This document shows positions 1-64,000 of a DNA stretch of 64,000 bases, in pieces. The translations under genes were made by a program, and so were the position numbers. How positions within the stretch are numbered: position 1 is the stretch's first letter; each line of letters begins with the position of its first letter. The stretch covers positions 1,550,001 to 1,614,000 of the forward strand of contig NZ_CP108088.1 in NCBI RefSeq assembly GCF_036192275.1. Direction: 5' to 3'. The notes below the pieces were generated by a model. The model ran no database searches, was not told where the DNA came from, and was given only the letters and a program-made list of their open reading frames with translations. Origin of the DNA: Streptomyces sp. NBC_00250 (GTDB lineage Bacteria > Actinomycetota > Actinomycetes > Streptomycetales > Streptomycetaceae).

Positions 1-1158
1 CGCAACGTCCGCTTCCCGCAGCCCACCCTCGGGGACATGCGCGCCCAGGTGGCCTGCGCCCGTACCGGCGCGAGGCGGTTCGCCGAGATCGTCCGCCGCT
101 GGGGGCTGGGGACCGTCCTCGCCGCGCGGGACTCCATCTTCGCGCAGACCGAGCGGCTGGAGCGGGAGCAGATCGCCGCCATTCCCGACGGTGTCTACGA
201 GGCGACCGGCTACCTGGACAACGACGGCATCGATCTGCGTACCCCGCTCCACGTCACCGTGCGCGTCGAGATCGACGGCGACCGGATGACCATGGACGTC
301 ACCGACTGCGCCGACCAGGCCACCGGGCCCGTCAACTGCGGTGCGGCGCAGACCGTCGCCGCCTGCCGGGTCGGGTACAAGCTGCTGGTCAGCGGCGATG
401 TCCCGCTCAACGGTGGTTCCTTCCGGCCGCTGAAGGTGGTCACCCGGCCGGGCACCATGCTCGCCGCCGTCGAGCCGGCGGCGTGCCAGTACTACTACTC
501 CCACCTCGGTCTGGTCATCGACCTGGTGGTCAAGGCGCTGGCGCCCGCGGTGCCCGCGCGAGCGGCCGCCGCCAGCTACGGCGACTCGATGATCGTGCAG
601 TTCACCGGGACCGACCCGCGCAACGGCAGGCTCTTCGTCTCCCAGGAGGCGACGGTCGGCGGCTGGGGCGCGTGGCAGACCGACGACGGCGAGTCCTGCC
701 TGATCAACAACGTCAACGGCTCCCTGCGGGACATGCCCGTCGAGGTGCTGGAGACGCTGTTCCCCGTACGAGTCACCGAGTACGCGATCCGTGCCGACTC
801 CGGCGGGGCGGGCCGCACCCGCGGCGGCAACGGCGTGGTACGCCAGTACACGTTCGAGGCCGACCAGAACCTGTCGCTGTGGTGGGAGCGTTCCGTGACC
901 CCCGCGTGGGGTGTCTTCGGCGGCGGCACCGGCGCGGCGCCCCGCGTCGTCCTCAACCCCGGCCGGGACGGCGAGCGCGAACTGCTCAAGGTGAACGCGC
1001 TGGCCGTGCGCCAGGGCGACGTGCTGCGCTGCGAGAGCGGCGGGGGCGGCGGCTTCGGTCCCGTCGCGGAGCGCCCCGCCGAGGCGGTCCGGGAAGACCT
1101 CCGGCAGGGCCTGCTGAGCCGTGAGCGGGCAGCGTCCGCCTACGGCGTGGAGTCCTGA
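1..1158 (+). CDS. Hydantoinase B/oxoprolinase family protein, C-terminal part (5' truncated by window edge)
   Basis: This is the C-terminal ~385 residues of a HyuB-type subunit. The reading frame is open from base 1, so the start lies upstream of the window. The family (N-methylhydantoinase B/5-oxoprolinase beta) performs ATP-dependent ring opening of hydantoins or 5-oxoproline together with a HyuA subunit. Recognisable stretches are NVRFPQPTLGDMRAQVAC at the edge, the DCADQATGPVNCG segment, AACQYYYSH and the glycine-rich end ESGGGGGFGP that closes this family. The HyuA partner is presumably upstream, outside the window. The gene is convergent with a PucR gene whose operon holds a second HyuA-like protein, so two hydantoinase-related modules sit side by side. 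The substrate cannot be told from sequence. Confidence 0.93.
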   Translation, partial: RNVRFPQPTLGDMRAQVACARTGARRFAEIVRRWGLGTVLAARDSIFAQTERLEREQIAAIPDGVYEATGYLDNDGIDLRTPLHVTVRVEIDGDRMTMDVTDCADQATGPVNCGAAQTVAACRVGYKLLVSGDVPLNGGSFRPLKVVTRPGTMLAAVEPAACQYYYSHLGLVIDLVVKALAPAVPARAAAASYGDSMIVQFTGTDPRNGRLFVSQEATVGGWGAWQTDDGESCLINNVNGSLRDMPVEVLETLFPVRVTEYAIRADSGGAGRTRGGNGVVRQYTFEADQNLSLWWERSVTPAWGVFGGGTGAAPRVVLNPGRDGERELLKVNALAVRQGDVLRCESGGGGGFGPVAERPAEAVREDLRQGLLSRERAASAYGVES

Positions 1159-1184
1159 GGTCCCACCGCTCCGCCTCCACCCTG

Positions 1185-1198
1185 AACCGGGCCCGGTT
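1185..1198. terminator. Perfect 14-bp palindrome between convergent genes
   Basis: AACCGGGCCCGGTT is a perfect palindrome midway in the 103-bp gap between the hyuB-like stop at 1158 and the PucR stop at 1262. Its position between convergent genes suggests a short bidirectional terminator. There is no U-tract, which is common for actinobacterial terminators. The function is inferred from position only. Confidence 0.35.
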
Positions 1199-1261
1199 GC
1201 CGAATCCCCCTCGGTGACCGGGCCCTCCCCGCGTGGTGGCGTGTTCATCGCCGTTCCCCGC

Positions 1262-2773
1262 TCAGGACTCGGCCAGCAGGACGCGGCAGGCCAGGTGCAG
1301 CGCGAGTCGCTGGGCGGGGTCCTCGGGGTCGAAGCCGAGTGCGCGGATGCGTTCCAGGCGCGCCGCGACCGTGTTCCGGTGGACACCGAGGATCTCCGCC
1401 GCCGCCGAGGGGGCGGCTCCCTGGTCCAGGACGATCGCCAGCGTACGCAGCAGGGTTCCGTCCCGGTCCGCGGCGAGCAGCGGTGCCAGCACCACCTCGG
1501 CGGGCCGCCTCAGCGCCTCCACGGGCAACGCGGACAGCAGTTGGGCGGGCCCCAGACGGTCGGCACGTACCACCGACCCGGGAACCGCGGCGACCGCAGC
1601 GGCGGCTCTGGCGTCGGCGAGCGCCACGCCCAGCGTGCCGGTACCGCCGGCCGGACCGGCCACTCCCCCGGCGAGCGGCAGCTGGTCACAGATCGCCCGG
1701 ACGGCCGTACGCAGCTGTGCCTCGCCCTGCCGCAGCCACACCTCCGGGTCGGGGGCCGCGCTGCCGGCTGCCGCGGAACGCCATGACACCCAGCAGTCCT
1801 CGTACGCGATGAGCGGTCCGCCGAAGCCGTACCTGGCCCAGAGCGCACGCAGCGCGGGTCCCGGTGCGGGCCCGGCCTCCGCGGCGACGGCCGGTCGCAG
1901 GGCGAACGCGATCAGAGGCCCGGCCAGCGGCCAGCCGAGCGCCGCGGCCTCGGCCCGGACGTGGGCACCGGCCTGTTCGTCCTCGTCCTCGGAGGGATGC
2001 GTCAGTCGGTGCAGCAGCAACTCGCTGCGGCGGTCCAGCTGTTCTTCCGCGAGGCGGCGGGTGGCTGCCCATGCGGTCAGTGGGGGTACCGCCATCCGCA
2101 GGACTGATTCGACGGTCGATGCCCAACCCGCCTCCTTGGAGCGGGAGTCGGCCAGGAGAATCGCGAGCGGGTGTCCGTCGGGCCCCGGCACGTCCAGCCG
2201 CACCGGGTGCGCGGAGTCCAGTGCCGCCCGCCGCCCGGCCAGCATCCCGCCCACCGGATCGGTGAGGGCCAGGGATGTCGAGGGCAGCGCCGCGTGCAGC
2301 GCGGCCAGTACGCGCTCGACGTGCGGGCCGGCGGCGGCGAGGCGCTGAGCGGCGTCGGCCAGCAGCGCGGTCCGGCCGGCGTCCGGCCGGGACACGGCGG
2401 AGGCGATCCGTACGGCGCCTTCCAGCGCGTCGCCGCCGATCAGCAGCAGCGGAACGCCGAGGCGGTCCGCGAGTGCGCCCGGCGGATGCACGGCGGCCGC
2501 CGTCTCGGGTACGACCACGCAGGCGGCCGCCTGCTCCCAAGCCTTGCGCAGGGCCATCTCCACGATCCATCCCGACCGGGCCGGCGCTTCGGTGAGGACG
2601 ACCGCGGTGTGTGGACGCAGGTTGTCGAGGGCTTCACGCCGGTCGACGATGCGCACGTCCAGGACCTGGGCGTCGCGCCCCGTCATGCCGAGTATGCGTA
2701 CGCCGGGCAACGGGCCGTACTGCACCAGCTCCGCGACGGTCATGGGTGCGGACAGGTCGGGACGTCTCACCAC
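1262..2773 (-). CDS. PucR/CdaR-family transcriptional regulator
   Basis: A 503-residue regulator. The N-terminus (about residues 10-125) resembles the PucR domain of purine-catabolism regulators (MTVAELVQYGPLPGVRILG). The C-terminus carries the PucR-type helix-turn-helix: ILDQ-like segment, then AAEILGVHRNTVAARLERI near residue 470. The start is GTG at 2773, with GAGGAG about 5 nt upstream. This start overlaps the stop of the DUF917 gene (GTGGTGA), indicating translational coupling. As the last gene of an MFS / HyuA-like / DUF917 operon it probably senses the substrate or product of that pathway and controls the operon. The effector is unknown. Confidence 0.9.
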   Translation of the reverse strand: MVRRPDLSAPMTVAELVQYGPLPGVRILGMTGRDAQVLDVRIVDRREALDNLRPHTAVVLTEAPARSGWIVEMALRKAWEQAAACVVVPETAAAVHPPGALADRLGVPLLLIGGDALEGAVRIASAVSRPDAGRTALLADAAQRLAAAGPHVERVLAALHAALPSTSLALTDPVGGMLAGRRAALDSAHPVRLDVPGPDGHPLAILLADSRSKEAGWASTVESVLRMAVPPLTAWAATRRLAEEQLDRRSELLLHRLTHPSEDEDEQAGAHVRAEAAALGWPLAGPLIAFALRPAVAAEAGPAPGPALRALWARYGFGGPLIAYEDCWVSWRSAAAGSAAPDPEVWLRQGEAQLRTAVRAICDQLPLAGGVAGPAGGTGTLGVALADARAAAAVAAVPGSVVRADRLGPAQLLSALPVEALRRPAEVVLAPLLAADRDGTLLRTLAIVLDQGAAPSAAAEILGVHRNTVAARLERIRALGFDPEDPAQRLALHLACRVLLAES

Positions 2774-3903
2774 CGGGTCTCCTCGGGTCGTTCCGCGTCC
2801 GGGTGTTTCACCTGCCGCGCATCCGGTTCAGGGGCCGGGCTCAGCAGGATGAGCCCGCCGGCAGCCGCCAGTCGGCGTCCTTGCGGGGTGTGCCAGGCGG
2901 GTGCGGCAGGGATCACGACGATCTCCACCTCGATGCCGGGTAGGGCACGTTCGACGTCCAGCACCCGCTGGTCGGCTGCCGACAGCATCAGGATCTGGTC
3001 CGGCGCGGCCGCGGCCGGTGCGCCGTCGGCGAGGACCAGCAGTACCTCGTTATGTGCTTCCAGGCGGAACCGTCTGTGCAGGCCCTCGGTCTCGGAGACG
3101 ACCACACTGGTCGGCCGGGACGGCAGCGCCGTGCCCCCGGCGGTGTCCGGTCCCGGCGTCGCGGGGTGCTCCACGGCGGTGATCCGCCCGATGCCCAGTC
3201 GACGGGGCCGCGGCTGCCACAGCGCGAACGGGCCACCATGCATCGGGCGCCCCGCCGCCAGGGCCCGGCTCACGGTGCCGGGAACCACGGCGGCCGCCAG
3301 TCGTTCGCCGTCCATGGCGTAGCAGGCGGCGACCGCCCAGCCCCCGGCCGCGAGGACCAGCGGCCGTACGAGCTCCTCCACACGGCTGCCGGCCGCCTCC
3401 ACGACGACCACGTCCCCGGCGGGCGTGGCCAGGGCGACCGGGGCGACATCGACCCCGGCGATGGTGAACGTGGTCTGTTCCAGCAGGGGGAGCACTCGTC
3501 CGCAGCCGTCCCCGTCCACCAACGGCAGCCCGCAGGACGCCGCTGTGGCGACGGCGAGCAGGGCGTTCTCGGCCGCGGTGTTGAGCGCCACGACGGCGTC
3601 CGCGGCCCTGCCCAGGCGGCGCTCCAGCGCCCGGACCGCCCGGAGCGGCTCCTGGCCCGTGGGCAGCTGCTCGGCGAGCGCGGCCGAGGAACCGAGCAGG
3701 CTTACCGTGACGCACATCCGCTCGGATCCCAGGTCGCCGGGGCGGATCAGCGGCACCGGCCCGTGCTCCGCTACGGCCGCCCGCGCCCAGTCGAGGCTCG
3801 CCCGGTACGAGGAATGCTCGGCGCCTGCTGCCAGCACCAGCGCCCCCTTGGCGAGATCCTCCAGCCGTGCCGCGTCCAGCGCGGTCTCCTCCCCGGGCGT
3901 CAT
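2767..3903 (-). CDS. DUF917 / S-methylthiohydantoin desulfurase-like protein
   Basis: A 378-residue member of the DUF917 family (COG3535, renamed after S-methylthiohydantoin desulfurase). Diagnostic is the segment around residues 128-150, GLPLVDGDGCGRVLPLLEQT followed by F.IAGV, the family's D-G-D-G-x-G-R signature. The family is typically encoded next to a hydantoinase/oxoprolinase-A-like gene, as here: the HyuA-like stop lies 16 nt upstream. Compared with the family, the N-terminal GxGGGG segment is weak, so activity is uncertain. It probably acts in cytosolic catabolism of a hydantoin-like or thiohydantoin-like compound. No good Shine-Dalgarno precedes the ATG, which fits coupling to the upstream gene. 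Confidence 0.8.
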   Translation of the reverse strand: MTPGEETALDAARLEDLAKGALVLAAGAEHSSYRASLDWARAAVAEHGPVPLIRPGDLGSERMCVTVSLLGSSAALAEQLPTGQEPLRAVRALERRLGRAADAVVALNTAAENALLAVATAASCGLPLVDGDGCGRVLPLLEQTTFTIAGVDVAPVALATPAGDVVVVEAAGSRVEELVRPLVLAAGGWAVAACYAMDGERLAAAVVPGTVSRALAAGRPMHGGPFALWQPRPRRLGIGRITAVEHPATPGPDTAGGTALPSRPTSVVVSETEGLHRRFRLEAHNEVLLVLADGAPAAAAPDQILMLSAADQRVLDVERALPGIEVEIVVIPAAPAWHTPQGRRLAAAGGLILLSPAPEPDARQVKHPDAERPEETRW

Positions 3904-3919
3904 GTGCGGCGGCTACGGG

Positions 3920-5254
3920 TCATGACGGGATCCCCGAGGGGGATCCGACGGCGCGGACGCGGAGGCGGTGAACGCCCTCGGGCAGGTAGGACACGGGGGT
4001 GTGGGCGGCGAACGCGACGCGGGCGGTCGCCGGGGCGGCACCGGCGGCGACGACCCGGGCCAGAGCCTGGTCACCGGCGAGCCCGAGGAGCCGGTCGAGT
4101 TCGGCACGGCCCCCGGCGACGGCGACCTGATCGACCTCGGCGACGATGTCCGAGCGGGCGGCTCCGTAGGCCGCGGCGGCGATGGCGGCCGTCGGATCCT
4201 GGGCTCGGACGGGCACCAGCCCGCAGTCGCCGCCCGCCGCGAGGAGCACACCGCCGGGGGCCCGTCGCCGGACCCTGGCCACCAGTTCGGCGACCTGCTC
4301 GGCGCCGGTCCGGACCAGGTCGGCGCGGGCCAACACGTCGGTACGGATCCGGGACAGGTCCAGATCGACGCCGCCGAGCCCGGGGCCGGTGTCGGAGCTC
4401 TCCACTTCGCCGTCGGTGACGCTCGCGCACCGGAATTCCGCGGCCCCGGCGTCGACGACCACGGCGCGGTCCGCCCCGGCCGCGAGCGCGGCACCCCGCA
4501 CGGCGCTCGCCGTGGTCGAGGCGATGGCGAGGACCGGGTAGCGGCGGAAGTACGCGACGGAAACCAGTCCGCCGGTGTTGCGGGCCAGGTGCAACGGCGC
4601 CCGGAGGCCACCGACGCGCAGCGCGCGTTCGACCGTATCGCTCACACGTGCCGCCCACGGCCGCAGGGCGGCGTTGAGGACGCCGGTGTTCTCACGTTCC
4701 CGCAGCCCCGACCGCCCGATCTCGTGCGACAAGGTGATCTCGGCGCCGGGCACGACTTCGGCGATGACCTCGGCGGCGGCAAGCTCCGGGTCGGGGCGGG
4801 TCAGCGCGCCGGCCGCCGCTACCGAGAAGGCGGTGACACCGGCGTCGGCGGCCCGCCGTGCGAAGTCCGCGACCGCTGCCCGGTCGAGCGGATCCAGTTG
4901 CCGCCCGGTGAGCGCGGATCCGCCCGAGACGACCGCGTGGAGCGGCCCTACCTCGCGGGCGGCTTGCGGGGGCCAGCCCGCGCGCGGCCCGAGGGACGGA
5001 TGACTGGGCGGGGCGATCCGCATGGCGGCTACCGGTCGCAGCGGCCACGGGCGGCGCTCCAGGTCTGTGGTGAGGCCGACGGCGTCCACCTCACCGATCC
5101 GATCCCCGGGCAGCGCGGCGAGCACCGCGCGCAGACACTCGCCGAGGCCGGGAACGCTGTCCACCACCGCGCGCGCCACCGTCTGACCGCCCGGGTCGAC
5201 CAGCACGGCGACGGTGGTGACGCGTCCCACGTCCACTCCCAGCCTCACCCGCAT
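3920..5254 (-). CDS. Short hydantoinase/oxoprolinase A-like protein (actin/HSP70-type ATPase fold)
   Basis: A 444-residue protein with the N-terminal hydantoinase-A fold: VRLGVDVGRVTTVAVLVD (residues 4-21) matches the family's phosphate-binding loop, and a second loop lies near residue 265 (VVVDAGAAEFRCAS). It is shorter than canonical HyuA (~650-700 residues). Two usually glycine-rich ATP loops are altered: GR for GG in the first, and DAGAAE for the common DxGGTS in the second. Short forms of this kind accompany DUF917 genes and are thought to work with them. It lies 27 nt after the MFS transporter and 16 nt before DUF917, so it is mid-operon. The substrate is not determinable. Confidence 0.82.
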   Translation of the reverse strand: MRVRLGVDVGRVTTVAVLVDPGGQTVARAVVDSVPGLGECLRAVLAALPGDRIGEVDAVGLTTDLERRPWPLRPVAAMRIAPPSHPSLGPRAGWPPQAAREVGPLHAVVSGGSALTGRQLDPLDRAAVADFARRAADAGVTAFSVAAAGALTRPDPELAAAEVIAEVVPGAEITLSHEIGRSGLRERENTGVLNAALRPWAARVSDTVERALRVGGLRAPLHLARNTGGLVSVAYFRRYPVLAIASTTASAVRGAALAAGADRAVVVDAGAAEFRCASVTDGEVESSDTGPGLGGVDLDLSRIRTDVLARADLVRTGAEQVAELVARVRRRAPGGVLLAAGGDCGLVPVRAQDPTAAIAAAAYGAARSDIVAEVDQVAVAGGRAELDRLLGLAGDQALARVVAAGAAPATARVAFAAHTPVSYLPEGVHRLRVRAVGSPSGIPS

Positions 5255-5281
5255 GATCCTGTCACCATCTGCCCCTATATA

Positions 5282-6631
5282 TCACTCCAGATCGCGGCCT
5301 TCGGTCTCCGGCAGCGGCACGGCCACGACCAGCGCCACCACCAGGAACGCGGTGATGAACAGCACGGTGGAGGAGAACCCGGTGGCACGCGCCAGCAGGT
5401 ACCCGACGGCCGACGGTGCGACCGAGGTGGAGATCAGCTGAGCCGCGGTGGCCCAGGAGTATCCGGTGGCGCGCAGTGCGGTCGGGTAGAACTCGCCGTT
5501 CCAGGTGTTCCAGACACCCCAGGCGCCGAGGCTGAAGAACGACAGGGCGAAGTTGGCGGCGTACAGCTGGGTGAGGCTGCCGGAGTAGGCGAACAGCACG
5601 CCGCTGACCGCGGCGGCCGTCACGTACGGCAGGAAGACCTTCTTGCGGCCGAAGCGCCCGGTCAGGTACGAGGCCGAGACGTAGCCGGGGATCATGAAGA
5701 GTGCACTCAGCGCCACGAAGCCGAGGCTGCTGGACATGCTCAGCCCCTTCTCCATGAGCAGCGTGGGCAGCCAGGTCTGCAGGCCCCAGTAGCCCCAGTT
5801 GAACGCGAAGTTCACGATCAGCATGAGCACGGTGATGCGGAGCAGCGGGCCTCGCAGCAGGGCGAGGGGGTTGCCGGCCCGCTCGGGCTCGACCACGGCG
5901 AAGCGGGTGCCCTCGGGGACCTCGGCGCCGAGCTTCAGGAGCACCGCCCGGGCTTCGGAGTGCCGGCCACGGGCGGCCAGCCAGTACGGCGACTCGGGCA
6001 CCCAGGCCCGGATCGCGAACACCCACAGGGCAGCCAGCGCGCTGGCCACGGCCACCACGTGCCAGCCCATCCCGGACAGCGCCTGCGTCACCCCCACGGC
6101 GGCGAGCACGCCGATGGGCCAGCCGATCGACAGGTAGACGGCGGCCCGGCCGCGCAGCCTCACCGGGAGCAGTTCGAGGAAGTAGGGGAAGGTGACGGTG
6201 TAGATACCGGCCAGGGCCATCCCCGAGATCACCCGGGTGATCATCAACGTGGTGAAGTTCGGCGAGAAGGCGCTGGCCAGCGCCACGGCCCCGTACGAAC
6301 CGAGGCTCCACAGGCACACGGCCCGGCGTCCGATGCGGTCGGCGACCGGCCCCCAGACGAGCGCGCCGGGGATCATGCCGAGGGCCACGGCCGACAGAAC
6401 CCACCCGATCCGTCCGGCGTCGAGGGCGAAGGCATTGCCCAGGTCGGCGGAGACGTAGACGAGGGCGAGCTGCTCCCAGGATTCGATGACGAAGGCCATG
6501 AACAGCGCGAGGGCGATCAGCACATGGGCCCTCCCGAACGGCATGCGCTCGAAGTAGGCACCCACGGGCTGCGGACCGCCGGCCCCGTCCGGGACTCCGG
6601 CGGTTCCGGACTGTACTGAGACTGCGCTCAT
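5282..6631 (-). CDS. MFS transporter (sugar/aromatic-acid porter type)
   Basis: A 449-residue major facilitator with 12 predicted membrane segments. The loop-2 signature GPVADRIGRRAVCLWSLGS and the cytoplasmic repeat RFGRKKVFLPY mark the MHS/AAHS-like branch. PESPYWLAARGR after TM6 is typical of the sugar-porter clan. The ATG at 6631 is chosen because AGGAGG lies 8 nt upstream; a longer open frame to 7228 would overlap the next gene. It heads an operon with HyuA-like, DUF917 and PucR genes, so it probably imports the hydantoin-like substrate they process. An inverted repeat (CACACC/GGTGTG, 6657-6677) lies just upstream and could be an operator. Confidence 0.92.
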   Translation of the reverse strand: MSAVSVQSGTAGVPDGAGGPQPVGAYFERMPFGRAHVLIALALFMAFVIESWEQLALVYVSADLGNAFALDAGRIGWVLSAVALGMIPGALVWGPVADRIGRRAVCLWSLGSYGAVALASAFSPNFTTLMITRVISGMALAGIYTVTFPYFLELLPVRLRGRAAVYLSIGWPIGVLAAVGVTQALSGMGWHVVAVASALAALWVFAIRAWVPESPYWLAARGRHSEARAVLLKLGAEVPEGTRFAVVEPERAGNPLALLRGPLLRITVLMLIVNFAFNWGYWGLQTWLPTLLMEKGLSMSSSLGFVALSALFMIPGYVSASYLTGRFGRKKVFLPYVTAAAVSGVLFAYSGSLTQLYAANFALSFFSLGAWGVWNTWNGEFYPTALRATGYSWATAAQLISTSVAPSAVGYLLARATGFSSTVLFITAFLVVALVVAVPLPETEGRDLE

Positions 6632-6795
6632 CGGCTGCCCTCCTGGTACCGACACGCACACCATCGGGTTCGGTGTGAATGCGAGGCACCATAAACAGGC
6701 CATCACGGCCGGAACCATGCTCGGAGCACAGCCATCCCGGTGGTGAGTGTGCGCGGCGCACAGACATCGATCTGACAGCCGTCGCGACGCCGGGA

Positions 6796-7209
6796 TCACG
6801 CGTTCTGGGGACGTTCGAATGCCTGCAGTACGCCACCGAGCGCGAAGCACAGCGCGCCGCACAACGTCCCCCAGTTGGCGATGTCGGTGTTGACCAGGCT
6901 CTGGGTGCTGGGCCGGGTGAAGGCGGCCAACGCAGAGACCATGAAGAGCACCGACCCGAACTGATTGACTGCGACCACCCACCAGCCGAGGCTGCGCGAG
7001 CGGATGCAGGGCCGGGAGCGATGGCAGATCTCGGCGAACGCGAGATGGCCCGACACCAGGAACAGCACGCACCCGACCACGTCGGGGGTCCAGATCAGCC
7101 GGTTGGTCTGCTGGACGGTGAGCCCTTGCAGGAAGGAGTCCAGCAGGTTGACTCCGAACACGAGCGTCCCGGCGAACAGCACGAACGTGCTGAGCCAGTC
7201 CAGACGCAT
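6796..7209 (-). CDS. Small four-helix membrane protein, YrhK-like
   Basis: A 137-residue protein with about four hydrophobic helices: LSTFVLFAGTLVFGVNLLDS, VVGCVLFLVSGHLAFAEI, LGWWVVAVNQFGSVLFMVSA and NWGTLCGALCFALGGVLQAF. The last segment, NWGT..GALCF..G, is characteristic of YrhK-domain proteins, whose function is unknown. It lies upstream of the MFS operon on the same strand with a 164-bp gap, so it is probably transcribed separately. It begins 44 bp downstream of the universal stress protein stop, so it could be co-transcribed with that gene. Confidence 0.7.
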   Translation of the reverse strand: MRLDWLSTFVLFAGTLVFGVNLLDSFLQGLTVQQTNRLIWTPDVVGCVLFLVSGHLAFAEICHRSRPCIRSRSLGWWVVAVNQFGSVLFMVSALAAFTRPSTQSLVNTDIANWGTLCGALCFALGGVLQAFERPQNA

Positions 7210-7253
7210 CGGCTCGTACCCCCACCACCCTGAATGTCCGGTGTCCTCACCTG

Positions 7254-8129
7254 TCAGGTGTGCGGTACGACTGCGACAGGACAGGAGGCGTGGTGGATGA
7301 CGGCGTGGGTGACCGATCCGATGTGAGCGCCCCTGGCTGCCCTGCGTCGACCGACGATCACGAGGCGCGCGTCCGACGCGGCCTCGATGAGATGCTCGGC
7401 CGCCCGCCCCGGGGCGGACACCTCCGCCACCTCCGTCGCCGGAAACCTGTCCCGGAACGGTCGAATCGCGCCGGCGAGCGCTGCCGCCCTTTCGTCCTTC
7501 GCGGCTGTGCTGGAGTGGTGAACGAAGGATTCATGCCACGTGTGCACGATTTCCAGCGGGACGCGGTGCCGCCCGGCGAAATCGAACGCGAAGTGCAGGA
7601 GCTCCTCTTCGGCTTCGTTCACATCCAGACCGAGGACCACCTTCCGGCGGCTGTTCCCCTCGGATGCACCGGAGCTGTCCTTCTCGTATCCGGGGCGAAC
7701 GAGCACCACGGGACGCTCTGCTGCCGCGATGACCTCCTGTCCTACCGAACCGACGATGAACCCGCGGACGCTCCCCAGCCCATGAGAGCCCACGACGAGC
7801 AGATCCGCCTCGGCGGCGGCGGCGAGCAGCACACTGACGGGCGCGTCTTCGACCTCGTCAGCGGTCATGGCAAGGCCCGGCTGCCGGGACCCGACACGCC
7901 GCTCGGTCTCGGCCAGCACACCTTCCGCCGCGCCGGCGCGGTCTTCGTGCGACACCTTCATCGCCCCCAACTGATGCTCCGCCCACCGTGTGGCGTACAC
8001 CAGTCGCAGGCCGTCGCCGCGCAGCGCCGCCTCGTCGGCGGCCCAGTCCACCGCCGCCACGCTTCCCTCAGAGCCGTCCACCCCCACAGTGACAGGTCGG
8101 GACACGCCGCTCTCCTCGCCTCGGGCCAT
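7254..8129 (-). CDS. Tandem universal stress protein (two UspA domains)
   Basis: A cytosolic protein of about 291 residues with two UspA domains. Domain 1 begins PVTVGVDGSEGSVAAVDWAA and contains LVVGSHGLGSVRGFIVGSVG, the ATP-binding G-x2-G-x9-G(S/T) loop. Domain 2 begins KVVLGLDVNEAEEELLHFA and ends IVGRRRAARGAHIGSVTHAV. Intact glycine loops suggest ATP binding. In actinobacteria such tandem Usp proteins are often induced by hypoxia or redox stress, which fits the nearby cydAB. I place the start at ATG 8129 (MARGEESGVSRPVTVG). A longer frame to 8180 exists but adds a non-conserved, basic N-terminus. Confidence 0.92.
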   Translation of the reverse strand: MARGEESGVSRPVTVGVDGSEGSVAAVDWAADEAALRGDGLRLVYATRWAEHQLGAMKVSHEDRAGAAEGVLAETERRVGSRQPGLAMTADEVEDAPVSVLLAAAAEADLLVVGSHGLGSVRGFIVGSVGQEVIAAAERPVVLVRPGYEKDSSGASEGNSRRKVVLGLDVNEAEEELLHFAFDFAGRHRVPLEIVHTWHESFVHHSSTAAKDERAAALAGAIRPFRDRFPATEVAEVSAPGRAAEHLIEAASDARLVIVGRRRAARGAHIGSVTHAVIHHASCPVAVVPHT

Positions 8130-8579
8130 CGTCGACAGGCCCTCACAGGGGCGCCGATGGGCACCCTTGTGCGAGGGCACCTGGTCGAGAAGCTACCGAG
8201 TCGCTGAAACAAATGGTGTGCGCAGCGTTCGGCGACGCTGCCGAAGTACCCCATCCGGCGGATGACGCCCCATGGCCTGTGACGACCTCGATTTCAGGTC
8301 TCCGATGCTGCTCCCGGTCATCGCCGCCGGGTGTTCCTCGGCAAAAGTCACCAAGGCCCTCGGCCGACATGCGTCGGATGGCGCCGGGGGTCAGATTGGA
8401 GGTGTACGACCCACCGGACGGCGACGCCTCGGCGGCCAGGCCGGACGAGCGGAGGAGCCTCTCCATGACGACCCACGCGACTGCACCCGGTCGGCGAGCG
8501 GACACGCACAGCGGCGGACGGACGGTGTGCGCCGTCGCCATCATGATCTTCAGCTTGCGCGTCGCGCCCCGGCCGGTGC
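8130..8579. other. 450-bp divergent intergenic region without a recognised gene
   Basis: This region separates the universal stress protein gene (leftward) and the gluconokinase fusion (rightward), so both promoters should lie here. Several open frames cross it on both strands, but none has a recognisable domain, and their codon use looks like the usual shadow frames of high-GC DNA. I saw no convincing -35/-10 pair or repeat. Confidence 0.5.
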
Positions 8580-10136
8580 GTGGCTGACGTCCCGGGACCC
8601 GTACCCGTGGCAGGCGGAACAGCGGCAGAGGAGCTGCCGCGGCTCGTGCTCGTCGTCGGCGTCGCCGGGTCGGGCAAGACGACGGTGGGGCGCCTCCTCG
8701 CCGAGCGTCTCGGCTGGGCGTTCCGGGACGGGGACGAGTTCCATTCAGAGGCCGACCGCGCCAGGATGGCCGCCGGTCATCCCCTCACGGACAGCGACCG
8801 GGGACCGTGGCTCCAAGCGATCCGGGAGTGGATGGACGAGGCGATCGCCTGCCGTCGCCAGGCTGTCGTGACCTGCTCCGCGCTCAAGCGGGCGTACCGG
8901 GACGCACTGCTGGCCGGGCGCCCCGAAGTGCTCCTGGTGTACCTGCACGGCTCGCGCGAGCTGCTGAGCTCGCGGCTGGCCTCTCGGCACGGTCACTTCT
9001 TCCCGGCGGGCCTGCTGGAGAGCCAGCTCGCGGAACTCCAGGAGCCGGCACCCGACGAACGCCCGTTGGTGGTGGAGATCGACCAGCCTCCCGAGGCCGT
9101 CGTCACGGCGGTTCTCACGCTGATGCGCCGGGAATCCGCTTCCGGGAGACCGGCGGCCGGATCGGACACGGAGCAAGCCGTCCGCGTCGGCGCGCGCAAC
9201 GGGTCATCCCCGCCCTTCGGCCCCACGGGCGAGTCATGGCGGTTGGTTCACGGAGCACAGAGCGCGGTTGTCGTCCAGCTGGGCGGCGCCCTGCGCGACT
9301 ACGTCGTGCACGGCCGACCTCTGCTCGACGGGTTCTCCGCGGGGTCCGCCATCACGGGCGGACGAGGACAACTGCTCATCCCTTGGCCGAACCGCGTGGG
9401 CGACGGGCGCTACGACTTCGGCGGCAGGAGCCTGCAACTCCCCCTGACAGAGGTCGACAAGAACAACGCGATCCACGGACTGCTCCGCTGGACCCTGTGG
9501 AAACCGCTCGCCCGCACCGATGACGCGGTGATGCTCGGCACGACGCTCTGTCCTCAGCCCGGATATCCGTTCCTCGTGGAGGTCCGTGTCGAGTACCGGC
9601 TGGGGCCGGAAGGACTCAGAACCACCGTCCACGCCACCAACACCGGTACGGAGCCCGCTCCTTACGGGGTGGGGCAGCACCCCTATCTCACGATCGGCAC
9701 CGACCTCGTCGACAGTGCCCTGCTGACCGTTCCCGCCCGGTATCTGCTGCGTACCGACGAACGGGGTCTGCCGATCGGCAGGGAGTCCGTCGACGGCACC
9801 CCGTACGACTTCCGCACAGCCCGCCCCATCGGCGGTCTGAACCTGGACACCGCCTTCACCGGACTCGACCGCGCCCTCGACGACCGGGCCGTCGTGCGCC
9901 TGGCACACCCTTCCGGGCTGCGGGGTGTCGATCTGTGGCTCGGCGAAGGCACGCGGTACGTGCAGGTGTACACGGGCGACACACTGGCGGAACCCGAGCG
10001 GCGGCGGCGTGGTGTCGCCGTGGAGGCCATGTCCTGCCCGCCGGACGCCTTTCGCAGCGGCACGGACCTCACCGTGCTCGAGCCGGGCGCCACACATGTG
10101 CTCAGGTGGGGCCTCAGCCCCTGGGGGCCGCCATGA
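8580..10136 (+). CDS. Gluconokinase-aldose 1-epimerase (mutarotase) fusion protein
   Basis: A 518-residue two-domain protein. Residues ~20-185 form a GntK-type gluconate kinase: the P-loop GVAGSGKTTVGRLLAERLG, the substrate segment FRDGDEFHSEADRARMAAGHPLTD, VTCSALKRAYRD and HFFPAGLLESQ are all classic. Residues ~215-515 form a galactose-mutarotase/aldose-1-epimerase domain with NRVGDGRYDFGG, NAIHGLLRW (first active-site His), GVGQHPY (second His) and PCLxx-like end motifs. The reactions would be gluconate to 6-phosphogluconate and anomer interconversion of aldoses. The GTG start at 8580 has a poor ribosome site, so the exact start is unsure. The ATGA overlap with the next gene indicates coupling. 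The two domains are normally separate proteins. Confidence 0.9.
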   Translation: MADVPGPVPVAGGTAAEELPRLVLVVGVAGSGKTTVGRLLAERLGWAFRDGDEFHSEADRARMAAGHPLTDSDRGPWLQAIREWMDEAIACRRQAVVTCSALKRAYRDALLAGRPEVLLVYLHGSRELLSSRLASRHGHFFPAGLLESQLAELQEPAPDERPLVVEIDQPPEAVVTAVLTLMRRESASGRPAAGSDTEQAVRVGARNGSSPPFGPTGESWRLVHGAQSAVVVQLGGALRDYVVHGRPLLDGFSAGSAITGGRGQLLIPWPNRVGDGRYDFGGRSLQLPLTEVDKNNAIHGLLRWTLWKPLARTDDAVMLGTTLCPQPGYPFLVEVRVEYRLGPEGLRTTVHATNTGTEPAPYGVGQHPYLTIGTDLVDSALLTVPARYLLRTDERGLPIGRESVDGTPYDFRTARPIGGLNLDTAFTGLDRALDDRAVVRLAHPSGLRGVDLWLGEGTRYVQVYTGDTLAEPERRRRGVAVEAMSCPPDAFRSGTDLTVLEPGATHVLRWGLSPWGPP

Positions 10137-11092
10137 CTCCGTCCGCACGATCAGCGGCCGTGCCCGATCCCGATATGCCCGCGCACGAGTTCCGGGCGCT
10201 CTACGAGCGGCTACGGCACGGAGCGGCACGATCGACGGAGGACGGTCGGCCTGGCGCACTCCGACACGTGACGCCCGAGCGGGTCGTGGCCGCCGTCGCG
10301 GAGGTCCGCCTCGGACGCACGGTGTCGCTGGCCGCTCCGATCGAGACCGTGCCGGGCCCCGACGACCCGGAGCCCGCGGTGCACCGAATGACCGGGCCTG
10401 CTCCGGACGACCTCGGCGCGCACGGACTGCACTTCGCCACCGACAGCTTCGCCATGAACGTGCACGGGGACGCGGACAGCCATCTCGACGCGCTCTGCCA
10501 CGTGGTGCTCGACGGGGAGCTGTACGGTGGGGTGCCTGCGAGCAGTGTGACGCCCGAGGGCGCCCGTGCGCTCTCCGTGGCCCTGGCCGCTGACGGCATC
10601 GTCGGTCGGGGCGTGCTCCTGGACATCCCGCGGCTGCGAGGCGTGCCGTGGCTGGAACCGGGCGACCAGGTGACGTCGGACGATCTGACCGCGGCCGAGA
10701 CCGCACAAGGGGTCAGCGTCGGACCGGGAGATCTGCTGTTCGTACGGGTGGGGCATCGCCTCCGCCGTACGGAACTCGGCCCGTGGAACGCGGCGACGGC
10801 TCGGACCGGCCTCCACCCGACGGCCCTGGGGTTCCTGGCCGAGCGGAAGGTCGCCGTCCTGGGCGGAGACGGCAACAACGACACCGCGCCCAGCACCGTG
10901 CAGGGCATCTCCTTCCCCGTGCATGTCCTGGCCATCCATGCCATGGGCATCCATCTGATGGACTACCTGCAGTTCGAGGACCTGGTCCCGGTCTGCGCGC
11001 AGACCGGGCGATGGAGTTTCCTGTGCGCGGTCGCCCCGCTTCGGCTGCCCGGAGCCACTGGCTCGCCGGTGAACCCGATCGCGGTGCTGTGA
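10133..11092 (+). CDS. Cyclase-family (kynurenine-formamidase-like) metal-dependent hydrolase
   Basis: A 319-residue protein of the putative cyclase family (PF04199). The metal-binding signature HGDADSHLDALCH lies around residues 110-122 and corresponds to the family H-x-G-T-H-x-D-x-x-x-H pattern. A second conserved segment, GDLLFVRVGHRL, and AIHAMGIHLMDYLQFEDL near the C-terminus also fit. Family members hydrolyse amides or lactones such as N-formylkynurenine. Coupling by ATGA to the gluconokinase-mutarotase gene suggests a role in the same sugar-acid route, for example opening a lactone, but that is inference. Confidence 0.85.
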   Translation: MTPSARSAAVPDPDMPAHEFRALYERLRHGAARSTEDGRPGALRHVTPERVVAAVAEVRLGRTVSLAAPIETVPGPDDPEPAVHRMTGPAPDDLGAHGLHFATDSFAMNVHGDADSHLDALCHVVLDGELYGGVPASSVTPEGARALSVALAADGIVGRGVLLDIPRLRGVPWLEPGDQVTSDDLTAAETAQGVSVGPGDLLFVRVGHRLRRTELGPWNAATARTGLHPTALGFLAERKVAVLGGDGNNDTAPSTVQGISFPVHVLAIHAMGIHLMDYLQFEDLVPVCAQTGRWSFLCAVAPLRLPGATGSPVNPIAVL

Positions 11093-11215
11093 CGGACGGG
11101 GCCGGTCGGCGACCACCGCTCCGGTCGCCGTTCAGGGGGAGGGCGGCTACGTTCGAACGGGTGGGACGCTCGGCCCCGCACCGCGGGAAAAGGGACCCGA
11201 CGCCAGTTCAGGGCC

Positions 11216-12820
11216 ATGATCACAAGGACGGTGGTCGCCGTGGGCGACGCCCCTCACTACGACGTCGTCATCATCGGTACAGGCGCCGGCGGTGGCACTC
11301 TCGCCCATCGACTCGCCCCGTCCGGCAAACGCGTACTCCTCGTCGAACGCGGCGACTATCTGCCACGCGAGCGCGACAACTGGGATTCGACGGCCGTGTT
11401 CGTCAAGGGCAAGTACCGGGCGCCGGAGTTCTGGCTGGACAAGGACGGCAGTGAGTTCCCGCCGGAGGTCAACTACTACGTCGGCGGAAACACCAAGTTC
11501 TACGGTGCCGCCCTCTTCCGGCTGCGGCCCGAGGACTTCGGCGAGCTCCGGCACCACGGCGGCCTCTCCCCCGCCTGGCCGATCCGGTACGAGGATCTGG
11601 AGCGGTACTACACGCAGGCCGAGCACCTCTACCTCGTGCACGGACGGCACGGTGAGGATCCGACCGAGGGCGCGGCGAGTGCCCCGTACGCCCATCCGCC
11701 CGTGGAGCACGAGCCGCGCATCCAGCAGTTGAGCGACGACCTCGAGAAGCGCGGTCTGCACCCCTTCCACCTGCCGATCGGTGTCAACCTCAGCCAGGAG
11801 GACGGGGGGCGGGCCACCCACTCCAGTGTCTGCATCCGCTGCAACCGGGTGGACGGCTTTCCGTGTCTGGTGCGTGGCAAGTCCGACGCCGAGGTGATCT
11901 GCGTCGAGCCCGCCCTGCGACACCCCAACGTCGAGATGGTCACGAACACGCACGTGGTCCGCCTGGAGACCGATGCGAGGGGACGCAGCGTCAGTGCGGT
12001 CGTCGGCCGGCTGCCCGACGGTTCGGAGGTCCGGTTCACGGCGGATGTGGTGGTCGTCTCCTGCGGGGCGGTCAACTCGGCGGCGCTGCTGCTGGCCTCG
12101 GCGAACGAGCATCATCCCAACGGATTGGCGAACAGCTCCGACGTGGTCGGCCGTTTCTACATGCGCCACAACAACCTGGCCCTGATGGCGGTGTCGAAGG
12201 AGCCCAACGACACTCAGTTCCAGAAGACCCTGGCCCTGCACGACTGGTATCTCGGGGCGGACGACTGGGAATACCCGCTCGGCGGCATCCAGATGCTGGG
12301 CAAGTCGGACGCCGAGCAGATCCACGGCGAGGCCCCGCGGTGGGCCGGTGCGGTGACGCCGGACATGCCGTTCGAGGTGCTGGCGCACCACGCCGTCGAC
12401 TTCTGGCTGTGCGGTGAGGACCTGCCCCTGGCCGACAACCGGGTCACCCTTGATGGTGACGCCCGCATCCACCTCGCTCTCGACGAGAAGAACAACGTCG
12501 AAGGTCTGAAGCGGCTACGGCACAAGCTGCAGGGCATGCTCGGCCACCTGGGCATGCACGAGCACCACCTGCTGTCCCACAGCATCTATCTGCACAAGGG
12601 CATGCCGATCGGTGCGACGGCACACCAGGCGGGCACCGTACGCTTCGGCACCGACCCAGCCGCCTCGGCGTTGGACGTCGACTGCAAGGCTCACGATCTC
12701 GACAACCTGTACGTGGTCGACACGAGCTTCTTCCCGAGCATCGGCGCGGTCAACCCGTCCTTGACGGCCATCGCCAATGCGCTGCGAGTCGGAGACCACC
12801 TCATGGCCCGGCTGGGCTGA
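11216..12820 (+). CDS. GMC-family FAD oxidoreductase
   Basis: A 534-residue glucose-methanol-choline family enzyme. The N-terminal FAD-binding Rossmann motif is VVIIGTGAGGGTLAHRLAPS (residues ~20-38), followed by VLLVERGD. The substrate domain contains NYYVGGNTKFYGAALFRLR. The C-terminal GMC signature HQAGTVRFGTDP, then DNLYVVDTSFFPSIGAVNPS and LTAIANALR, supplies the catalytic His region. It is soluble, with no obvious signal peptide. Many bacterial homologues oxidise sugars or polyols and pass electrons to quinones or cytochromes. Position beside a glucose-dehydrogenase-like SDR and cydAB supports a sugar dehydrogenase role. A second possible start is GTG at 11240. Confidence 0.9.
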   Translation: MITRTVVAVGDAPHYDVVIIGTGAGGGTLAHRLAPSGKRVLLVERGDYLPRERDNWDSTAVFVKGKYRAPEFWLDKDGSEFPPEVNYYVGGNTKFYGAALFRLRPEDFGELRHHGGLSPAWPIRYEDLERYYTQAEHLYLVHGRHGEDPTEGAASAPYAHPPVEHEPRIQQLSDDLEKRGLHPFHLPIGVNLSQEDGGRATHSSVCIRCNRVDGFPCLVRGKSDAEVICVEPALRHPNVEMVTNTHVVRLETDARGRSVSAVVGRLPDGSEVRFTADVVVVSCGAVNSAALLLASANEHHPNGLANSSDVVGRFYMRHNNLALMAVSKEPNDTQFQKTLALHDWYLGADDWEYPLGGIQMLGKSDAEQIHGEAPRWAGAVTPDMPFEVLAHHAVDFWLCGEDLPLADNRVTLDGDARIHLALDEKNNVEGLKRLRHKLQGMLGHLGMHEHHLLSHSIYLHKGMPIGATAHQAGTVRFGTDPAASALDVDCKAHDLDNLYVVDTSFFPSIGAVNPSLTAIANALRVGDHLMARLG

Positions 12821-12919
12821 GAGCGGAGCCTCTGGTCCGATCGGACGAAGATGCTCGGCCCAACGGCCCAACGGGGGTTCCCCCTGCATGCCGGCAGCCG
12901 CCGCCGGTGGTTCCGTGAC

Positions 12920-12957
12920 CTCCGTGCCTGCCCGGCGGCAGCCGGGCAGGCACGGAG
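12920..12957. terminator. Perfect 17-bp stem hairpin between GMC and SDR genes
   Basis: Left arm CTCCGTGCCTGCCCGGC (12920-12936), loop GGCA, and exactly complementary right arm (12941-12957). There is no U-tract, as is usual for strong GC-rich hairpins in actinobacteria. It sits 100 bp after the GMC stop and 33 bp before the SDR start. It may terminate GMC transcription or act in the SDR leader. Confidence 0.7.
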
Positions 12958-12989
12958 CGCAGTCGCAGGAACGAGGAGGCAGGGGCATC

Positions 12990-13829
12990 ATGGGTTCCAC
13001 CGTAGAAGGACCGCAGGGTGTGATCCCCGCACGCCTGCTGCATGGCCAGAAGGCGCTGGTCACCGGAGCCAACTCGGGCATCGGCAAGGCCACGGCCATC
13101 GGCCTGGGCCGAGCCGGTGCCGACGTGGTTGTGAACTACGTGGCGGGCCGTGAGGCCGCCGAGGAAGTGGTCGAGGAGATCGCTTCGTTCGGGGTGCGCG
13201 CGGCAGCGTACGAGGCGGATGTGTCCCAGGAGGACCAGGTCACGGCCATGATGGACCGGATGGTCAAGGAGTTCGGGACCGTCGACATCCTGGTTGCCAA
13301 CGCGGGATTGCAGCGGGACGCCCGGCTCACCGAGATGACCCTCGCGCAGTGGCAGAAGGTCATCGATGTCAATCTGACCGGTCAGTTCCTTTGCGCCCGG
13401 GAGGCGACCAAGGAGTTCCGGCGCCGCGGCGTGGTCCCCGAGGTGTCCCGCGCCGCCGGGAAGATCATCTGCATGAGTTCGGTGCACCAGATCATCCCGT
13501 GGGCGGGCCACGTGAACTACGCGTCCTCCAAGGGCGGTGTGCAGATGATGATGCAGACCCTGGCCCAGGAGCTCGCACCGGAGAAGATCCGTGTGAACGC
13601 GGTCGCCCCGGGGGCGATCAAGACGCCGATCAACCGTGCCGCCTGGGAGACGGCCGAGGCCCGGCAGGACCTCCTGAGGCTGATCCCGTACGACCGGATC
13701 GGCGACCCCGAGGACATCGCCAACGCCGTGGTCGCCCTCTCCTCCGACCTCATGGACTACGTCGTGGGGACCACCCTCTACGTCGACGGCGGGATGACTC
13801 TCTTCCCCGGCTTCGCCACCGGCGGCTGA
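12990..13829 (+). CDS. Short-chain dehydrogenase, glucose 1-dehydrogenase type
   Basis: A 279-residue classical SDR. The cofactor motif is VTGANSGIGKATAIGLGRAG, NVNL-like IDVNLTG and VANAG are present, the catalytic Ser is in CMSSVHQI (~162) and Tyr/Lys are in NYASSKGG (Tyr ~176). The C-terminal AVAPGAIKTPIN and YVVGTTLYVDGGMTLFPGF are typical of glucose 1-dehydrogenases. The start at 12990 has GAGGAGG about 10 nt upstream. The expected reaction is NAD(P)-dependent oxidation of glucose to gluconolactone, which would feed the gluconokinase encoded 3 kb upstream. Other substrates are possible. A strong hairpin precedes it, so it likely starts a new unit that may include cydAB 35 bp downstream. 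Confidence 0.88.
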   Translation: MGSTVEGPQGVIPARLLHGQKALVTGANSGIGKATAIGLGRAGADVVVNYVAGREAAEEVVEEIASFGVRAAAYEADVSQEDQVTAMMDRMVKEFGTVDILVANAGLQRDARLTEMTLAQWQKVIDVNLTGQFLCAREATKEFRRRGVVPEVSRAAGKIICMSSVHQIIPWAGHVNYASSKGGVQMMMQTLAQELAPEKIRVNAVAPGAIKTPINRAAWETAEARQDLLRLIPYDRIGDPEDIANAVVALSSDLMDYVVGTTLYVDGGMTLFPGFATGG

Positions 13830-13864
13830 CCCTCTTCCGGACGTCACGAACAGCGAAGGCGTGT

Positions 13865-15349
13865 ATGCCCACCTCGTTCCACCTGCTGGCGGATGCCCCG
13901 GCCCAACTCCTGCCGGCCCGGGAACTCATGGCCTTCACCCTGGCGTCCCACATCATCCTGGTCCCGCTGGGCGTGGCCTTTCCCTTCATCACCCTGGTGA
14001 TGCACTACCGCGGGCTGCGCCGCAAGGACGCCACGGCACTGCTCCTGGCGCGGCGCTGGTCGGCCGTCATGGCGGTGCAGTTCGCGCTCGGCATCGTCAC
14101 CGGCACGGTGCTCTCCTTCGAGTTCGGCCTGCTCTGGCCGGGGCTGATGGGCAGGTGGGGTGATGTCTTCGGCATCGGATTCGGTGTCGAGGCCTGGGCC
14201 TTCTTCCTGGAGGCCGTGCTCATCGCCATCTACCTCTACGGATGGCGGCGGCTGAAGCCGCGAACACATTTTCTCCTCGGGCTGCCCCTGCCGTTCGCCG
14301 CACTGCTCGGGGCGTTCGGCATCCTGGCCGCCAACTCCTGGATGAACACACCACAGGGCTTCTCCCTGGACTCCGAGGGCAACCCGGTCGACGTGAACGT
14401 CTGGAAGGCGATCTTCACCCCGATGTTCGGGCCGCAGTACTGGCACTTCGTCGTGGCGATGATCATCACCGCGGGGTTCGTGGTGGCGGGTGTCTACGCC
14501 GTGGGCTGGCTGCGCGGCCGCCGGGACCATTACCACCGGCTCGGCTTCGCCGTTCCGTTCACCATCGCCGCAGTGGCCACTCCGGTGCAATTCGTCCTGG
14601 GCGACTCCATCGCCCGGTCGGTGTTCCACAAGCAGCCGGTGAAGTTCGCCGCGATGGAGATCGTCTGGGAGACCGACACCCGAGTACCGGAGTATCTCTT
14701 CGGGCGCCTGAACGAGGACGGCACCGTCTCGGGCGGCCTCAAGATCCCGCTGCTCGACTCGGTCCTGGCCGGATTCAGCCCGGACACGAAGGTGGTGGGC
14801 CTGACGTCCGTCCCGGCGGACCAGCGGCCTACGGCCACTCAGGCGACCATCGCCCACTGGGCCTTCGACATCATGGTCCTGATCGGCTCCGTACTGGTGC
14901 TGCTCGCCCTCTGGTACGGCCTGGTCTGGCTCCGGCACCGACGGCTTCCGGCGTCGAAGTGGTTCTACCGCTCCGCGGCCTGTGCGGGCGTCGCCTCCGT
15001 CGTGGCCGTCGAGTCGGGTTGGATCGCCACCGAGGTGGGACGCCAGCCCTGGATCGTCTACCAGAACATGCGGGTCGCCGAGGCGGTGACCTCCACCCGC
15101 TCGACCACACTCTGGATCATGCTGGCGGTGGTGATGGTGGTGTACGTGTTCCTCTTCGGCTCGTTCCTCGCCATCCTCCTCAAGATGCGTACACGCTGGC
15201 GGCTCGCCGACGAACAGCGGGCGACAGGAGGGCCGTCGCCTCACGCGCCGGAGACGGACACTCCCTACGGGCCACGGGCGCCCGTCCCCGCGGGTGACGC
15301 CCCCGCCGCGGACGGCGGAGCCGCCGGGGCCGAAGGCGGCCGCCGATGA
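13865..15349 (+). CDS. cydA: Cytochrome bd quinol oxidase subunit I
   Basis: A 494-residue integral membrane protein with about nine helices. Conserved features include the N-terminal heme-ligand His region (ASHIILVPLGVAFPF), MAVQFALGIVTGTVLSFEFGL, GFGVEAWAFFLEAV, the FAAMEIVWETD region of the quinol-binding side and the strongly conserved ESGWIATEVGRQPWIVY near residue 395. Together with CydB it oxidises quinol and reduces oxygen at high affinity. The last ~40 residues are a hydrophilic Pro/Ala-rich tail. The stop overlaps the cydB ATG. The cydCD exporter genes are not adjacent. Confidence 0.96.
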   Translation: MPTSFHLLADAPAQLLPARELMAFTLASHIILVPLGVAFPFITLVMHYRGLRRKDATALLLARRWSAVMAVQFALGIVTGTVLSFEFGLLWPGLMGRWGDVFGIGFGVEAWAFFLEAVLIAIYLYGWRRLKPRTHFLLGLPLPFAALLGAFGILAANSWMNTPQGFSLDSEGNPVDVNVWKAIFTPMFGPQYWHFVVAMIITAGFVVAGVYAVGWLRGRRDHYHRLGFAVPFTIAAVATPVQFVLGDSIARSVFHKQPVKFAAMEIVWETDTRVPEYLFGRLNEDGTVSGGLKIPLLDSVLAGFSPDTKVVGLTSVPADQRPTATQATIAHWAFDIMVLIGSVLVLLALWYGLVWLRHRRLPASKWFYRSAACAGVASVVAVESGWIATEVGRQPWIVYQNMRVAEAVTSTRSTTLWIMLAVVMVVYVFLFGSFLAILLKMRTRWRLADEQRATGGPSPHAPETDTPYGPRAPVPAGDAPAADGGAAGAEGGRR

Positions 15350-16404
15350 CCGCCGACCTCATCGCCGTGGTGCTGCTCCTCGCCGTGGCCGCGTACGCCT
15401 CCGCGGGCGGCACCGACTACGGGGCCGGCTTCTGGGATCTGACAGCCGGGGGCACGGAACGCGGAAAACGCCCCCGATGGCTCATCGACCACGCCATGGC
15501 TCCCGTATGGGAGGTGAACAACGTCTGGCTGATCTTCGTTCTCGTCATCATGTGGACCGGATTCCCCACTCTGTTCCAGACCGTGTTCTCTGCGATGTGG
15601 CTCCCCTTGGCGCTGGCCGCCGTGGGCATGGTCCTGCGGGGCGCCGGCTTCGCGTTCCGCAAGCCCTCCCGACGGCTGGCCGGCCGGCGGCTCTACGGTG
15701 CCGTGTTCGCCGTGGCCTCGGTCGTCACGCCGTTCTTCCTCGGTGCCGCCGTCGGCGGGGTCGCGTCAGGGCGGGTGTCGCCCGGTACCGAGGCCTCGGT
15801 GGACGCCTGGGCCAATCCCACCTCCCTGATGTTCGGGCTGATCGCCATCGCGGCGACGGCCTTCATCGGCGCCGTCTTCCTCACGGGGGACGCACGCCGG
15901 TTCGACGCGACCGATCTGATCGGCTACTTCAGACGGCGGTCCCTGATCAGCCTCGCCGTGCTCACCCTCCTGGCGGTGATCACCGGCTTCGTCACCCACG
16001 AGGACTCGCCTTACGTGTGGCACGGGCTCACCCACGGTCTCGGGCTGCTCTTCGTCGTCGTGGCCGGGGTGGCCGCCCTCGCGACCACCTGGCTGCTCCG
16101 CCGGACGCCAGGCGCGTGGATGCGCGTCACGGCGGTCGGGGTCGTCGCCTCCGCCGTCATCGCCTGGGGCATGGCCCAACGCCCGTACCTCCTCCCCACC
16201 TCGCTGACCGTGGCCGACGCCGCGGGTGCGCCCGCCACCCTCACGTGGCTGGCGATCGTCACCCTGGTGGCCCTCGTGGTCGTCGCGCCGGCCGTCGTCC
16301 TCCTCTACTGGCTGGACACCCGGGGAGAGCTGGAGGAGCTCACGGACGCCGAGCTGCGCAGAGGAGGCGGCGCGGACGGTGGGGGCCCGCCGCCCGGCGG
16401 CTGA
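15346..16404 (+). CDS. cydB: Cytochrome bd quinol oxidase subunit II
   Basis: A 352-residue membrane protein matching CydB: AAYASAGGTDYGAGFWDL at the N-terminus, then APVWEVNNVWLIFVLVIMWT, characteristic of subunit II, and about eight to nine helices. The ATGA overlap with cydA guarantees coupled expression. It ends in a short Gly/Pro-rich tail. It supports subunit I in the high-affinity terminal oxidase. With the Usp gene and sugar dehydrogenases nearby it may form an electron-sink module for microaerobic or redox-stress conditions. Confidence 0.96.
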   Translation: MTADLIAVVLLLAVAAYASAGGTDYGAGFWDLTAGGTERGKRPRWLIDHAMAPVWEVNNVWLIFVLVIMWTGFPTLFQTVFSAMWLPLALAAVGMVLRGAGFAFRKPSRRLAGRRLYGAVFAVASVVTPFFLGAAVGGVASGRVSPGTEASVDAWANPTSLMFGLIAIAATAFIGAVFLTGDARRFDATDLIGYFRRRSLISLAVLTLLAVITGFVTHEDSPYVWHGLTHGLGLLFVVVAGVAALATTWLLRRTPGAWMRVTAVGVVASAVIAWGMAQRPYLLPTSLTVADAAGAPATLTWLAIVTLVALVVVAPAVVLLYWLDTRGELEELTDAELRRGGGADGGGPPPGG

Positions 16405-16461
16405 CCGCCCGGACCCCGCTCCACATCCCCCCGCGCCTGGACCCCGACGAAGGAAACCGCT

Positions 16462-18237
16462 GTGACCGACGACGAGATCCTTCTCGGACTCGCCCTGACG
16501 GTGGTGCTCGCCACCGGCTCGCAGATCCTGGCGAGCAAGCTGCGCGTCCCCGCCCTGATCATCCTGCTTCCGGTCGGGTTCGCCGCCGGTGCGATCACGG
16601 ATGTCATTCATCCGGACAGGTTGATGGGGCCGACCTTCTCCGCCCTGGTGTCGATGTCCGTCGCGGTGATCCTCTACGACGCGGGTCTGGGGCTCGACCT
16701 GCGCAAGCTCAGGGGCCACACCCGGGGGATCGTGGGGCGGCTGCTGGTGTACGGCGTGCTGCTCACGTTCCTGGTCATCGCCACGGTGTCACCGGCGATG
16801 TTCGACATGCCGCTGCGCGTGGCCTCGATGCTCGGCGTGATCCTCGTCGTCTCAGGCCCCACCGTCGTGGCTCCGCTGCTCGACTTCGTACGGCCCACCG
16901 ACAAGGTACGACGCATCCTGATCTGGGAGGGGACGCTGACCGACCCGATCGGCGGCATTCTCGGCGCGCTGACCTTCCACGCCATCGCCACGACGCACCA
17001 GATCGACATCGGCCGGGGATACCAGCTCGGCCAGTTCGCCATCAGCCTCGCCGTCGGGCTCGTCGGCGGGGCCGTGGGAACCGCCCTGCTGTGGTTCACA
17101 CTGCGGACCCTGAGACTCGGCGAGACCCTGGGGACGCTGTCTCAACTGGCCACGGTGATCGCCGTATCGGCGGGCTGCGACATCGTGCGGGACGACACGG
17201 GGCTCATCGCCGCGATCGTCACGGGACTGGCCGTCGCCAACATCCGCGGCTTCGACATGCCCTCTCGGCGCCCCTTCCTCGAGACCCTCGTCCAGCTGAT
17301 CATCGGTCTGCTGTTCGTCTCCATCTCCTCCACAGTCACCCCGGCATCCCTGGTACCGGTCCTTCTTCCCTCACTCGCCCTCATCGCGATCCTCGTCCTG
17401 GTGGTGCGGCCGCTCGTGGCCTACCTCTCGACGACGCACTCGGGTCTGACACGAGGCGAGCGGGCCTTCATCGGATGGATGGACCCGCGCGGCATCGTCG
17501 CGGCCGCCACGGCATCGGCCTTCTCCTCCAGCCTCGTCGACCGAGGGATCAGCGGGGCCGCGAGGATCCTTCCCGTCACGTTTCTGGTGATCGTGGGAAC
17601 CGTGCTGCTCTACTCGCTGACGGCGGCACCCGTCGCCAGACGGCTGGGCGTCGTCAGAGAGGCGGGCACGCGCATTCTCCTGGTGGGCGGGGAGCCGTGG
17701 GTGGTCGACCTAGGACGGGCCCTGCGGTCCGCGGGACTGGACGTGCTGATGTGGGCGGGCCTCGACGAGCAGCGCGAACGCATCAAGGAGACGGGGATCG
17801 ACCTGGCCACAGGCGATCTGCTGGCCACGGCCATCAACCCCGGGGCCCGACTGGAAGGAGTGACGGCCGTGTTCCTGGCCACCGACGACGACGACTTCAA
17901 CGCGCTCGCCTCGGTCGTGATGCAGGACAACGTCGAAGGGCCCGTCTACCGGGTCGGCCCACCGCACGACAGCCATGGCGTGGTCGCTCCCTACACCGGC
18001 GGCGACATCCTCTTCGGCCGTTCCCTCGTCCGTCACGTCCTGGCGGAGCGCTACGAGCGAGGTGCGCGGTTCGTCGTGCAGCCGGCCTCCGACCCTCTGC
18101 CGGCGGAGCACGACACCCTCTTCGTGGTGCGGGCCGACCACCGGCTGGCTCCGGTCACCGAGCGGCAGGAGACCGTCCCTCAGAAGGGGGACACCGTCGT
18201 CCTCCTCGGTTCTGTCCCGACGGAGGCCGGGCGGTGA
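16462..18237 (+). CDS. CPA1-type cation:proton antiporter with C-terminal TrkA-like domain
   Basis: A 591-residue protein. Residues ~1-390 hold about 12 helices of a NhaP/CPA1 exchanger, with GPTVVAPLLDFVRPTDKVRR and ILIWEGTLTDPIGGI providing the conserved charged and acidic transport residues and GWMDPRGIVAAATASAFSS in the late helices. Residues ~395-590 form a cytosolic Rossmann-like regulatory part (TRILLVGGEPWVVDLGRALR, ATGDLLA) akin to TrkA-N/C. It starts at GTG 16462 with GAAGGA upstream, 57 bp after cydB. Probable role: Na+ or K+/H+ exchange for pH and ion homeostasis under nucleotide or redox control. Confidence 0.88.
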   Translation: MTDDEILLGLALTVVLATGSQILASKLRVPALIILLPVGFAAGAITDVIHPDRLMGPTFSALVSMSVAVILYDAGLGLDLRKLRGHTRGIVGRLLVYGVLLTFLVIATVSPAMFDMPLRVASMLGVILVVSGPTVVAPLLDFVRPTDKVRRILIWEGTLTDPIGGILGALTFHAIATTHQIDIGRGYQLGQFAISLAVGLVGGAVGTALLWFTLRTLRLGETLGTLSQLATVIAVSAGCDIVRDDTGLIAAIVTGLAVANIRGFDMPSRRPFLETLVQLIIGLLFVSISSTVTPASLVPVLLPSLALIAILVLVVRPLVAYLSTTHSGLTRGERAFIGWMDPRGIVAAATASAFSSSLVDRGISGAARILPVTFLVIVGTVLLYSLTAAPVARRLGVVREAGTRILLVGGEPWVVDLGRALRSAGLDVLMWAGLDEQRERIKETGIDLATGDLLATAINPGARLEGVTAVFLATDDDDFNALASVVMQDNVEGPVYRVGPPHDSHGVVAPYTGGDILFGRSLVRHVLAERYERGARFVVQPASDPLPAEHDTLFVVRADHRLAPVTERQETVPQKGDTVVLLGSVPTEAGR

Positions 18238-18260
18238 ACCTCGCGCACGGTTCCGTGCGA

Positions 18261-20108
18261 CTACCTCCCGCCCCTGGGCGCCCCGTTGAGCTTCGCGTCC
18301 AGGGTGATCGCCGCGTCGATCAGGGCCAGGTGTGTGAAAGCCTGCGGGAAATTGCCCAGCTGGCGTCCCGTCAGGGCGATCTCCTCGGAGTACAGGCCCA
18401 AGTGGTTGGCGTACGTGAGCATCTTCTCCAGCACCAGCCTGGCCATGTCGGTGCGTCCGACCCTTGCCAGGGCGTCGACGTACATGAACGTACACAGAGA
18501 GAAGGTTCCCTCGGAACCGCGCAGTCCGTCGGGTGACGCCTCGGGGTTGTAGCGGTAGACCAGGCTGTCGCTGACCAGCTCACGCTCCATCGCGTCCAGG
18601 GTGGACTTCCACATCGGATCGCCCGGCGTGATGAACCCGACCGTCGGCATGCGCAGCAAGGACGAGTCGAGGACGTCGTCACCGTAATGCTGCACGAAGG
18701 CCTGCTTCTGCGGGTCCCATCCCCGGCTGAGCACCTGCGCGTAGATCTCGTCGCGCGCGCCCACCCAGCGGCCGCCGGCCGCGGGACGGCCGTCGTCATA
18801 GGCGATCCGCAGGGCGCGGTCGAAGGCCACCCAGGACATCACCCGGCCGTACGTGAAGTCCTTCCGGCCGCCCCGGGTCTCCCACAGCCCTTCTCCGGGC
18901 TGATCCCAGTGGTCGACCAGCCAGTCGAGCAGAGTGTGCAGCGCCTTCCAGCCCCCGTTGTCGAGGTGCATTCCGTGCCGGTGCGCGAAGTAGATGCTGT
19001 CGAGCGCTTCGCCGTAGATGTCCAGTTGCAGCTGGGTCGCCGCTCCGTTGCCGATGCGGACGGGGGCGGAGCCGCAGTACCCCTCCCAGTGTTCCAGGGT
19101 CTCCTCGACCAGGTCGGAGGAGCCGTCGACGCGGTACATGATGTTCAGTGGTCCGGTGCCGTTTCCCTCGCCGGCCTTCTCCTTGACGCGGTCGTGCAGC
19201 CAGCCGATGAACGCCTTCGCCTCTTCCTTGAAACCCAGGCCCAGCAAGGCGTACACCGAGAACGAGGCATCACGGATCCAGGTGAACCGGTAGTCCCAGT
19301 TGCGCTCCCCGCCCAACTGCTCGGGCAGCGCCGCCGTGGGGGCGGCCACCAGAGCGCCGGTCGGTGCGTAGGTCATGAGCTTCAGCGTCACGGCCGAACG
19401 TTCCACCGCCTCCCGCCAACGGCCCGAGTAGGTGGACTGGCCCAGCCAGGAACGCCAGAAGCGGACCGTCTCGTCGAAGAGCTGCTCGAACTCCGCCACT
19501 CGGACCTCGTGCGGCGGCCCGCCGGGGGACGACTCCATGATCAGGCCACGCTGCTGGCCCGCCTGCAGAGTCAGACGGAAACGCAGGTCCTTGTCACCGG
19601 AGAGGATGGTCAGCAGTCGGTCGTCCTGCGGCTCACGGACGGCGTGGACGGCGAGGTTCATGTCCTCCGAAGTGAACAAGGCCCCGTGCTCCGAGATGTG
19701 CAGCTCGTGCGGCTTGCGGCCGTAGTCGAAGCGCGGAGCGATCTCCCCTTCGAAGGTCATGCTGCCCCGCACACAGCGCAGCATGCGGACCAGACGATGC
19801 CGGTCCGTCGCCGTCGTGCCGGTCACCGGCATGAAGTCGACCACCTCGCCCGCCCCGGCCTCGGTCATGAAACGCGTCACCAGAACGGCGGTGTCCGGGT
19901 GGTAGAGCTGCCTGGTGGTGAAGGAACCCGCGGCCGGCCTGACCGTGAAATGGCCGCCGTCCCGCCGGTCGAGCAGAGCGCCGAAGACACTGGGCGAATC
20001 GAAGCGCGGACAGCAGAACCAGTCGATCGTCGCATCGGTTGTCACGAGGGCCGCGGTCTGCAGATCACCGATCAGACCGTGGTTCTCGATCAGGGGGTAG
20101 TCGTCCAT
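18261..20108 (-). CDS. Glycoside hydrolase family 15 protein (glucoamylase/trehalase-like)
   Basis: A 615-residue cytosolic GH15 enzyme. It begins MDDYPLIENHGLIGDLQTAA followed by IDWFCCPRFDSPSVFG, the typical N-terminal domain. The (alpha/alpha)6 catalytic part contains GGERNWDYRFTWIRDASFSV, EHWEGYCGSAPVRIGN and GLYSEEIALTGRQLGNFPQ; the SEE glutamate is the expected general base. Actinobacterial members of this subgroup include trehalases, so trehalose hydrolysis to glucose is plausible; alpha-glucan hydrolysis is the alternative. The ATG at 20108 is preferred because AAAGGGG lies 7 nt upstream and conservation begins there. Convergent with the antiporter gene. Confidence 0.92.
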   Translation of the reverse strand: MDDYPLIENHGLIGDLQTAALVTTDATIDWFCCPRFDSPSVFGALLDRRDGGHFTVRPAAGSFTTRQLYHPDTAVLVTRFMTEAGAGEVVDFMPVTGTTATDRHRLVRMLRCVRGSMTFEGEIAPRFDYGRKPHELHISEHGALFTSEDMNLAVHAVREPQDDRLLTILSGDKDLRFRLTLQAGQQRGLIMESSPGGPPHEVRVAEFEQLFDETVRFWRSWLGQSTYSGRWREAVERSAVTLKLMTYAPTGALVAAPTAALPEQLGGERNWDYRFTWIRDASFSVYALLGLGFKEEAKAFIGWLHDRVKEKAGEGNGTGPLNIMYRVDGSSDLVEETLEHWEGYCGSAPVRIGNGAATQLQLDIYGEALDSIYFAHRHGMHLDNGGWKALHTLLDWLVDHWDQPGEGLWETRGGRKDFTYGRVMSWVAFDRALRIAYDDGRPAAGGRWVGARDEIYAQVLSRGWDPQKQAFVQHYGDDVLDSSLLRMPTVGFITPGDPMWKSTLDAMERELVSDSLVYRYNPEASPDGLRGSEGTFSLCTFMYVDALARVGRTDMARLVLEKMLTYANHLGLYSEEIALTGRQLGNFPQAFTHLALIDAAITLDAKLNGAPRGGR

Positions 20109-20368
20109 CTTGAGCCCCTTTCGGCCCCCGCAGACAACCATCGGGCACCGTGACGCGGCGCCCGATGGTGGTCCAGGCACCATTCGGCCAGCTTAGGCCG
20201 ACGGTGTCGTCCCGTCCTGGCGAGCCGGTGGCACCGGGCGACGACGACTGCTCTCCCGCTGCGCCGTCCCCAGAAGGGCTCTACCGTGAGGTGGCAGTGC
20301 TCCCGCTCAGGCCCGCGGCCCCGTGTGCCTCATGAGCACCGGACTCCTCCGGGTGAAGGAGGCGTGAC

Positions 20369-21652
20369 GTGGGTGTCCTGACGTCCTGGGCAGCCAGATT
20401 CAGGCTGCGGCAATACGTCAAGGCAAGCCTGTGGATCGTGCCGTTGTTCGGTCTCGTCCTCGGCGTCCTGCTCGCTGAGCTCGCCCTCGCGGCCGACGGT
20501 GCGGACTGGCCGAGCGGCTGGCACTACTCCGCCACGACGGCGAGCGGTGTGCTCTCCGCCATCGTGGGGGCGATGGTGGCGTTGCTCGGATTCGTCGTCA
20601 CCATCGGCGTGCTCGTCGTGCAGCAGGCGACGGGAACCCTCTCCCCTCGCTATATGCGCCTGTGGTACCGGGACCGGCTGCAGAAAGCGGTGCTGGCGAC
20701 CTTCACCGGGACGTTCGCGTTCGCGTTCTCCTTGCTGCGCAGCGTCGAAACCGACTCCGTCCCCGACGTCGGGGTCACCCTGGCCGGCGTGGCGGTGTCC
20801 GTCAGCCTCGTGCTCCTGCTCATCTACCTCAACCGGTTCACCCACAGCCTCAGACCGGTGGCCATCGCCGATCTGGTCACCCGCATGGGAGAGGCCGTCT
20901 TCACGAGCGGGGCAGCGGCGATCCGGGACGCGGCGCCACGCGGAGACGGGAACGTGTCGTCCGACGGTCCGGTGCTACGCCTGCGTACCGGGCGCGGTGG
21001 AGCCATCCAGGCGTTCAACGTGGCCGGGCTGATCGCGGAGGCGGCGCGCCACGACTGCGTCTTCGTAGTACCCCGGCTGATCGGCGACTTCGTACCGCCC
21101 GGCACTGTCCTCATCGAGGTCCACGGGGGCACGTCGAAACCGGACCCGGACCGGGTGACCGCCCTCGTCGCCCTCGGGGCCGAGCGGACCATCGAGCAGG
21201 ACCCGGCCTTCGCCCTGAGAATCCTCGTCGACATCGCCATCAGGGCCCTCTCCCCAGCGGTGAACGACCCCACGACCGCGGTGCAGGTGATCAACTACAT
21301 CGAGTCCTTCCTGCACACGGTCGGCAGCACACACCTCGCAGGTCGTTATGTGCTGGCCGATCGCCATGAGCACGCCCGGCTCGTGCTCCCGGGGCGTGAC
21401 TGGGAGAACTTCCTTCAGCTCGCCGTGTGCGAGATCCGCGAGTACGGCGGGTCGTCCATGCAGGTCTGCCGTCGGCTCCGCGCCATGCTCGAGGGCCTGC
21501 TCGACACCCTGCCGCCGTCCCAGCACGCCGCTGTGCGAGCGGAGCTCAGCCTGCTGCAGGAGGCGATCGAGCGAGAGTTCACCGACCCGGCCCGCCGGGC
21601 CATCGCGCAACAGCCCGACCACCAGGGCATCGGTGGGCGGTACCCCTCTTAG
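20369..21652 (+). CDS. DUF2254 membrane protein
   Basis: A 427-residue predicted membrane protein of the DUF2254 family. Four N-terminal hydrophobic helices (residues ~20-160), including GMVALLGFVVTIGVLVVQQA-like sequence and ATGTLSPRYMRLWYRD, are followed by a soluble C-terminal half with DPAFALRILVDIAIRALSPA and VNDPTTAVQVI, the most conserved stretch of the family. Function unknown; the arrangement resembles small channels. It starts at GTG 20369 with AAGGAGG 6 nt upstream. It follows a 260-bp gap after the divergent GH15 gene, so it has its own promoter. Confidence 0.88.
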   Translation: MGVLTSWAARFRLRQYVKASLWIVPLFGLVLGVLLAELALAADGADWPSGWHYSATTASGVLSAIVGAMVALLGFVVTIGVLVVQQATGTLSPRYMRLWYRDRLQKAVLATFTGTFAFAFSLLRSVETDSVPDVGVTLAGVAVSVSLVLLLIYLNRFTHSLRPVAIADLVTRMGEAVFTSGAAAIRDAAPRGDGNVSSDGPVLRLRTGRGGAIQAFNVAGLIAEAARHDCVFVVPRLIGDFVPPGTVLIEVHGGTSKPDPDRVTALVALGAERTIEQDPAFALRILVDIAIRALSPAVNDPTTAVQVINYIESFLHTVGSTHLAGRYVLADRHEHARLVLPGRDWENFLQLAVCEIREYGGSSMQVCRRLRAMLEGLLDTLPPSQHAAVRAELSLLQEAIEREFTDPARRAIAQQPDHQGIGGRYPS

Positions 21653-21699
21653 GGGGATGCACGGGTCGCCAGGACGTAGGCACAGGCGCAGGCGCAGGC

Positions 21700-21935
21700 G
21701 CAGGCGAGGGGACCGGTCTCGGGCCCTGGGCCTGGCCGGCACCGCCGCACTGGACAGCGTGAACGCGGCGGGTCCGCAGGAGGGCGAGACCGTGCTGGTC
21801 TCCGGCAACGCCGTCTCCGGTGCGCTGCACGTAGCGGTCACCGCCACCTACCCGCTGGAGCAGGCCCCGACGCGTTCTCGGCCTTCGGCTCCGGAGCACT
21901 CGGCAAGCTCGCCATCAACTGTGCCTGGACCGCAC
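21700..21935 (+). pseudogene. Remnant of NADP-dependent (quinone-oxidoreductase-like) zinc-type dehydrogenase
   Basis: Decayed fragment. ALGLAGTAALDSVNAAGPQE then GETVLVSG is the segment preceding the cofactor motif of MDR dehydrogenases. It then jumps straight to GALHVAVTATYPLEQAP, the C-terminal region, so the Rossmann core is deleted. A one-base deletion near 21872 then shifts the frame before DAFSAFGSGALGKLAIN. No start or stop fits. It lies on the 3' side of tRNA-Pro with another pseudogene. Confidence 0.7.
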
Positions 21936-22056
21936 CCGCCCGCACCACGGAAGAGATCTGGTCGTGCCCACTCTCGCCATCGCCGGCGCTCGCGATACGC
22001 GACAACGAGCACGTCACCTGGTCCGGCCGCCACCGCGCCGCACTCGACCACCTCCC

Positions 22057-22455
22057 AGTCCCGCCCCGCCGGGCAGGCCGTCGGACACGCACCCGACACC
22101 CTCAATTTGGGCCTCACCAGCCACTTCTACGTGGGCAAGACACCCCAGGGCGCCCGGCGAGGACCTGTATCCGTACTACCGGGAGTACCTGCGGCCCAGG
22201 ACCCCGGGCGGACGTGGCTGGCTCATCGGCCCCGACGAATTCCAGGCCGTCTCAAGCCCGTTCGGCGCACTCATGACCAGCAGCACCCAGGAAGTCATCG
22301 ACAAGATCCTCACCGAACACGAACTCCTCGGAACCAGCCGCTTCATGGGCCAGATCGACCTCGGCGGCATGCCCACACACCTGGTCGACGACTCCATCGA
22401 ACTCCTGGCCACCGAAGTCGCCCCCCGCCATCCGCAAGGAAACGCGACCGCAGAG
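22057..22455 (+). pseudogene. Remnant of a luciferase-like (LLM class) flavin-dependent oxidoreductase, C-terminal part
   Basis: The C-terminal third of an LLM-class monooxygenase is readable across frames. AVGHAPDTLNLGLTSHFYVG then KTPQGAR is in one frame. An inserted base near 22157 shifts it to EDLYPYYREYLRPRTPGGRG, followed by EFQAVSSPFGALMTSSTQEV, LLGTSRFMGQIDLGGMPTHL and IELLATEVAP. A second extra C near 22425 breaks the expected APAIRK ending. The N-terminal two thirds are missing. Confidence 0.75.
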
Positions 22456-22578
22456 TCAGTCCTGGAGGCACCTCTGAGCAGTGTTTGCCGATGGACACAG
22501 CCCAGTTGACAGGACACCGCTGCGCCACCAGCAGCCACTGGACCGGCCCAGACATCTGACCTGCGGTTCTGTCATCTG

Positions 22579-22609
22579 TGGCGCACATTGACCTGGTCAA
22601 GGTGCGCCA
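22579..22609. promoter_or_regulatory. 31-bp near-perfect palindrome
   Basis: TGGCGCACATTGACC (22579-22593), a central T, then GGTCAAGGTGCGCCA (22595-22609). The arms pair over 15 positions with one mismatch. It lies in the gene-free strip between the pseudogenes and tRNA-Pro. It could be a relic operator, a terminator or a recombination site; the sequence alone does not decide. Confidence 0.55.
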
Positions 22610-22661
22610 AAGGTCCAATCAAGGGGGGTTGGTCCCCAACTGGTCCCCAGAAACGATCAAA

Positions 22662-22691
22662 AGGCCGTATCGAATCTCTCCGATACGGCCT
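22662..22691 (-). terminator. Rho-independent terminator of tRNA-Pro
   Basis: On the minus strand an 11-bp perfect stem AGGCCGTATCG/CGATACGGCCT with an 8-nt loop is followed by TTTTGATCG. It begins 22 nt after the tRNA 3' end. This is a canonical intrinsic terminator for the tRNA transcript. Confidence 0.85.
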
Positions 22692-22712
22692 CTGACCTGC
22701 GACTCTTTCGAG

Positions 22713-22786
<74 letters not shown>

Positions 22787-22839
22787 ATGCGCGTCTCCGT
22801 GGGGCTGGCCCCACGTCGTCGTGCAGGGAAAACATTACC

Positions 22840-25770
22840 TCACTCCGGAGGGTGGGTTGACGCACGTGCTGTCACCGCGCCGCAGGTGGCGGCCAGGGAC
22901 CTCGCCTCGGCGAGGGTGGCGGCCGAGCCCGTCGCGTGGGCGAGGTCCAGACGGGCGCGGGACTCCTCGTAGCGGGAGGGTGAGGCGGCCAGGTGGGCGA
23001 CGGCTCGGGTGAGGAGGCGGCGGCGCTCGGGCGGGGTGGCGAAGAGGGACAGGCAGCGGAGGGCTTCGCCCCGGGCGGTGGGGGTGCCGAGGGTTTCGGC
23101 GTGGGCGTGGGCCTCGGTGGCGATCCGGGCCGCGCGGTCCGGGTCCGTCTCCGCGAGGGCGCGCGCCAGGTCGAAGGGCCAGGGGGCCCAGACGCCGTGG
23201 TGCCGGCCGCGGACGGTCAGCGCCTCGGCCGCCGCTTCCAGCGTGCCGACCGCCTCCTCGCGCCGGCCCTCGGCGAGCAGGAGCCGGCCCAGGACGCTGG
23301 GGCCGTCGGGCAGCACGATGGCGCCCGGCCAGGGCGGGCCGAAGCGGTAGCGGTCGGCGACGTTCCGGGCCTCCGCGGTACGGCCCCGGGCGAGCAGAGT
23401 GTCGACCAGGAGGCAGGCCGTGTCCCAGTGGACGGGGAGCCCGGTGCCGACCCGGTCGGCCAGGCGGAGTCCCTCCTCCAGGTGGTGCTGCGCCCGGGGC
23501 AGGTTTCCGCGCCTCCGGTGGGCCAGGCCCAGGAGGGTGTGGGCGAAGGCCAGGTGGGCACCGCTCCAGCCGGAGATCTCGAAGGCCCGGACCGCCTCGC
23601 CGAAGAGGGCCTCGGCCCGGTCGGGACGGTCGGCGAACGCGTACGCGATGCCGGTGAGCGCCGGTATCTCGAAGCCCCAGGAAGTGTCGGTCCAGCCCAG
23701 CCCCCGGGCGGGTGCGCCGTCGGCGAGGGCCCGGTCGCAGAGCCGTACGACCTCGGCGGCGGGTTCGCCGCGGAGCATCGCGTCGAAGGCGCGGACGGCG
23801 AGCAGGGCCCGCTCGGAGTTGTCGGCGCCGGTGAAGTCCGCGGTGAGTTCGGTGAGGCGGCGGGAGCGGCCCGGGCCGTCCTCCTCGGCGGCCTGGAACC
23901 CCTCGTACATGAAGTGCGCGGCCTGGAGGCGCCGTCGGCCGGTGCCGGGCGGGGTCCGGGCGGCCTCGGCCGCGACGGTCCTCGCGGCCTCCTGAAGCTG
24001 GTTGCTGTGGGCGAGGACCTGGGCGAGCCGGTAGGTGGCGTCGATGCGGAGGGTGTCGTCGAGGCCGGGCAGGTCGAGCGCGGAGCGCAGATGGCGGACG
24101 GTGGCGGCGGGCGCGGTGAGCAGGGACGCGCAGCCCAGTTCGTACAGGACGGTGGCGTACGTCTCGGGGCCCGGCGGCTCCGCGAGGGCCCGGCCCAGGC
24201 AGCGGCGAGCCGCGTCGGGGGCTCCGACGGCGAGGTGCTCGACGGCGGCGGCGCGCAGCCGTCGCACGACGTCCTCGTCGTCGTCCGGGTGCACTTCGCG
24301 GAGGTGCCGGGAGGCGGCGGCCGGTCCGTGGCCCGCCTCGCCGAGCGCCCAGGCGGCGCGCCCGTGCAGGGCGGTCCGCACGGCCGGGGACACCGATCCG
24401 TACACGGCGGTCGCGATGAGCGGGTGCGCGAACTCCAGGGGGCCGGTGGGTCCGGCTTCGGCCGGTGAGGCCGCGTGGTGCGGCGCGGTCACGATTCTGG
24501 CCCGGCGGAGGCGGTCGGTGTGGTCGGCCACCTCGTTCGGGGTCATCCCCGTGAGCGTCGCCAGGAGTTGCGGTGTGCTGTCCGCGCCGAGGACGGCGAC
24601 CGCCCAGGCGAGGCGGGTCGGACCGGCACCGAGCGCCTCCAGGCGGGCGACGAGGCCTCCGCCGCGCGTTCCCGCGCCGAGGTCGCGGAGGAGGGCGGCG
24701 GATCCGGCGACGGGTTCGACCATCCGGTCGCGGGCCTTGGCGAGCAGCTCGACCGTCTCGTACGGGTTCCCCGAGGTCACCGTCCACAGTTCGTGGCAGA
24801 ACGGTTCGTCCGCGTGCTCACCGAGCGCGTCGCGGGCCAGTACGGCGGTGGAGTCGGCCGTGAGGGCGTGCAGGCCCAGGGTCAGGACGGCGCGGTCGCC
24901 GAGCGAGGCGAGGGTGGCGGCCACTCCGGAGGCACGGGGGTCACGCGATTCGAGCGGGTCACGCGGCTCACGCCGGTCCTGCGGGTCACGCGGGTCCCGC
25001 GGCTCACGCCGGTCACCCGGGTCACGCCGGTCACCCGGTTCGCCCCGTTCGCCCCGTTCGCCCGGAGGGCTCGGCTCGTTCGGCAGCGGGCGGTGGGCCA
25101 GGACGATCAGGGCGGGGAGGTCTCCGTCCCGACCGGTCCGGGTGTAGGCGTCGAGCCACGCCAGGGATTCCGCGTCGGCCCACTGGGCGTCGTCGACGAG
25201 CAGCACCGGAGGCCGGTCCCTCAGCAGTTCGGCGAGGCCGTCCAGGAGGCGGACGAGTCCGTCCCGTACGCCCTGCGGGTCGGCGGGCGCGGCCGGGGAC
25301 GGGGGCGGCGGTGCGAGCCCGAGCGCGGGGGCGAGGAGGTCGAAGTGGTCGTGGAGGAGGTCGCGGACCGCCGCGACGCCGAGGCCGTCGAGGGCGGGCT
25401 GGAGGAGCTGGCGGGTCAGGTGGAAGGGGACCGAGGTGAGCGTCTCGCCGCCTCGGGCGGTCAGGACGGTGCACCGCCCCCGGGCGGAGCGGCCGATCTC
25501 GGCGAGGAGCGCGGTCTTGCCGATGCCCGGCTCTCCCCGGTAGACGAGGATGCCACCGCCGTACGCGGATCCGTCGGCGGCACGCCTCTCGGCGGGCCCG
25601 GCCACGGACCCGGCCACGAGACCGTCGACGGCGTGGGCGGCCGCGGCGAGTTCCGGTTCGCGTTCGAGGAGGTTCCCTCGCGGCGGGCCGCTGGAGGGCT
25701 CCGTGCGCCCTGGAACGGAAGCCGTCTTCAACGGCCGTGCGCGCGGCGGCTGTTCGGGTTCCGACGGCAC
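22840..25770 (-). CDS. Large ATPase of the LAL/LuxR-regulator type, lacking the C-terminal HTH
   Basis: About 976 residues. The N-terminus LLEREPELAAAAHAVDGLVA, Walker A GEPGIGKTALL (~residue 75), Walker B VLLVDDAQWAD (~190) and a long alpha-helical TPR-like region match LAL-type regulators. The protein stops at EARSLAATCGAVTARA, where LuxR-family members normally continue into a helix-turn-helix. No HTH is readable in any frame before the tRNA gene 54 bp away. The start is set at GTG 25770 because the longer frame to 26190 would overlap the divergent DUF309 gene. It carries a low-complexity charged insert (see repeat at 24930-25065). Without the HTH it may be a degenerate regulator or a signalling ATPase. 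Confidence 0.8.
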   Translation of the reverse strand: MPSEPEQPPRARPLKTASVPGRTEPSSGPPRGNLLEREPELAAAAHAVDGLVAGSVAGPAERRAADGSAYGGGILVYRGEPGIGKTALLAEIGRSARGRCTVLTARGGETLTSVPFHLTRQLLQPALDGLGVAAVRDLLHDHFDLLAPALGLAPPPPSPAAPADPQGVRDGLVRLLDGLAELLRDRPPVLLVDDAQWADAESLAWLDAYTRTGRDGDLPALIVLAHRPLPNEPSPPGERGERGEPGDRRDPGDRREPRDPRDPQDRREPRDPLESRDPRASGVAATLASLGDRAVLTLGLHALTADSTAVLARDALGEHADEPFCHELWTVTSGNPYETVELLAKARDRMVEPVAGSAALLRDLGAGTRGGGLVARLEALGAGPTRLAWAVAVLGADSTPQLLATLTGMTPNEVADHTDRLRRARIVTAPHHAASPAEAGPTGPLEFAHPLIATAVYGSVSPAVRTALHGRAAWALGEAGHGPAAASRHLREVHPDDDEDVVRRLRAAAVEHLAVGAPDAARRCLGRALAEPPGPETYATVLYELGCASLLTAPAATVRHLRSALDLPGLDDTLRIDATYRLAQVLAHSNQLQEAARTVAAEAARTPPGTGRRRLQAAHFMYEGFQAAEEDGPGRSRRLTELTADFTGADNSERALLAVRAFDAMLRGEPAAEVVRLCDRALADGAPARGLGWTDTSWGFEIPALTGIAYAFADRPDRAEALFGEAVRAFEISGWSGAHLAFAHTLLGLAHRRRGNLPRAQHHLEEGLRLADRVGTGLPVHWDTACLLVDTLLARGRTAEARNVADRYRFGPPWPGAIVLPDGPSVLGRLLLAEGRREEAVGTLEAAAEALTVRGRHHGVWAPWPFDLARALAETDPDRAARIATEAHAHAETLGTPTARGEALRCLSLFATPPERRRLLTRAVAHLAASPSRYEESRARLDLAHATGSAATLAEARSLAATCGAVTARASTHPPE
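24930..25065 (-). repeat. Degenerate short tandem repeat inside the LAL-like gene
   Basis: About 130 bp made of variant 9-12-bp units built on CGGGTCACG/CGGCTCACGC/CGGTCACCC, then repeated TTCGCCCCG units. It encodes an Arg/Asp/Pro/Glu-rich insert (GERGERGEPGDRRDPGDRR and onward) between the ATPase core and the helical region. It probably arose by slippage and encodes a flexible linker. Confidence 0.75.
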
Positions 25771-25893
25771 CGGTGACTCACTCTCCCCACAAGAGCTGCT
25801 GTCATGACCTGCCCGCGCGACCCACGCGGACCCGGGGTGCGCCGGACCGACGAGCCTAGCGGTCCCGATCGTCGCGGGGGCGACAATGGACGG

Positions 25894-26430
25894 GTGAACC
25901 GGACAGCGAGTGACCGTGGCAGGGACCGTGACGAGGAGGGGCGGGCCCGCAGCGCGCGCCCCCGCGACGGGCTCGGCCGGCCGCTGCCGTACGGGGCGGA
26001 GGGCGTGCCCCGGCAGCCCGAGGGGGTCGTGCGCGGCCCCGACGAGACCCTGCGGGAGGCCCAGCGGCTGCTCGACGCCGGGATGCCCTTCCACGCGCAC
26101 GAAGTCTTCGAGGACGCCTGGAAGTCCGGCCCGGAGTCGGAGCGGGACCTGTGGCAGGGCCTCGCGCAGCTCGCCGTGGGCCTGACGCACGCCGCCCGTG
26201 GCAACGCGGCGGGCGGGGCGCGGCTGCTGCGCCGTGGCGCCGAGCGGCTCGCGGGCGGGCCGGGGAGCGTGTCGGCCGCCGCCGCGTACGGGATCGACGC
26301 CGCCGGACTCGTGGCGTGGGCACGGGAGTTGGCCGGCCGCGCGGAAGGCGCCCCTACGGGAGCGGCGGGCGAGCCGGCGGTGGTCGACGCGGCCACCGAG
26401 GCGCCGAGGCTGCGGGGGGACCTGTCCTGA
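25894..26430 (+). CDS. DUF309 domain-containing protein
   Basis: A 178-residue protein. The DUF309 core spans ~residues 60-125: EAQRLLDAGMPFHAHEVFED and WKSGPESERDLWQGLAQLAV then GLTHAARGNAAGGARLLRRG, matching the family's helical AHEVWE-like signature. Function unknown; a helical bundle is expected. The GTG at 25894 is chosen because the basic N-terminus MNRTASDRG is typical and a longer frame from 25804 has no support. Divergent from the LAL-like gene and convergent with the DUF488 gene, whose stop is 3 bp away. Confidence 0.88.
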   Translation: MNRTASDRGRDRDEEGRARSARPRDGLGRPLPYGAEGVPRQPEGVVRGPDETLREAQRLLDAGMPFHAHEVFEDAWKSGPESERDLWQGLAQLAVGLTHAARGNAAGGARLLRRGAERLAGGPGSVSAAAAYGIDAAGLVAWARELAGRAEGAPTGAAGEPAVVDAATEAPRLRGDLS

Positions 26431-26433
26431 CGG

Positions 26434-26832
26434 CTACGCCCCCGGCCGTCGGTCCAGCTCCCGCCGCAGTACCGACGTGTGGCTGACCGACGGTTCCTTG
26501 GCGGCCGTCAGGAGAGTGATCGTCCCCTTCGCCGCGAGCCCTCTCAGACGGTCGAGGGCCGCCGCGGCCTCGGGGACGGCGAGTTCGGCCTCGTACCGGC
26601 GGCAGAACTCCTCGTACTCGCCCTCGGTCCCGTGGTACCAGCGGCGGAGTTCCGTGGACGGGGTGAGCGCCTTGGGCCATTCGTCGATGTGGGCGTCGGT
26701 CTTGGCGAGTCCGCGCGGCCAGAGCCGGTCGACGAGGACGCGTACGCCGTCGTCGGGCGAGGGGGTCTCGTAGATGCGGCGGACGCGGACGCGAGGGGCG
26801 GACCGGGCGGGCTGGGTGGGTTCTGCGGGCAT
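26434..26832 (-). CDS. DUF488 (YeaO-like) family protein
   Basis: A 132-residue protein with the complete DUF488 signature: VRRIYETPSPDDGVRVLVDR, LWPRGLAK, IDEWPKALTPSTELRRWY and a C-terminal TITLLTAAKEPSVSHTSVL. The family is widespread with undefined function and some members are proposed to bind nucleic acid or act in stress response. It lies 29 bp downstream of the tetR start-side neighbour in the reverse direction, that is, between DUF309 and TetR on the minus strand, and could be read from the tetR promoter or its own. Confidence 0.9.
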   Translation of the reverse strand: MPAEPTQPARSAPRVRVRRIYETPSPDDGVRVLVDRLWPRGLAKTDAHIDEWPKALTPSTELRRWYHGTEGEYEEFCRRYEAELAVPEAAAALDRLRGLAAKGTITLLTAAKEPSVSHTSVLRRELDRRPGA

Positions 26833-26861
26833 GGTTCAAGCCTGACGGACCGGCCCGCGAC

Positions 26862-27482
26862 TCACCCCTCGACGCGCAGCGCCGGAAGGAGGACGGCGTC
26901 GACGAAGGTCCGCATGGTCGAGACGTCCGTGAAGCGGTCCTCGAAGAGCCGCTCGATGCGGAGCATGCCCAGGAAGCAGGGGGCGACGAAGCCGATCGCG
27001 GGGTTGTCGGCGTCGATCTCGCCGCGCGCGACGCCGCGTGCCACGACCGCGTCGATGGCCGCGATCTCGGGGGCGATGACGGTCTCGCGGAGTGCGGCGC
27101 GCAGGTCGGGGTGCTGGATGAAGGCCTGGGCGACGGCCTCCATGAGTTCGGCGTCGCGTTCGCGGTGGGAGGCGGCGATCCGGCCCGCCTCGCGCAGGTC
27201 ACCGGCGAGGGTGCCGGTGTCGATGCCGGTGAAGACGGTGCAGCGGCGCTGGGCGAGCGCGGCGGTGACGAGCTGCGGTTTGGTGCCCCACTGCCGGTAG
27301 AGGGTGGCCTTGCCGCACTTGGTGCGGGCCGCGACGCCCTCCATGGTCACGGAGTCGTAGCCGCCCTCGCGCAGGAGGCAGAGGACGGCGTCGTAGAGCT
27401 CCGTCTCGCGCTCCGGCGTGATCTTGCTGCGACGGGCGGCGGCGGTGGCGGCCTCTGTGGACGCGGACGTGGACGTGGACAT
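26862..27482 (-). CDS. TetR-family transcriptional repressor
   Basis: A 206-residue regulator. The N-terminal HTH domain (residues ~20-66) reads ELYDAVLCLLREGGYDSVTM then EGVAARTKCGKATLYRQWGT. The C-terminal ligand domain (TetR_C type with RDAELMEAVAQAFIQHPDLR) ends in FVDAVLLPALRVEG. The ATG at 27482 is preferred over a longer frame to 27593, which would run through the operator. A palindromic operator with an extra half-site lies 54-91 bp upstream, between this gene and the divergent PAP2 gene. It therefore probably represses itself and the PAP2/DMT operon. The ligand is unknown. Confidence 0.92.
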   Translation of the reverse strand: MSTSTSASTEAATAAARRSKITPERETELYDAVLCLLREGGYDSVTMEGVAARTKCGKATLYRQWGTKPQLVTAALAQRRCTVFTGIDTGTLAGDLREAGRIAASHRERDAELMEAVAQAFIQHPDLRAALRETVIAPEIAAIDAVVARGVARGEIDADNPAIGFVAPCFLGMLRIERLFEDRFTDVSTMRTFVDAVLLPALRVEG

Positions 27483-27535
27483 CGATCCCTCCAGGACACC
27501 TCTGTCTCTGCACATACGAGAGTAGGGGGTGCACA

Positions 27536-27573
27536 ATCGAGACGCAAACGTATCGAGACGCTTGCGTCTCGAT
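27536..27573. promoter_or_regulatory. Three-half-site operator between tetR and PAP2 gene
   Basis: ATCGAGACGC occurs at 27536-27545 and again at 27552-27561. The second copy forms a perfect palindrome with GCGTCTCGAT at 27564-27573 around a TT centre. The direct spacing is 16 bp. This is a typical TetR-type operator array located between the divergent genes it would control. Confidence 0.85.
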
Positions 27574-27632
27574 GAATTCGGATCTAGGCTCACTCCGTTT
27601 GTTGGCGATTTGACTGATTAGAGGGCCGCACG

Positions 27633-28511
27633 ATGGTTGGCGGGACACGCGGGATACGAGGACCTCGTCCTGCAGGACCGGGGATGACGCCCACCCCCGG
27701 CGCCGCCGGACTCGACGAACACGGGGCCGGGGACGGGAACGGCGAGGGGGACGGCGGCGAGACCGCCAGACCGCCCCTCCTGCGCGAGCTCGCGCTCGTC
27801 ACCACGCTGTTCCTCGTCTACAAGTTCGGCCGGCTCTTCGCCAACGGCCACGAGACCCGCGCCTTCCGGAACGCCGACCGCGTCTGGGACGCCGAGCGCG
27901 CGATCCACCTGCCGGGCGAGGGAACGATCCAGCAGCTGCTCCTGCACGGCGAACCGCTGATCCGGACCGCGAACACGTACTACGCGGCCGTGCACTTCCC
28001 GGCCACGCTCGCCTTCCTCGTCTGGCTGTACCTGCGCCGCCCCGCCCACTACGTGTGGTCGCGCCGCGTCCTCGCGCTCGTCACCGCCGCCGCGCTCGCG
28101 CTGCACCTGCTGATGCCGCTCGCGCCGCCCCGGATGCTCGCCGCCAGCGGACTCGTCGACACCGCCCGGGTCTACGGGCCCTCGGCGTACGGGGCGACGC
28201 CGGAGACGGACTCGATGGCGAACCAGTTCGCGGCCATGCCGTCCCTGCACTTCGGCTGGGCCCTGATGGTCGCGATCGGGCTGATCGCCGCCACCCGGTC
28301 CCGCTGGCGCGTCCTGTGGCTGCTGCACCCGCTGCTCACCCTGATCGTCATCGTCGGCACCGCCAACCACTACTGGTTCGACGCGCTCGCCGCCGCCGCG
28401 ATCCTCGGCCTCGCCCTGCTCGCCGTCCGCGCCCCCGGCCGCCGGACGGCGCCGCCACCCGTACCCCGCACGCTCGGTACGGCCCCTCTTCCGGTCGGAG
28501 CCCTCCGATGA
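27633..28511 (+). CDS. PAP2-superfamily membrane phosphatase/inositolphosphotransferase-like protein
   Basis: A 292-residue polytopic protein of the PAP2_3 (Aur1/Ipt1-like) group with about six helices. Active-site motifs: FAAMPSLHFGWALMVAIGL (motif with the phosphate-handling Ser and His) and GTANHYWFDALAA (second His and Asp); an upstream PRMLAASGLVDTARVYG is also typical of this group. It probably dephosphorylates or transfers head groups on lipid phosphates at the outer membrane face. The first ~50 residues are a Gly-rich hydrophilic tail; ATG 27684 is an alternative start. The TetR operator lies 60 bp upstream. The stop overlaps the DMT gene start (ATGA). Confidence 0.88.
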   Translation: MVGGTRGIRGPRPAGPGMTPTPGAAGLDEHGAGDGNGEGDGGETARPPLLRELALVTTLFLVYKFGRLFANGHETRAFRNADRVWDAERAIHLPGEGTIQQLLLHGEPLIRTANTYYAAVHFPATLAFLVWLYLRRPAHYVWSRRVLALVTAAALALHLLMPLAPPRMLAASGLVDTARVYGPSAYGATPETDSMANQFAAMPSLHFGWALMVAIGLIAATRSRWRVLWLLHPLLTLIVIVGTANHYWFDALAAAAILGLALLAVRAPGRRTAPPPVPRTLGTAPLPVGALR

Positions 28512-29536
28512 ACCCCGCCACCGGCACCGTCGTCGCGGTGCTCCTCTCCCTCGTCTCCGCCGCCGGATACGCGCTCGCCGCCGTCGCCCAGTCCCGGCTC
28601 GCCGCCGCCTCCCCCGTCCAGGACGGGCGCGGGGCGCTGCGCGCGCTGCTGGCCCGTGGCCAGTGGTGGTCGGCGGTCGGCCTCAACGCCGCCGGAGCCC
28701 TCGCCCATGTGGCCGCCCTGCACTACGGACCGCTGACCCTGGTCCAGCCGCTCGGCGCGCTGACCCTGGTGGCGGCGCTGCCGCTCGGCGCGTACGCCGC
28801 ACGGCGACGGGTGACCCGCACCGAGTGGCGCGGGGCGCTGTGGACCCTGGCCGGCCTCGTCGGCCTGGTCGCCGTGACCGGTCCCACCGCGCCGGGTGAG
28901 GCGCTGAGCCTGCGCGAGTCCCTGGTCGTCGCCGCGGCGACGGCGCTGCTCATCGCCGCGCTCGCCTCGGGCCGGCACACCTCCAAGGGGCGGGCCCCTC
29001 GCGGTCTCGGGCACGCCACGGCCTCCGGGATCGCCTCGGGCGTCGCCTCCGCGCTCACCCAGACGCTGACGGCCGCGCTCGCGCTCGAACTCCCGGGCGG
29101 CAAGCCGACCTGGTGGCAGACCGCGCTGCTCGCGGTGCTCATCTCCGCCTTCGCGACGGGTGGTCTGCTGCTCTCCCAGGCCGCCTACCGGGGCGGCCTC
29201 GCGGCGCCGCTCGCCGTGGTCAACCTCTCCAACCCGGCGGCGGCCGCGGTGATCGGCGTGGCGCTGCTCGGCGAGACGTTCCGCGCGGGCGCGTGGGGCT
29301 GGCTGGTCGCGGCCGGCGCGTCACTGGTCGCGGCGCGGGGTGTGGTGCTGCTGACGAAGGGGGGCTCCCCCGAGGCCGCTCCGGTGGCGGAGTCCGTGGC
29401 CGTGCCCCTGGCCACGCCTGTGGAGTCCACGCCCGCACGGGGAGCGTGGGAGCTCCAGGCAGTCCCGTCTCCCCGCGTCCCCGACCTCGGAGCGCGGGGT
29501 CGGGAGCAGGAGATGACCTTGAATTCGTCATCTTGA
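28508..29536 (+). CDS. DMT-superfamily (EamA-like) transporter
   Basis: A 342-residue membrane protein with about ten helices in two inverted halves, the second ending in PLAVVNLSNPAAAAVIGVAL followed by LLGETFRAGAWGW, typical of drug/metabolite transporters. The N-terminal part AAVAQSRLAA and GPLTLVQPLGALTLVAALPLG resembles the DMT group related to NIPA-like proteins. A ~50-residue hydrophilic tail follows the last helix. It is translationally coupled to the PAP2 gene, so the pair probably moves and modifies one lipid-linked or amphipathic compound under TetR control. Its 3' end overlaps the first operator of the next operon. Confidence 0.88.
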   Translation: MNPATGTVVAVLLSLVSAAGYALAAVAQSRLAAASPVQDGRGALRALLARGQWWSAVGLNAAGALAHVAALHYGPLTLVQPLGALTLVAALPLGAYAARRRVTRTEWRGALWTLAGLVGLVAVTGPTAPGEALSLRESLVVAAATALLIAALASGRHTSKGRAPRGLGHATASGIASGVASALTQTLTAALALELPGGKPTWWQTALLAVLISAFATGGLLLSQAAYRGGLAAPLAVVNLSNPAAAAVIGVALLGETFRAGAWGWLVAAGASLVAARGVVLLTKGGSPEAAPVAESVAVPLATPVESTPARGAWELQAVPSPRVPDLGARGREQEMTLNSSS

Positions 29537-29573
29537 CGACAATCAAGGAGACCCCCTATCGTCAACATGACGA
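29525..29573. promoter_or_regulatory. Twin operators upstream of the SPFH/NAD-kinase-like operon
   Basis: TCGTCATCTTGACGA (29525-29539) and TCGTCAACATGACGA (29559-29573) are two copies of the perfect inverted repeat TCGTCA-N3-TGACGA, 34 bp apart centre to centre. The first overlaps the end of the DMT coding sequence; the second ends 15 bp before the SPFH start codon. This is consistent with cooperative repression of the downstream operon. The cognate regulator is not identified in the window. Confidence 0.85.
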
Positions 29574-29588
29574 CAAGGGGGTTTCTTC

Positions 29589-30596
29589 ATGGCCGACATC
29601 ACCCGGCGGGCAGGCTGGCGCCATCTGCGCTCCGCGCCCACCGCGCACATCCGCCACCAGCGCCGAGGCAGGCTCGTGCACGACGGCGAAGGCCTGAGCT
29701 TCTGGTTCCGGCCGCTCACCGCAGCGCTCTCCGAGGTACCGGTGAACGACCGCGAACTGGCCATGGCCTTCCACGCGCGTACCGCCGACTTCCAGGACGT
29801 CAGCGTCCAGTCCACCGTCACGTACCGGATCGGCGACCCGGCCGCCGCCGCCACCAGGCTCGACTTCTCCATCGACCCCGACACGGGCGCGTGGCGCGGC
29901 ACTCCGCTGGAGCAGATCGCCACCCTCCTCACCGAGACCGCCCAGCAGCACGCCCTCGACGTCCTCGCCCGCACCGCGCTCGCCGAGGCGCTCGTCGACG
30001 GCGTGGCGGCGGTACGGGACCGCGTCACGGCCGGGCTCGCGGCCGAGCCCCGGCTGCCGGCCACCGGCATCGAGGTCGTCGCCGTCCGGGTGGTCGCGAT
30101 CCGGCCCGAGCCCGAGGTCGAGCGCGCCCTGCGCACCCCCGCCCGCGAGCAGATCCAGCAGGAGGCCGACCGGGCGACGTACGAGCGCCGCGCGGTCGCC
30201 GTCGAACGCGAGCGCACCATCGCGGAGAACGAGCTCGCCAGCAAGATCGAGCTGGCCCGCCAGGAGGAGCGGCTCGTCGAGCAGCGCGGTACCAACGCGC
30301 GCCGCGAGGCGGAGGAGAACGCCGCAGCCGACGCCGTACGGGCCGAGGCCGAGGCCGTGCGGAAGGTCCGCCTCGCACGGGCCGAGGCGGAGGCGGCGCG
30401 CGAGGTCGGCGAGGCGCGCGCCGGGGCGCAGTCCGAGTGGCTGCGGGCGCACGCCGAGGTGGAACCGGCCACCCTGCACGCCCTCGCCGTGACCCGCGCC
30501 GCCGAGAACCTGCCCCGGATCGAGCACCTGACGCTCTCGCCGGACGTCCTGACGGGGCTGCTCGCCAAGCTGGGCGAGGGCGGGGCCCGGTCGTGA
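29589..30596 (+). CDS. SPFH/band-7 domain protein
   Basis: A 335-residue protein. Residues ~25-190 form the SPFH/PHB domain (RRGRLVHDGEGLSFWFRPLT, VQSTVTYRI, TPLEQIATLLTETAQQHALD, LPATGIEVVAVRVVAIRPEP), followed by a long Glu/Ala/Arg-rich coiled coil (~190-285; REQIQQEADRATYERRAVAV and onward) of flotillin type. There is no transmembrane segment, so membrane association would be peripheral. AAGGGGG lies 7 nt upstream of the ATG. The GTGA overlap links it to the NAD-kinase-fold protein. It presumably forms an oligomeric scaffold for its partner. Confidence 0.9.
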   Translation: MADITRRAGWRHLRSAPTAHIRHQRRGRLVHDGEGLSFWFRPLTAALSEVPVNDRELAMAFHARTADFQDVSVQSTVTYRIGDPAAAATRLDFSIDPDTGAWRGTPLEQIATLLTETAQQHALDVLARTALAEALVDGVAAVRDRVTAGLAAEPRLPATGIEVVAVRVVAIRPEPEVERALRTPAREQIQQEADRATYERRAVAVERERTIAENELASKIELARQEERLVEQRGTNARREAEENAAADAVRAEAEAVRKVRLARAEAEAAREVGEARAGAQSEWLRAHAEVEPATLHALAVTRAAENLPRIEHLTLSPDVLTGLLAKLGEGGARS

Positions 30597-31492
30597 GCCT
30601 CGCGCCGCGCGCGGTGCTCGTGCACCGGACCACGGAGTACGAGGAGCTGCTCGCCCGGCACGGTACGCACGGCCAGGCCGCGTTCTTCCTCTCCGCGCGC
30701 GGCCGGTCCGTCGACGCCGTTCGCGAGCGGCACGAGCGCACCCACCGGGCGCTGGCCGAGGTGGCGGGCGCGGTGCCGCTGACGTGGCGGCAGACCCGGG
30801 TGGAACGCGCCGATCTGGACCGGTTCCTGTTCGGGCCCGAGGACGTGGTCGTGGTGGTCGGCCAGGACGGTCTGGTCGCCAACGCGGCGAAGTACCTCAC
30901 CGGGCAGCCGGTCATCGGGATCGACGCCGATCCGGGGCGCAATCCGGGCGTTCTGGTCCGCCACCGGGCGGACCGGGCGCGACGGCTCCTGCCGTACGCG
31001 GCGGGGGCAGGGGCGGCGGTCGACGAGCTGACGATGGTGGAGGCCGTCACCGACGACGCGCAGCGGCTCCTGGCGCTGAACGAGATCTACGTCGGGCCGC
31101 GCGGCCATCAGACCGCCCGGTACACGCTGGACCTCGACGCGACGGAGCCGGCGCCCGAGGCCCAGGCCTCCTCGGGCGTCCTGGTCGGCACCGGCACCGG
31201 GGCCACGGGCTGGCTGCGGTCCCTGTGGGAGCAGCGCTCCAGCGCGCTCGCCCTGCCCGCCCCGGCGGATGCCCGGCTCGCCTGGTTCGTCCGCGAGGCC
31301 TGGCCGTCGCCGGCCACCGGCACGAGCCGGGTCGAGGGGCTCCTCGACCCGGGCCAGGGGCTGTGTCTCACCGTCGAGTCGGACCGTCTGGTGGCCTTCG
31401 GCGACGGCGTCGAGTCGGACGCGCTGGAGCTGACGTGGGGTCAGACCGTCCGGCTCACGGTGGCCGGCCCGCGCCTCCGTCTCGTCCACTGA
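30593..31492 (+). CDS. NAD-kinase-fold (ATP-NAD kinase family) protein
   Basis: A 299-residue protein with the NAD/diacylglycerol-kinase fold: RADLDRFLFGPEDVVVVVGQ then DGLVANAAKYL corresponds to the catalytic GGDGT loop, here GQDGLV. LALNEIYVGPRGHQTARYTL gives the NE/D motif, and SGVLVGTGTGATGWLRSL is the third conserved glycine/threonine stretch. The GGDGT loop is altered, so the nucleotide acceptor may differ from NAD or activity may be weak. It starts GTG 30593 inside the SPFH stop. The SPFH plus NAD-kinase-like pairing under twin operators suggests membrane-scaffolded control of NAD(P) or a related metabolite. Confidence 0.82.
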   Translation: MSLAPRAVLVHRTTEYEELLARHGTHGQAAFFLSARGRSVDAVRERHERTHRALAEVAGAVPLTWRQTRVERADLDRFLFGPEDVVVVVGQDGLVANAAKYLTGQPVIGIDADPGRNPGVLVRHRADRARRLLPYAAGAGAAVDELTMVEAVTDDAQRLLALNEIYVGPRGHQTARYTLDLDATEPAPEAQASSGVLVGTGTGATGWLRSLWEQRSSALALPAPADARLAWFVREAWPSPATGTSRVEGLLDPGQGLCLTVESDRLVAFGDGVESDALELTWGQTVRLTVAGPRLRLVH

Positions 31493-31676
31493 CCGAGGGC
31501 TCCCCCGCCGCGGAGTCCGCGGCCGGAATCGATCGGCCGCGGGCGGGCCCGGTCACGGGTGGCGCTATGCTCGCCGCGCTTTGCCCGGTTTTTCGCAGGG
31601 GTTCTGTCCGCGTTTCAGACAGTTCCTCACTTCGAGACGTCGAGCGTCCGCCCGCCCCGGCTGTTGAAGGAATCCC

Positions 31677-32543
31677 ATGGTCTCCGCCTCCTCCGGCCCG
31701 CTGTCCGTCTCCCCCGCCACGGAGCGGGACTGGGCGCTGGTGCGTTCCTGGGCGGCCGAGGAGGGATGGAATCCCGGGCTCTCGGACGCCGGGGCGTTCT
31801 TCGCGCAGGACCCCCGGGGCTTCTTCCTCGGCCGGGTCGACGGAGAGCCGGTCTCCGCCGTCTCGGTGGTCACGTACGACGACGCGTACGCGTTCCTCGG
31901 CTTCTATCTCGTACGCCCCGAGCTCCGCGGCCTCGGTCACGGTCTGGCCACCTGGCGGGCGGCGCTCGCCCATGCCGGGGACCGGTCCGTCGGGCTGGAC
32001 GGGGTGCCGTCGCAGCAGGACAACTACCGGCGCTCCGGCTTCACGACGGCGTACCGCACGGCGCGTTACGTGGGCGAGGTCCCCGCGCCCGACCGCCCGG
32101 TGTCGGGTGTCGTGCCGGCCGGGTCCGTCGACCCCGCCGCCCTCGCCGCGTACGACAGCGCCTGCCATCACGCCGACCGGCCGCGCTTCCTCGCCGCCTG
32201 GCTGACCACGCCCGGCCATCGTGCGCTGGTCCGGATCGTCGACGGGCGTCCGACCGGGTACGGGGTGGTCCGCCCGGCCCAGGACGAGGCGCGGGTGGGG
32301 CCGCTGTTCGCGGACGGCCCGGCCGACGCGGCCGCGCTGCTCGACGCGCTGGCCGCGGAGGCGCGGGAGTTCGGCTCGGCGCGGATCGCGGTCGACATGC
32401 CGGAGTCGAATCCGGCGGCGGCCCGGCTGGCCGAGGAGCGGGGCCTCCAGCCGACGTTCGAGACGGCCAGGATGTACACGGGCCCGGTCCGTCCGGTGGC
32501 GCGCGAGCGCGTGTACGGCGTCACGACGCTCGAACTCGGCTGA
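31677..32543 (+). CDS. GNAT-family N-acetyltransferase
   Basis: A 288-residue acetyltransferase. The N-terminal GNAT domain (~1-125) has the acetyl-CoA loop VRPELRGLGHGLATWRAALA around residue 83. The C-terminal half, with FLAAWLTTPGHRALVRIVDG and VDMPESNPAAARLAEERGLQ, corresponds to the extra domain seen in YitH/HolE-type GNATs. It starts at ATG 31677 with GAAGGAA upstream. Monocistronic by spacing. Substrate unknown, probably a small metabolite or protein amine. Confidence 0.88.
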   Translation: MVSASSGPLSVSPATERDWALVRSWAAEEGWNPGLSDAGAFFAQDPRGFFLGRVDGEPVSAVSVVTYDDAYAFLGFYLVRPELRGLGHGLATWRAALAHAGDRSVGLDGVPSQQDNYRRSGFTTAYRTARYVGEVPAPDRPVSGVVPAGSVDPAALAAYDSACHHADRPRFLAAWLTTPGHRALVRIVDGRPTGYGVVRPAQDEARVGPLFADGPADAAALLDALAAEAREFGSARIAVDMPESNPAAARLAEERGLQPTFETARMYTGPVRPVARERVYGVTTLELG

Positions 32544-33107
32544 GTCCACGCCGTCCCGCGTCGCATCCTCCGCGCGACGCCCGCACACCGTCCAGGCCTC
32601 TCCACGGCGGCCACGGGGACGGCGCCGGACTCGGCGCGGGGCCGCCCGTCGACCCGCCTGGCCGTGCCGCCTCGGCAGGTGTGTACCTTTGCCGCTGAGC
32701 AGGTACGTACCTTCCCGCCGAGCCGGGCCCGCTTTCCCCGCTCAGAGTGCGCGTGACGCGGCGTCGGTTTCTCACCCGGGCACCCCGCGCCGCACCCCCG
32801 GTCGCACCTCCCCTCACCGACCCCCCGCCGGCCCGTGAGGGGTGACAAGGGTTTTCCCCGTATCGGGTTCACCCCCCCGTTCCCTACTGTCCTCCGCACC
32901 GGCAGATATCATCCCCCGACCGCACCACTGACAGGTGCATGCGGAGGGTGGCATCCGTCGGTGACGGCCTTGACCCGGGCCGTCGCGCCGGTGGCGGCGC
33001 ACGGGCCCCCCAGCCCAGGGAATGCCGGACGCGACCCCACTTCGCCCCGTGTGTCCCGCGCCGCCGCCACTGCTCCGCAGCTACGTCGTACTCGAAAGGG
33101 CCACACC
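32544..33107. other. 564-bp intergenic region upstream of the subtilase gene
   Basis: No gene is supported here. It contains a pair of AGGT..ACCT palindromes (listed separately), a possible long-range stem GGGGTGA (from ~32839) with TCACCCC (to ~32873), and the CGAAAGGG ribosome site that sets the TTG start of the protease. The length suggests a long leader or a multi-input promoter for the secreted protease. I looked for known riboswitch cores and did not find one I could defend. Confidence 0.5.
32677..32712. promoter_or_regulatory. Two AGGT-N4-ACCT palindromes 24 bp apart
   Basis: AGGTGTGTACCT (32677-32688) and the perfect palindrome AGGTACGTACCT (32701-32712) are spaced 24 bp start to start. 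They lie about 400 bp upstream of the subtilase start and 134 bp after the GNAT stop. Likely protein-binding sites; the binder is unknown. Confidence 0.55.
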
Positions 33108-34934
33108 TTGAACGGTTCCAGGCGGAGAGTCATATCCGTGGTCGCGAGCGCCGCGATCCTCGGCGCCGCTGCCACGACCGGGGCGATCGCCGCCGCCCCG
33201 GGCGCTGCCACCCCGAAGCCCGCACCGGCTTCGCAGACCATGCGGGCGCTCCCCAGCGCCCCGGTCGAGAAGGTCATCGTCACCTACAAGAGCAAGGCCG
33301 CCGAGGCCGGCTCCAACACCGCCGCGAAGAGCGACACGGCCGAGAAGGCCGCGAAGACGGGCGAGAAGCTCTCCTTCGAGCGTCGCCTCGCCGGCGGTGG
33401 CGCCCTGGTCGACCTGGGCGACAGCGCCACCAAGCAGGACCTGACGGAGGTCATGGACGCGTTCCGCGCCGACCCGTCCGTCGCCTCCGTCGAGCCCGAC
33501 ATCCGCGCCTACGCGATGGCGGTCACGCCGAACGACACCGACTACGCCAAGCAGTGGGACCTCTTCGAGCCCACCGGCGGCATGAACGTTCCTGCGGCCT
33601 GGGACAAGACGACCGGCTCCGGCGTCACCGTCGCCGTCATCGACACCGGCTACGCGGCCCACTCGGACCTGGCGACCAACGTCGTCTCCGGTTACGACTT
33701 CATCTCCACCTCCGCCGACGCCCGCGACGGCAACGGCCGTGACGCGGACTCCAAGGACGAGGGCGACTGGAACGCCACCGCCGGCGAGTGCGGCGCCGGC
33801 TCCACGGCGTCCAACTCCTCCTGGCACGGCACCCACGTGGCCGGCACCATCGCCGCCGTCACGAACAACACCAAGGGCATCGCGGGCATCGCGTACAACG
33901 CGAAGATCCAGCCCGTGCGCGTGCTCGGCAAGTGCGGCGGCTCGTCCGCCGACATCGCCGACGCGATCACCTGGGCGTCCGGCGGCTCCGTGCCGGGCGT
34001 CCCGGCCAACGCCACCCCGGCCAAGGTCATCAACCTGAGCCTGGGCGGCGCCAGCGCCACCTGCCCGAGCGTCTACCAGACCGCGATCAACGGCGCCGTC
34101 TCGCGCGGTACCACCGTCGTCGTCGCCGCGGGCAACAGCAACGCCAACGCCTCCGGATTCACCCCCGCGAACTGCGCGAACGTCATCAACGTGGCGTCCA
34201 CCAGCCGTGAGGGCAACCGGTCGTACTACTCCAACTTCGGCGCCATCGTGGACGTGGCCGCGCCCGGCGGCGAGACCCGTCGCTCGACCGACACGCCCGG
34301 CACCGTCACCACCCCCGAGAACGGCATCTACTCCACGCTGAACTCGGGCGCGACGACCCAGTCGGCCGAGAACTACAAGCCCTACCAGGGCACGTCGATG
34401 GCGGCGCCGCACATCGCCGGCCTCGCCGCCCTGCTCAAGTCGGCCAAGAGCACGCTCACCCCGGCCGAGATCGAGTCCGCGATCAAGGCCAACGCCCGCC
34501 CGCTGCCCGGCACCTGCACCGGCGGCTGCGGCACCGGCATCGCCGACTCCGCGAAGACCGTCGACGCCGTCACCACCACCCCGCCGGCCGGCACCGTCTT
34601 CACCAACGCGACCAATGTGACGGTCCCGGACAACACCACCGTGTCGTCCTCGATCGCCGTCACCGGCCGCACCGGCAACGCTCCCGCCGCCCTCAAGGTC
34701 GGCGTGGACATCAAGCACACCTGGCGCGGGGACCTGGTCATCGACCTGATCGCCCCCGACGGCACGGTGCGCAACCTCAAGGCGTCCTCCTCCTCGGACA
34801 GCGCCGACAACGTACTCACCACGTACACCGTCGACGCGTCGAGCGAGGTCGCCAACGGCACCTGGAAGCTTCAGGTCCGCGATGTGGCCACGGGTGACAC
34901 CGGCTACATCGACTCGTGGAGCCTGACCTTCTAA
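33108..34934 (+). CDS. Secreted subtilisin-like serine protease (S8) with propeptide and C-terminal P-domain
   Basis: 608 residues starting at TTG 33108 with AAAGGG 8 nt upstream. The signal peptide NGSRRRVISVVASAAILGAA continues with TTGAIAAAPGA. An I9-type propeptide (~50-140) ends SVEPDIRAYA. The catalytic triad lies in VTVAVIDTGYAAHSDL (Asp), SSWHGTHVAGTIAA (His) and YQGTSMAAPHIAGLAALLKS (Ser), with the oxyanion Asn in VVVAAGNSNANASG. A proprotein-convertase P-domain (~495-608; VTVPDNTTVSSSIAV, DIKHTWRGDLVIDLIAPDG, GWxx-like NGTWKLQVRDVATGDTGYID) follows. This architecture is typical of extracellular Streptomyces proteases; cysteine pairs suggest disulfides. Secretion by Sec or Tat is expected. 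Confidence 0.95.
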   Translation: MNGSRRRVISVVASAAILGAAATTGAIAAAPGAATPKPAPASQTMRALPSAPVEKVIVTYKSKAAEAGSNTAAKSDTAEKAAKTGEKLSFERRLAGGGALVDLGDSATKQDLTEVMDAFRADPSVASVEPDIRAYAMAVTPNDTDYAKQWDLFEPTGGMNVPAAWDKTTGSGVTVAVIDTGYAAHSDLATNVVSGYDFISTSADARDGNGRDADSKDEGDWNATAGECGAGSTASNSSWHGTHVAGTIAAVTNNTKGIAGIAYNAKIQPVRVLGKCGGSSADIADAITWASGGSVPGVPANATPAKVINLSLGGASATCPSVYQTAINGAVSRGTTVVVAAGNSNANASGFTPANCANVINVASTSREGNRSYYSNFGAIVDVAAPGGETRRSTDTPGTVTTPENGIYSTLNSGATTQSAENYKPYQGTSMAAPHIAGLAALLKSAKSTLTPAEIESAIKANARPLPGTCTGGCGTGIADSAKTVDAVTTTPPAGTVFTNATNVTVPDNTTVSSSIAVTGRTGNAPAALKVGVDIKHTWRGDLVIDLIAPDGTVRNLKASSSSDSADNVLTTYTVDASSEVANGTWKLQVRDVATGDTGYIDSWSLTF

Positions 34935-34990
34935 GGCACCACAGCTCCACCTCTGAACCACCCCCCACATCAGCATCATTGCTGGTCAGC

Positions 34991-35022
34991 GACGCGCTCG
35001 TGGTCTACACCACGGGCGCGTC
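34991..35022. terminator. Hairpin after the subtilase gene
   Basis: A 14-nt arm GACGCGCTCGTGGT (34991-35004), CTAC loop and the arm ACCACGGGCGCGTC (35009-35022) pair with one mismatch. It lies 57 bp after the stop. No U-tract; a likely actinobacterial-type terminator. Confidence 0.7.
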
Positions 35023-35161
35023 CTGGCGTTCGGGGGTGCCGTCCCGCCGGGGTGCACTGTCCGTATGCCGGACAAGGGGCCTGGACTCCGCCGGTGGGCT
35101 CCGTATTCTCTGCCCACGGGGCTCATGGGCCGGGGCCCGAGCGCGCCGGAGGTGGTGGACA

Positions 35162-38059
35162 GTGACGACAGCTCCGTACGCCGCCCTGCGCGCGGCGATT
35201 CCGGGGGGACCCTCTGCTCCGGTGGGCCGCGAGGAACTCCTCGCCCGGCTCGAACGTGCCCTCCACCTCCGCGGCCGTGCCCTGCTCACCGGACCCGCCG
35301 GGGTCGGCAAGACCGAAGTCGCGCTCGCCGAGGCGACCCGCGCCGAGGCACGCGGCGAGACCGTGCTGTGGCTGGCGACCCTGCCGTCCGACCGCGAGAT
35401 ACCCGGGGCCTCGGCCGCCGCGCTCGTGGCCTCGGTGGCGGCGAGCGCGACCTGGCCGGGACTGGATTCGGCCCCGCCCGAGGCCTCCGCGGTCTTCGAC
35501 GAACTGCCCGGCCCCCAGCGCACCGCCGTCGCCATGCTCTGCCGCGAGGCTCCGCTCGACGCGGGCGGCTGGGACCCGATCGCGCTCCGGCTCGGCATCG
35601 CGCAGATCCTGCGCACCCTGACCTACCGGGGCCCCGTCCTCCTCGTCGTCGACGGCGTGCAGCACGTCGACGCGGACAGCGCGGACCTGCTGCGCTTCGC
35701 CCTGCACCTGGCGCCGCCCGCGCTGCGGGTGGTGGCCGTCGAGACGCCGGAGCCGTACGGCGAGGCCGGCGAGCCCTACCGCGAACCCCACCGCCCCGAC
35801 GACCCGCACGCCGCCCACCTCTGGGTGCCGTCCGAGGCGGACGTGCTGCTCGTGCCCCCGCTGCACGCCGACGAGATCGCCGAACTCCTCATCCACCACC
35901 GGCTCCCCTCCCGGATGGCCGGCCGCATCCACCGCGCCAGCGGCGGCAATCCGCGGCTCGCGCTCGCCGTGGGCCGCTCACTGGCCGACGCGCGGACCCC
36001 CGTGCACCACGCGGAGGCGCTGACACTCTCCGGGCGCGCCCGCGATCTCGCCCGCCAGCTCCTGGGCGCCGCGCCCCTCGCCGTACGCGAGACGCTGCTG
36101 CTCGCGGCCCTCGCGCTGCGTCCCTCGTCGACCCTGGTACGGAGGGCGGGGCGGCCCAACGCGGAGGCGGACCTCGCGGCGGCCGAGCGGGCGGGCCTCG
36201 TGTCGCTCTCCGAGGACGGCTCGCTGACGTTCACCGCCGGGCTGCTGCCCTCGACCCTGGTGCACGACGCCTGTTGGGCCGAGCGGAGCGCCGGGCACGC
36301 GGCCCTGGCGGAGGTCGTGGACGACCCCGTGGAGGCCGTACGGCACCGGGCGCTGGCCACCGACAGCCCGGACGAGGACCTCGCCGCCGAGGTCGCGACC
36401 GCCGCCGACCTGGCGCGGCGCCGCGGCAACAGCGCGCTCGCCGCCGAACTCGCCCTGCTGGCCGCCGAGTCGACACCCGGACGGCATGGAACCCAGCGGA
36501 TCGCACGGCTCGTCGACGCCGCCGAGGAGGCGGCCCGCGCGGCCCGCGCCGACCTCGCCATGCGGGCCGCCACCGATCTGCTCGCCCGGGACGCGGTGCC
36601 CTCCGACCGGGTCAGGGCACGGCTCGCCGTACTCGACACGGCGGGGCAGGGGCTGACCGGGCTCGACGAGATGTACGTCCACGCCATGGAGGACTCCGAG
36701 GGGGACACCGCGCTGCGGGCGGCCGTACAGCTGCGACTGGCCGTCAAGTACGTGCTGGCGGACGGCGATCCGCACCGCTCGCGGACGGCGGCCGTCGAAT
36801 CGGCCGCGCTCGCCGCCTCCATGGGGGATCCGCGGACGGCGGCGCAGGCGCTGACCGTGCAGGCGCGGATGGAGCGGGCCCTCGGCGCACCGGACGCGGA
36901 GGCGGTGCTCGCGCAGGCCCGCGCACTGGAGCTGGCCGAGCGCCCTCTCGGCATCCGCAACGCCGCACAGATCCTGACGATCCGTCACGCCTTGTTCGAC
37001 GACCGGCTGACGGACGCCCGGGACGAACTGAACGCGCTCCTGCCCCTGGTCCAGCGGCGTGGTTCGGTGGAGGACACGATCGAGCTGTTCTCCACGCTGG
37101 CCGCCGTCGAGTCCCGCAGGGGCGCCTGCGCGGCCGCCCTCGCGCACGCGGGGCAGTCCCTCGCGCTCACCCTGGAGGCCGGCCTGTCCCCCGGCCCCGC
37201 CTGGTACACGCTGGCGCTCGCGGAGACGGCCGGCGGCAGCTTCGCGCGGGCGGCGAGCTATGCCCGGCGCAGCGTCCAGGCCTCGGAGGAGGAGGGCGAC
37301 CGGGTCTTCCTCTCCCGCAGCCGGTACGCGCTCGGCCGTGTCCAGCTGATCAACGGGGACGTCGCCGCCGCCCTGGAGACGCTGCGGCGCGTCCAGGCCG
37401 ACGAACGCGCCCAGTCGACCGTGGACCCGTCGATGCTGCGCTGGCACGAGGAGCTGGCCGAGGCGCTGCTCGCCCACGACGCGGGCGACGAGGCCCTGGC
37501 GCTCCTCGACGAGGTACGGCCGGTGGCGGCCCGGCTCGGCCGGTCCACGGTTCTGCTGGGCTGCGACCGGGCGTACGCCCTGTGGCTCGCGGCGGAGGGG
37601 CGGACGGACGAGGCGGCGCAGTTGCTCACCCGTACGGCCGAGGCGTTCGGTCGGGCCGGGCTTCCGCTCGAACGGGGACGGGCGCTGATCGCCCTGGCCC
37701 GGGTCGAGCGCCGCAGACGGCGCCGGTCGGCGGCGCAGAGCGCGCTGCACACGGCGGCCTCGGTGTTCGAGCGGGCCGGCGCGACCCCGTGGCTGGCCCT
37801 GGCGAGCGAGTCCCCGGCGGGGGCGGCGGGAGAGAACCCCGGGGGCGGCACCGTCAGCGAGGAGGCGCTGCCCGCTCTCTCCTCGCTCACGGAGGCGGAG
37901 CTGCGGCTCGCCCGCCTCGTGAGCCAGGGCGCCAGCAACCAGGAGGCGGCGGCGAAGCTGTACCTGAGCGTGAAGACGGTCGAGGCGCGGCTGACGCGGA
38001 TCTACCAGAAGCTCGACGTCCGCTCGCGGGCGCAACTGGCGACGGCGCTCCGACCGTAG
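35162..38059 (+). CDS. LuxR-family transcriptional regulator with N-terminal AAA/STAND ATPase
   Basis: 965 residues starting at GTG 35162 with GGAGG 10 nt upstream. The N-terminal ATPase has APVGREELLARLERAL and Walker A LTGPAGVGKTEVA (~residue 45), and Walker B VLLVVDGVQHVDADS (~160). The middle ~600 residues are helical TPR-like repeats. The C-terminus (~905-965) is a LuxR HTH: LTEAELRLARLVSQGASNQE then AAAKLYLSVKTVEARLTRI and YQKLDVRSRAQLATAL. It is intact, unlike the LAL-like protein at 22840. Convergent with the caspase gene (17 bp between stops). Target genes are unknown; the adjacent conflict-like locus is a candidate but this is unproven. Confidence 0.92.
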   Translation: MTTAPYAALRAAIPGGPSAPVGREELLARLERALHLRGRALLTGPAGVGKTEVALAEATRAEARGETVLWLATLPSDREIPGASAAALVASVAASATWPGLDSAPPEASAVFDELPGPQRTAVAMLCREAPLDAGGWDPIALRLGIAQILRTLTYRGPVLLVVDGVQHVDADSADLLRFALHLAPPALRVVAVETPEPYGEAGEPYREPHRPDDPHAAHLWVPSEADVLLVPPLHADEIAELLIHHRLPSRMAGRIHRASGGNPRLALAVGRSLADARTPVHHAEALTLSGRARDLARQLLGAAPLAVRETLLLAALALRPSSTLVRRAGRPNAEADLAAAERAGLVSLSEDGSLTFTAGLLPSTLVHDACWAERSAGHAALAEVVDDPVEAVRHRALATDSPDEDLAAEVATAADLARRRGNSALAAELALLAAESTPGRHGTQRIARLVDAAEEAARAARADLAMRAATDLLARDAVPSDRVRARLAVLDTAGQGLTGLDEMYVHAMEDSEGDTALRAAVQLRLAVKYVLADGDPHRSRTAAVESAALAASMGDPRTAAQALTVQARMERALGAPDAEAVLAQARALELAERPLGIRNAAQILTIRHALFDDRLTDARDELNALLPLVQRRGSVEDTIELFSTLAAVESRRGACAAALAHAGQSLALTLEAGLSPGPAWYTLALAETAGGSFARAASYARRSVQASEEEGDRVFLSRSRYALGRVQLINGDVAAALETLRRVQADERAQSTVDPSMLRWHEELAEALLAHDAGDEALALLDEVRPVAARLGRSTVLLGCDRAYALWLAAEGRTDEAAQLLTRTAEAFGRAGLPLERGRALIALARVERRRRRRSAAQSALHTAASVFERAGATPWLALASESPAGAAGENPGGGTVSEEALPALSSLTEAELRLARLVSQGASNQEAAAKLYLSVKTVEARLTRIYQKLDVRSRAQLATALRP

Positions 38060-38076
38060 CGGCGGGTGGGTCCCGG

Positions 38077-38886
38077 TCAGACGGTGAACGGCCGTTGGCC
38101 CAGGAACTTCTGGTCGGGGGTGCCGGTGAGGTAGAGGTTCGGGCTCTGGGTCGGGGGCAGTCTGCGCTGGATCGCCCGGTGGAAGTCGCGGTAGCCGCCC
38201 TTGAAGGCGCCGTCGTCCCACACCCGCAGCAGGGCCTCGGTGAAGGCTCCGTTGACGTCGCCGTCGGAGGCGACCTGGTTGTCCTGGCAGGCCGAGACGA
38301 GCAGCACGTCGGGGCCCGCTCCGTTGCGGGGTGCGGCCTCGGCGAGCGTGCGCCGGAGCTCGGTGTAGAACTCCCGGTCGCGCGCGTACAGCTGCCGCTG
38401 TTCGGGCTCGGGCATGTAGCGGGCCGTGCCGTCGGCCTCCGGTCCGCCGGGGAGTTCGATGCTGCTGCCGCTGTGGCAGCAGTCGAAGAAGGTGACGATC
38501 CGTACGTCGTCGGCGAAGGCGCCGAAGGCCTGATGGACCTCGTCGTCGAGGAACTGACGGTCGTAGAGGACCAGGGTCTCGTCGAAGGCGTCCGGCTCGT
38601 CGTCGGAACCGGTGGCGTCGGGCAGCTGGCCGCCGTGGCCCGAGTAGGTGACGAGCATGATGTCGCCGGGTCCGAGCCGGGCGGCCGCGTCGGCGAGCAC
38701 GGCGGTGACGTTGGCGACGGTGCCGTCCGGAGTGAGCAGGACGGTGCTCTCGAATCCGGCGGTGCGGGCGAGCCGCGCCATGTCGTGGGCGTCGTTCTCG
38801 CAGGCGACCAGGGTGCCTTCCCAGCCCTCGTAGCGGGCGGGGTCGACGCTGTTGAGTCCGACGTGAAGGGCGAGTCCGGTGGCCAT
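38077..38886 (-). CDS. Caspase/metacaspase-like cysteine protease (peptidase C14)
   Basis: 269 residues. The p20-like core starts ALHVGLNSVDPARYEG and ACENDAHDMARLARTAGFES. The catalytic His is at about residue 84 in VTYSGHGGQLPD, and the catalytic Cys at about 137 in FFDCCHSGSS, the metacaspase DxCHSG pattern. The C-terminal DFHRAIQRRLPPTQSPNLYL then TGTPDQKFLG matches caspase proteins of bacterial conflict systems. The start at 38886 has AGGAGG 7 nt upstream. No effector or adaptor domain is fused. It is divergent (142 bp) from a nuclease and near a STAND/trypsin pair, so it is probably a cell-suicide or activation protease of that locus. Confidence 0.92.
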   Translation of the reverse strand: MATGLALHVGLNSVDPARYEGWEGTLVACENDAHDMARLARTAGFESTVLLTPDGTVANVTAVLADAAARLGPGDIMLVTYSGHGGQLPDATGSDDEPDAFDETLVLYDRQFLDDEVHQAFGAFADDVRIVTFFDCCHSGSSIELPGGPEADGTARYMPEPEQRQLYARDREFYTELRRTLAEAAPRNGAGPDVLLVSACQDNQVASDGDVNGAFTEALLRVWDDGAFKGGYRDFHRAIQRRLPPTQSPNLYLTGTPDQKFLGQRPFTV

Positions 38887-39028
38887 GGGGTGCCTCCTGA
38901 CGGAAGAGGAGGAAAGCGGGGGCAAGCAGGACGATGCGAAGGGCTTGTGAAGGGGAAGCGGGGCGTCTGATCGAGTGGCCTGTGGTCCGGCGCCGAGCGC
39001 GACCCTCTCCACGCGGTACTTACATCGT

Positions 39029-39916
39029 ATGAACCCTTCCGATCCCCCGCCCCCTCCGGCCCCGCGCGGTGGCCGCCGTGACGCGCTCGCCGACCGCACC
39101 GGCTACGACGAGGCCTTCCTCGGCCCGGTCGTCCCGCTGCCGCTCCCGGCCCGGGAATCGGTCGGGACGGTGATCCTGCCGTACACCCATTTCACCGTGG
39201 TGTTCCGGCCCGACCGGCGCCTCGCGGCCTCGACGGCCGTGTGCATCGAGGGGAGGGAGCTCCAGGAGGACGTGGCCCGGGACGACGACTGGCGGTTCGA
39301 CCCCCGGCTGCCCGAGGAACAGCAGGCGGGCGACGACGTCTACCGGAACAACAGCCTGGACCGCGGCCATCTCGTCCGCCGGCTCGACCCGGTCTGGGGG
39401 CCCTCGGCCACGGCGCTCCGCGCCAACGAGGACACCTTCCACTTCACCAACGCCGCGCCCCAGGCGGACGTCTTCAACCAGGGAAAACAGCTCTGGCAGG
39501 GCCTGGAGAACTACCTCCTCGACCATGCCGCCGCGTTCGACCGCAAGCTGACGGTCCTCACCGGCCCGGTGCTCCAGGACTCGGACCCGCCGTACCGGGG
39601 GATCCAGGTGCCGATGCGGTTCTGGAAGGTGGCCGCGTTCCTCCAGGACGGGGCGCTCGCCGCCGCCGCGTACGTGCTCGACCAGAGCCCCGACCTCAGC
39701 CGGGACGCGGAGCGGGCGCTCGCGGGGGCCACGGCCGGCGCTCCGCCGCCGCTCGGCCCGTTCCGTACGTACCAGGTGCCGGTCTCGGACGTCGCGGAGA
39801 TCACCGAGCTGGAGTTCGGGCCGCTGCCGGACGTGGACGTGATGCCGGCGGTGCGGGCGCCCGAGGAGCGCTGGCGGCGCCTGGAGTCGTACGAGGACAT
39901 CGTTCTGCATCCCTGA
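39029..39916 (+). CDS. DNA/RNA non-specific endonuclease (NUC family)
   Basis: 295 residues of the NUC1/NucA beta-beta-alpha-metal nuclease family. The catalytic motif is NNSLDRGHLVRRLDPVWG (DRGH, about residues 113-116). The metal Asn region is HFTNAAPQADVFNQG, followed by W..LENYLL and LTGPVLQDSD. There is no signal peptide, so it would act in the cytosol, unusual for this often secreted or mitochondrial family and consistent with a toxic effector. The ATG at 39029 lacks a clear ribosome site and may be leaderless. The homologous group occurs beside caspase and trypsin genes in conflict loci. Same strand as the giant STAND gene 199 bp downstream. Confidence 0.92.
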   Translation: MNPSDPPPPPAPRGGRRDALADRTGYDEAFLGPVVPLPLPARESVGTVILPYTHFTVVFRPDRRLAASTAVCIEGRELQEDVARDDDWRFDPRLPEEQQAGDDVYRNNSLDRGHLVRRLDPVWGPSATALRANEDTFHFTNAAPQADVFNQGKQLWQGLENYLLDHAAAFDRKLTVLTGPVLQDSDPPYRGIQVPMRFWKVAAFLQDGALAAAAYVLDQSPDLSRDAERALAGATAGAPPPLGPFRTYQVPVSDVAEITELEFGPLPDVDVMPAVRAPEERWRRLESYEDIVLHP

Positions 39917-39977
39917 CCTGCCCCGTGCCCGGCACCCCTGACGTGACCCAGCCCGGCATCCCTGACCTGCCCCGCCC
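39907..39977 (+). repeat. Three tandem 22-25-bp repeats after the nuclease gene
   Basis: Units built on GCATCCCTGACCTGCCCCG start at 39907, 39932 and 39956. The first overlaps the nuclease stop codon. The unit repeats the sequence around the stop, as if the gene end was duplicated by slippage. A TTGACT box follows at 39978. Confidence 0.7.
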
Positions 39978-40115
39978 TTGACTTCCGCTTGCCCCCGCAG
40001 GGATTGCGACCCCGCCTGCCGGGTGGAACGATGAAAGGGATCGGCCGTCTGACCGATCTCACGTCCCGGCGCCGGAGCGACCGGCGCTGCGCCAAGAGCG
40101 CCGGGCAGGTGCGGT

Positions 40116-43100
40116 ATGCCGCTCACCGAAACCGAGTGGGGACTCGTCGCCAGCTGGGTACGGGATCACCTCCTCGACACTCCCGAACCACGCGAGAAGC
40201 TGCTGCGCTCCGGCCTCCCCGCCGACTTCGTCGACGACCTGCCGCTCACCCCGGAAGCCGACCGCAACGCCCTGCTGGTGGTCGCGGCCGCCCGCCGGGA
40301 CATCGCCCACCAGCGCCGGCTGCTCACCGTCCTCACCGGCCTCGACGCGCTGGCCGCCATCGACGCTCCGCACGCTTTCGAACAGGGCGCCGAGGCCCGG
40401 AACCTCCTCACCCGGCTGCGCGAGGACGAGAGCCTGCGGCGCTCGCCGGAGGACCCCTTCCACAGTCACCTCCTGAAGCACGGGACGGCGGTCTTCCTGG
40501 ACCGGTCGGAGCTGCGCGAGAAGCTGCGGGGCTTCCTCTCCGACCCGGAGCAGACGGTGCTGATCGTCGACGGTCCCCCGGACAGCGGCCGCTCCTACAC
40601 GTACGAGTTCATCCGCCATCTCGGCCAGCACGAGAACTTCCGGCCGGTCCGGGTGACCCTGTCCCGCACCTCGACGGCGGCGCGTCTGATGGAGCGGCTC
40701 GCGGCCTTCGTCGCGGGCCCGGAGGCCGACGGATATCCGTTGAACCCCACACGGTTGAACGATCCACTGCCCTGCTTCGAGGACGCGGCGCACCGGATCG
40801 TCGCCCGCGCCACCGCCGCCGAGGACCGCTTCTGGCTGGTCCTCGACGACTGCGACCGGCTCGACCCGCAATCGGACGTGTGGGACGCCATCGGCGTCCT
40901 GGCCCGGGCGATCTACGAGCACACCCCGGTACGCGCCCAGACGGTGCCCCGTCTGGTGCTGCTGGGGTACGCCACGACGATGCGCCAGCTCCCGTACGAG
41001 ATCCGCAAGAACGAGTGCCGTGACACCACGCGCCTCGCCGACGAGGACGATCTCCGGGCCTTCTTCGAGGAGTTCTTCACCGACACGGCCCCCATCGGGC
41101 GGGAGGACTCCGTCCAGGAGCTGACGGAGACGGCCGTGGCCGAGGTGCTACGTGCCGTCGACTGCCCTTCCAACGGCGACAGTTACATGCGCAGACTGTG
41201 TACGGCCGTGGAGGACGTCGTACGGCTCCACCGGGCGCTGCCACCGACGGCGCCGCGGACCGACGGGACCGCCCACCTCCTGCGCGACGCCCTGCGCGCG
41301 AGTCTCACCGCCCCCGCCGCCACCCTGCTCGATCCACGCCTCTCCTACCGCGAAGCCGCCTGTCTGCTCCAGGAGTTCGACCCGGCGCTGCTCCGACTGC
41401 CCGGCGAGGAGCGGTCCACCGGGCGGGCCGTCCTCGAACTCGTCGACGACTGCACCGCCCTGCCCTCCCCCGATGCCACGGTCTGGACGCTCAAGCCCGA
41501 GATCCGCGAGGCGGCCCTGACGGGCCTCGCGGGCCCGGAGGCAGCCCTGGACGCCCTGCGGACCAATATCGGGCTGCGGCCCGAGGGCCCCGGCCCGGAA
41601 CGCACGGCCCTGACGCTCCTCACCGGCACCGGCAAGGCCCTGCCGCCCGCCGACCCGCACCCCGAGGCCCCGGCCCCCGCCCAGGCCCGGCTCCAGCCCC
41701 AACCCCAGCCCCACGACGATGACGTCGCGGAGCTGTCCGACACCCTCCAGGCCGTGCTCTGGCTCAGCCGGGTGCCGGGCGTCACCGGACTGCCCCCCGT
41801 CGACGAGGTCCAGCACCGGCTGGAGACGGCCAGGCTGCTCCAGCCGATGCACCGGCTGATCCGGGGCACCTTCCACGGCCGCACCGCCGAACTCGACGCC
41901 CTGCACGCCTACATCGCGCTCCCCGAGGAGCCGGCGGAGCCCCCGGTGATCCTCCACGGCATCGGCGGCATCGGCAAAAGCACCCTGCTCGCCAAGTTCC
42001 TCGTCGACGCCCTGGCCGCGTCGCCCACCGGATTCCCCTTCGCCTACATCGACTTCGCTCGTCCCACCCTCTCCGTCCACGAACCCGCCACCATGATCGC
42101 GGAGATGGCCCGACAGCTGGGCGTCCAGCATCCCGCCCGGCGCACCGCCTTCGAAGCGCTCGCCGACGAGTGCGAGCGGACGGCGGCGGCCCAGCGCGGG
42201 GAGCGCAACGAGCTCGACGACCTCCATCAACTGGCCGGTACCAGAGCCACTCTCGCCCGCGACTACTCGGCCGACTTCCACGCCCGCGCCAGCGCCCGGG
42301 AGCAGGAACTCGCCCACCGGATCGCGTCCCTGATCGCCGAGGCCGTCCGGCCGACGCCCGGAGGGTCACCTCCACCGTTCGTCGTCGTGCTCGACTCCGC
42401 CGAGGAGTCCCAGTACCGGGGCTCCCCGCTCATCTCCCGCATGTGGGCCATCTGGACGGCGCTGCGGGCGGACTACTCACGCCTCCGGTACATCGTCTCC
42501 GGGCGCGCACCGTTCGACCACCCGGCCCGGGTCCTCACCCCGCGCACGATGGAGCTCACCGAGCTCGACCACCAGGCCTCCGTGGACCTCCTGATGTCCT
42601 CCGGGGTCCTCGACGAGGCGCTCGCCGAGGACCTCGCGGAGCGGATCGGCGGCCATCCGCTGAGCCTCAAGCTGGCGGCCCGCACGGCGGTCACCGTGGG
42701 CAGCGACTCCCCCTCGCTCGGTGGACTCCTGCGCGGACTCCCCTCCCGGCGGCGCTACTTCGACCGTCAGGTCGACCAGATGCTCATCCAGGGCACGCTG
42801 TACGACCGCATCCTCAAGCACATCGCGGAGGAGGACGTCAGGGCCCTCGTCCAGGCGGGCCTCGCCCTCCGCTTCATCACCCCCGACCTGGTCCGGGAGG
42901 TCCTCGCCGGTCCGGCGGGGCTGCGGGTGGAGACCGCCGCGGAGGCCCGGCGGCTCTACGGACTGCTCACCTCGCGCGTCGACCTGATGGAGTCGGCCGG
43001 CCCCGACGCCATCCGGCACCGGGCCGATCTACGGGCCATCATGCTGCGTCTCTCGGACAGTGCGCGGACCGATCTGATGCGGGCCGTGGACCGCAGCGCC

Positions 43101-45587
43101 GTCGCGTACTACGCGACCCGCGAGGGGGCCAGGAACCGCGCCGAGGAGATCTACCACCGGCTCCGGCTGGGCGAGAACCCCCGCACGGTGGAGGAGCGTT
43201 GGGATCCGGGAGTCGCCGTCTACCTGGGCGGTTCGACCCACCTGGAGATGCCGCACCGCTCCGCCGCCTTCCTCCTCGGCAGGATCGGCGGCCACGTGCC
43301 CGACCAGATCATGACCGAGGCCGACCAGGAGGACTGGGAGCGGATCGCCGCGCGCGAGGTCGAGGACCTGCTCACCCAGGGGTACGTGGAGAACGCGGCG
43401 CAGCGGCTCGCCGAGCGGCGCCCGTGGACGCCGTGCAGCCGGCTGCACGCGCTGCTCGCCGAGACTCTCGCCCGATCCGGGCGGACCGCGGAGGCGCTCG
43501 CGAGCGCCGAGCGGGCCGTGGACAGGGCGGAGGAGGCCGGCTGCGCGGAGACCCAGCTGGAACTGCTGCAGCTGTCGGCGCGGCTCGCTCAGGACACGGG
43601 CGACTTCGCGGACGCGGACCGGGACCTCCAGGAGGCCGAGGCGATCGCGGCGGGTCTGGGGCTGCGGTTCGAGTCCCTGGGCATCCTCGTCGCCCGGTCG
43701 CGGCTCGCCGACCTCGCCGACGTCGACGCCGTCCCGGCGCGGGAGCGGCTGGCCCGGACGCTGCGCGGGATGCCCGACGCCGACCTGGCCCGGCAGCCGT
43801 CCCTGGCGCGTACGGCGGCGGCCACGGCCTGCCCGGAGGATCCCCAGCTCCTGGAGCACACCCTGCGGCTGGTGGGGCTTCCGGCGGACGAGGAGGCGGT
43901 GGTGACCGAGCTCGCCGGCTGGATCGACACCACCCTCACCGACGAGCCCGGACTCCGCGGGCCGCTGACCCGCATCCTGGAGACTGCGGCCGGGAAGCCC
44001 GACGCGTTGCCGGGCGACGCTCCCCACCTGGATCGCGAGCGGATCGAGGGGGACCTTCGGGAGGCGCGGCGGCGCGGCACCCTGGACAGCGTCGCCCGGC
44101 AGGCGCTCACGCTCCGGGACGGCAGCGGGGACCTGCTGCTCGGGGTCGCCTCCGCGATGGACGCGGGCCCGGTGCCGCGCGGGTCCGCGCCGGAGGACGC
44201 GGCCGGGGGCGGCTCCGCGGGCGACCGCGCCCCCGCCGGAACACCGTCGGAGCCCTGGGCGGGCCCGCGCCCTCGTCACGGCAGTACGGGGCTGTGGACG
44301 CGTCCGCCGCCGAACGCCGCCGGGGCCGCGCTCCGCAAGGAGCCGTTCCTGCCGCAGGAGGAACTCGTCCGGGTCCGCAACGCCGCCATGGAGGCCGGAC
44401 TCGCCGCCCGGGCGCTTCGCCCGTCCCTGCTCAAGGGCATCCCCGGCAACTTCACGGCCACGCTCGAACCGCTGGACGACCCCCGCGAACAGGTCCACGC
44501 CGACCTGAACGCGATGAACCAGGTCGAGCGGCTGATCGACGGTCTGGTGCCGCTGGAGATCTGGCTGCACAACGCGATCGAGCAGACCCGTGAACCGGGT
44601 CCGCGTGCCGTCCTGCAGAGTGCCCTCGACGCCGTCGCCCGCTCGATCACGGGCGAGGCGGAGCTGCCGGCGGAGATGATGCCCGGGGAGATGAAGGAGG
44701 AGATCGTCCTCCAGGACGACACCGTGCCGTACGAGTTCCTGCACGGCGGGATCCGGGCCGGTGCCTCCGTGGCGCTTCTGCGCATCCCCCCGTACGAGTC
44801 GGGGGCACCACTGCTCCCGTCCTATCCGCACGGCGGTACGGGCTGGATGATCGCCCCCGATCTGCTGATCACCAACCACCATGTGGTGATGGCCCGTTCG
44901 TGGGAGGCGGGTGTCCGTCCGTACGTGAGCGACGAGGATCTTCGGCTCCAGGCGCTGATGTCCCGCTCGCGCTTCGACTTCGTCGAGAACACGGCGACGA
45001 CGCCGGAGGCGACGGCGGGTGAGCTGGAGGCCTGGGACGCGACGCTCGACTACGCCATCGTGCGGCTCTCCCCCGACCAGGAGCAGCGTCCGACGCTCCG
45101 GGTCTCCACGCGGCCGCTGCTCGTCCGGGAACGGCAGCGCGTGCCGGTGAACATCATCCAGCACCCGGGCGGCCTTCCGAAGCGGGTCGCGCTGCGCAAC
45201 AACCTGGTCTACCGGGCGGACGAGCAGGACATCCTGTACTTCACCGACACCCGCGGCGGCTCCTCCGGCTCCCCGGTCTGCCTCGACGACTGGACGGTGG
45301 TCGGGCTGCACCGGGGGACACGGAAGGTGGACGAGGTCGAGTTCCAGGGCGCCAGGACGAAATTCGTGAACGTCGGGACCCAGATGAGCGGCATTCTCGC
45401 CCATCTCAAGGAGTTCCGGGCGGAGTTGTACGAGGAGATCATGGCCGCCCAGTCGGGCCGACCGGCCCCGACCCACCCGCCGAACGGAACGAGCCCGCCG
45501 AGCCCGCCGAGCGGAACGACCCAGCCGAACGGCACGAACCCCATGAGCGGAACGAACACCACCAACGGGAACGGGAAGCCGAGGTGA
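40116..45587 (+). CDS. Giant EAD-like / dual NTPase (STAND) / TPR-like / trypsin-like protease protein
   Basis: 1823 residues. (1) ~1-90: small helical domain (TETEWGLVASWVRDHLLDTP) resembling effector-associated domains. (2) ~120-330: an ATPase module with VLIVDGPPDSGRSYTYEF (~148-165; Walker A Lys replaced by Arg) and WLVLDDCDRLD (~245). (3) ~590-900: a STAND NTPase with FHGRTAELDAL, Walker A ILHGIGGIGKSTLLAKFL (~615) and Walker B VVVLDSAEES (~755). (4) ~1060-1300: TPR-like helices. (5) ~1410-1495: second EAD-like helical domain. (6) ~1530-1780: trypsin-like peptidase with His ITNHHVV (~1589), Asp in LDYAIVRL (~1645) and Ser in GGSSGSPV (~1717). A Pro/Gly/Asn-rich tail ends the protein. No signal peptide. 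It probably senses a trigger, oligomerises and activates proteolysis. Confidence 0.88.
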   Translation: MPLTETEWGLVASWVRDHLLDTPEPREKLLRSGLPADFVDDLPLTPEADRNALLVVAAARRDIAHQRRLLTVLTGLDALAAIDAPHAFEQGAEARNLLTRLREDESLRRSPEDPFHSHLLKHGTAVFLDRSELREKLRGFLSDPEQTVLIVDGPPDSGRSYTYEFIRHLGQHENFRPVRVTLSRTSTAARLMERLAAFVAGPEADGYPLNPTRLNDPLPCFEDAAHRIVARATAAEDRFWLVLDDCDRLDPQSDVWDAIGVLARAIYEHTPVRAQTVPRLVLLGYATTMRQLPYEIRKNECRDTTRLADEDDLRAFFEEFFTDTAPIGREDSVQELTETAVAEVLRAVDCPSNGDSYMRRLCTAVEDVVRLHRALPPTAPRTDGTAHLLRDALRASLTAPAATLLDPRLSYREAACLLQEFDPALLRLPGEERSTGRAVLELVDDCTALPSPDATVWTLKPEIREAALTGLAGPEAALDALRTNIGLRPEGPGPERTALTLLTGTGKALPPADPHPEAPAPAQARLQPQPQPHDDDVAELSDTLQAVLWLSRVPGVTGLPPVDEVQHRLETARLLQPMHRLIRGTFHGRTAELDALHAYIALPEEPAEPPVILHGIGGIGKSTLLAKFLVDALAASPTGFPFAYIDFARPTLSVHEPATMIAEMARQLGVQHPARRTAFEALADECERTAAAQRGERNELDDLHQLAGTRATLARDYSADFHARASAREQELAHRIASLIAEAVRPTPGGSPPPFVVVLDSAEESQYRGSPLISRMWAIWTALRADYSRLRYIVSGRAPFDHPARVLTPRTMELTELDHQASVDLLMSSGVLDEALAEDLAERIGGHPLSLKLAARTAVTVGSDSPSLGGLLRGLPSRRRYFDRQVDQMLIQGTLYDRILKHIAEEDVRALVQAGLALRFITPDLVREVLAGPAGLRVETAAEARRLYGLLTSRVDLMESAGPDAIRHRADLRAIMLRLSDSARTDLMRAVDRSAVAYYATREGARNRAEEIYHRLRLGENPRTVEERWDPGVAVYLGGSTHLEMPHRSAAFLLGRIGGHVPDQIMTEADQEDWERIAAREVEDLLTQGYVENAAQRLAERRPWTPCSRLHALLAETLARSGRTAEALASAERAVDRAEEAGCAETQLELLQLSARLAQDTGDFADADRDLQEAEAIAAGLGLRFESLGILVARSRLADLADVDAVPARERLARTLRGMPDADLARQPSLARTAAATACPEDPQLLEHTLRLVGLPADEEAVVTELAGWIDTTLTDEPGLRGPLTRILETAAGKPDALPGDAPHLDRERIEGDLREARRRGTLDSVARQALTLRDGSGDLLLGVASAMDAGPVPRGSAPEDAAGGGSAGDRAPAGTPSEPWAGPRPRHGSTGLWTRPPPNAAGAALRKEPFLPQEELVRVRNAAMEAGLAARALRPSLLKGIPGNFTATLEPLDDPREQVHADLNAMNQVERLIDGLVPLEIWLHNAIEQTREPGPRAVLQSALDAVARSITGEAELPAEMMPGEMKEEIVLQDDTVPYEFLHGGIRAGASVALLRIPPYESGAPLLPSYPHGGTGWMIAPDLLITNHHVVMARSWEAGVRPYVSDEDLRLQALMSRSRFDFVENTATTPEATAGELEAWDATLDYAIVRLSPDQEQRPTLRVSTRPLLVRERQRVPVNIIQHPGGLPKRVALRNNLVYRADEQDILYFTDTRGGSSGSPVCLDDWTVVGLHRGTRKVDEVEFQGARTKFVNVGTQMSGILAHLKEFRAELYEEIMAAQSGRPAPTHPPNGTSPPSPPSGTTQPNGTNPMSGTNTTNGNGKPR

Positions 45588-45594
45588 GTGAACC

Positions 45595-46674
45595 ATGTCG
45601 AACGGACAACAGAGCGTGTCGCCGGTCGCGACCGCCACCGAGCGGATCTTCGGTGATCTGGCGGAGGTCGCCGCACGGGTGCGCGGCCAACTGGAGGCGG
45701 AGATCACCGAGTCCACGTTCGAACTCCCCGCCGACGTGGCGCCGGCTGCCGAGATCTCCCGCTTCGCCCGCGAGGAGCGGGCGCGCGTCCTGGAGGCCGG
45801 AGTCAGCGGCCTGGAGAAGCTGGCCTCGCACCGGGAGGACGAACTCGACGGAGACGAGTCCTTCGGCGTGGAGGCGATCGTCCTCCTGGAGGGCCGCCCG
45901 GCGATCCTGGTGCAACGCCAGGACTTCGCCTCGCAGCACGACGAGTGGGCGGTCCTCGACGACAAACGACCGGCGATCCGCGAGTCCTTGGCCCGCGTGG
46001 GGCGGGTCGAGGTCAGCGGCCACCCCCGGCTGGACTGGATCGGCACGGCCTTCCTCGTCGGCCCGCGCGCGGTGATGACGAACCGTCATGTGGCGGTGGA
46101 GTTCAGCCGCTCGGCGGACGGCGACGGCCGGTGGACCTTCGAGCAGGGCATGTCGGCGCGGGTCGACCCGGCGGAGGAGCTGCCGCTCGCCGGTGAGGCG
46201 CCCGGGGCGTCCGTGCCGTACGAGATCACGGAGATCATCGGAATCCACCAGGACGTCGACATGGCCCTGCTGCGGATCGAGCCCTCGGCGGACGGCGGCC
46301 TGCCCACGCCGCTCGCGGTCGCCGCGGACGCCCCGGCGAGCGTTCCCGGCCGCCCGGTGTACGTGGTCGGCTACCCGGCCTGGGACGGCCGGCGCAACGA
46401 ACCCGAGTCGATGCGCCGGATCTTCATGGACGTCTACAACGTGAAGCGCCTCCAGCCGGGCGCGGCCACCGACTTCACACCGGGCGGCCTGGTGCTGAAG
46501 CACGACTGCTCGACCCTCGGCGGCAACAGCGGCTCCCCGGTCTTCGACCTCGACGACCACCGCGTCCTCGGCCTCCACTTCGGCGGCCGCTACGGCACGG
46601 GCAACTACGCCGTCCCGCTCTGGGAGTTGCTGGACGACCCGCTGCTCACCGCGGCGGAGGTCAACTGGGTCTAG
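45595..46674 (+). CDS. Trypsin-like serine protease with helical N-terminal region
   Basis: 359 residues. Residues ~1-150 are a hydrophilic, partly helical region I cannot assign (FGDLAEVAARVRGQLEAEI, VEAIVLLEGRPAILVQRQDF). Residues ~150-345 form a trypsin/HtrA-like protease: His in AVMTNRHVAVEF (~164), Asp in HQDVDMALLRI (~222) and Ser in LGGNSGSPVFDL (~312). No PDZ domain and no signal peptide, so it is cytosolic, unlike HtrA. It starts 7 bp after the giant STAND-trypsin gene stop, so they are co-expressed. Likely a second effector or substrate protease in the same locus. Confidence 0.9.
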   Translation: MSNGQQSVSPVATATERIFGDLAEVAARVRGQLEAEITESTFELPADVAPAAEISRFAREERARVLEAGVSGLEKLASHREDELDGDESFGVEAIVLLEGRPAILVQRQDFASQHDEWAVLDDKRPAIRESLARVGRVEVSGHPRLDWIGTAFLVGPRAVMTNRHVAVEFSRSADGDGRWTFEQGMSARVDPAEELPLAGEAPGASVPYEITEIIGIHQDVDMALLRIEPSADGGLPTPLAVAADAPASVPGRPVYVVGYPAWDGRRNEPESMRRIFMDVYNVKRLQPGAATDFTPGGLVLKHDCSTLGGNSGSPVFDLDDHRVLGLHFGGRYGTGNYAVPLWELLDDPLLTAAEVNWV

Positions 46675-46686
46675 GAGGTGGACCGC

Positions 46687-47286
46687 TCAGCCGAACCAGA
46701 CGACCAGGCGGACGTTCTCGTCGCCGTACTCGCCCGCCAGCGTACGCATCGACGCCCATACCGGGGCCCAGTCGCCGTCCGGCGGAACGATCATCCCGGC
46801 GGTGTAGATCACCGGACGGTAGACGGCACCGTTCAGATGGACCTCGCCGCCCGGTGGCCATTCGTCCGGGGACAGGTTCTCACCGAAGAGTCCCTTCACC
46901 GCTTCGCGCACCTCGGCCGACGCCAAGCACACCCCGTGCAGGACGAGTTCGCCGTCCGGCCCCGGCCGCCACTCGCCCACCTCGCTCGCGGCGGGGACGT
47001 CGCAGACCGGCGCGTCCCAGTCGACCGCCGCGATCTCGGCCCACGTCGCGTACGAGTGGCTGTGGTTCAGCTCGTTGCTCTCCTTCGGCACCTCGTCGCA
47101 GGAGTCCTCCGGCCAACCCCGCGCGTCGAACAGCGGCCGGGTCACACCGAGTCGGCCGCCGTAGCCGAACATGCACTCGCGTTCGTCCCGCTGCTTCCAG
47201 AGGTCGAAGTCGAGAAGATCCACCTCCATCTCCCACTCCCCGCCCGCCGTACGCGTCTCGATCACTCCGTCGATATGCGTTCCCAT
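46687..47286 (-). CDS. Hypothetical protein, family not recognised
   Basis: A 199-residue acidic cytosolic protein. The sequence is rich in aromatic and acidic residues, for example GGEWEMEVDLLDFDLWKQRD, ECMFGYGGRLGV and a conserved-looking C-terminus WAPVWASMRTLAGEYGDENV. It has no membrane helices, signal peptide or known catalytic motif. ATG 47286 follows AGAGGG at about 11 nt. Its start is 4 bp after the stop of the maltokinase-cap-like gene, so the two form an operon, convergent with the trypsin gene (12 bp). Confidence 0.7.
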   Translation of the reverse strand: MGTHIDGVIETRTAGGEWEMEVDLLDFDLWKQRDERECMFGYGGRLGVTRPLFDARGWPEDSCDEVPKESNELNHSHSYATWAEIAAVDWDAPVCDVPAASEVGEWRPGPDGELVLHGVCLASAEVREAVKGLFGENLSPDEWPPGGEVHLNGAVYRPVIYTAGMIVPPDGDWAPVWASMRTLAGEYGDENVRLVVWFG

Positions 47287-47290
47287 AAAG

Positions 47291-47968
47291 TCAAGAAACC
47301 CTCTGGGAGTCGAGTTCGGCGAAGGCCTCGGCGAACACTTCACGGACGGTGGTTCCGTCGGGGCGACGCCACTCGGCGGTGACCTGGCCGTCGGTGGCCT
47401 GAGCAGGGTCCGTACCGGTGCCGAGGACGCGTCGTACGCGGAGGGTCAGCGGGGCGGACGCGCCGGGGGTCCGTACCACCACGTCGGTGTGGTCGGGGGC
47501 GTCCGTGGCCCGTACCAGCTCCGCGTCGGCCGCGTTGCCCGCCTCCACGGGCGAGACGGCGACGGTGGGGTCGAGGACGTCCGACAGGGACTGGGCCTGC
47601 GCCTGGGTCCGGCCGGTGAACAGCGCGTGCAACTGGGCGGCCAGTACCGGGTCGTGGGTGCCGTCGTAGATCCAGCGCGTTCCGAGGACGCCGTGCTCGG
47701 AGGTGCCGATGAGGGCGCTCTCGGCGCCCTCCAGGGGGCCCGCGCGGTAGGTCATGGGGACGAGGTACGCCGCCGCTCCGTCGTCCTCGCCGTCGGTCAC
47801 CACCATGAACTCGATGCCGACTTCGCCCTCCGGGTCGTCCAGCCGGAACCCGCCGGCCTTCACCGGCCGCACCTCCTCCCCGCCCGTGTGCCACTCCCGG
47901 GAGGGGAGCCACGCGGCGAGCAGTTCCAGCTTGGTGGGCTGCATCGTGGTCTTGTGGATGACGGCCAT
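47291..47968 (-). CDS. Maltokinase N-terminal cap-like domain protein
   Basis: 225 residues. MAVIHKTTMQPTKLELLAAW followed by LPSREWHTGGE, KAGGFRLDDPEGEVGIEFMV and LGTRWIYDGTHDPVLAAQLH is the pattern of the cap-like domain found at the N-terminus of maltokinases, present here as a stand-alone protein without the kinase part. Such stand-alone proteins are common in Streptomyces, with undefined roles. AAGGAG lies upstream of the ATG at 47968. First gene of a two-gene minus-strand operon. Confidence 0.82.
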   Translation of the reverse strand: MAVIHKTTMQPTKLELLAAWLPSREWHTGGEEVRPVKAGGFRLDDPEGEVGIEFMVVTDGEDDGAAAYLVPMTYRAGPLEGAESALIGTSEHGVLGTRWIYDGTHDPVLAAQLHALFTGRTQAQAQSLSDVLDPTVAVSPVEAGNAADAELVRATDAPDHTDVVVRTPGASAPLTLRVRRVLGTGTDPAQATDGQVTAEWRRPDGTTVREVFAEAFAELDSQRVS

Positions 47969-48123
47969 CGTGCGGGTCTCCTTCTCCTTCGCGGTCCGGC
48001 CCACATCCTCCGCGCGCCGGGAACCGCAACGTAACAGACCTGGCCACGGAGTCACCGTGCGAGCCCGGTCGGCCCGGCCTAGCCTGGAGATGGAGTGTTG
48101 TCCCCGGCCGGCAGGAGGCCGCC

Positions 48124-49410
48124 GTGAGGTACTCACGCACATGCCGCAGGCGCTTCTGCGCGGGAATCGCGGCTCTCGGGATCTTCGCCGCCCCGCTGGG
48201 CGCCGGGACCGCGCTCGCCGCCGAACCACCCGTCCCCGGCCCGTACGTGGCAACGGCCGAACAACCCTCCCCCGGACCGTACTTGGCCGCGCGAGCGCCC
48301 GCCGCGCAGGGAGACTTCCCCGAACTCACCCCGGCCGTCGCCGCCCGCCTGGACAAGGCGATCCAGGACGTGATGAAGGAGGCGGGCGTCCCCGGTGTCA
48401 CGGTGGGCCTCTCCGCACCCGGCAAGGGCACGTACATCCGCTCCTTCGGCGTCGCCGACAAGGCCACCGGGCAGCCGATGACCCCCAACCTGTTCATGCG
48501 GATCGGCAGCGAGACGAAGACCTTCACGGTGACCGCCCTGCTCGAACTCGTCGACCAGGGCGAGGTGAGCGTCGACGACCCGATCTCGAAGTACATCGAC
48601 GACGTGCCGAACGGCGACAAGATCACCCTGCGGAACCTCGCGTCCATGCGCAGCGGGCTGTTCAACTACACGGCGGACGAGGGCTTCTACAAGGCATTCA
48701 CCTCGAACCCCGATCGCCCGTTCACCCCGCAGGAGTTGCTCGACTTCTCGTTCAAGCACCCGATCCAGTTCCAGCCCGGGACCGAGTTCGAGTACTGCAA
48801 CACCAACCTGATCCTGCTCGGGCTGGTCGTGGAGAAGGTCAGCGGCACGCCGCTGCACGAGTTCATCCAGGAGAACGTCCTGGACCCGGCGGGCCTGCGC
48901 AACACCGTCTTCCCGACCGACGCCGCGTTCCCCAGCCCGCACGCCCACGGCTACACGATCCAGACCGCCTCGGGCCAGGTCGAGGATGCCACGAACTGGA
49001 ATCCCTCCTGGGCCTGGGCGGCGGGCGCGATGATCTCGAAGCTCCAGGACCTCCGCACCTGGGCCCGGGTGGTCGCCACCGGCGAGCTGCTGACTCCCGA
49101 GACCCAGGCCGAACGCCTCAAGACGTATCCGTCGGGCGTCCCCGGCGCCGGATACGGGATGGGCATCTTCGACATCCAGGGCTGGATCGGCCACAACGGC
49201 TCACTGCCCGGCTACGAGTCGCTGACGATCTATCTGCCCGAGCCGCAGGCCACTCTGGTCGTCCTCCTCAACACGGACACGCCGCACGACAACGAGGAGC
49301 CCAGCACCCTCTTCGGCCAGGCCATCACCCGCATCGTGACCCCGGACCACGTCTACGACATCCCGGTCACGGCGGCGGCACCGACCAGCCCGAGCCCGAG
49401 CAAGAACTGA
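48124..49410 (+). CDS. Secreted serine beta-lactamase-like hydrolase / D-Ala-D-Ala carboxypeptidase family
   Basis: 428 residues. It starts at GTG 48124 with AGGAGG 5 nt upstream. A signal peptide (RYSRTCRRRFCAGIAALGIF, then APLGAGTALA) precedes a class-C-like beta-lactamase fold. Motifs: SxxK in RIGSETKTFTVTALLELV, YxN in EYCNTNLILLGLV (second motif) and HNGSLPGYESL as the third (KTG-equivalent HxG). Members include DD-peptidases, esterases and amide hydrolases; substrate unsettled. It is expected outside the membrane, possibly in wall turnover. Confidence 0.92.
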   Translation: MRYSRTCRRRFCAGIAALGIFAAPLGAGTALAAEPPVPGPYVATAEQPSPGPYLAARAPAAQGDFPELTPAVAARLDKAIQDVMKEAGVPGVTVGLSAPGKGTYIRSFGVADKATGQPMTPNLFMRIGSETKTFTVTALLELVDQGEVSVDDPISKYIDDVPNGDKITLRNLASMRSGLFNYTADEGFYKAFTSNPDRPFTPQELLDFSFKHPIQFQPGTEFEYCNTNLILLGLVVEKVSGTPLHEFIQENVLDPAGLRNTVFPTDAAFPSPHAHGYTIQTASGQVEDATNWNPSWAWAAGAMISKLQDLRTWARVVATGELLTPETQAERLKTYPSGVPGAGYGMGIFDIQGWIGHNGSLPGYESLTIYLPEPQATLVVLLNTDTPHDNEEPSTLFGQAITRIVTPDHVYDIPVTAAAPTSPSPSKN

Positions 49411-49510
49411 CCACCGCCCACGCCTCCGGGCGACGATCGTACTGATAATGTCGGAAATGCCGTCTTTGACCTGCGACACGCAACCGTGCCGCCGCAGAAC
49501 GGGAGCAGGA

Positions 49511-49978
49511 ATGACCGGTGGACCCGAGCCCATCAGCGCCGTCGCCCGCGAGGCACTGGAGCGGGAGCTCGACGATCTGCGCACCGAACGCGAGGCCGTC
49601 GCCGTCACCCTGCGGGGCGGGGGCGGCGACCAGACGGGCGACCGGGCCGACCAGGCCGACGAACTCGAACGGGCCACGGAACTCGACCGGCTGGACCGCC
49701 GCATCGACGAGATCGACGGGCGGCTGCGCGAGGCGGACGCCGCCGGGGCTCCCCGTACCGACGCGGTCGGCGTGGGCAGCACCGTGAAGGTGCGGTTCGA
49801 GGACGGCACGGAGACGACCGTCCAGATCGGCGAGGTCGCGGCCGTGCTCGACCGGACCATGGTCACCGCCGACAGCCCGCTCGGCGGCGCGCTGCTCGGC
49901 CACCACGCGGGCGACACCGTCACCTATGTGACGCCCGAGGGGCGGACCACGGCGGTCGTGCTGTCCCTCGGCGACTAG
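49511..49978 (+). CDS. GreA/GreB-family elongation-factor-like protein
   Basis: 155 residues. An N-terminal coiled-coil (REALERELDDLRTEREAVAV, then ELERATELDRLDRRIDEIDG) precedes the C-terminal FKBP-like GreA/GreB domain (VGVGSTVKVRFEDGTETTVQ, DSPLGGALLGHHAGDTVTY). The Asp-Glu tip and the LGGALLG segment correspond to PLGxALLG of GreA. The coiled coil is shorter than in canonical GreA, so it may be a Gre-like factor or RNAP-binding regulator. The start at 49511 follows GGGAGCAGG. Confidence 0.88.
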   Translation: MTGGPEPISAVAREALERELDDLRTEREAVAVTLRGGGGDQTGDRADQADELERATELDRLDRRIDEIDGRLREADAAGAPRTDAVGVGSTVKVRFEDGTETTVQIGEVAAVLDRTMVTADSPLGGALLGHHAGDTVTYVTPEGRTTAVVLSLGD

Positions 49979-50047
49979 CCGGCCTGCGGGAGGCCGAGAC
50001 CCGGACGCCGACCGAGGGTCCCTCCGCTGTACCGGTGACGAGAGCCT

Positions 50048-51511
50048 TTACGTACGCGAGCCGTGGTGGCGCGGCCGACCGTCCCGCCACGTGGGCCGCG
50101 CCCCGAGGTGACGCAGCGCGGAGGCCGCCGCCCCGGCGCCGCACATGCCGTGGGCTCCGGGGCCCGGCGGGGTGGCCGCCGAGCAGAGGAACACGCCGGG
50201 CAGCCCGGTGGCGTACGGATCGAGCGCGGGCCGGGCGCCCAGGAGGAGTTGGGGGACGGTCTTGGCGCCGGTAAGGATGTCCCCGCCGGTGAAGTTGGGG
50301 TTGGTGGCCGCGAACTCGGCCGGGCGGATGACGTGTCGGCCGACGATGCGTTCACGGACGCCGGGCGCGAAGCGTTCGAGCTGCCGGAGGACCGCCTCCG
50401 TCGCGTCGCCCTCGTAGCCGTACGGGACATGGGCGTAGGTGTAGACGGGGTGGACGTCGCCGACGGACCGGAACGGGTCGGCGAGATACTGCTGACCGAC
50501 GAGGACGAAGGGCCGCTCGGGCATCCGACCCCGCGTCACCTCCTTCTCGGTGAAGGCCACTTCGTCGAGCGGACCGCCGAGGTGTACCGTCCCGGCGCGG
50601 CGCGCCCGCTCGTCCGTCCAGGGCACACCGCCTTCGACGGCGAGGTCGACCTTGAACGCGCCGGGTCCGCGCCGGAAGCGTCGGTAGGCGGCTGACACGC
50701 GAGGCGGCAGCAGGTCGCCGTAGACGTCGGCGACCTGGCCGGGATCGAGGTCGAGGAGAGTCACGTCGGCGGGCGGGAGCTGCCGGCGGTCGGTGATCCG
50801 TACGCCGGTGTGGATCGTGGCACCGTGCTCGCGGAGTACGGAGGCCATGCCGCGGCTGATGGACCGCGAACCGCCCTCGGCGACGGCCCAGCCCGCGGTA
50901 TGGCCGGCGACGAGGATGCCGAGTCCGATGGCCGAGCCGAACGGGTCCGAGAGCGGGCGGAAGGAGTGCGCCGCCACTCCCGCCCACAGCGCCCGCGCCT
51001 GCGGGGTGCGGAAGAACCGCGCGAGGGCCGTCGCCGGCAGGACGGTCGGCAGACCGAAGCGGGCGAGCAGCAGGGGATGCGCCGGGAGCCGGAGCAGCGG
51101 GCCCATGACGTCCTCGGCGAGCGCGTCCCACCGTCGTACGGAAGGCTCCAGCAGGGCCCGGTAGCGGCCGCCGTCGGCGGCGAGCCCCGCCGCGGTCTCC
51201 GCCACCGACCGCAGCAGGACACCGGCCGTGCCGTCGTCCAGGGGATGGACGCAGTCGATCTCCGGCTGTCGCCAGCGCAGCCCGTGCCGCTCCAGATCGA
51301 GCGACCGGAGGGCGGGCGAGGTGACAGCCATGGGGTGGATGGCGGAGCAGTGGTCGTGCAGCAGACCGGGCAGGACGGCCTCGTAGCTGCGGGTGCCGCC
51401 GCCGATCTCCTCGGCGGCCTCGAAAACGGTGACCTCGAGGCCCTCCCGCGCGAGCAGGGCGGCTGCGGCGAGTCCGTTGGGCCCGGCGCCGACGACGACG
51501 GCGGTGGTCAT
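50048..51511 (-). CDS. FAD-dependent oxidoreductase, phytoene-desaturase-like
   Basis: 487 residues. The N-terminal dinucleotide motif VVVGAGPNGLAAAALLAREG and VTVFEAAEEIGGGTRS define an amine-oxidase/phytoene-dehydrogenase-type flavoprotein. The C-terminal FAD motif is GVFLCSAATPPGPGAHGMCG, then AGAAASALRHL, and GGDI..G lies before it. Similar proteins are annotated as pyridine nucleotide-disulfide oxidoreductase domain 2 type. It is the last gene of the DyP / encapsulin / DUF1345 operon, 27 bp after DUF1345. Substrate unknown. Confidence 0.9.
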   Translation of the reverse strand: MTTAVVVGAGPNGLAAAALLAREGLEVTVFEAAEEIGGGTRSYEAVLPGLLHDHCSAIHPMAVTSPALRSLDLERHGLRWRQPEIDCVHPLDDGTAGVLLRSVAETAAGLAADGGRYRALLEPSVRRWDALAEDVMGPLLRLPAHPLLLARFGLPTVLPATALARFFRTPQARALWAGVAAHSFRPLSDPFGSAIGLGILVAGHTAGWAVAEGGSRSISRGMASVLREHGATIHTGVRITDRRQLPPADVTLLDLDPGQVADVYGDLLPPRVSAAYRRFRRGPGAFKVDLAVEGGVPWTDERARRAGTVHLGGPLDEVAFTEKEVTRGRMPERPFVLVGQQYLADPFRSVGDVHPVYTYAHVPYGYEGDATEAVLRQLERFAPGVRERIVGRHVIRPAEFAATNPNFTGGDILTGAKTVPQLLLGARPALDPYATGLPGVFLCSAATPPGPGAHGMCGAGAAASALRHLGARPTWRDGRPRHHGSRT

Positions 51512-51538
51512 GAGGCGGTCTCCACACCCGGGCCTGCC

Positions 51539-52174
51539 TCAGCCCGTGACGATTCCCGTGACGAGGTTGATGGTGGTGGCCAGGATACTGGCGCCGAACA
51601 CGTACGACAGCAGGCAGTGGCGGAGGGCGACCGAGCGGATCGTGGTGCTGGAGACGTCGGTGTCGGAGACCTGATAGGTCATGCCGAGGTTGTAGCTGAA
51701 GTAGAGGAAGTCGCTGTACCGGGGCGGTTCCCGGGAGTTGAAGTCGATCCCGCCGCCGGGGTTCTCGTAGTAGATGTACGCGTACCGGGTGGCGTACATC
51801 AGGTGCAGGGCCGCCCAGGCCATGAACACTCCGGCGAGGGCGGTCGCCGCGGCGGCGTGGCTCAGGTCCGATGTGCCGACCAGGAGCAGCACCACGATGC
51901 CGACGAGTCCGCACACGGCCGTCCCGACGACGGCCAGTTCCTCGACGACGGGCCGGAACTCCTCGCGGCGTACGTTGCGATGGGTGGTGGTGGCGTCCAT
52001 CGGCCACAGGGCGATCCAACCGGACACGACGAAGAGGGTCTCCCCCACGGCGATCGCGGAGAGCACGCCGAGGGGTGCGTGGGTGAAGGCGCCGACCACG
52101 GCGCCTGCCGCCGCCGCGACCGCCGCCGAGAGGACGAGCCGGGGTACGGCGGCGTGCAGCAACCTACTGTTCAT
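51539..52174 (-). CDS. DUF1345 membrane protein
   Basis: 211 residues with five hydrophobic segments ([79 protein letters not shown], and a C-terminal one). The family signature [20 protein letters not shown] is complete. Function unknown. It lies 33 bp after the encapsulin stop, so it is cotranscribed. Confidence 0.92.
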
Positions 52175-52207
52175 GGCGGCCCCCAGGGTTCCCTGCAGCT
52201 CCGGCTC

Positions 52208-53065
52208 TCATGCTTCGAGGACGACGACGGCCTCGTCCGTGTACGTGCGGAAGGTCAGCGTCTCCTGGAAGTACAGCTGGACGCTGTGCGCGTCGTGCCC
52301 CGTGTAGCCGATCGCCAGGTCCTGGCCGAGGAACAGCTCGAAGTCGCCGCCGCGGGTGGACAGGACGAAGCCGCCGCTGAGGGCCGGCGCCCAGATCGGG
52401 GAGCCGTCGAGCATGCGGCCGAGGTGCGCCGCGATCGGGTAGCCGTGGTCGGAGGTCTCGCTGACCGCCCGGTACTCGTCGGCGCCGAGCAGCAGCGCGT
52501 ACGGGCCGTCGACACCGGCGAGGCGCAGCGCGGTGAGCGCTCTGCTGACCGTGTCGGGGTAGTCGCGCGGTTCGGCGGGCAGCCGGACGACCGGGTTCGA
52601 GGACCTGGCGCGCAGGCCGTCGACGCCGGCCGCCTCGTACCCGTCGAAGATCGTCCGGTCCTCGACGAACGCCATGGCGCGCGCGGCGTCCTTGACGGGT
52701 TGCCAGTCGGAGTCCTTCGAGCCGCGCTCGACGTCGTCGACGGCGGCCCGGTCGACGGTGAACGGCACCCTGAGTTCGACCAGGGATTTCGCCTCGCGCA
52801 GGCGGGCGGTGACGCCGGGGGCGGGCGCGCTCATGTCGGTGAGGTGTCCGGTGCCGACGGCGGCGAGTTCGGGGCCTCCGGGGTCGGGGACGTCGACGAC
52901 GCGGCGGCCGGCGACGTTGCGCCGGAAGGTGCGGCGGGCCTCCTCCTCGATCTCGGCCCAGGCCGCCGGGGTGATCGGGGCGAGTTCGCGGTGCAGGTTG
53001 TTCGTGTCGGCTCCGCGGTAGGCGTCCGTCGGGGCACCGGGGGGCGTGGCGTCGGGGGTCGTCAT
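52208..53065 (-). CDS. Family 1 encapsulin nanocompartment shell protein
   Basis: 285 residues with the HK97-like encapsulin fold: NNLHRELAPITPAAWAEIEE (N-arm that binds cargo peptide), RRVVDVPDPGG, SLVELRVPFTVDR, DRTIFDGYEAAGVDGL and the C-terminal YTDEAVVVLEA. The N-terminal ~22 residues are an extra Pro/Ala/Thr-rich extension. It assembles into a hollow protein shell that packages the DyP peroxidase encoded 6 bp upstream. AAAGGAG lies upstream of ATG 53065. Confidence 0.95.
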   Translation of the reverse strand: MTTPDATPPGAPTDAYRGADTNNLHRELAPITPAAWAEIEEEARRTFRRNVAGRRVVDVPDPGGPELAAVGTGHLTDMSAPAPGVTARLREAKSLVELRVPFTVDRAAVDDVERGSKDSDWQPVKDAARAMAFVEDRTIFDGYEAAGVDGLRARSSNPVVRLPAEPRDYPDTVSRALTALRLAGVDGPYALLLGADEYRAVSETSDHGYPIAAHLGRMLDGSPIWAPALSGGFVLSTRGGDFELFLGQDLAIGYTGHDAHSVQLYFQETLTFRTYTDEAVVVLEA

Positions 53066-53071
53066 GGGCTG

Positions 53072-54058
53072 TCAGGCTCCTTTCAGGCCGCCGATGCCCA
53101 GGGAGTCTCCCTGGCGTGCGGCGGCTTCCGGCGGCGCGGCGGGCAGGTCGTCGAGGAGGTCGGCGCTCGGCACGAAGAAGAGGCCGCCGGTCACGGCGCG
53201 GGAGAAGTCGAGGATGCGGTCCGTGTTGCCCGGGGGGTCCCCGAGGAACATGTTGCGCAGCATGCGTTCGGTGACGGCGGGCGTGCGCGCGTAGCCGATG
53301 AAGTACGTGCCGAACTCTCCGCCTCCGATCCGTCCGAACGGCATGTTCGCGCGGAAGATCTGCCGGGTGACGCCGTCCTCGTCGACGATCGTGTTCAGCG
53401 CGACGTGCGAGTCCGCCGGTTTGACGTCGTCGGCCATCTCGACGTTGGACGCCTTGGCTCGGCCGATGACGTGCTCCTGCTGTTCGACGGTGAGCGCGTC
53501 CCAGGCCGGCATCTCGTGCAGGTACTTCTGCACGATGACGTAGCTGCCGCCGCGGAACCCGGGGTCCTCGTCGCCGATGTGGACCGCCGCGGCCGCCACC
53601 TGTCCCCCGGGGTTCTCGCTGCCGTCGACGAAGCCGAGGAGGTCGCGCTCGTCGAAGTACGTGAAGCCGTGCACCTCGTCGACGACGGTCACCGCGGCAC
53701 CCAGGCTCTCCACGATCTGCCGGGCCAGTTCGAAGCAGAGGTCCATGCGCCGGGCCCGTACGTGGAACAGCAGGTCACCGGGGGTGGCCGGGGCGCGGTG
53801 GCGGGGGCCTCGGAGCGCCGGGAACGGGTGGAGCTCCCGGGGGCGCGGGCCGCCGACGAGCCGGTCCCAGCCGTCGGAGCCGATCCCGGCGACGCAGGTG
53901 AGGGCGGATTCGGGGGACCGGAAGGACACCGACCTGATCAGGCCGGTCAGGTCCTGGAGCGCCTCCCGCACCGCGGTCTCGCCGCCGGGGTTGACGGTGG
54001 CCACGAGGAACACGCCCGCCCGGGAGGGCGGGGCGACGACGGGTTGGACGACGACCAT
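53072..54058 (-). CDS. Dye-decolourising peroxidase (DyP) with encapsulin targeting peptide
   Basis: 328 residues. DyP motifs: GFVDGSENPGGQ (distal GxxDG Asp, ~140), DSHVALNTIVDEDG (proximal heme His, ~222), and RQIFRANMPFG (distal Arg, ~240). The C-terminus RQGDSLGIGGLKGA is a canonical cargo-loading peptide (SLGIGGLKG). It is therefore the encapsulated cargo of the shell encoded immediately downstream. No signal peptide. It oxidises phenolic/dye-like substrates with hydrogen peroxide; the in vivo substrate is unknown. First gene of a four-gene operon. Confidence 0.95.
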   Translation of the reverse strand: MVVVQPVVAPPSRAGVFLVATVNPGGETAVREALQDLTGLIRSVSFRSPESALTCVAGIGSDGWDRLVGGPRPRELHPFPALRGPRHRAPATPGDLLFHVRARRMDLCFELARQIVESLGAAVTVVDEVHGFTYFDERDLLGFVDGSENPGGQVAAAAVHIGDEDPGFRGGSYVIVQKYLHEMPAWDALTVEQQEHVIGRAKASNVEMADDVKPADSHVALNTIVDEDGVTRQIFRANMPFGRIGGGEFGTYFIGYARTPAVTERMLRNMFLGDPPGNTDRILDFSRAVTGGLFFVPSADLLDDLPAAPPEAAARQGDSLGIGGLKGA

Positions 54059-54257
54059 GGGACTCCCGCCGAAAGGAAATTACCCAGAAGGGCATGAAAA
54101 GGACAGCGTCAGCGTAGGCGCGCGTGATCCGGTACGCAGCCCGTACGACCTTCCGGGGGTCGAGTGGCACCCGCGATCGGGCGGGCATAGCCTGCCCAAG
54201 GGGCGACCTTTCGTTCCGTCGCGCCCCATATATCCGCAGGTGAAAGGGTGAACTGCC

Positions 54258-56588
54258 TTGAGCACCGACCAGGAAGCACCCGGCGGGCGGGACGCACAGG
54301 ACCCCCTGGAGCCCCGGGTGGGCCCGACCCCCGAGGGCGACCCCGAGTTCCACCCGTACCACCACCCGGCCGCGGGCTGGGGCGCCGCCAAGAGCGTGAC
54401 CAACTTCCTCGTACGCGAGGGAGCGCTGGTGGACGGCCCGCGCGCGATCATGCGGATGAACCACGAGAACACCGGTTTCGACTGCCCCGGCTGCGCGTGG
54501 CCCGACGACACCAAGGGCCTGCACCTGGACATCTGCGAGAACGGGATCAAGCACGTCACCTGGGAGATGACCCGTAAGCGCGTCGGCAGGGAGTTCTTCG
54601 CCGCGCACTCGGTGTCCGAGCTCGCCGAGTGGACCGACTACGACCTGGAGAACGAGGGCCGGCTGACCGAGCCGATGGTCTACGACCCGGAGTCGGACCA
54701 CTACGTCCCGATCACCTGGAAGGACGCGTTCGACGTGGTCGGCCGAGCCCTGCGCGGCCTCGACGACCCCGACCAGGCGTCGTTCTACACCTCGGGACGG
54801 CTCGGCAACGAGGCCACCTTCCTCTACCAGCTGATGGCCCGCGAGCTGGGCACCAACAACCTGCCCGACTGCTCCAACATGTGCCACGAGGCCAGCGGCC
54901 GAGCCCTCCAGGACTCCCTGGGCACGGGCAAGGGCACCGTCGACCTCAAGGACTGGGAGACCGCCGACGCGTTGTTCATCTTCGGGGTGAACGCCGCCTC
55001 CAACGCGCCCCGGATGCTCACCGCGCTCGCCGAGGCCCACCACCGCGGCGCCCAGATCGTGCACGTCAACCCGCTCGTCGAGGCGGCCGCGACGCGCACC
55101 ATCGTCCCGCACGACTTCACGGACATGGCGCTCTTCAAGACGACGAAGACCAGCACCCTCAACCTCCAGCCGCGCATCGGCGGCGACATGGCGCTGATCC
55201 GCGGTATGGCCAAGGCGGTCCTGGAGCGGTCGGCGACCGACCCCAAGGCCCTCGACGAGGAATTCGTCGACCGCCACACCTCCGGCTTCGACGAGTACCG
55301 CGCCCTGTGCGAGGGCACGCCGTGGGAGGAGATCGAGCTCCAGTCCGGGCTGAGCCGCGCCGACATCCTCAAGGCCGCGCAGGTCTACGGCGAGGCCGAC
55401 CGCTCCATCGTCAGCTGGTGCCTGGGCCTCACCCAGCACGAGCACGGCGTCGACACCGTCCGGGAGATCGTCAACCTGCTGCTGCTCCGCGGCAACCTGG
55501 GGCGCGAGGGCGCGGGACCCTCCCCCGTACGCGGACACAGCAACGTCCAGGGCAACCGCACCTGCGGCATCGACCACCGCCCCAGCGACGCGTTCCTCGA
55601 CCGTCTCGCCGAGGTCTGCGGGATCGAGCCGCCGCGCGAGCACGGCCTGGACACCGTCCGCACCATCGAGGCGATGCAACGCGGCGAGATCAAGGTGTTC
55701 GTCGGCATGGGCGGCAACTTCGCCCTCGCCGCACCCGACACCCCGCTCACCTACGCGGCGCTGCGCACCTGCGACCTCACCGTCCAGGTCAGCACCAAGC
55801 TGAACCGCAGCCACATCGTCCACGGCGCGCAGGCCCTCATCCTCCCCTGCCTCGGCCGGACCGAGAAGGACCACCAGCGCAAGGGCGTCCAGAGCACCTC
55901 GGTCGAGGACTCGATGAGCATGGTCCATCTGTCGGTCGGCATGAAGCGCCCGGCGTCCTCGCAGCTGCTGTCCGAACCGGCCATCGTCGCCGGCATGGCC
56001 CGTGCCGCGCTCCCCGACAGCGCCACTCCCTGGGAGTGGTACATCGAGGACTACGACCGCATCCGGGACACCATGGCCAAGGCCCTCGACGGCTTCGAGG
56101 ACTTCAACCGGCGGGTCCGCCTCCCGCTCGGCTTCCGCATCAAGCAGCCGGCCCGCGAACTGGTCTTCCTCACCCCGTCCGGGCGCGCCGAGTTCTCCAG
56201 CGCCCCGCTGCCCGACGTCGTGCCCGAGCCGGGCATGCTGGCCCTGGGCACCATGCGGTCCCACGACCAGTGGAACACCACCATCTACTCGGACAACGAC
56301 CGCTACCGCGGCATCAAGAACCTGCGCACGCTCGTCTTCATGAACCGGGCCGACATGCGCGAACGCGGGATCGACGACATGGGACCCGTCGACATCACGA
56401 GCACCGCGAAGGACGGCAGCCGGCGGCACCTGAACGGCTACCTCGCGATTCCGTACGACATCCCCCGGGGCTGCGCGGCCGGCTACATGCCCGAGATGAA
56501 CGTGCTGTGCGCGCTGGTCGACTACAGCACGCAGAGCGACCAGCCGATCATGAAGCACGTGAAGGTGACGATCGAACCGGCCGCCTGA
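54258..56588 (+). CDS. FdhF/YdeP-family molybdopterin oxidoreductase (1)
   Basis: 776 residues starting at TTG 54258 with AAAGGG about 10 nt upstream. Cys ligands GFDCPGCAWPDD and ICENGIKHVTWE near residues 75-97, ASFYTSGRLGNEATFLYQLM, NLPDCSNMCHEASG (~215; the Mo-coordinating position has Cys, not selenocysteine), GLTQHEHGVDTVREIVNLLL and VRGHSNVQGNRTCGI all match YdeP-type proteins. The C-terminal molydopterin-binding domain follows (~640-776). Cytoplasmic, no Tat signal. Relatives are annotated as formate dehydrogenase-like or acid-resistance proteins; substrate unproven. Its partner paralogue starts at 62065. Confidence 0.93.
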   Translation: MSTDQEAPGGRDAQDPLEPRVGPTPEGDPEFHPYHHPAAGWGAAKSVTNFLVREGALVDGPRAIMRMNHENTGFDCPGCAWPDDTKGLHLDICENGIKHVTWEMTRKRVGREFFAAHSVSELAEWTDYDLENEGRLTEPMVYDPESDHYVPITWKDAFDVVGRALRGLDDPDQASFYTSGRLGNEATFLYQLMARELGTNNLPDCSNMCHEASGRALQDSLGTGKGTVDLKDWETADALFIFGVNAASNAPRMLTALAEAHHRGAQIVHVNPLVEAAATRTIVPHDFTDMALFKTTKTSTLNLQPRIGGDMALIRGMAKAVLERSATDPKALDEEFVDRHTSGFDEYRALCEGTPWEEIELQSGLSRADILKAAQVYGEADRSIVSWCLGLTQHEHGVDTVREIVNLLLLRGNLGREGAGPSPVRGHSNVQGNRTCGIDHRPSDAFLDRLAEVCGIEPPREHGLDTVRTIEAMQRGEIKVFVGMGGNFALAAPDTPLTYAALRTCDLTVQVSTKLNRSHIVHGAQALILPCLGRTEKDHQRKGVQSTSVEDSMSMVHLSVGMKRPASSQLLSEPAIVAGMARAALPDSATPWEWYIEDYDRIRDTMAKALDGFEDFNRRVRLPLGFRIKQPARELVFLTPSGRAEFSSAPLPDVVPEPGMLALGTMRSHDQWNTTIYSDNDRYRGIKNLRTLVFMNRADMRERGIDDMGPVDITSTAKDGSRRHLNGYLAIPYDIPRGCAAGYMPEMNVLCALVDYSTQSDQPIMKHVKVTIEPAA

Positions 56589-56610
56589 CTCCCCCGCGGA
56601 CCCGGGGAGT

Positions 56611-58428
56611 TCACCCCCAGCGGGCGAGCCGGTCCAGGAGGGCGTACGCGCGCCGTTCCGCCGCGGCGAGTTCGGTGGGGTCGATCTCCGCCGGCCAGAG
56701 TTCGCCCGCGGCGGCGTCGTCGGCCTCGCGCAACTCCACGACCGCCGCCGCGAGTCGCGTCTGGACGACCGGGAACGACCGCGCCGCGCCGCCGTCCTGC
56801 GCCCGTTCCTCCAGGGCGCGTTCGGCGCGCGCCGACGCCGCCGCACATGCCGCGAGCGCGCGCTGCGCCCGTACGGCCGCACGGTCGTGGACCACGACGA
56901 GCGCGCAGACCAGGGCGATGCCGACCCCGAGCAGACTGCTCAGCGCCCGGTCCTGGACGAGGTCCCCGGTCGGTGAGGGGGCGGCCAGGTCCGTGAGCAG
57001 CAGCGCGAGCGGGGTGAGGAAGACGACGCCGAGACCGTAGTTGCGGGCGACGACGTACTCCAGGAGGAATTCGAGGAGCACGATCACCAGGACGAGGACG
57101 ACGGGTTCGGGGTGCGCGGCAAGCACGCCGAGGGCGAGCATCAGGCCCGCCATCGTGCCGAGGGTCCGCTGTACGGCCCGCTGCGCCGCCGTCCGCACGT
57201 TGATCGAGTGCAGGACCGCGGCGGCGGAGATCGCCGCCCAGTAGCCGTGGCCGAGGCCGAGCAGCAGGGCGGCCCCACCGGCGAGTCCGGTGCCGAGGAC
57301 CATCCGCAGCGCGGGTACGAGCAGGATCGCCGTGCGGCCCTGGCCGCCCCGCCCCAGCACGAGTTCCGTGGCCCGTAGTTCGGTGGCCCGCAGCGTCGTG
57401 GAACCGTCCGGGACCGCCCCCGGGACGGCGGCGCCCCGGGCGATCAGGGAGGGGACCGCGAGCTCGGGCAGTATCCGCGGAAGCCGTCGGCGGCGGCTCA
57501 CGAGCAGCCGGACCTGCCGGCGCAGGTTCCGAGCCAGCCCGGCGGGGTCGTCCGGCAGCCTGCGCGCCGAACCGACGAGCAGCGCCCAGGCGAGGTCGGT
57601 GAGGCGCAGGCAGGTGTCTCCCCGGCCGCCCCGCTGGGCGCCGCTCGGGGGCAGGACGCCGAGCGTCCGGTACGCCTGGAGCACGGCGGCCGTCGCCCGG
57701 TGCCGTACGAGGCCGCGGCCGTTCCCCGCGCCCGCCGCCTCCCACAGGTCCGCCAGTTCGCGCAGCGCCGCCGCCACGGCGAGGCGCTGCGGACGGTCCG
57801 GGTGCGCGAACCACCCGAGGACGGCGAGGACCCAGGCCACGGCCGCGCCCGTCGCGGCCAGGGCCGTCTGGGGAAGGATGTCGGCGGGGTCGGTGGAGCC
57901 GTTGGCCGCCACGGCGAAGGAGAACAGCAGCAGTACCGCGCCGAGGCCGCTGAGCCGGGCCGCGTCACAGGCGAACTTCGCCGCACCGGCCACCAGGGCC
58001 GTCGCCGCGACCGTCACGGCGGCGCCCGCTCCCCCGTCCCTGGGCTGCGCCCATGCGGCGAGCGCCGAACCGCAGCCCACGCTCGCGGTCATGGCCACCG
58101 CGACGAGCGCCAGCACACGGGCCCGCCGCGCGTACGGCAGGTTGCGGCCGAAGGTCGTGGTGAAGGAGCCGAGCATCGTGTAGACGGCGTGGTCGGCCCG
58201 CCCGGCCAGGGCCAGCGGCAGGGCGGGCACGGCCATGGCGAGTGCGGCGCGCAGGGCGAAGGACAGGGCGCCGTCCACGCTCTGGAGCGCCAGCGCGCCC
58301 CGGGGGGAGAGCGCCCGCCCGGCTCGGACCGCGGCCCGCCGCCAACCCCCGGGCGCGTCACGCCCCTTGGGCCCGCGCCCCGCGTCCGGCGCGCCCCGGC
58401 CGTCAGGCTCGCCCCGGTCGCTCAGCAC
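56611..58428 (-). CDS. FUSC-family membrane protein
   Basis: 605 residues of the fusaric-acid-resistance-like (FUSC/YccS) family. Two helix bundles: ALRAALAMAVPALPLALAGR through VLAVLGWFAHPDR and ILLVPALRMVLGTGLAGGAA through GVGIALVCALVVVHD, the second with GYWAAISAAAVLH. A soluble arm and a C-terminal cytosolic helical region (LARWG end) follow. The GTG at 58428 lies inside the moaE stop (GTGCTGA) with GAGGAG 11 nt upstream; GTG 58440 is an alternative. Export of a small toxic acid is plausible; coupling to moaE is unusual for the family. Confidence 0.88.
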   Translation of the reverse strand: MLSDRGEPDGRGAPDAGRGPKGRDAPGGWRRAAVRAGRALSPRGALALQSVDGALSFALRAALAMAVPALPLALAGRADHAVYTMLGSFTTTFGRNLPYARRARVLALVAVAMTASVGCGSALAAWAQPRDGGAGAAVTVAATALVAGAAKFACDAARLSGLGAVLLLFSFAVAANGSTDPADILPQTALAATGAAVAWVLAVLGWFAHPDRPQRLAVAAALRELADLWEAAGAGNGRGLVRHRATAAVLQAYRTLGVLPPSGAQRGGRGDTCLRLTDLAWALLVGSARRLPDDPAGLARNLRRQVRLLVSRRRRLPRILPELAVPSLIARGAAVPGAVPDGSTTLRATELRATELVLGRGGQGRTAILLVPALRMVLGTGLAGGAALLLGLGHGYWAAISAAAVLHSINVRTAAQRAVQRTLGTMAGLMLALGVLAAHPEPVVLVLVIVLLEFLLEYVVARNYGLGVVFLTPLALLLTDLAAPSPTGDLVQDRALSSLLGVGIALVCALVVVHDRAAVRAQRALAACAAASARAERALEERAQDGGAARSFPVVQTRLAAAVVELREADDAAAGELWPAEIDPTELAAAERRAYALLDRLARWG

Positions 58429-58865
58429 GCGCCGACCCACTCCTCGGCGCCGTCCACGAAGATCTGCCGCTTCCAGATCGGCACTTCGTGCTTCAGGTCC
58501 TCGACCAGGCGCTCGCAGGCCGCGAACGCCTCGGCGCGGTGCGGGCAGGAGACGGCCGCGATGACGGCGACGTCACCCACGGCCAGGTGACCGGTCCGGT
58601 GTACGGCGACCAGCGCGCGTACGGGGAAGTCGGCGGCGACCTTCTCGGCCACCCGGCGCAGCTCGGCCTCCGCGCCGGGGTGGGCGCTGTACTCCAGGGA
58701 GGCCACCGGCCTGCCGCCGTCGTGGTCGCGGACGGTGCCGACGAAGAGGGCGGTGCCGCCGGCGGCATCGTCGCCCGCCGCCGCGTACACCTCGGCGAGG
58801 GAGAGCGGGGTGTCACGTACGGCGAGCAGTCGGACGGGGTCGGGGGCGTCGGGCAGGTGCGTCAT
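58422..58865 (-). CDS. moaE: Molybdopterin synthase catalytic subunit MoaE
   Basis: 147 residues with the MoaE pattern: ALFVGTVRDHDGGRPVASLE (GxVR), AVHRTGHLAVGDVAVIAAVS, CPHRAEAFAACERLVEDLKH and EVPIWKRQIFVDGAEEWV, including the conserved lysines that hold the MoaD thiocarboxylate and the substrate. It transfers sulfur from MoaD to cyclic pyranopterin monophosphate to make molybdopterin. 47 bp after moaD; overlaps the FUSC start. Confidence 0.96.
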   Translation of the reverse strand: MTHLPDAPDPVRLLAVRDTPLSLAEVYAAAGDDAAGGTALFVGTVRDHDGGRPVASLEYSAHPGAEAELRRVAEKVAADFPVRALVAVHRTGHLAVGDVAVIAAVSCPHRAEAFAACERLVEDLKHEVPIWKRQIFVDGAEEWVGAC

Positions 58866-58912
58866 GGGTCCAGGTCCTGGGAGTGGGGGCGGCGGCGGTT
58901 CGGGGGCGGGGC

Positions 58913-59188
58913 TCAGCCGCCCGCGAACGGGGGCAGCACTTCGACCGTGCCCCCTTGGGGCAGCGGTACGGCGCGGTGGTCCCGGTGGCCGACCGGGTGA
59001 CCGTCGACCAGGAACGAACAGTGCCCCAGGAGTCGGGCGAAGCGCGGCCGGTCGGTGCGGAGGGAGCGGGCGTGAGCCAGTGCCTCCGCGAGGGTCGTGG
59101 CGCGATAGGGCTCCTCGGGCGTACCGGCCTCGGCCTTGGCGGCCGCCCAGTAGCGGATCGTTCCGGCGGGTGTGGTCGACGTCGTCAC
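58913..59188 (-). CDS. moaD: Molybdopterin synthase sulfur-carrier subunit MoaD/ThiS family
   Basis: 91 residues, ubiquitin-like fold: TIRYWAAAKAEAGTPEE, SFLVDGHPVGHRDHRAVPLP and the required C-terminal Gly-Gly (VEVLPPFAGG). It starts at GTG 59188 with GAGGAGG upstream. The Gly-Gly tail is activated and thiocarboxylated and docks into MoaE, encoded next. Confidence 0.94.
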   Translation of the reverse strand: MTTSTTPAGTIRYWAAAKAEAGTPEEPYRATTLAEALAHARSLRTDRPRFARLLGHCSFLVDGHPVGHRDHRAVPLPQGGTVEVLPPFAGG

Positions 59189-59239
59189 GGCTGTTCCTCC
59201 TCGGGTGGTTCCGTGCGGGTGCTGCGGAGCGCACGACGG

Positions 59240-60601
59240 TCAGGGTCCGGGTACGTCGAGCACCTCGACGTCGGCTCCGGCGGCCAGGCCTCCGGGTGGC
59301 ACCACCACGAGGCCGTCGGCGCGGGCGAGGCCGCGCAGCATGGCCGGCCCGTCGAAGGGCAGCGGCGCCACCCGCTGCCCGGATCGGCGTACGGGCAGCA
59401 GCCGGGTGTCGCGCGGGTGCCCCGGCAGGGCTGCGGCGCAGGCCGCGCGGAACGGCTCGGGGTCCGGGTGCCCGCCGAGCCGGCGGAGCAGCGGTACGGC
59501 AAGGGTCACGGTGCCGGCGACGGCGGCGAGCGGGTTGCCGGGCAGGCCCACCAGGTGGCGGGGCCGGCCGTCGGCGCCCGGCGGCAGTTCGGCGAACAGC
59601 ATGGGATGGCCGGGCCGTACGGCGACGGAGTCGACGAGCAGCCGGGCGCCGAGCTTCGCGAGGGCGTCGTGCAGGAAGTCCACGGGGCCGGCGGCGGTGC
59701 TGCCGGTGGTGACGACGACATCGGCGGTGGAGTCGCGCACGGCCTCGAACAACGGCCCGAAGGCGTCGGACACCAGGCGGCGGCCGGTGACGTCCGCGCC
59801 CCGGCCGCTCAGCCAGGGCGGCAGGAGCGGGCCGAGGGCATCGCGCACACGCCCGTCCCCGGGCAGTCCTGCCGTCAGCAACTCGTCGCCGAGGATGAGG
59901 AGTTCGACGGCCGGGCGGCGGTGCACGGCGAGCCGGTCGTACCCGGCCGCCGCCGCGAGGCCGAGGACGGCGGGGGTCACGGTCGTACCGGCGGGGAGCA
60001 GGGGTTCGCCCTCCTGGCTCTCCTGCCCCCGGGGCCGGACGTCACGGCCGGCCGCCAGTGGTCCGGGACCGGTGGACCGGTCGAACAGCATCGCCTCCCG
60101 GGCGTCGGCGTCCCCGTGCTCCCGGCGCAGGACGGCACTGGCTCCCGCGGGCAGCCGGGCGCCGGTGGCGATGGGGACGGCGGTGCCGGGGCGCAACGGG
60201 CGGGACCGCCCACCGGCCAGTACGTCGCCGCCCCGCAGTCGCCAGGGCCCGGGGCCGGCCACGGCCCATCCGTCCATCGCGGAGGTGTCGAACGACGGCA
60301 GGGCGGTGAGCGCCGTCAGCGGCTCGGCGAGCGCGTGACCGAGCGCCTCGCCGAGGCCGCGGTCGACGACGGGCAGGGCCGCCACGTCGCGCGCGACCTC
60401 CCGCGCCCGGCCCCAGGCCACGGCGTGGCCGTGCCCGGTCGGCCGGGCAGCCGCCGTCTCCCTCGGTGGCCCCGACGAGACGGGGTCGGTCGCGCCGTCC
60501 TCCGCCTCCGGGTGCCCGGGCACCGGATCCACCGCGTGTCCCCGCTCCAGGCTCGTCCGGGAGGTCCCGCCTCCCGGGCCGCTCATCGGTGCCGCAGTCA
60601 T
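59240..60601 (-). CDS. moeA: Molybdopterin molybdotransferase MoeA
   Basis: 453 residues. SFDTSAMDGWAVAGPGPWRL is the MoeA signature (conserved Asp-Gly-Trp/Tyr-Ala). GELLPAGT-like EGEPLLPAGTTVTPAVLGLA, TTGSTAAGPVDFLHDALAKL and VGLPGNPLAAVAGTVTLAVP follow, then a C-terminal domain. The first ~60 residues are a Pro/Gly-rich extension absent from shorter MoeA. ATG 60601 has GAGGGAG about 7 nt upstream. It inserts molybdate into adenylylated molybdopterin. 51 bp upstream of moaD. Confidence 0.95.
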   Translation of the reverse strand: MTAAPMSGPGGGTSRTSLERGHAVDPVPGHPEAEDGATDPVSSGPPRETAAARPTGHGHAVAWGRAREVARDVAALPVVDRGLGEALGHALAEPLTALTALPSFDTSAMDGWAVAGPGPWRLRGGDVLAGGRSRPLRPGTAVPIATGARLPAGASAVLRREHGDADAREAMLFDRSTGPGPLAAGRDVRPRGQESQEGEPLLPAGTTVTPAVLGLAAAAGYDRLAVHRRPAVELLILGDELLTAGLPGDGRVRDALGPLLPPWLSGRGADVTGRRLVSDAFGPLFEAVRDSTADVVVTTGSTAAGPVDFLHDALAKLGARLLVDSVAVRPGHPMLFAELPPGADGRPRHLVGLPGNPLAAVAGTVTLAVPLLRRLGGHPDPEPFRAACAAALPGHPRDTRLLPVRRSGQRVAPLPFDGPAMLRGLARADGLVVVPPGGLAAGADVEVLDVPGP

Positions 60602-60738
60602 GTGTCGCTCCCTCGCTTCCTGTCGTCCGTGGGGCCGTGGCGCTTCGTCAGTCATCAGGCACAAGCCGCCCGCCACCAGCCGCCAGGCCTCGGGCCTCCT
60701 CAGGGGCCTCAGGGCCGCAGGTCCTCAGGCGTCCGCTC

Positions 60739-61779
60739 TCAACCACCGATCGCCGACATCGGACGCTCCGGCCGCCGGAACTCCGGGCTGTCGATCGCGT
60801 GCCCCGGGCCCTTGCCACCGATCGAGCTCCGCCAGGCCGCCTCCAGCTCCGCGTCACCGGCACCGCCCCTCAGCAGCGCCCGCAGGTCCGATTCCTCGGT
60901 GGCGAAGAGGCAGTTGCGCAGCTGTCCGTCGGCGGTGAGCCGGACCCGGTCGCAGCTGCCGCAGAACGGGCGGGTCACGCTCGCGATGACCCCGACCACC
61001 GTGTCGGTGCCGGCGATCCGCCACTCCTCCGCGGGCGCGTTGTCCCGCCGCCCGACCGGGATCAGTTCGAAGCGCTCGCCGAGGCGGTCCAGGATCTCCT
61101 CGGCGGTGACCATCCCGTCCCGGTCCCAGGCGCCCTGCGCGTCCAACGGCATGGACTCGATGAACCGTGCCCGGTAGCCGTGCTCGACGGCGAAGGCCGC
61201 CAGGTCGGCGATCTCGTCGTCGTTGACCCCGCGCACCGGAACGGTGTTGATCTTGACGGGGGCGAGACCGGCGGCACGGGCCGCGCGCAGTCCTGCCAGC
61301 ACGTCGGGGAGGCGGTCGCGCCGGGTGATCGCGGCGAACCGCTCGGGGCGCAGGGTGTCCAGGCTGACGTTGACCCGGCTCAGCCCCGCCTCGCGCAGGG
61401 CGGCGGCGCTGCGCGCCAGGCCGATGCCGTTGGTGGTGAGGGACAGTTCGGGCGCGTCGGGCAGGGCGTGCAGTCGTGCGACGAGTCCGGGCAGGCCACG
61501 GCGCAGCAGGGGTTCGCCGCCGGTCAGCCGTACCTCGGTGATGCCGAGGCGCCACGCGGCGATGCGGACGAGCCTGACGACCTCGTCGTCGGTGAGCAGC
61601 TCGGGCCGGGGCAGCCAGTCGAGGCCCTCGGCGGGCATGCAGTACGTGCAGCGCAGATTGCAGCGGTCGGTGAGGGACACCCGAAGGTCCGTGTGGACCC
61701 GGCCGAAGCGGTCCGTCAGCGGGGACGGGACGGCCGTCGGCGGAGCCGGGACGGTGCTGTCGAGGAGCGGTCGGGACAC
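60739..61779 (-). CDS. moaA: GTP 3',8-cyclase MoaA (radical SAM)
   Basis: About 346 residues. The radical-SAM cluster is CNLRCTYCMPAEGL (CxxxCxxC). The second 4Fe-4S site is CGSCDRVRLTADGQLRNC. It has GGEPLLRRGLPGLVARL, NVSLDTLRPERFAAITRR and the essential C-terminal Gly-Gly (SAIGG). It converts GTP to the 3',8-cyclo intermediate in the first step of molybdenum-cofactor synthesis; moaC is not in the window. The start is placed at GTG 61779 with GAAGG upstream; ATG 61818 (MRDCRRAEEE) is an alternative. First gene of the mo-cofactor run. Confidence 0.95.
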   Translation of the reverse strand: MSRPLLDSTVPAPPTAVPSPLTDRFGRVHTDLRVSLTDRCNLRCTYCMPAEGLDWLPRPELLTDDEVVRLVRIAAWRLGITEVRLTGGEPLLRRGLPGLVARLHALPDAPELSLTTNGIGLARSAAALREAGLSRVNVSLDTLRPERFAAITRRDRLPDVLAGLRAARAAGLAPVKINTVPVRGVNDDEIADLAAFAVEHGYRARFIESMPLDAQGAWDRDGMVTAEEILDRLGERFELIPVGRRDNAPAEEWRIAGTDTVVGVIASVTRPFCGSCDRVRLTADGQLRNCLFATEESDLRALLRGGAGDAELEAAWRSSIGGKGPGHAIDSPEFRRPERPMSAIGG

Positions 61780-61855
61780 GGGGCTGCCTTCTTCCTCTGC
61801 CCTGCGGCAGTCGCGCATTTCTCACCCGCTGCCCACTTTCGGGGGATACCCGGAT

Positions 61856-61983
61856 GAAGTCAAAGAGGGTTTCTCTATTACGTGATCGGTGGCGCCGATC
61901 AGATCCAGCAAACCCGCTCTGACCTGGAACATCACAACGATAAGCTGCGCCTGTCAGCTCATCGAATTCTCCTCTTTGACTTC
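61856..61983. promoter_or_regulatory. Divergent promoter region with an exact 13-bp inverted repeat
   Basis: GAAGTCAAAGAGG at 61856-61868 and its exact complement CCTCTTTGACTTC at 61971-61983. Each contains TTGACT, reading towards moaA on the minus strand and towards the second oxidoreductase on the plus strand. On the minus strand GAAAGT lies 17 nt downstream; on the plus strand GATATT lies 18 nt downstream. I read these as paired -35 elements of divergent promoters with a shared extended sequence. The -10 boxes are weak. Confidence 0.6.
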
Positions 61984-62064
61984 CTGCGGCGAATAAGCGG
62001 ATATTCGGCTCACCATCACCGGAACGCAGGGTGCCGAAACACAGAAAAAGAGGCGCAGCCGATC

Positions 62065-64000
<1,936 letters not shown>

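Follow-up and report, generated by a model that had tools for sequence, protein, structure and literature searches.

A Streptomyces locus with an EAD5-bearing NTPase-trypsin protein as a probable relative of CARD-NLR and NucA-trypsin immune systems

Do four neighbouring genes of Streptomyces sp. NBC_00250, encoding a caspase-like protease, a nuclease, a giant NTPase-protease and a further trypsin, belong to one system, and to which kind of system? The region studied (38077..46674) lies in a stretch of 64,000 nucleotides, the window, which represents positions 1,550,001-1,614,000 of the forward strand of NZ_CP108088.1 (GCF_036192275.1); all coordinates below are those of the window. A caspase gene on the minus strand is followed, on the plus strand, by the genes of a NUC nuclease, an 1823-aa core protein and a second trypsin-like protease (trypsin 2). 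There were 198 related proteins, 120 of them among the matches listed, and 67 relative loci; the genes are real and conserved, and not a product of chance. An earlier note on this DNA had placed it among STAND/NLR systems equipped with peptidases and a nuclease, and this class proved to be right. We consider it fairly likely that the locus is related to the CARD-NLR / NucA-trypsin immune systems, as an actinobacterial form that bears EAD5 and in which a protease cascade would operate.

The three enzymes encoded beside the core gene were confirmed. The caspase (38077..38886, minus strand), a stand-alone caspase/metacaspase-like protease and an accessory component, has its best start at about 38886, taken from the gene call, which gives 269 aa. 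It matched Peptidase_C14 in Pfam (PF00656, E 1.8e-24), and the His84 and Cys137 pointed out in the earlier note were invariant in 53 of 53 aligned sequences. GSU0716 (PDB 3bij), which we take to be a Geobacter protein, is a homologue over the full length (E 7.3e-77). Membership in the EACC1-caspase system was ruled out, because the score with the EACC1-associated caspase model NF047832 was 35.7 bits, below the cut-off of 140. The nuclease (39029..39916, plus strand, 295 aa), an accessory effector of the NUC (Endonuclease_NS / NucA-EndoG) type, matched PF01223 with E 6.7e-44, and H114 of its DRGH motif was kept in all 48 aligned sequences. Trypsin 2 (45595..46674, plus strand, 359 aa) starts 7 bp downstream of the end of the core gene; it matched Trypsin_2 (PF13365, E 5e-19) and PADLOC model PDLC03010 (E 4.6e-18), with the triad H165, D222 and S312 present in 63/63. 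The catalytic residues of the locus enzymes are assigned by motif. The PADLOC models 'nacht', 'caspase', 'subtilase' and 'trypsin-like' derive from gasdermin operons. All of these enzymes had been recognized in the earlier note.

Trypsin 2 and NUC are homologues of the two halves of single trypsin-NUC fusion proteins. NUC matched the stand-alone NUC of a Polaromonas operon at 44% and, at 38%, the corresponding half of a trypsin-NUC protein of 662 aa, and trypsin 2 matched three relatives, two of them trypsin-NUC fusions, at 37-39%. Two NUC proteins of 620 aa (G018) and 618 aa (G058) were dropped as candidate fusions; Pfam detected no trypsin in the G018 protein.

The core protein (40116..45587, plus strand, as are all its domains) consists of three parts: an N-domain with an Orc/Cdc6-type NTPase (aa 1-375), an NLR-like NTPase (aa 376-1350) and an EAD5-trypsin part (aa 1411-1780). 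For the N-domain (aa 1-111, 40116..40448), said in the earlier note to be EAD-like, no profile relation of this kind was found: there was no Pfam match at E<=0.1, the hhalign probabilities with EAD1 and EAD5 were 0.3% and 1.4%, and the N-termini of seven relatives' proteins gave no hhalign match, yet relatives of the EAD1 type do carry EAD1 at the equivalent position. Modelled alone for structural comparison, the N-domain formed a helical bundle whose best structural matches were weak, with CARDs foremost. Foldseek returned nothing at E<=0.001 with this model, and its top row was the designed protein 6jcc (E 0.82), whose name contains 1CY5, which we take to be the Apaf-1 CARD. The domain is tentatively described as CARD/death-fold-like.

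NTPase 1 (aa 113-375, 40452..41240) was detected by AAA_22 (aa 146-259), and its AF2 model (pLDDT 86.1) points to a Cdc6/Orc1/NB-ARC-like AAA+ fold, with Cdc6/Orc1 as the best matches and CED-4, Apaf-1 and Avs3 among the others. Its P-loop lysine is replaced by an arginine (R159) that was invariant in 41 aligned rows. By hhalign it was related to the EAD1-NTPase of Paracoccus (E 7.3e-11), and a further comparison gave E 2.8e-7; no alignment was obtained with a LypA-like protein of Paraburkholderia. The next region (aa 376-585, 41241..41870), at whose beginning a gene starts in split loci, was delimited by analogy with the proteins described in PMC13236601. It precedes NTPase 2 (aa 586-773, 41871..42434), which is of the STAND/NLR type (AAA_16, E 6.6e-9; NPHP3_N, E 4.5e-7) and has a canonical P-loop, GGIGKS. 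The C-terminal part of the NLR (aa 774-1350, 42435..44165) is probably made of helical repeats; the TPR-like repeats of the earlier note are weakly supported there (TPR_12, E 0.089).

A tblastn search with aa 561-1350 found plasmid relatives with a best E of 9e-51. When a profile of 23 NLRs was compared with six plasmid NLRs by hhalign, all six matched with probabilities of 99.6-100 and E values from 7e-24 to 1.5e-68, the alignment spanning part of aa 774-1350, whereas the LAL regulator encoded near the locus, used as control, gave 0.9% and E 0.06. An NLR match was present in 18 plasmid records, 15 of which were listed. Of the 15, 11 recurred among the 32 records that matched trypsin 2, but nine of these 11 were Rhizobium plasmids with identical match scores. 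The remaining domains of the core protein are EAD5 (PF19957; aa 1411-1543, 44346..44744; E 4.6e-42, 143.5 bits against a curated Pfam cut-off of 27) and a trypsin-like protease (PF13365; aa 1574-1731, 44835..45308; E 1.3e-17) whose triad, H1589, D1645 and S1717, was present in 64/64. Thus the two NTPase modules, the second EAD-like segment and the complete triad read from this protein in the earlier note were all confirmed.

The same note had supposed that EADs recruit the effectors. The EAD principle implies two copies of one EAD, on core and effector, that is, at least two copies per genome. This genome contained one EAD5 match, EAD5 occurred exactly once in each of 12 genomes with the EAD5 form (12/12), EAD1 was found in none of the same 12, and a Pfam scan revealed no EAD in nuclease or caspase. 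These observations make recruitment of effectors by EAD5-EAD5 pairing unlikely.

How the parts of the core protein belong together is indicated by other streptomycetes, in which they are encoded by separate adjacent genes. Median positions and the range of gene starts place the breaks near aa 375/377-389 and 1351/1408-1411, at domain borders; in split loci EAD5-trypsin is the product of its own gene, with a length of about 380 aa. On the tree the three-, two- and one-gene forms are broadly nested; locus L025 was scored as a two-gene form only because its contig ends. The genes thus appear to have been fused stepwise.

The joint occurrence of the four genes was assessed by neighbourhood counting. 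Where loci had enough sequence, trypsin 2 was found in 61/62, caspase in 49/58 and NUC in 45/58; for locus L069 the gene-call label 'none' was an artefact, as tblastn showed caspase and NUC to be present. Nine of 121 Streptomyces genomes possessed the locus, a patchy distribution. In the seven of these 121 genomes that had a close NLR, trypsin 2 (7/7), NUC (6/7) and caspase (6/7) were within a few kb, with hypergeometric values of 1.3e-10, 8e-7 and 1.5e-7, respectively, which ignore the relatedness of the genomes.

Could this merely reflect ordinary synteny, that is, housekeeping or secreted-protease neighbours inherited together and having no joint function? Close relatives do share flanks, as the LAL regulator and an S8 protease were alongside in every close locus whose upstream sequence was long enough (19/19). 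In divergent loci, in contrast, the flanks were lost (LAL 3/33, S8 3/33, six downstream genes 0/37 each) and the core was kept: where the contig was long enough, EAD5-trypsin was present in 40/40, trypsin 2 in 39/40, caspase in 28/37 and NUC in 24/37. The travelling together of the four genes, claimed in the earlier note, therefore exceeds flanking synteny. The stepwise fusion and the short or overlapping junctions (the gap between NTPase and trypsin genes was negative in 30/65) also speak against simple co-inheritance, which the divergent loci largely refute and which we regard as very improbable. LAL and S8 were rejected as members of the system: they persist without the core in L088 and L090, and were rare in the divergent loci.

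That the genes travel together does not make them a strict four-gene unit. NUC was absent from 13/37 divergent loci, from G015 and from loci of other genera, and eight of the 37 divergent loci lacked both caspase and nuclease; all eight had an alpha/beta-hydrolase, a third associated gene. When hydrolase and nuclease were compared on the tree by an independent-pairs test, too few pairs were informative (median p 0.25). Taking into account what is kept in divergent loci, and that loci without caspase and nuclease carry the hydrolase, NTPase 1-NLR-EAD5-trypsin-trypsin 2 is a nearly invariant core whose outputs, namely nuclease, caspase and hydrolase, are interchangeable.

The same counts raise the alternative of two independent units, in which the core would be a system by itself and caspase and nuclease mere neighbours. 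Besides the eight divergent loci, G176 and G257 have the core and neither enzyme; conversely, NUC was found without the core in 5/121 genomes, of which three were close and two at 41%, and the caspase likewise in 3/121. The caspase is moreover transcribed away from the other genes, and the canu systems described in PMC12799240 pair a caspase with a nuclease. The canu nucleases of that text are, however, of the MBL fold and not Endonuclease_NS, and in genome G096 the two enzymes are encoded on separate contigs. What ties NUC to the core is that trypsin-2-type fusion proteins contain a homologue of it as their nuclease half, and the high frequency of the caspase beside the core, given above, also argues against independence. 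We judge two units to be rather unlikely, and prefer a core with exchangeable outputs.

Such a core could also serve the host's own lysis or cell death, in development or in the release of domesticated phage-like particles, instead of acting against phage. In the clade of the window the locus is kept at one chromosomal place, with LAL and S8 always alongside in the close loci, whereas the patchy presence in 9/121 genomes and the changing flanks of divergent loci resemble a defence gene. Apart from an encapsulin gene, no phage-like gene was seen among the neighbours scanned. The encapsulin fold is phage-related. A precedent is LypABC of Caulobacter crescentus, a CARD-NLR system and the studied one with this architecture, which according to PMC13236601 is required for GTA-mediated lysis. 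A role in own lysis seems to us improbable, slightly more so than the two-unit arrangement, and the system probably kills the phage-infected cell.

We infer this antiphage role, and the order of the cascade, as follows. The NLR part would sense the invader and assemble via its canonical NTPase, with NTPase 1, which has the arginine P-loop, and the CARD-like N-domain acting as adaptor. Clustering would gather and thereby activate the EAD5-linked trypsin domains, which could then activate trypsin 2, by analogy with LypABC, where the peptidases LypA and LypC are both needed (PMC13236601). The cascade would release or activate nuclease, caspase and/or hydrolase, leading to cell death or growth stop. 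The likelier indispensable executioner is trypsin 2 and not the nuclease: unlike the nuclease, it is missing from hardly any locus, and the nuclease residues of LypC are described in the same paper as dispensable for lysis in Caulobacter. This prediction departs from the published NucA-trypsin view.

The arrangement looks like an animal inflammasome or apoptosome, in that a sensor ATPase would switch on two built-in proteases. A bolder and more doubtful reading is a single-chain bacterial apoptosome, in which the CARD-like domain, both STAND-type NTPases, the sensing NLR and a trypsin would share one polypeptide, with caspase, nuclease and lipase-like hydrolase as parallel, exchangeable outputs. 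If it were true, assembly of the sensor would directly concentrate the protease, and the series from three genes through two to one would record how a signalling complex became one protein.

Among known systems the locus stands close to the CARD-NLR type, to which LypABC and, as cited in PMC13236601, the gasdermin operon of Lysobacter enzymogenes belong. Two trypsin-like proteases, a NUC nuclease, an NLR with a canonical Orc1-like NTPase and repeats, and a second NTPase of doubtful activity are common to both. Proteobacterial operons of LypABC layout encode homologues of the NLR, trypsin 2 and NUC, LypABC itself (including LypB) being compared by description; the NLR has the canonical P-loop and the similarity to six plasmid NLRs, and trypsin 2 and NUC match the halves of trypsin-NUC fusions, in keeping with the fused or neighbouring trypsin and effector of that type. 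The CARD-linked trypsin and degenerate NTPase of LypABC may correspond to trypsin and NTPase 1 of one chain, differently arranged: EAD5 replaces the CARD on the trypsin, NTPase 1 is joined to the N-domain instead of following the trypsin, all but trypsin 2 is in one polypeptide, NUC is separate from trypsin 2, and a caspase and, in other species, a hydrolase are added.

In System 3 of Kaur 2020 (PMC7159879) a NucA-type nuclease is accompanied by multiple trypsin-like peptidases, and some operons also encode a STAND NTPase; a trypsin sometimes carries an EAD, and a proteolytic cascade was proposed. Nuclease and trypsin-like peptidase occur together here as well. That system was described as occurring mostly in alphaproteobacteria and as using EAD1 or bDLD2, and its authors propose, with no strict definition, NucA as part of the essential core, whereas the present form has EAD5 and a caspase, occurs in streptomycetes and often lacks the nuclease, as in the 13/37 divergent loci. 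The same three parts, EAD-trypsin, NTPase 1 and NLR, occur as EAD1-trypsin, EAD1-NTPase and NLR genes in Streptomyces (L091, L092, L104) and Paracoccus (L080); there EAD1 is on both the trypsin and NTPase 1, and the trypsin gene comes first. EAD5 was not found in the three Streptomyces genomes of this type, nor trypsin-2 or NUC matches in their stretches, and the Paracoccus stretch had no annotated nuclease. In canu and the gated nuclease-protease pairs, a trypsin or caspase activates a nuclease for immunity, according to PMC12799240; canu membership was ruled out, since the caspase there is paired with an MBL-fold pro-nuclease, and the trypsins of the gated pairs are fused to HamA, Avs or LmuA.

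The earlier note knew of no description of this combination. No paper recognized as describing a Streptomyces EAD5 system was found in searches of an open-licence library. The combination is not isolated: its place is next to the CARD-NLR / NucA-trypsin systems. The CARD-NLR kind was already known, and what is new is its EAD5-bearing, progressively fused and caspase-linked actinobacterial form. It would mean that a protease cascade like that of CARD-NLR systems also occurs in multicellular bacteria that form a large group amenable to genetics, in which naturally split and fused genes show which parts work in concert and a caspase adjoins an NLR with a CARD-like domain.

The earlier note had claimed four genes at this locus, and all were present as described, with Pfam domains in each: Peptidase_C14 in the caspase (38077-38886, reverse strand), Endonuclease_NS in the nuclease (NUC; 39029-39916), AAA_22, AAA_16, EAD5 and Trypsin_2 in the 1823-residue large protein (40116-45587), and Trypsin_2 in the last gene (trypsin 2; 45595-46674). 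The best start of the caspase frame was 38886, yielding 269 aa, and numbering from it agreed with the residues named in the note, H84 and C137, both kept in 53/53 relatives. Conservation was likewise complete for NUC H114 (48/48), trypsin 2 H165/D222/S312 (63/63) and EAD5-trypsin H1589/D1645/S1717 (64/64). Among the best 120 of 198 relatives of the large protein, the named top-scoring ones were from Streptomyces. The 9.27 Mb genome carrying the window has four further caspase domains (C1:956487, 6745888, 7312273 and 7478189), in open frames of 642-1800 aa.

A scan with two peptide patterns, allowing one genome per species, yielded 67 loci, all titled Streptomyces. In many of them two or three adjoining genes replace the large protein, the breaks falling around aa 375/377-389 and 1351/1408-1411, that is, between NTPase 1, the NLR and EAD5-trypsin. 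The large protein is three genes fused into one. An approximate tree was built from 74 NLR sequences; its rows include three EAD1-type ones on long branches and a truncated one, and it also contains gene-call errors. In this tree the three-gene, two-gene and one-gene forms were broadly nested in that order, and the fewest changes of fusion label were five.

Co-retention was counted using only loci with enough contig. EAD5-trypsin was present in 62/62 loci, trypsin 2 in 61/62, the caspase in 49/58 and NUC in 45/58; in the divergent set (43 loci, NLR less than 65% identical) the values were 40/40, 39/40, 28/37 and 24/37, respectively. Two upstream genes assigned by Pfam, both on the forward strand, served as flank controls: a P-domain subtilase (S8; 32835-34934) and a LuxR-family LAL regulator with AAA_16 (34916-38059). 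Each was found in 3/33 divergent loci, and each of six downstream genes in 0/37. Such counting had been suggested in the earlier note; the genes travel together while the flank controls are mostly lost in divergent loci, and the locus genes belong together. The eight divergent loci lacking both caspase and NUC all carry a third gene, for an alpha/beta-hydrolase, which occurs in 32 loci and in none of the 24 with the fused form (window included). Of two hydrolases scanned with Pfam, one was a Thioesterase (29.3 bits, cut-off 26.4) and the other fell below every cut-off. An encapsulin shell protein gene (Linocin_M18, 52208-53065, reverse strand, E 2.1e-91) was seen in 13/21 close loci with enough sequence.

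Among 121 genomes of the genus, nine had NLR matches, seven of them close. Trypsin 2 was found in the same seven, NUC in six (G015 lacks it alone) and the caspase in six (G064 lacks it alone); an eighth trypsin 2 match, in G091, was rejected as belonging to another system (39% identical). NUC occurred without the NLR in G025, G096 and G098, and at 41% identity in G018 and G058, and the caspase in G055, G069 and G096, which counts against tight coupling. In a class-wide sample the NLR was found in 7/345 genomes, two of them outside the genus; both of these loci have the four-part core, and the stretches read around it contained no nuclease and no caspase. Because of the retention counts and the loci or genomes without NUC, caspase or both, the core is NTPase 1, NLR, EAD5-trypsin and trypsin 2, and the other genes are exchangeable outputs. 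Outside the genus the core lies near an AbiEii-type gene (L102:5305-6204) and near two subtilases (L103:3555-6635).

NUC genes 69-79% identical to that of the window, at L088:7440-8336, L090:7227-8087 and L089:7181-8095, lack the NLR and trypsin 2 and have no caspase next to them; in G025 and G098 (L088, L090) LAL and S8 still adjoin the orphan NUC, the core being absent. An orphan NUC, if tolerated, would be consistent with a nuclease requiring activation. At three loci that lack the core, caspase homologues (48-49%; L105:5919-6773, L106:6323-7177, L107:6459-7313) adjoin a 702-708 aa protein, which in L105 is of PAS/GAF/SpoIIE type. A 620-aa protein (L093:6203-8065) has a C-terminal NUC domain and an N-terminal half without assigned domain. 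A trypsin-2-like protease adjoining a 1615-1625 aa protein, which in L077 is trypsin-TIR-STAND-like, was seen at L077:8815-14686 (a Streptomyces cellulosae plasmid) and L108:2140-7981; this pair is another two-protein protease system.

Relatives were also found on plasmids, 18 records matching the NLR (tblastn, best E 9e-51) and 32 matching trypsin 2; of the best 15 of the 18 NLR records, 11 matched both, nine being Rhizobium plasmids with identical match scores. The surroundings of six NLRs were read, and a profile of 23 family NLRs matched these six relatives with E 7e-24 to 1.5e-68 (LAL control, 0.06). In Polaromonas a stand-alone NUC (44% identical to that of the window) adjoins the NLR, and an Agrobacterium plasmid protein combines trypsin 2 (37%) and NUC (33%) matches in a single chain. 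Paracoccus and three streptomycetes have the order EAD1-trypsin, EAD1-NTPase, NLR, the EAD1 of the third streptomycete (L104) being placed by genome search. NTPase 1 aligns with the Paracoccus protein (E 7.3e-11) and with a Caulobacter rhizosphaerae protein (E 2.8e-7); no alignment was obtained with the Paraburkholderia trypsin-ATPase. The 603-, 1031- and 662-aa Paraburkholderia proteins are trypsin, NLR and trypsin-NUC, the published layout of LypABC of Caulobacter crescentus, where LypA has a CARD, a trypsin and an ATPase domain without conserved Walker residues, LypB an Orc1-like ATPase with repeats, and LypC a trypsin plus endonuclease (PMC13236601).

LypABC lysis requires both peptidases and the NLR NTPase, the nuclease residues being dispensable (PMC13236601); in other systems a pro-nuclease can be unmasked by trypsin or caspase (PMC12799240). 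In the mechanism that we propose the NLR would sense a trigger, ATP-driven assembly would follow, the fused trypsin would be activated by proximity and would then cleave trypsin 2, and a nuclease, caspase or hydrolase would act last. Trypsin 2 as the essential output agrees with its near-invariance as against the patchy nuclease. Judged solely by kinship, an antiphage function is probable; lysis directed at the host itself is a serious rival to it.

We found neither the EAD5 form nor the fusion series described in the literature searched, nor the caspase or the hydrolase. EAD5 itself was already named by Kaur and colleagues in 2020 (PMC7159879), and the known kinds are the NucA-trypsin systems termed System 3 there (PMC7159879) and the CARD-NLR systems.
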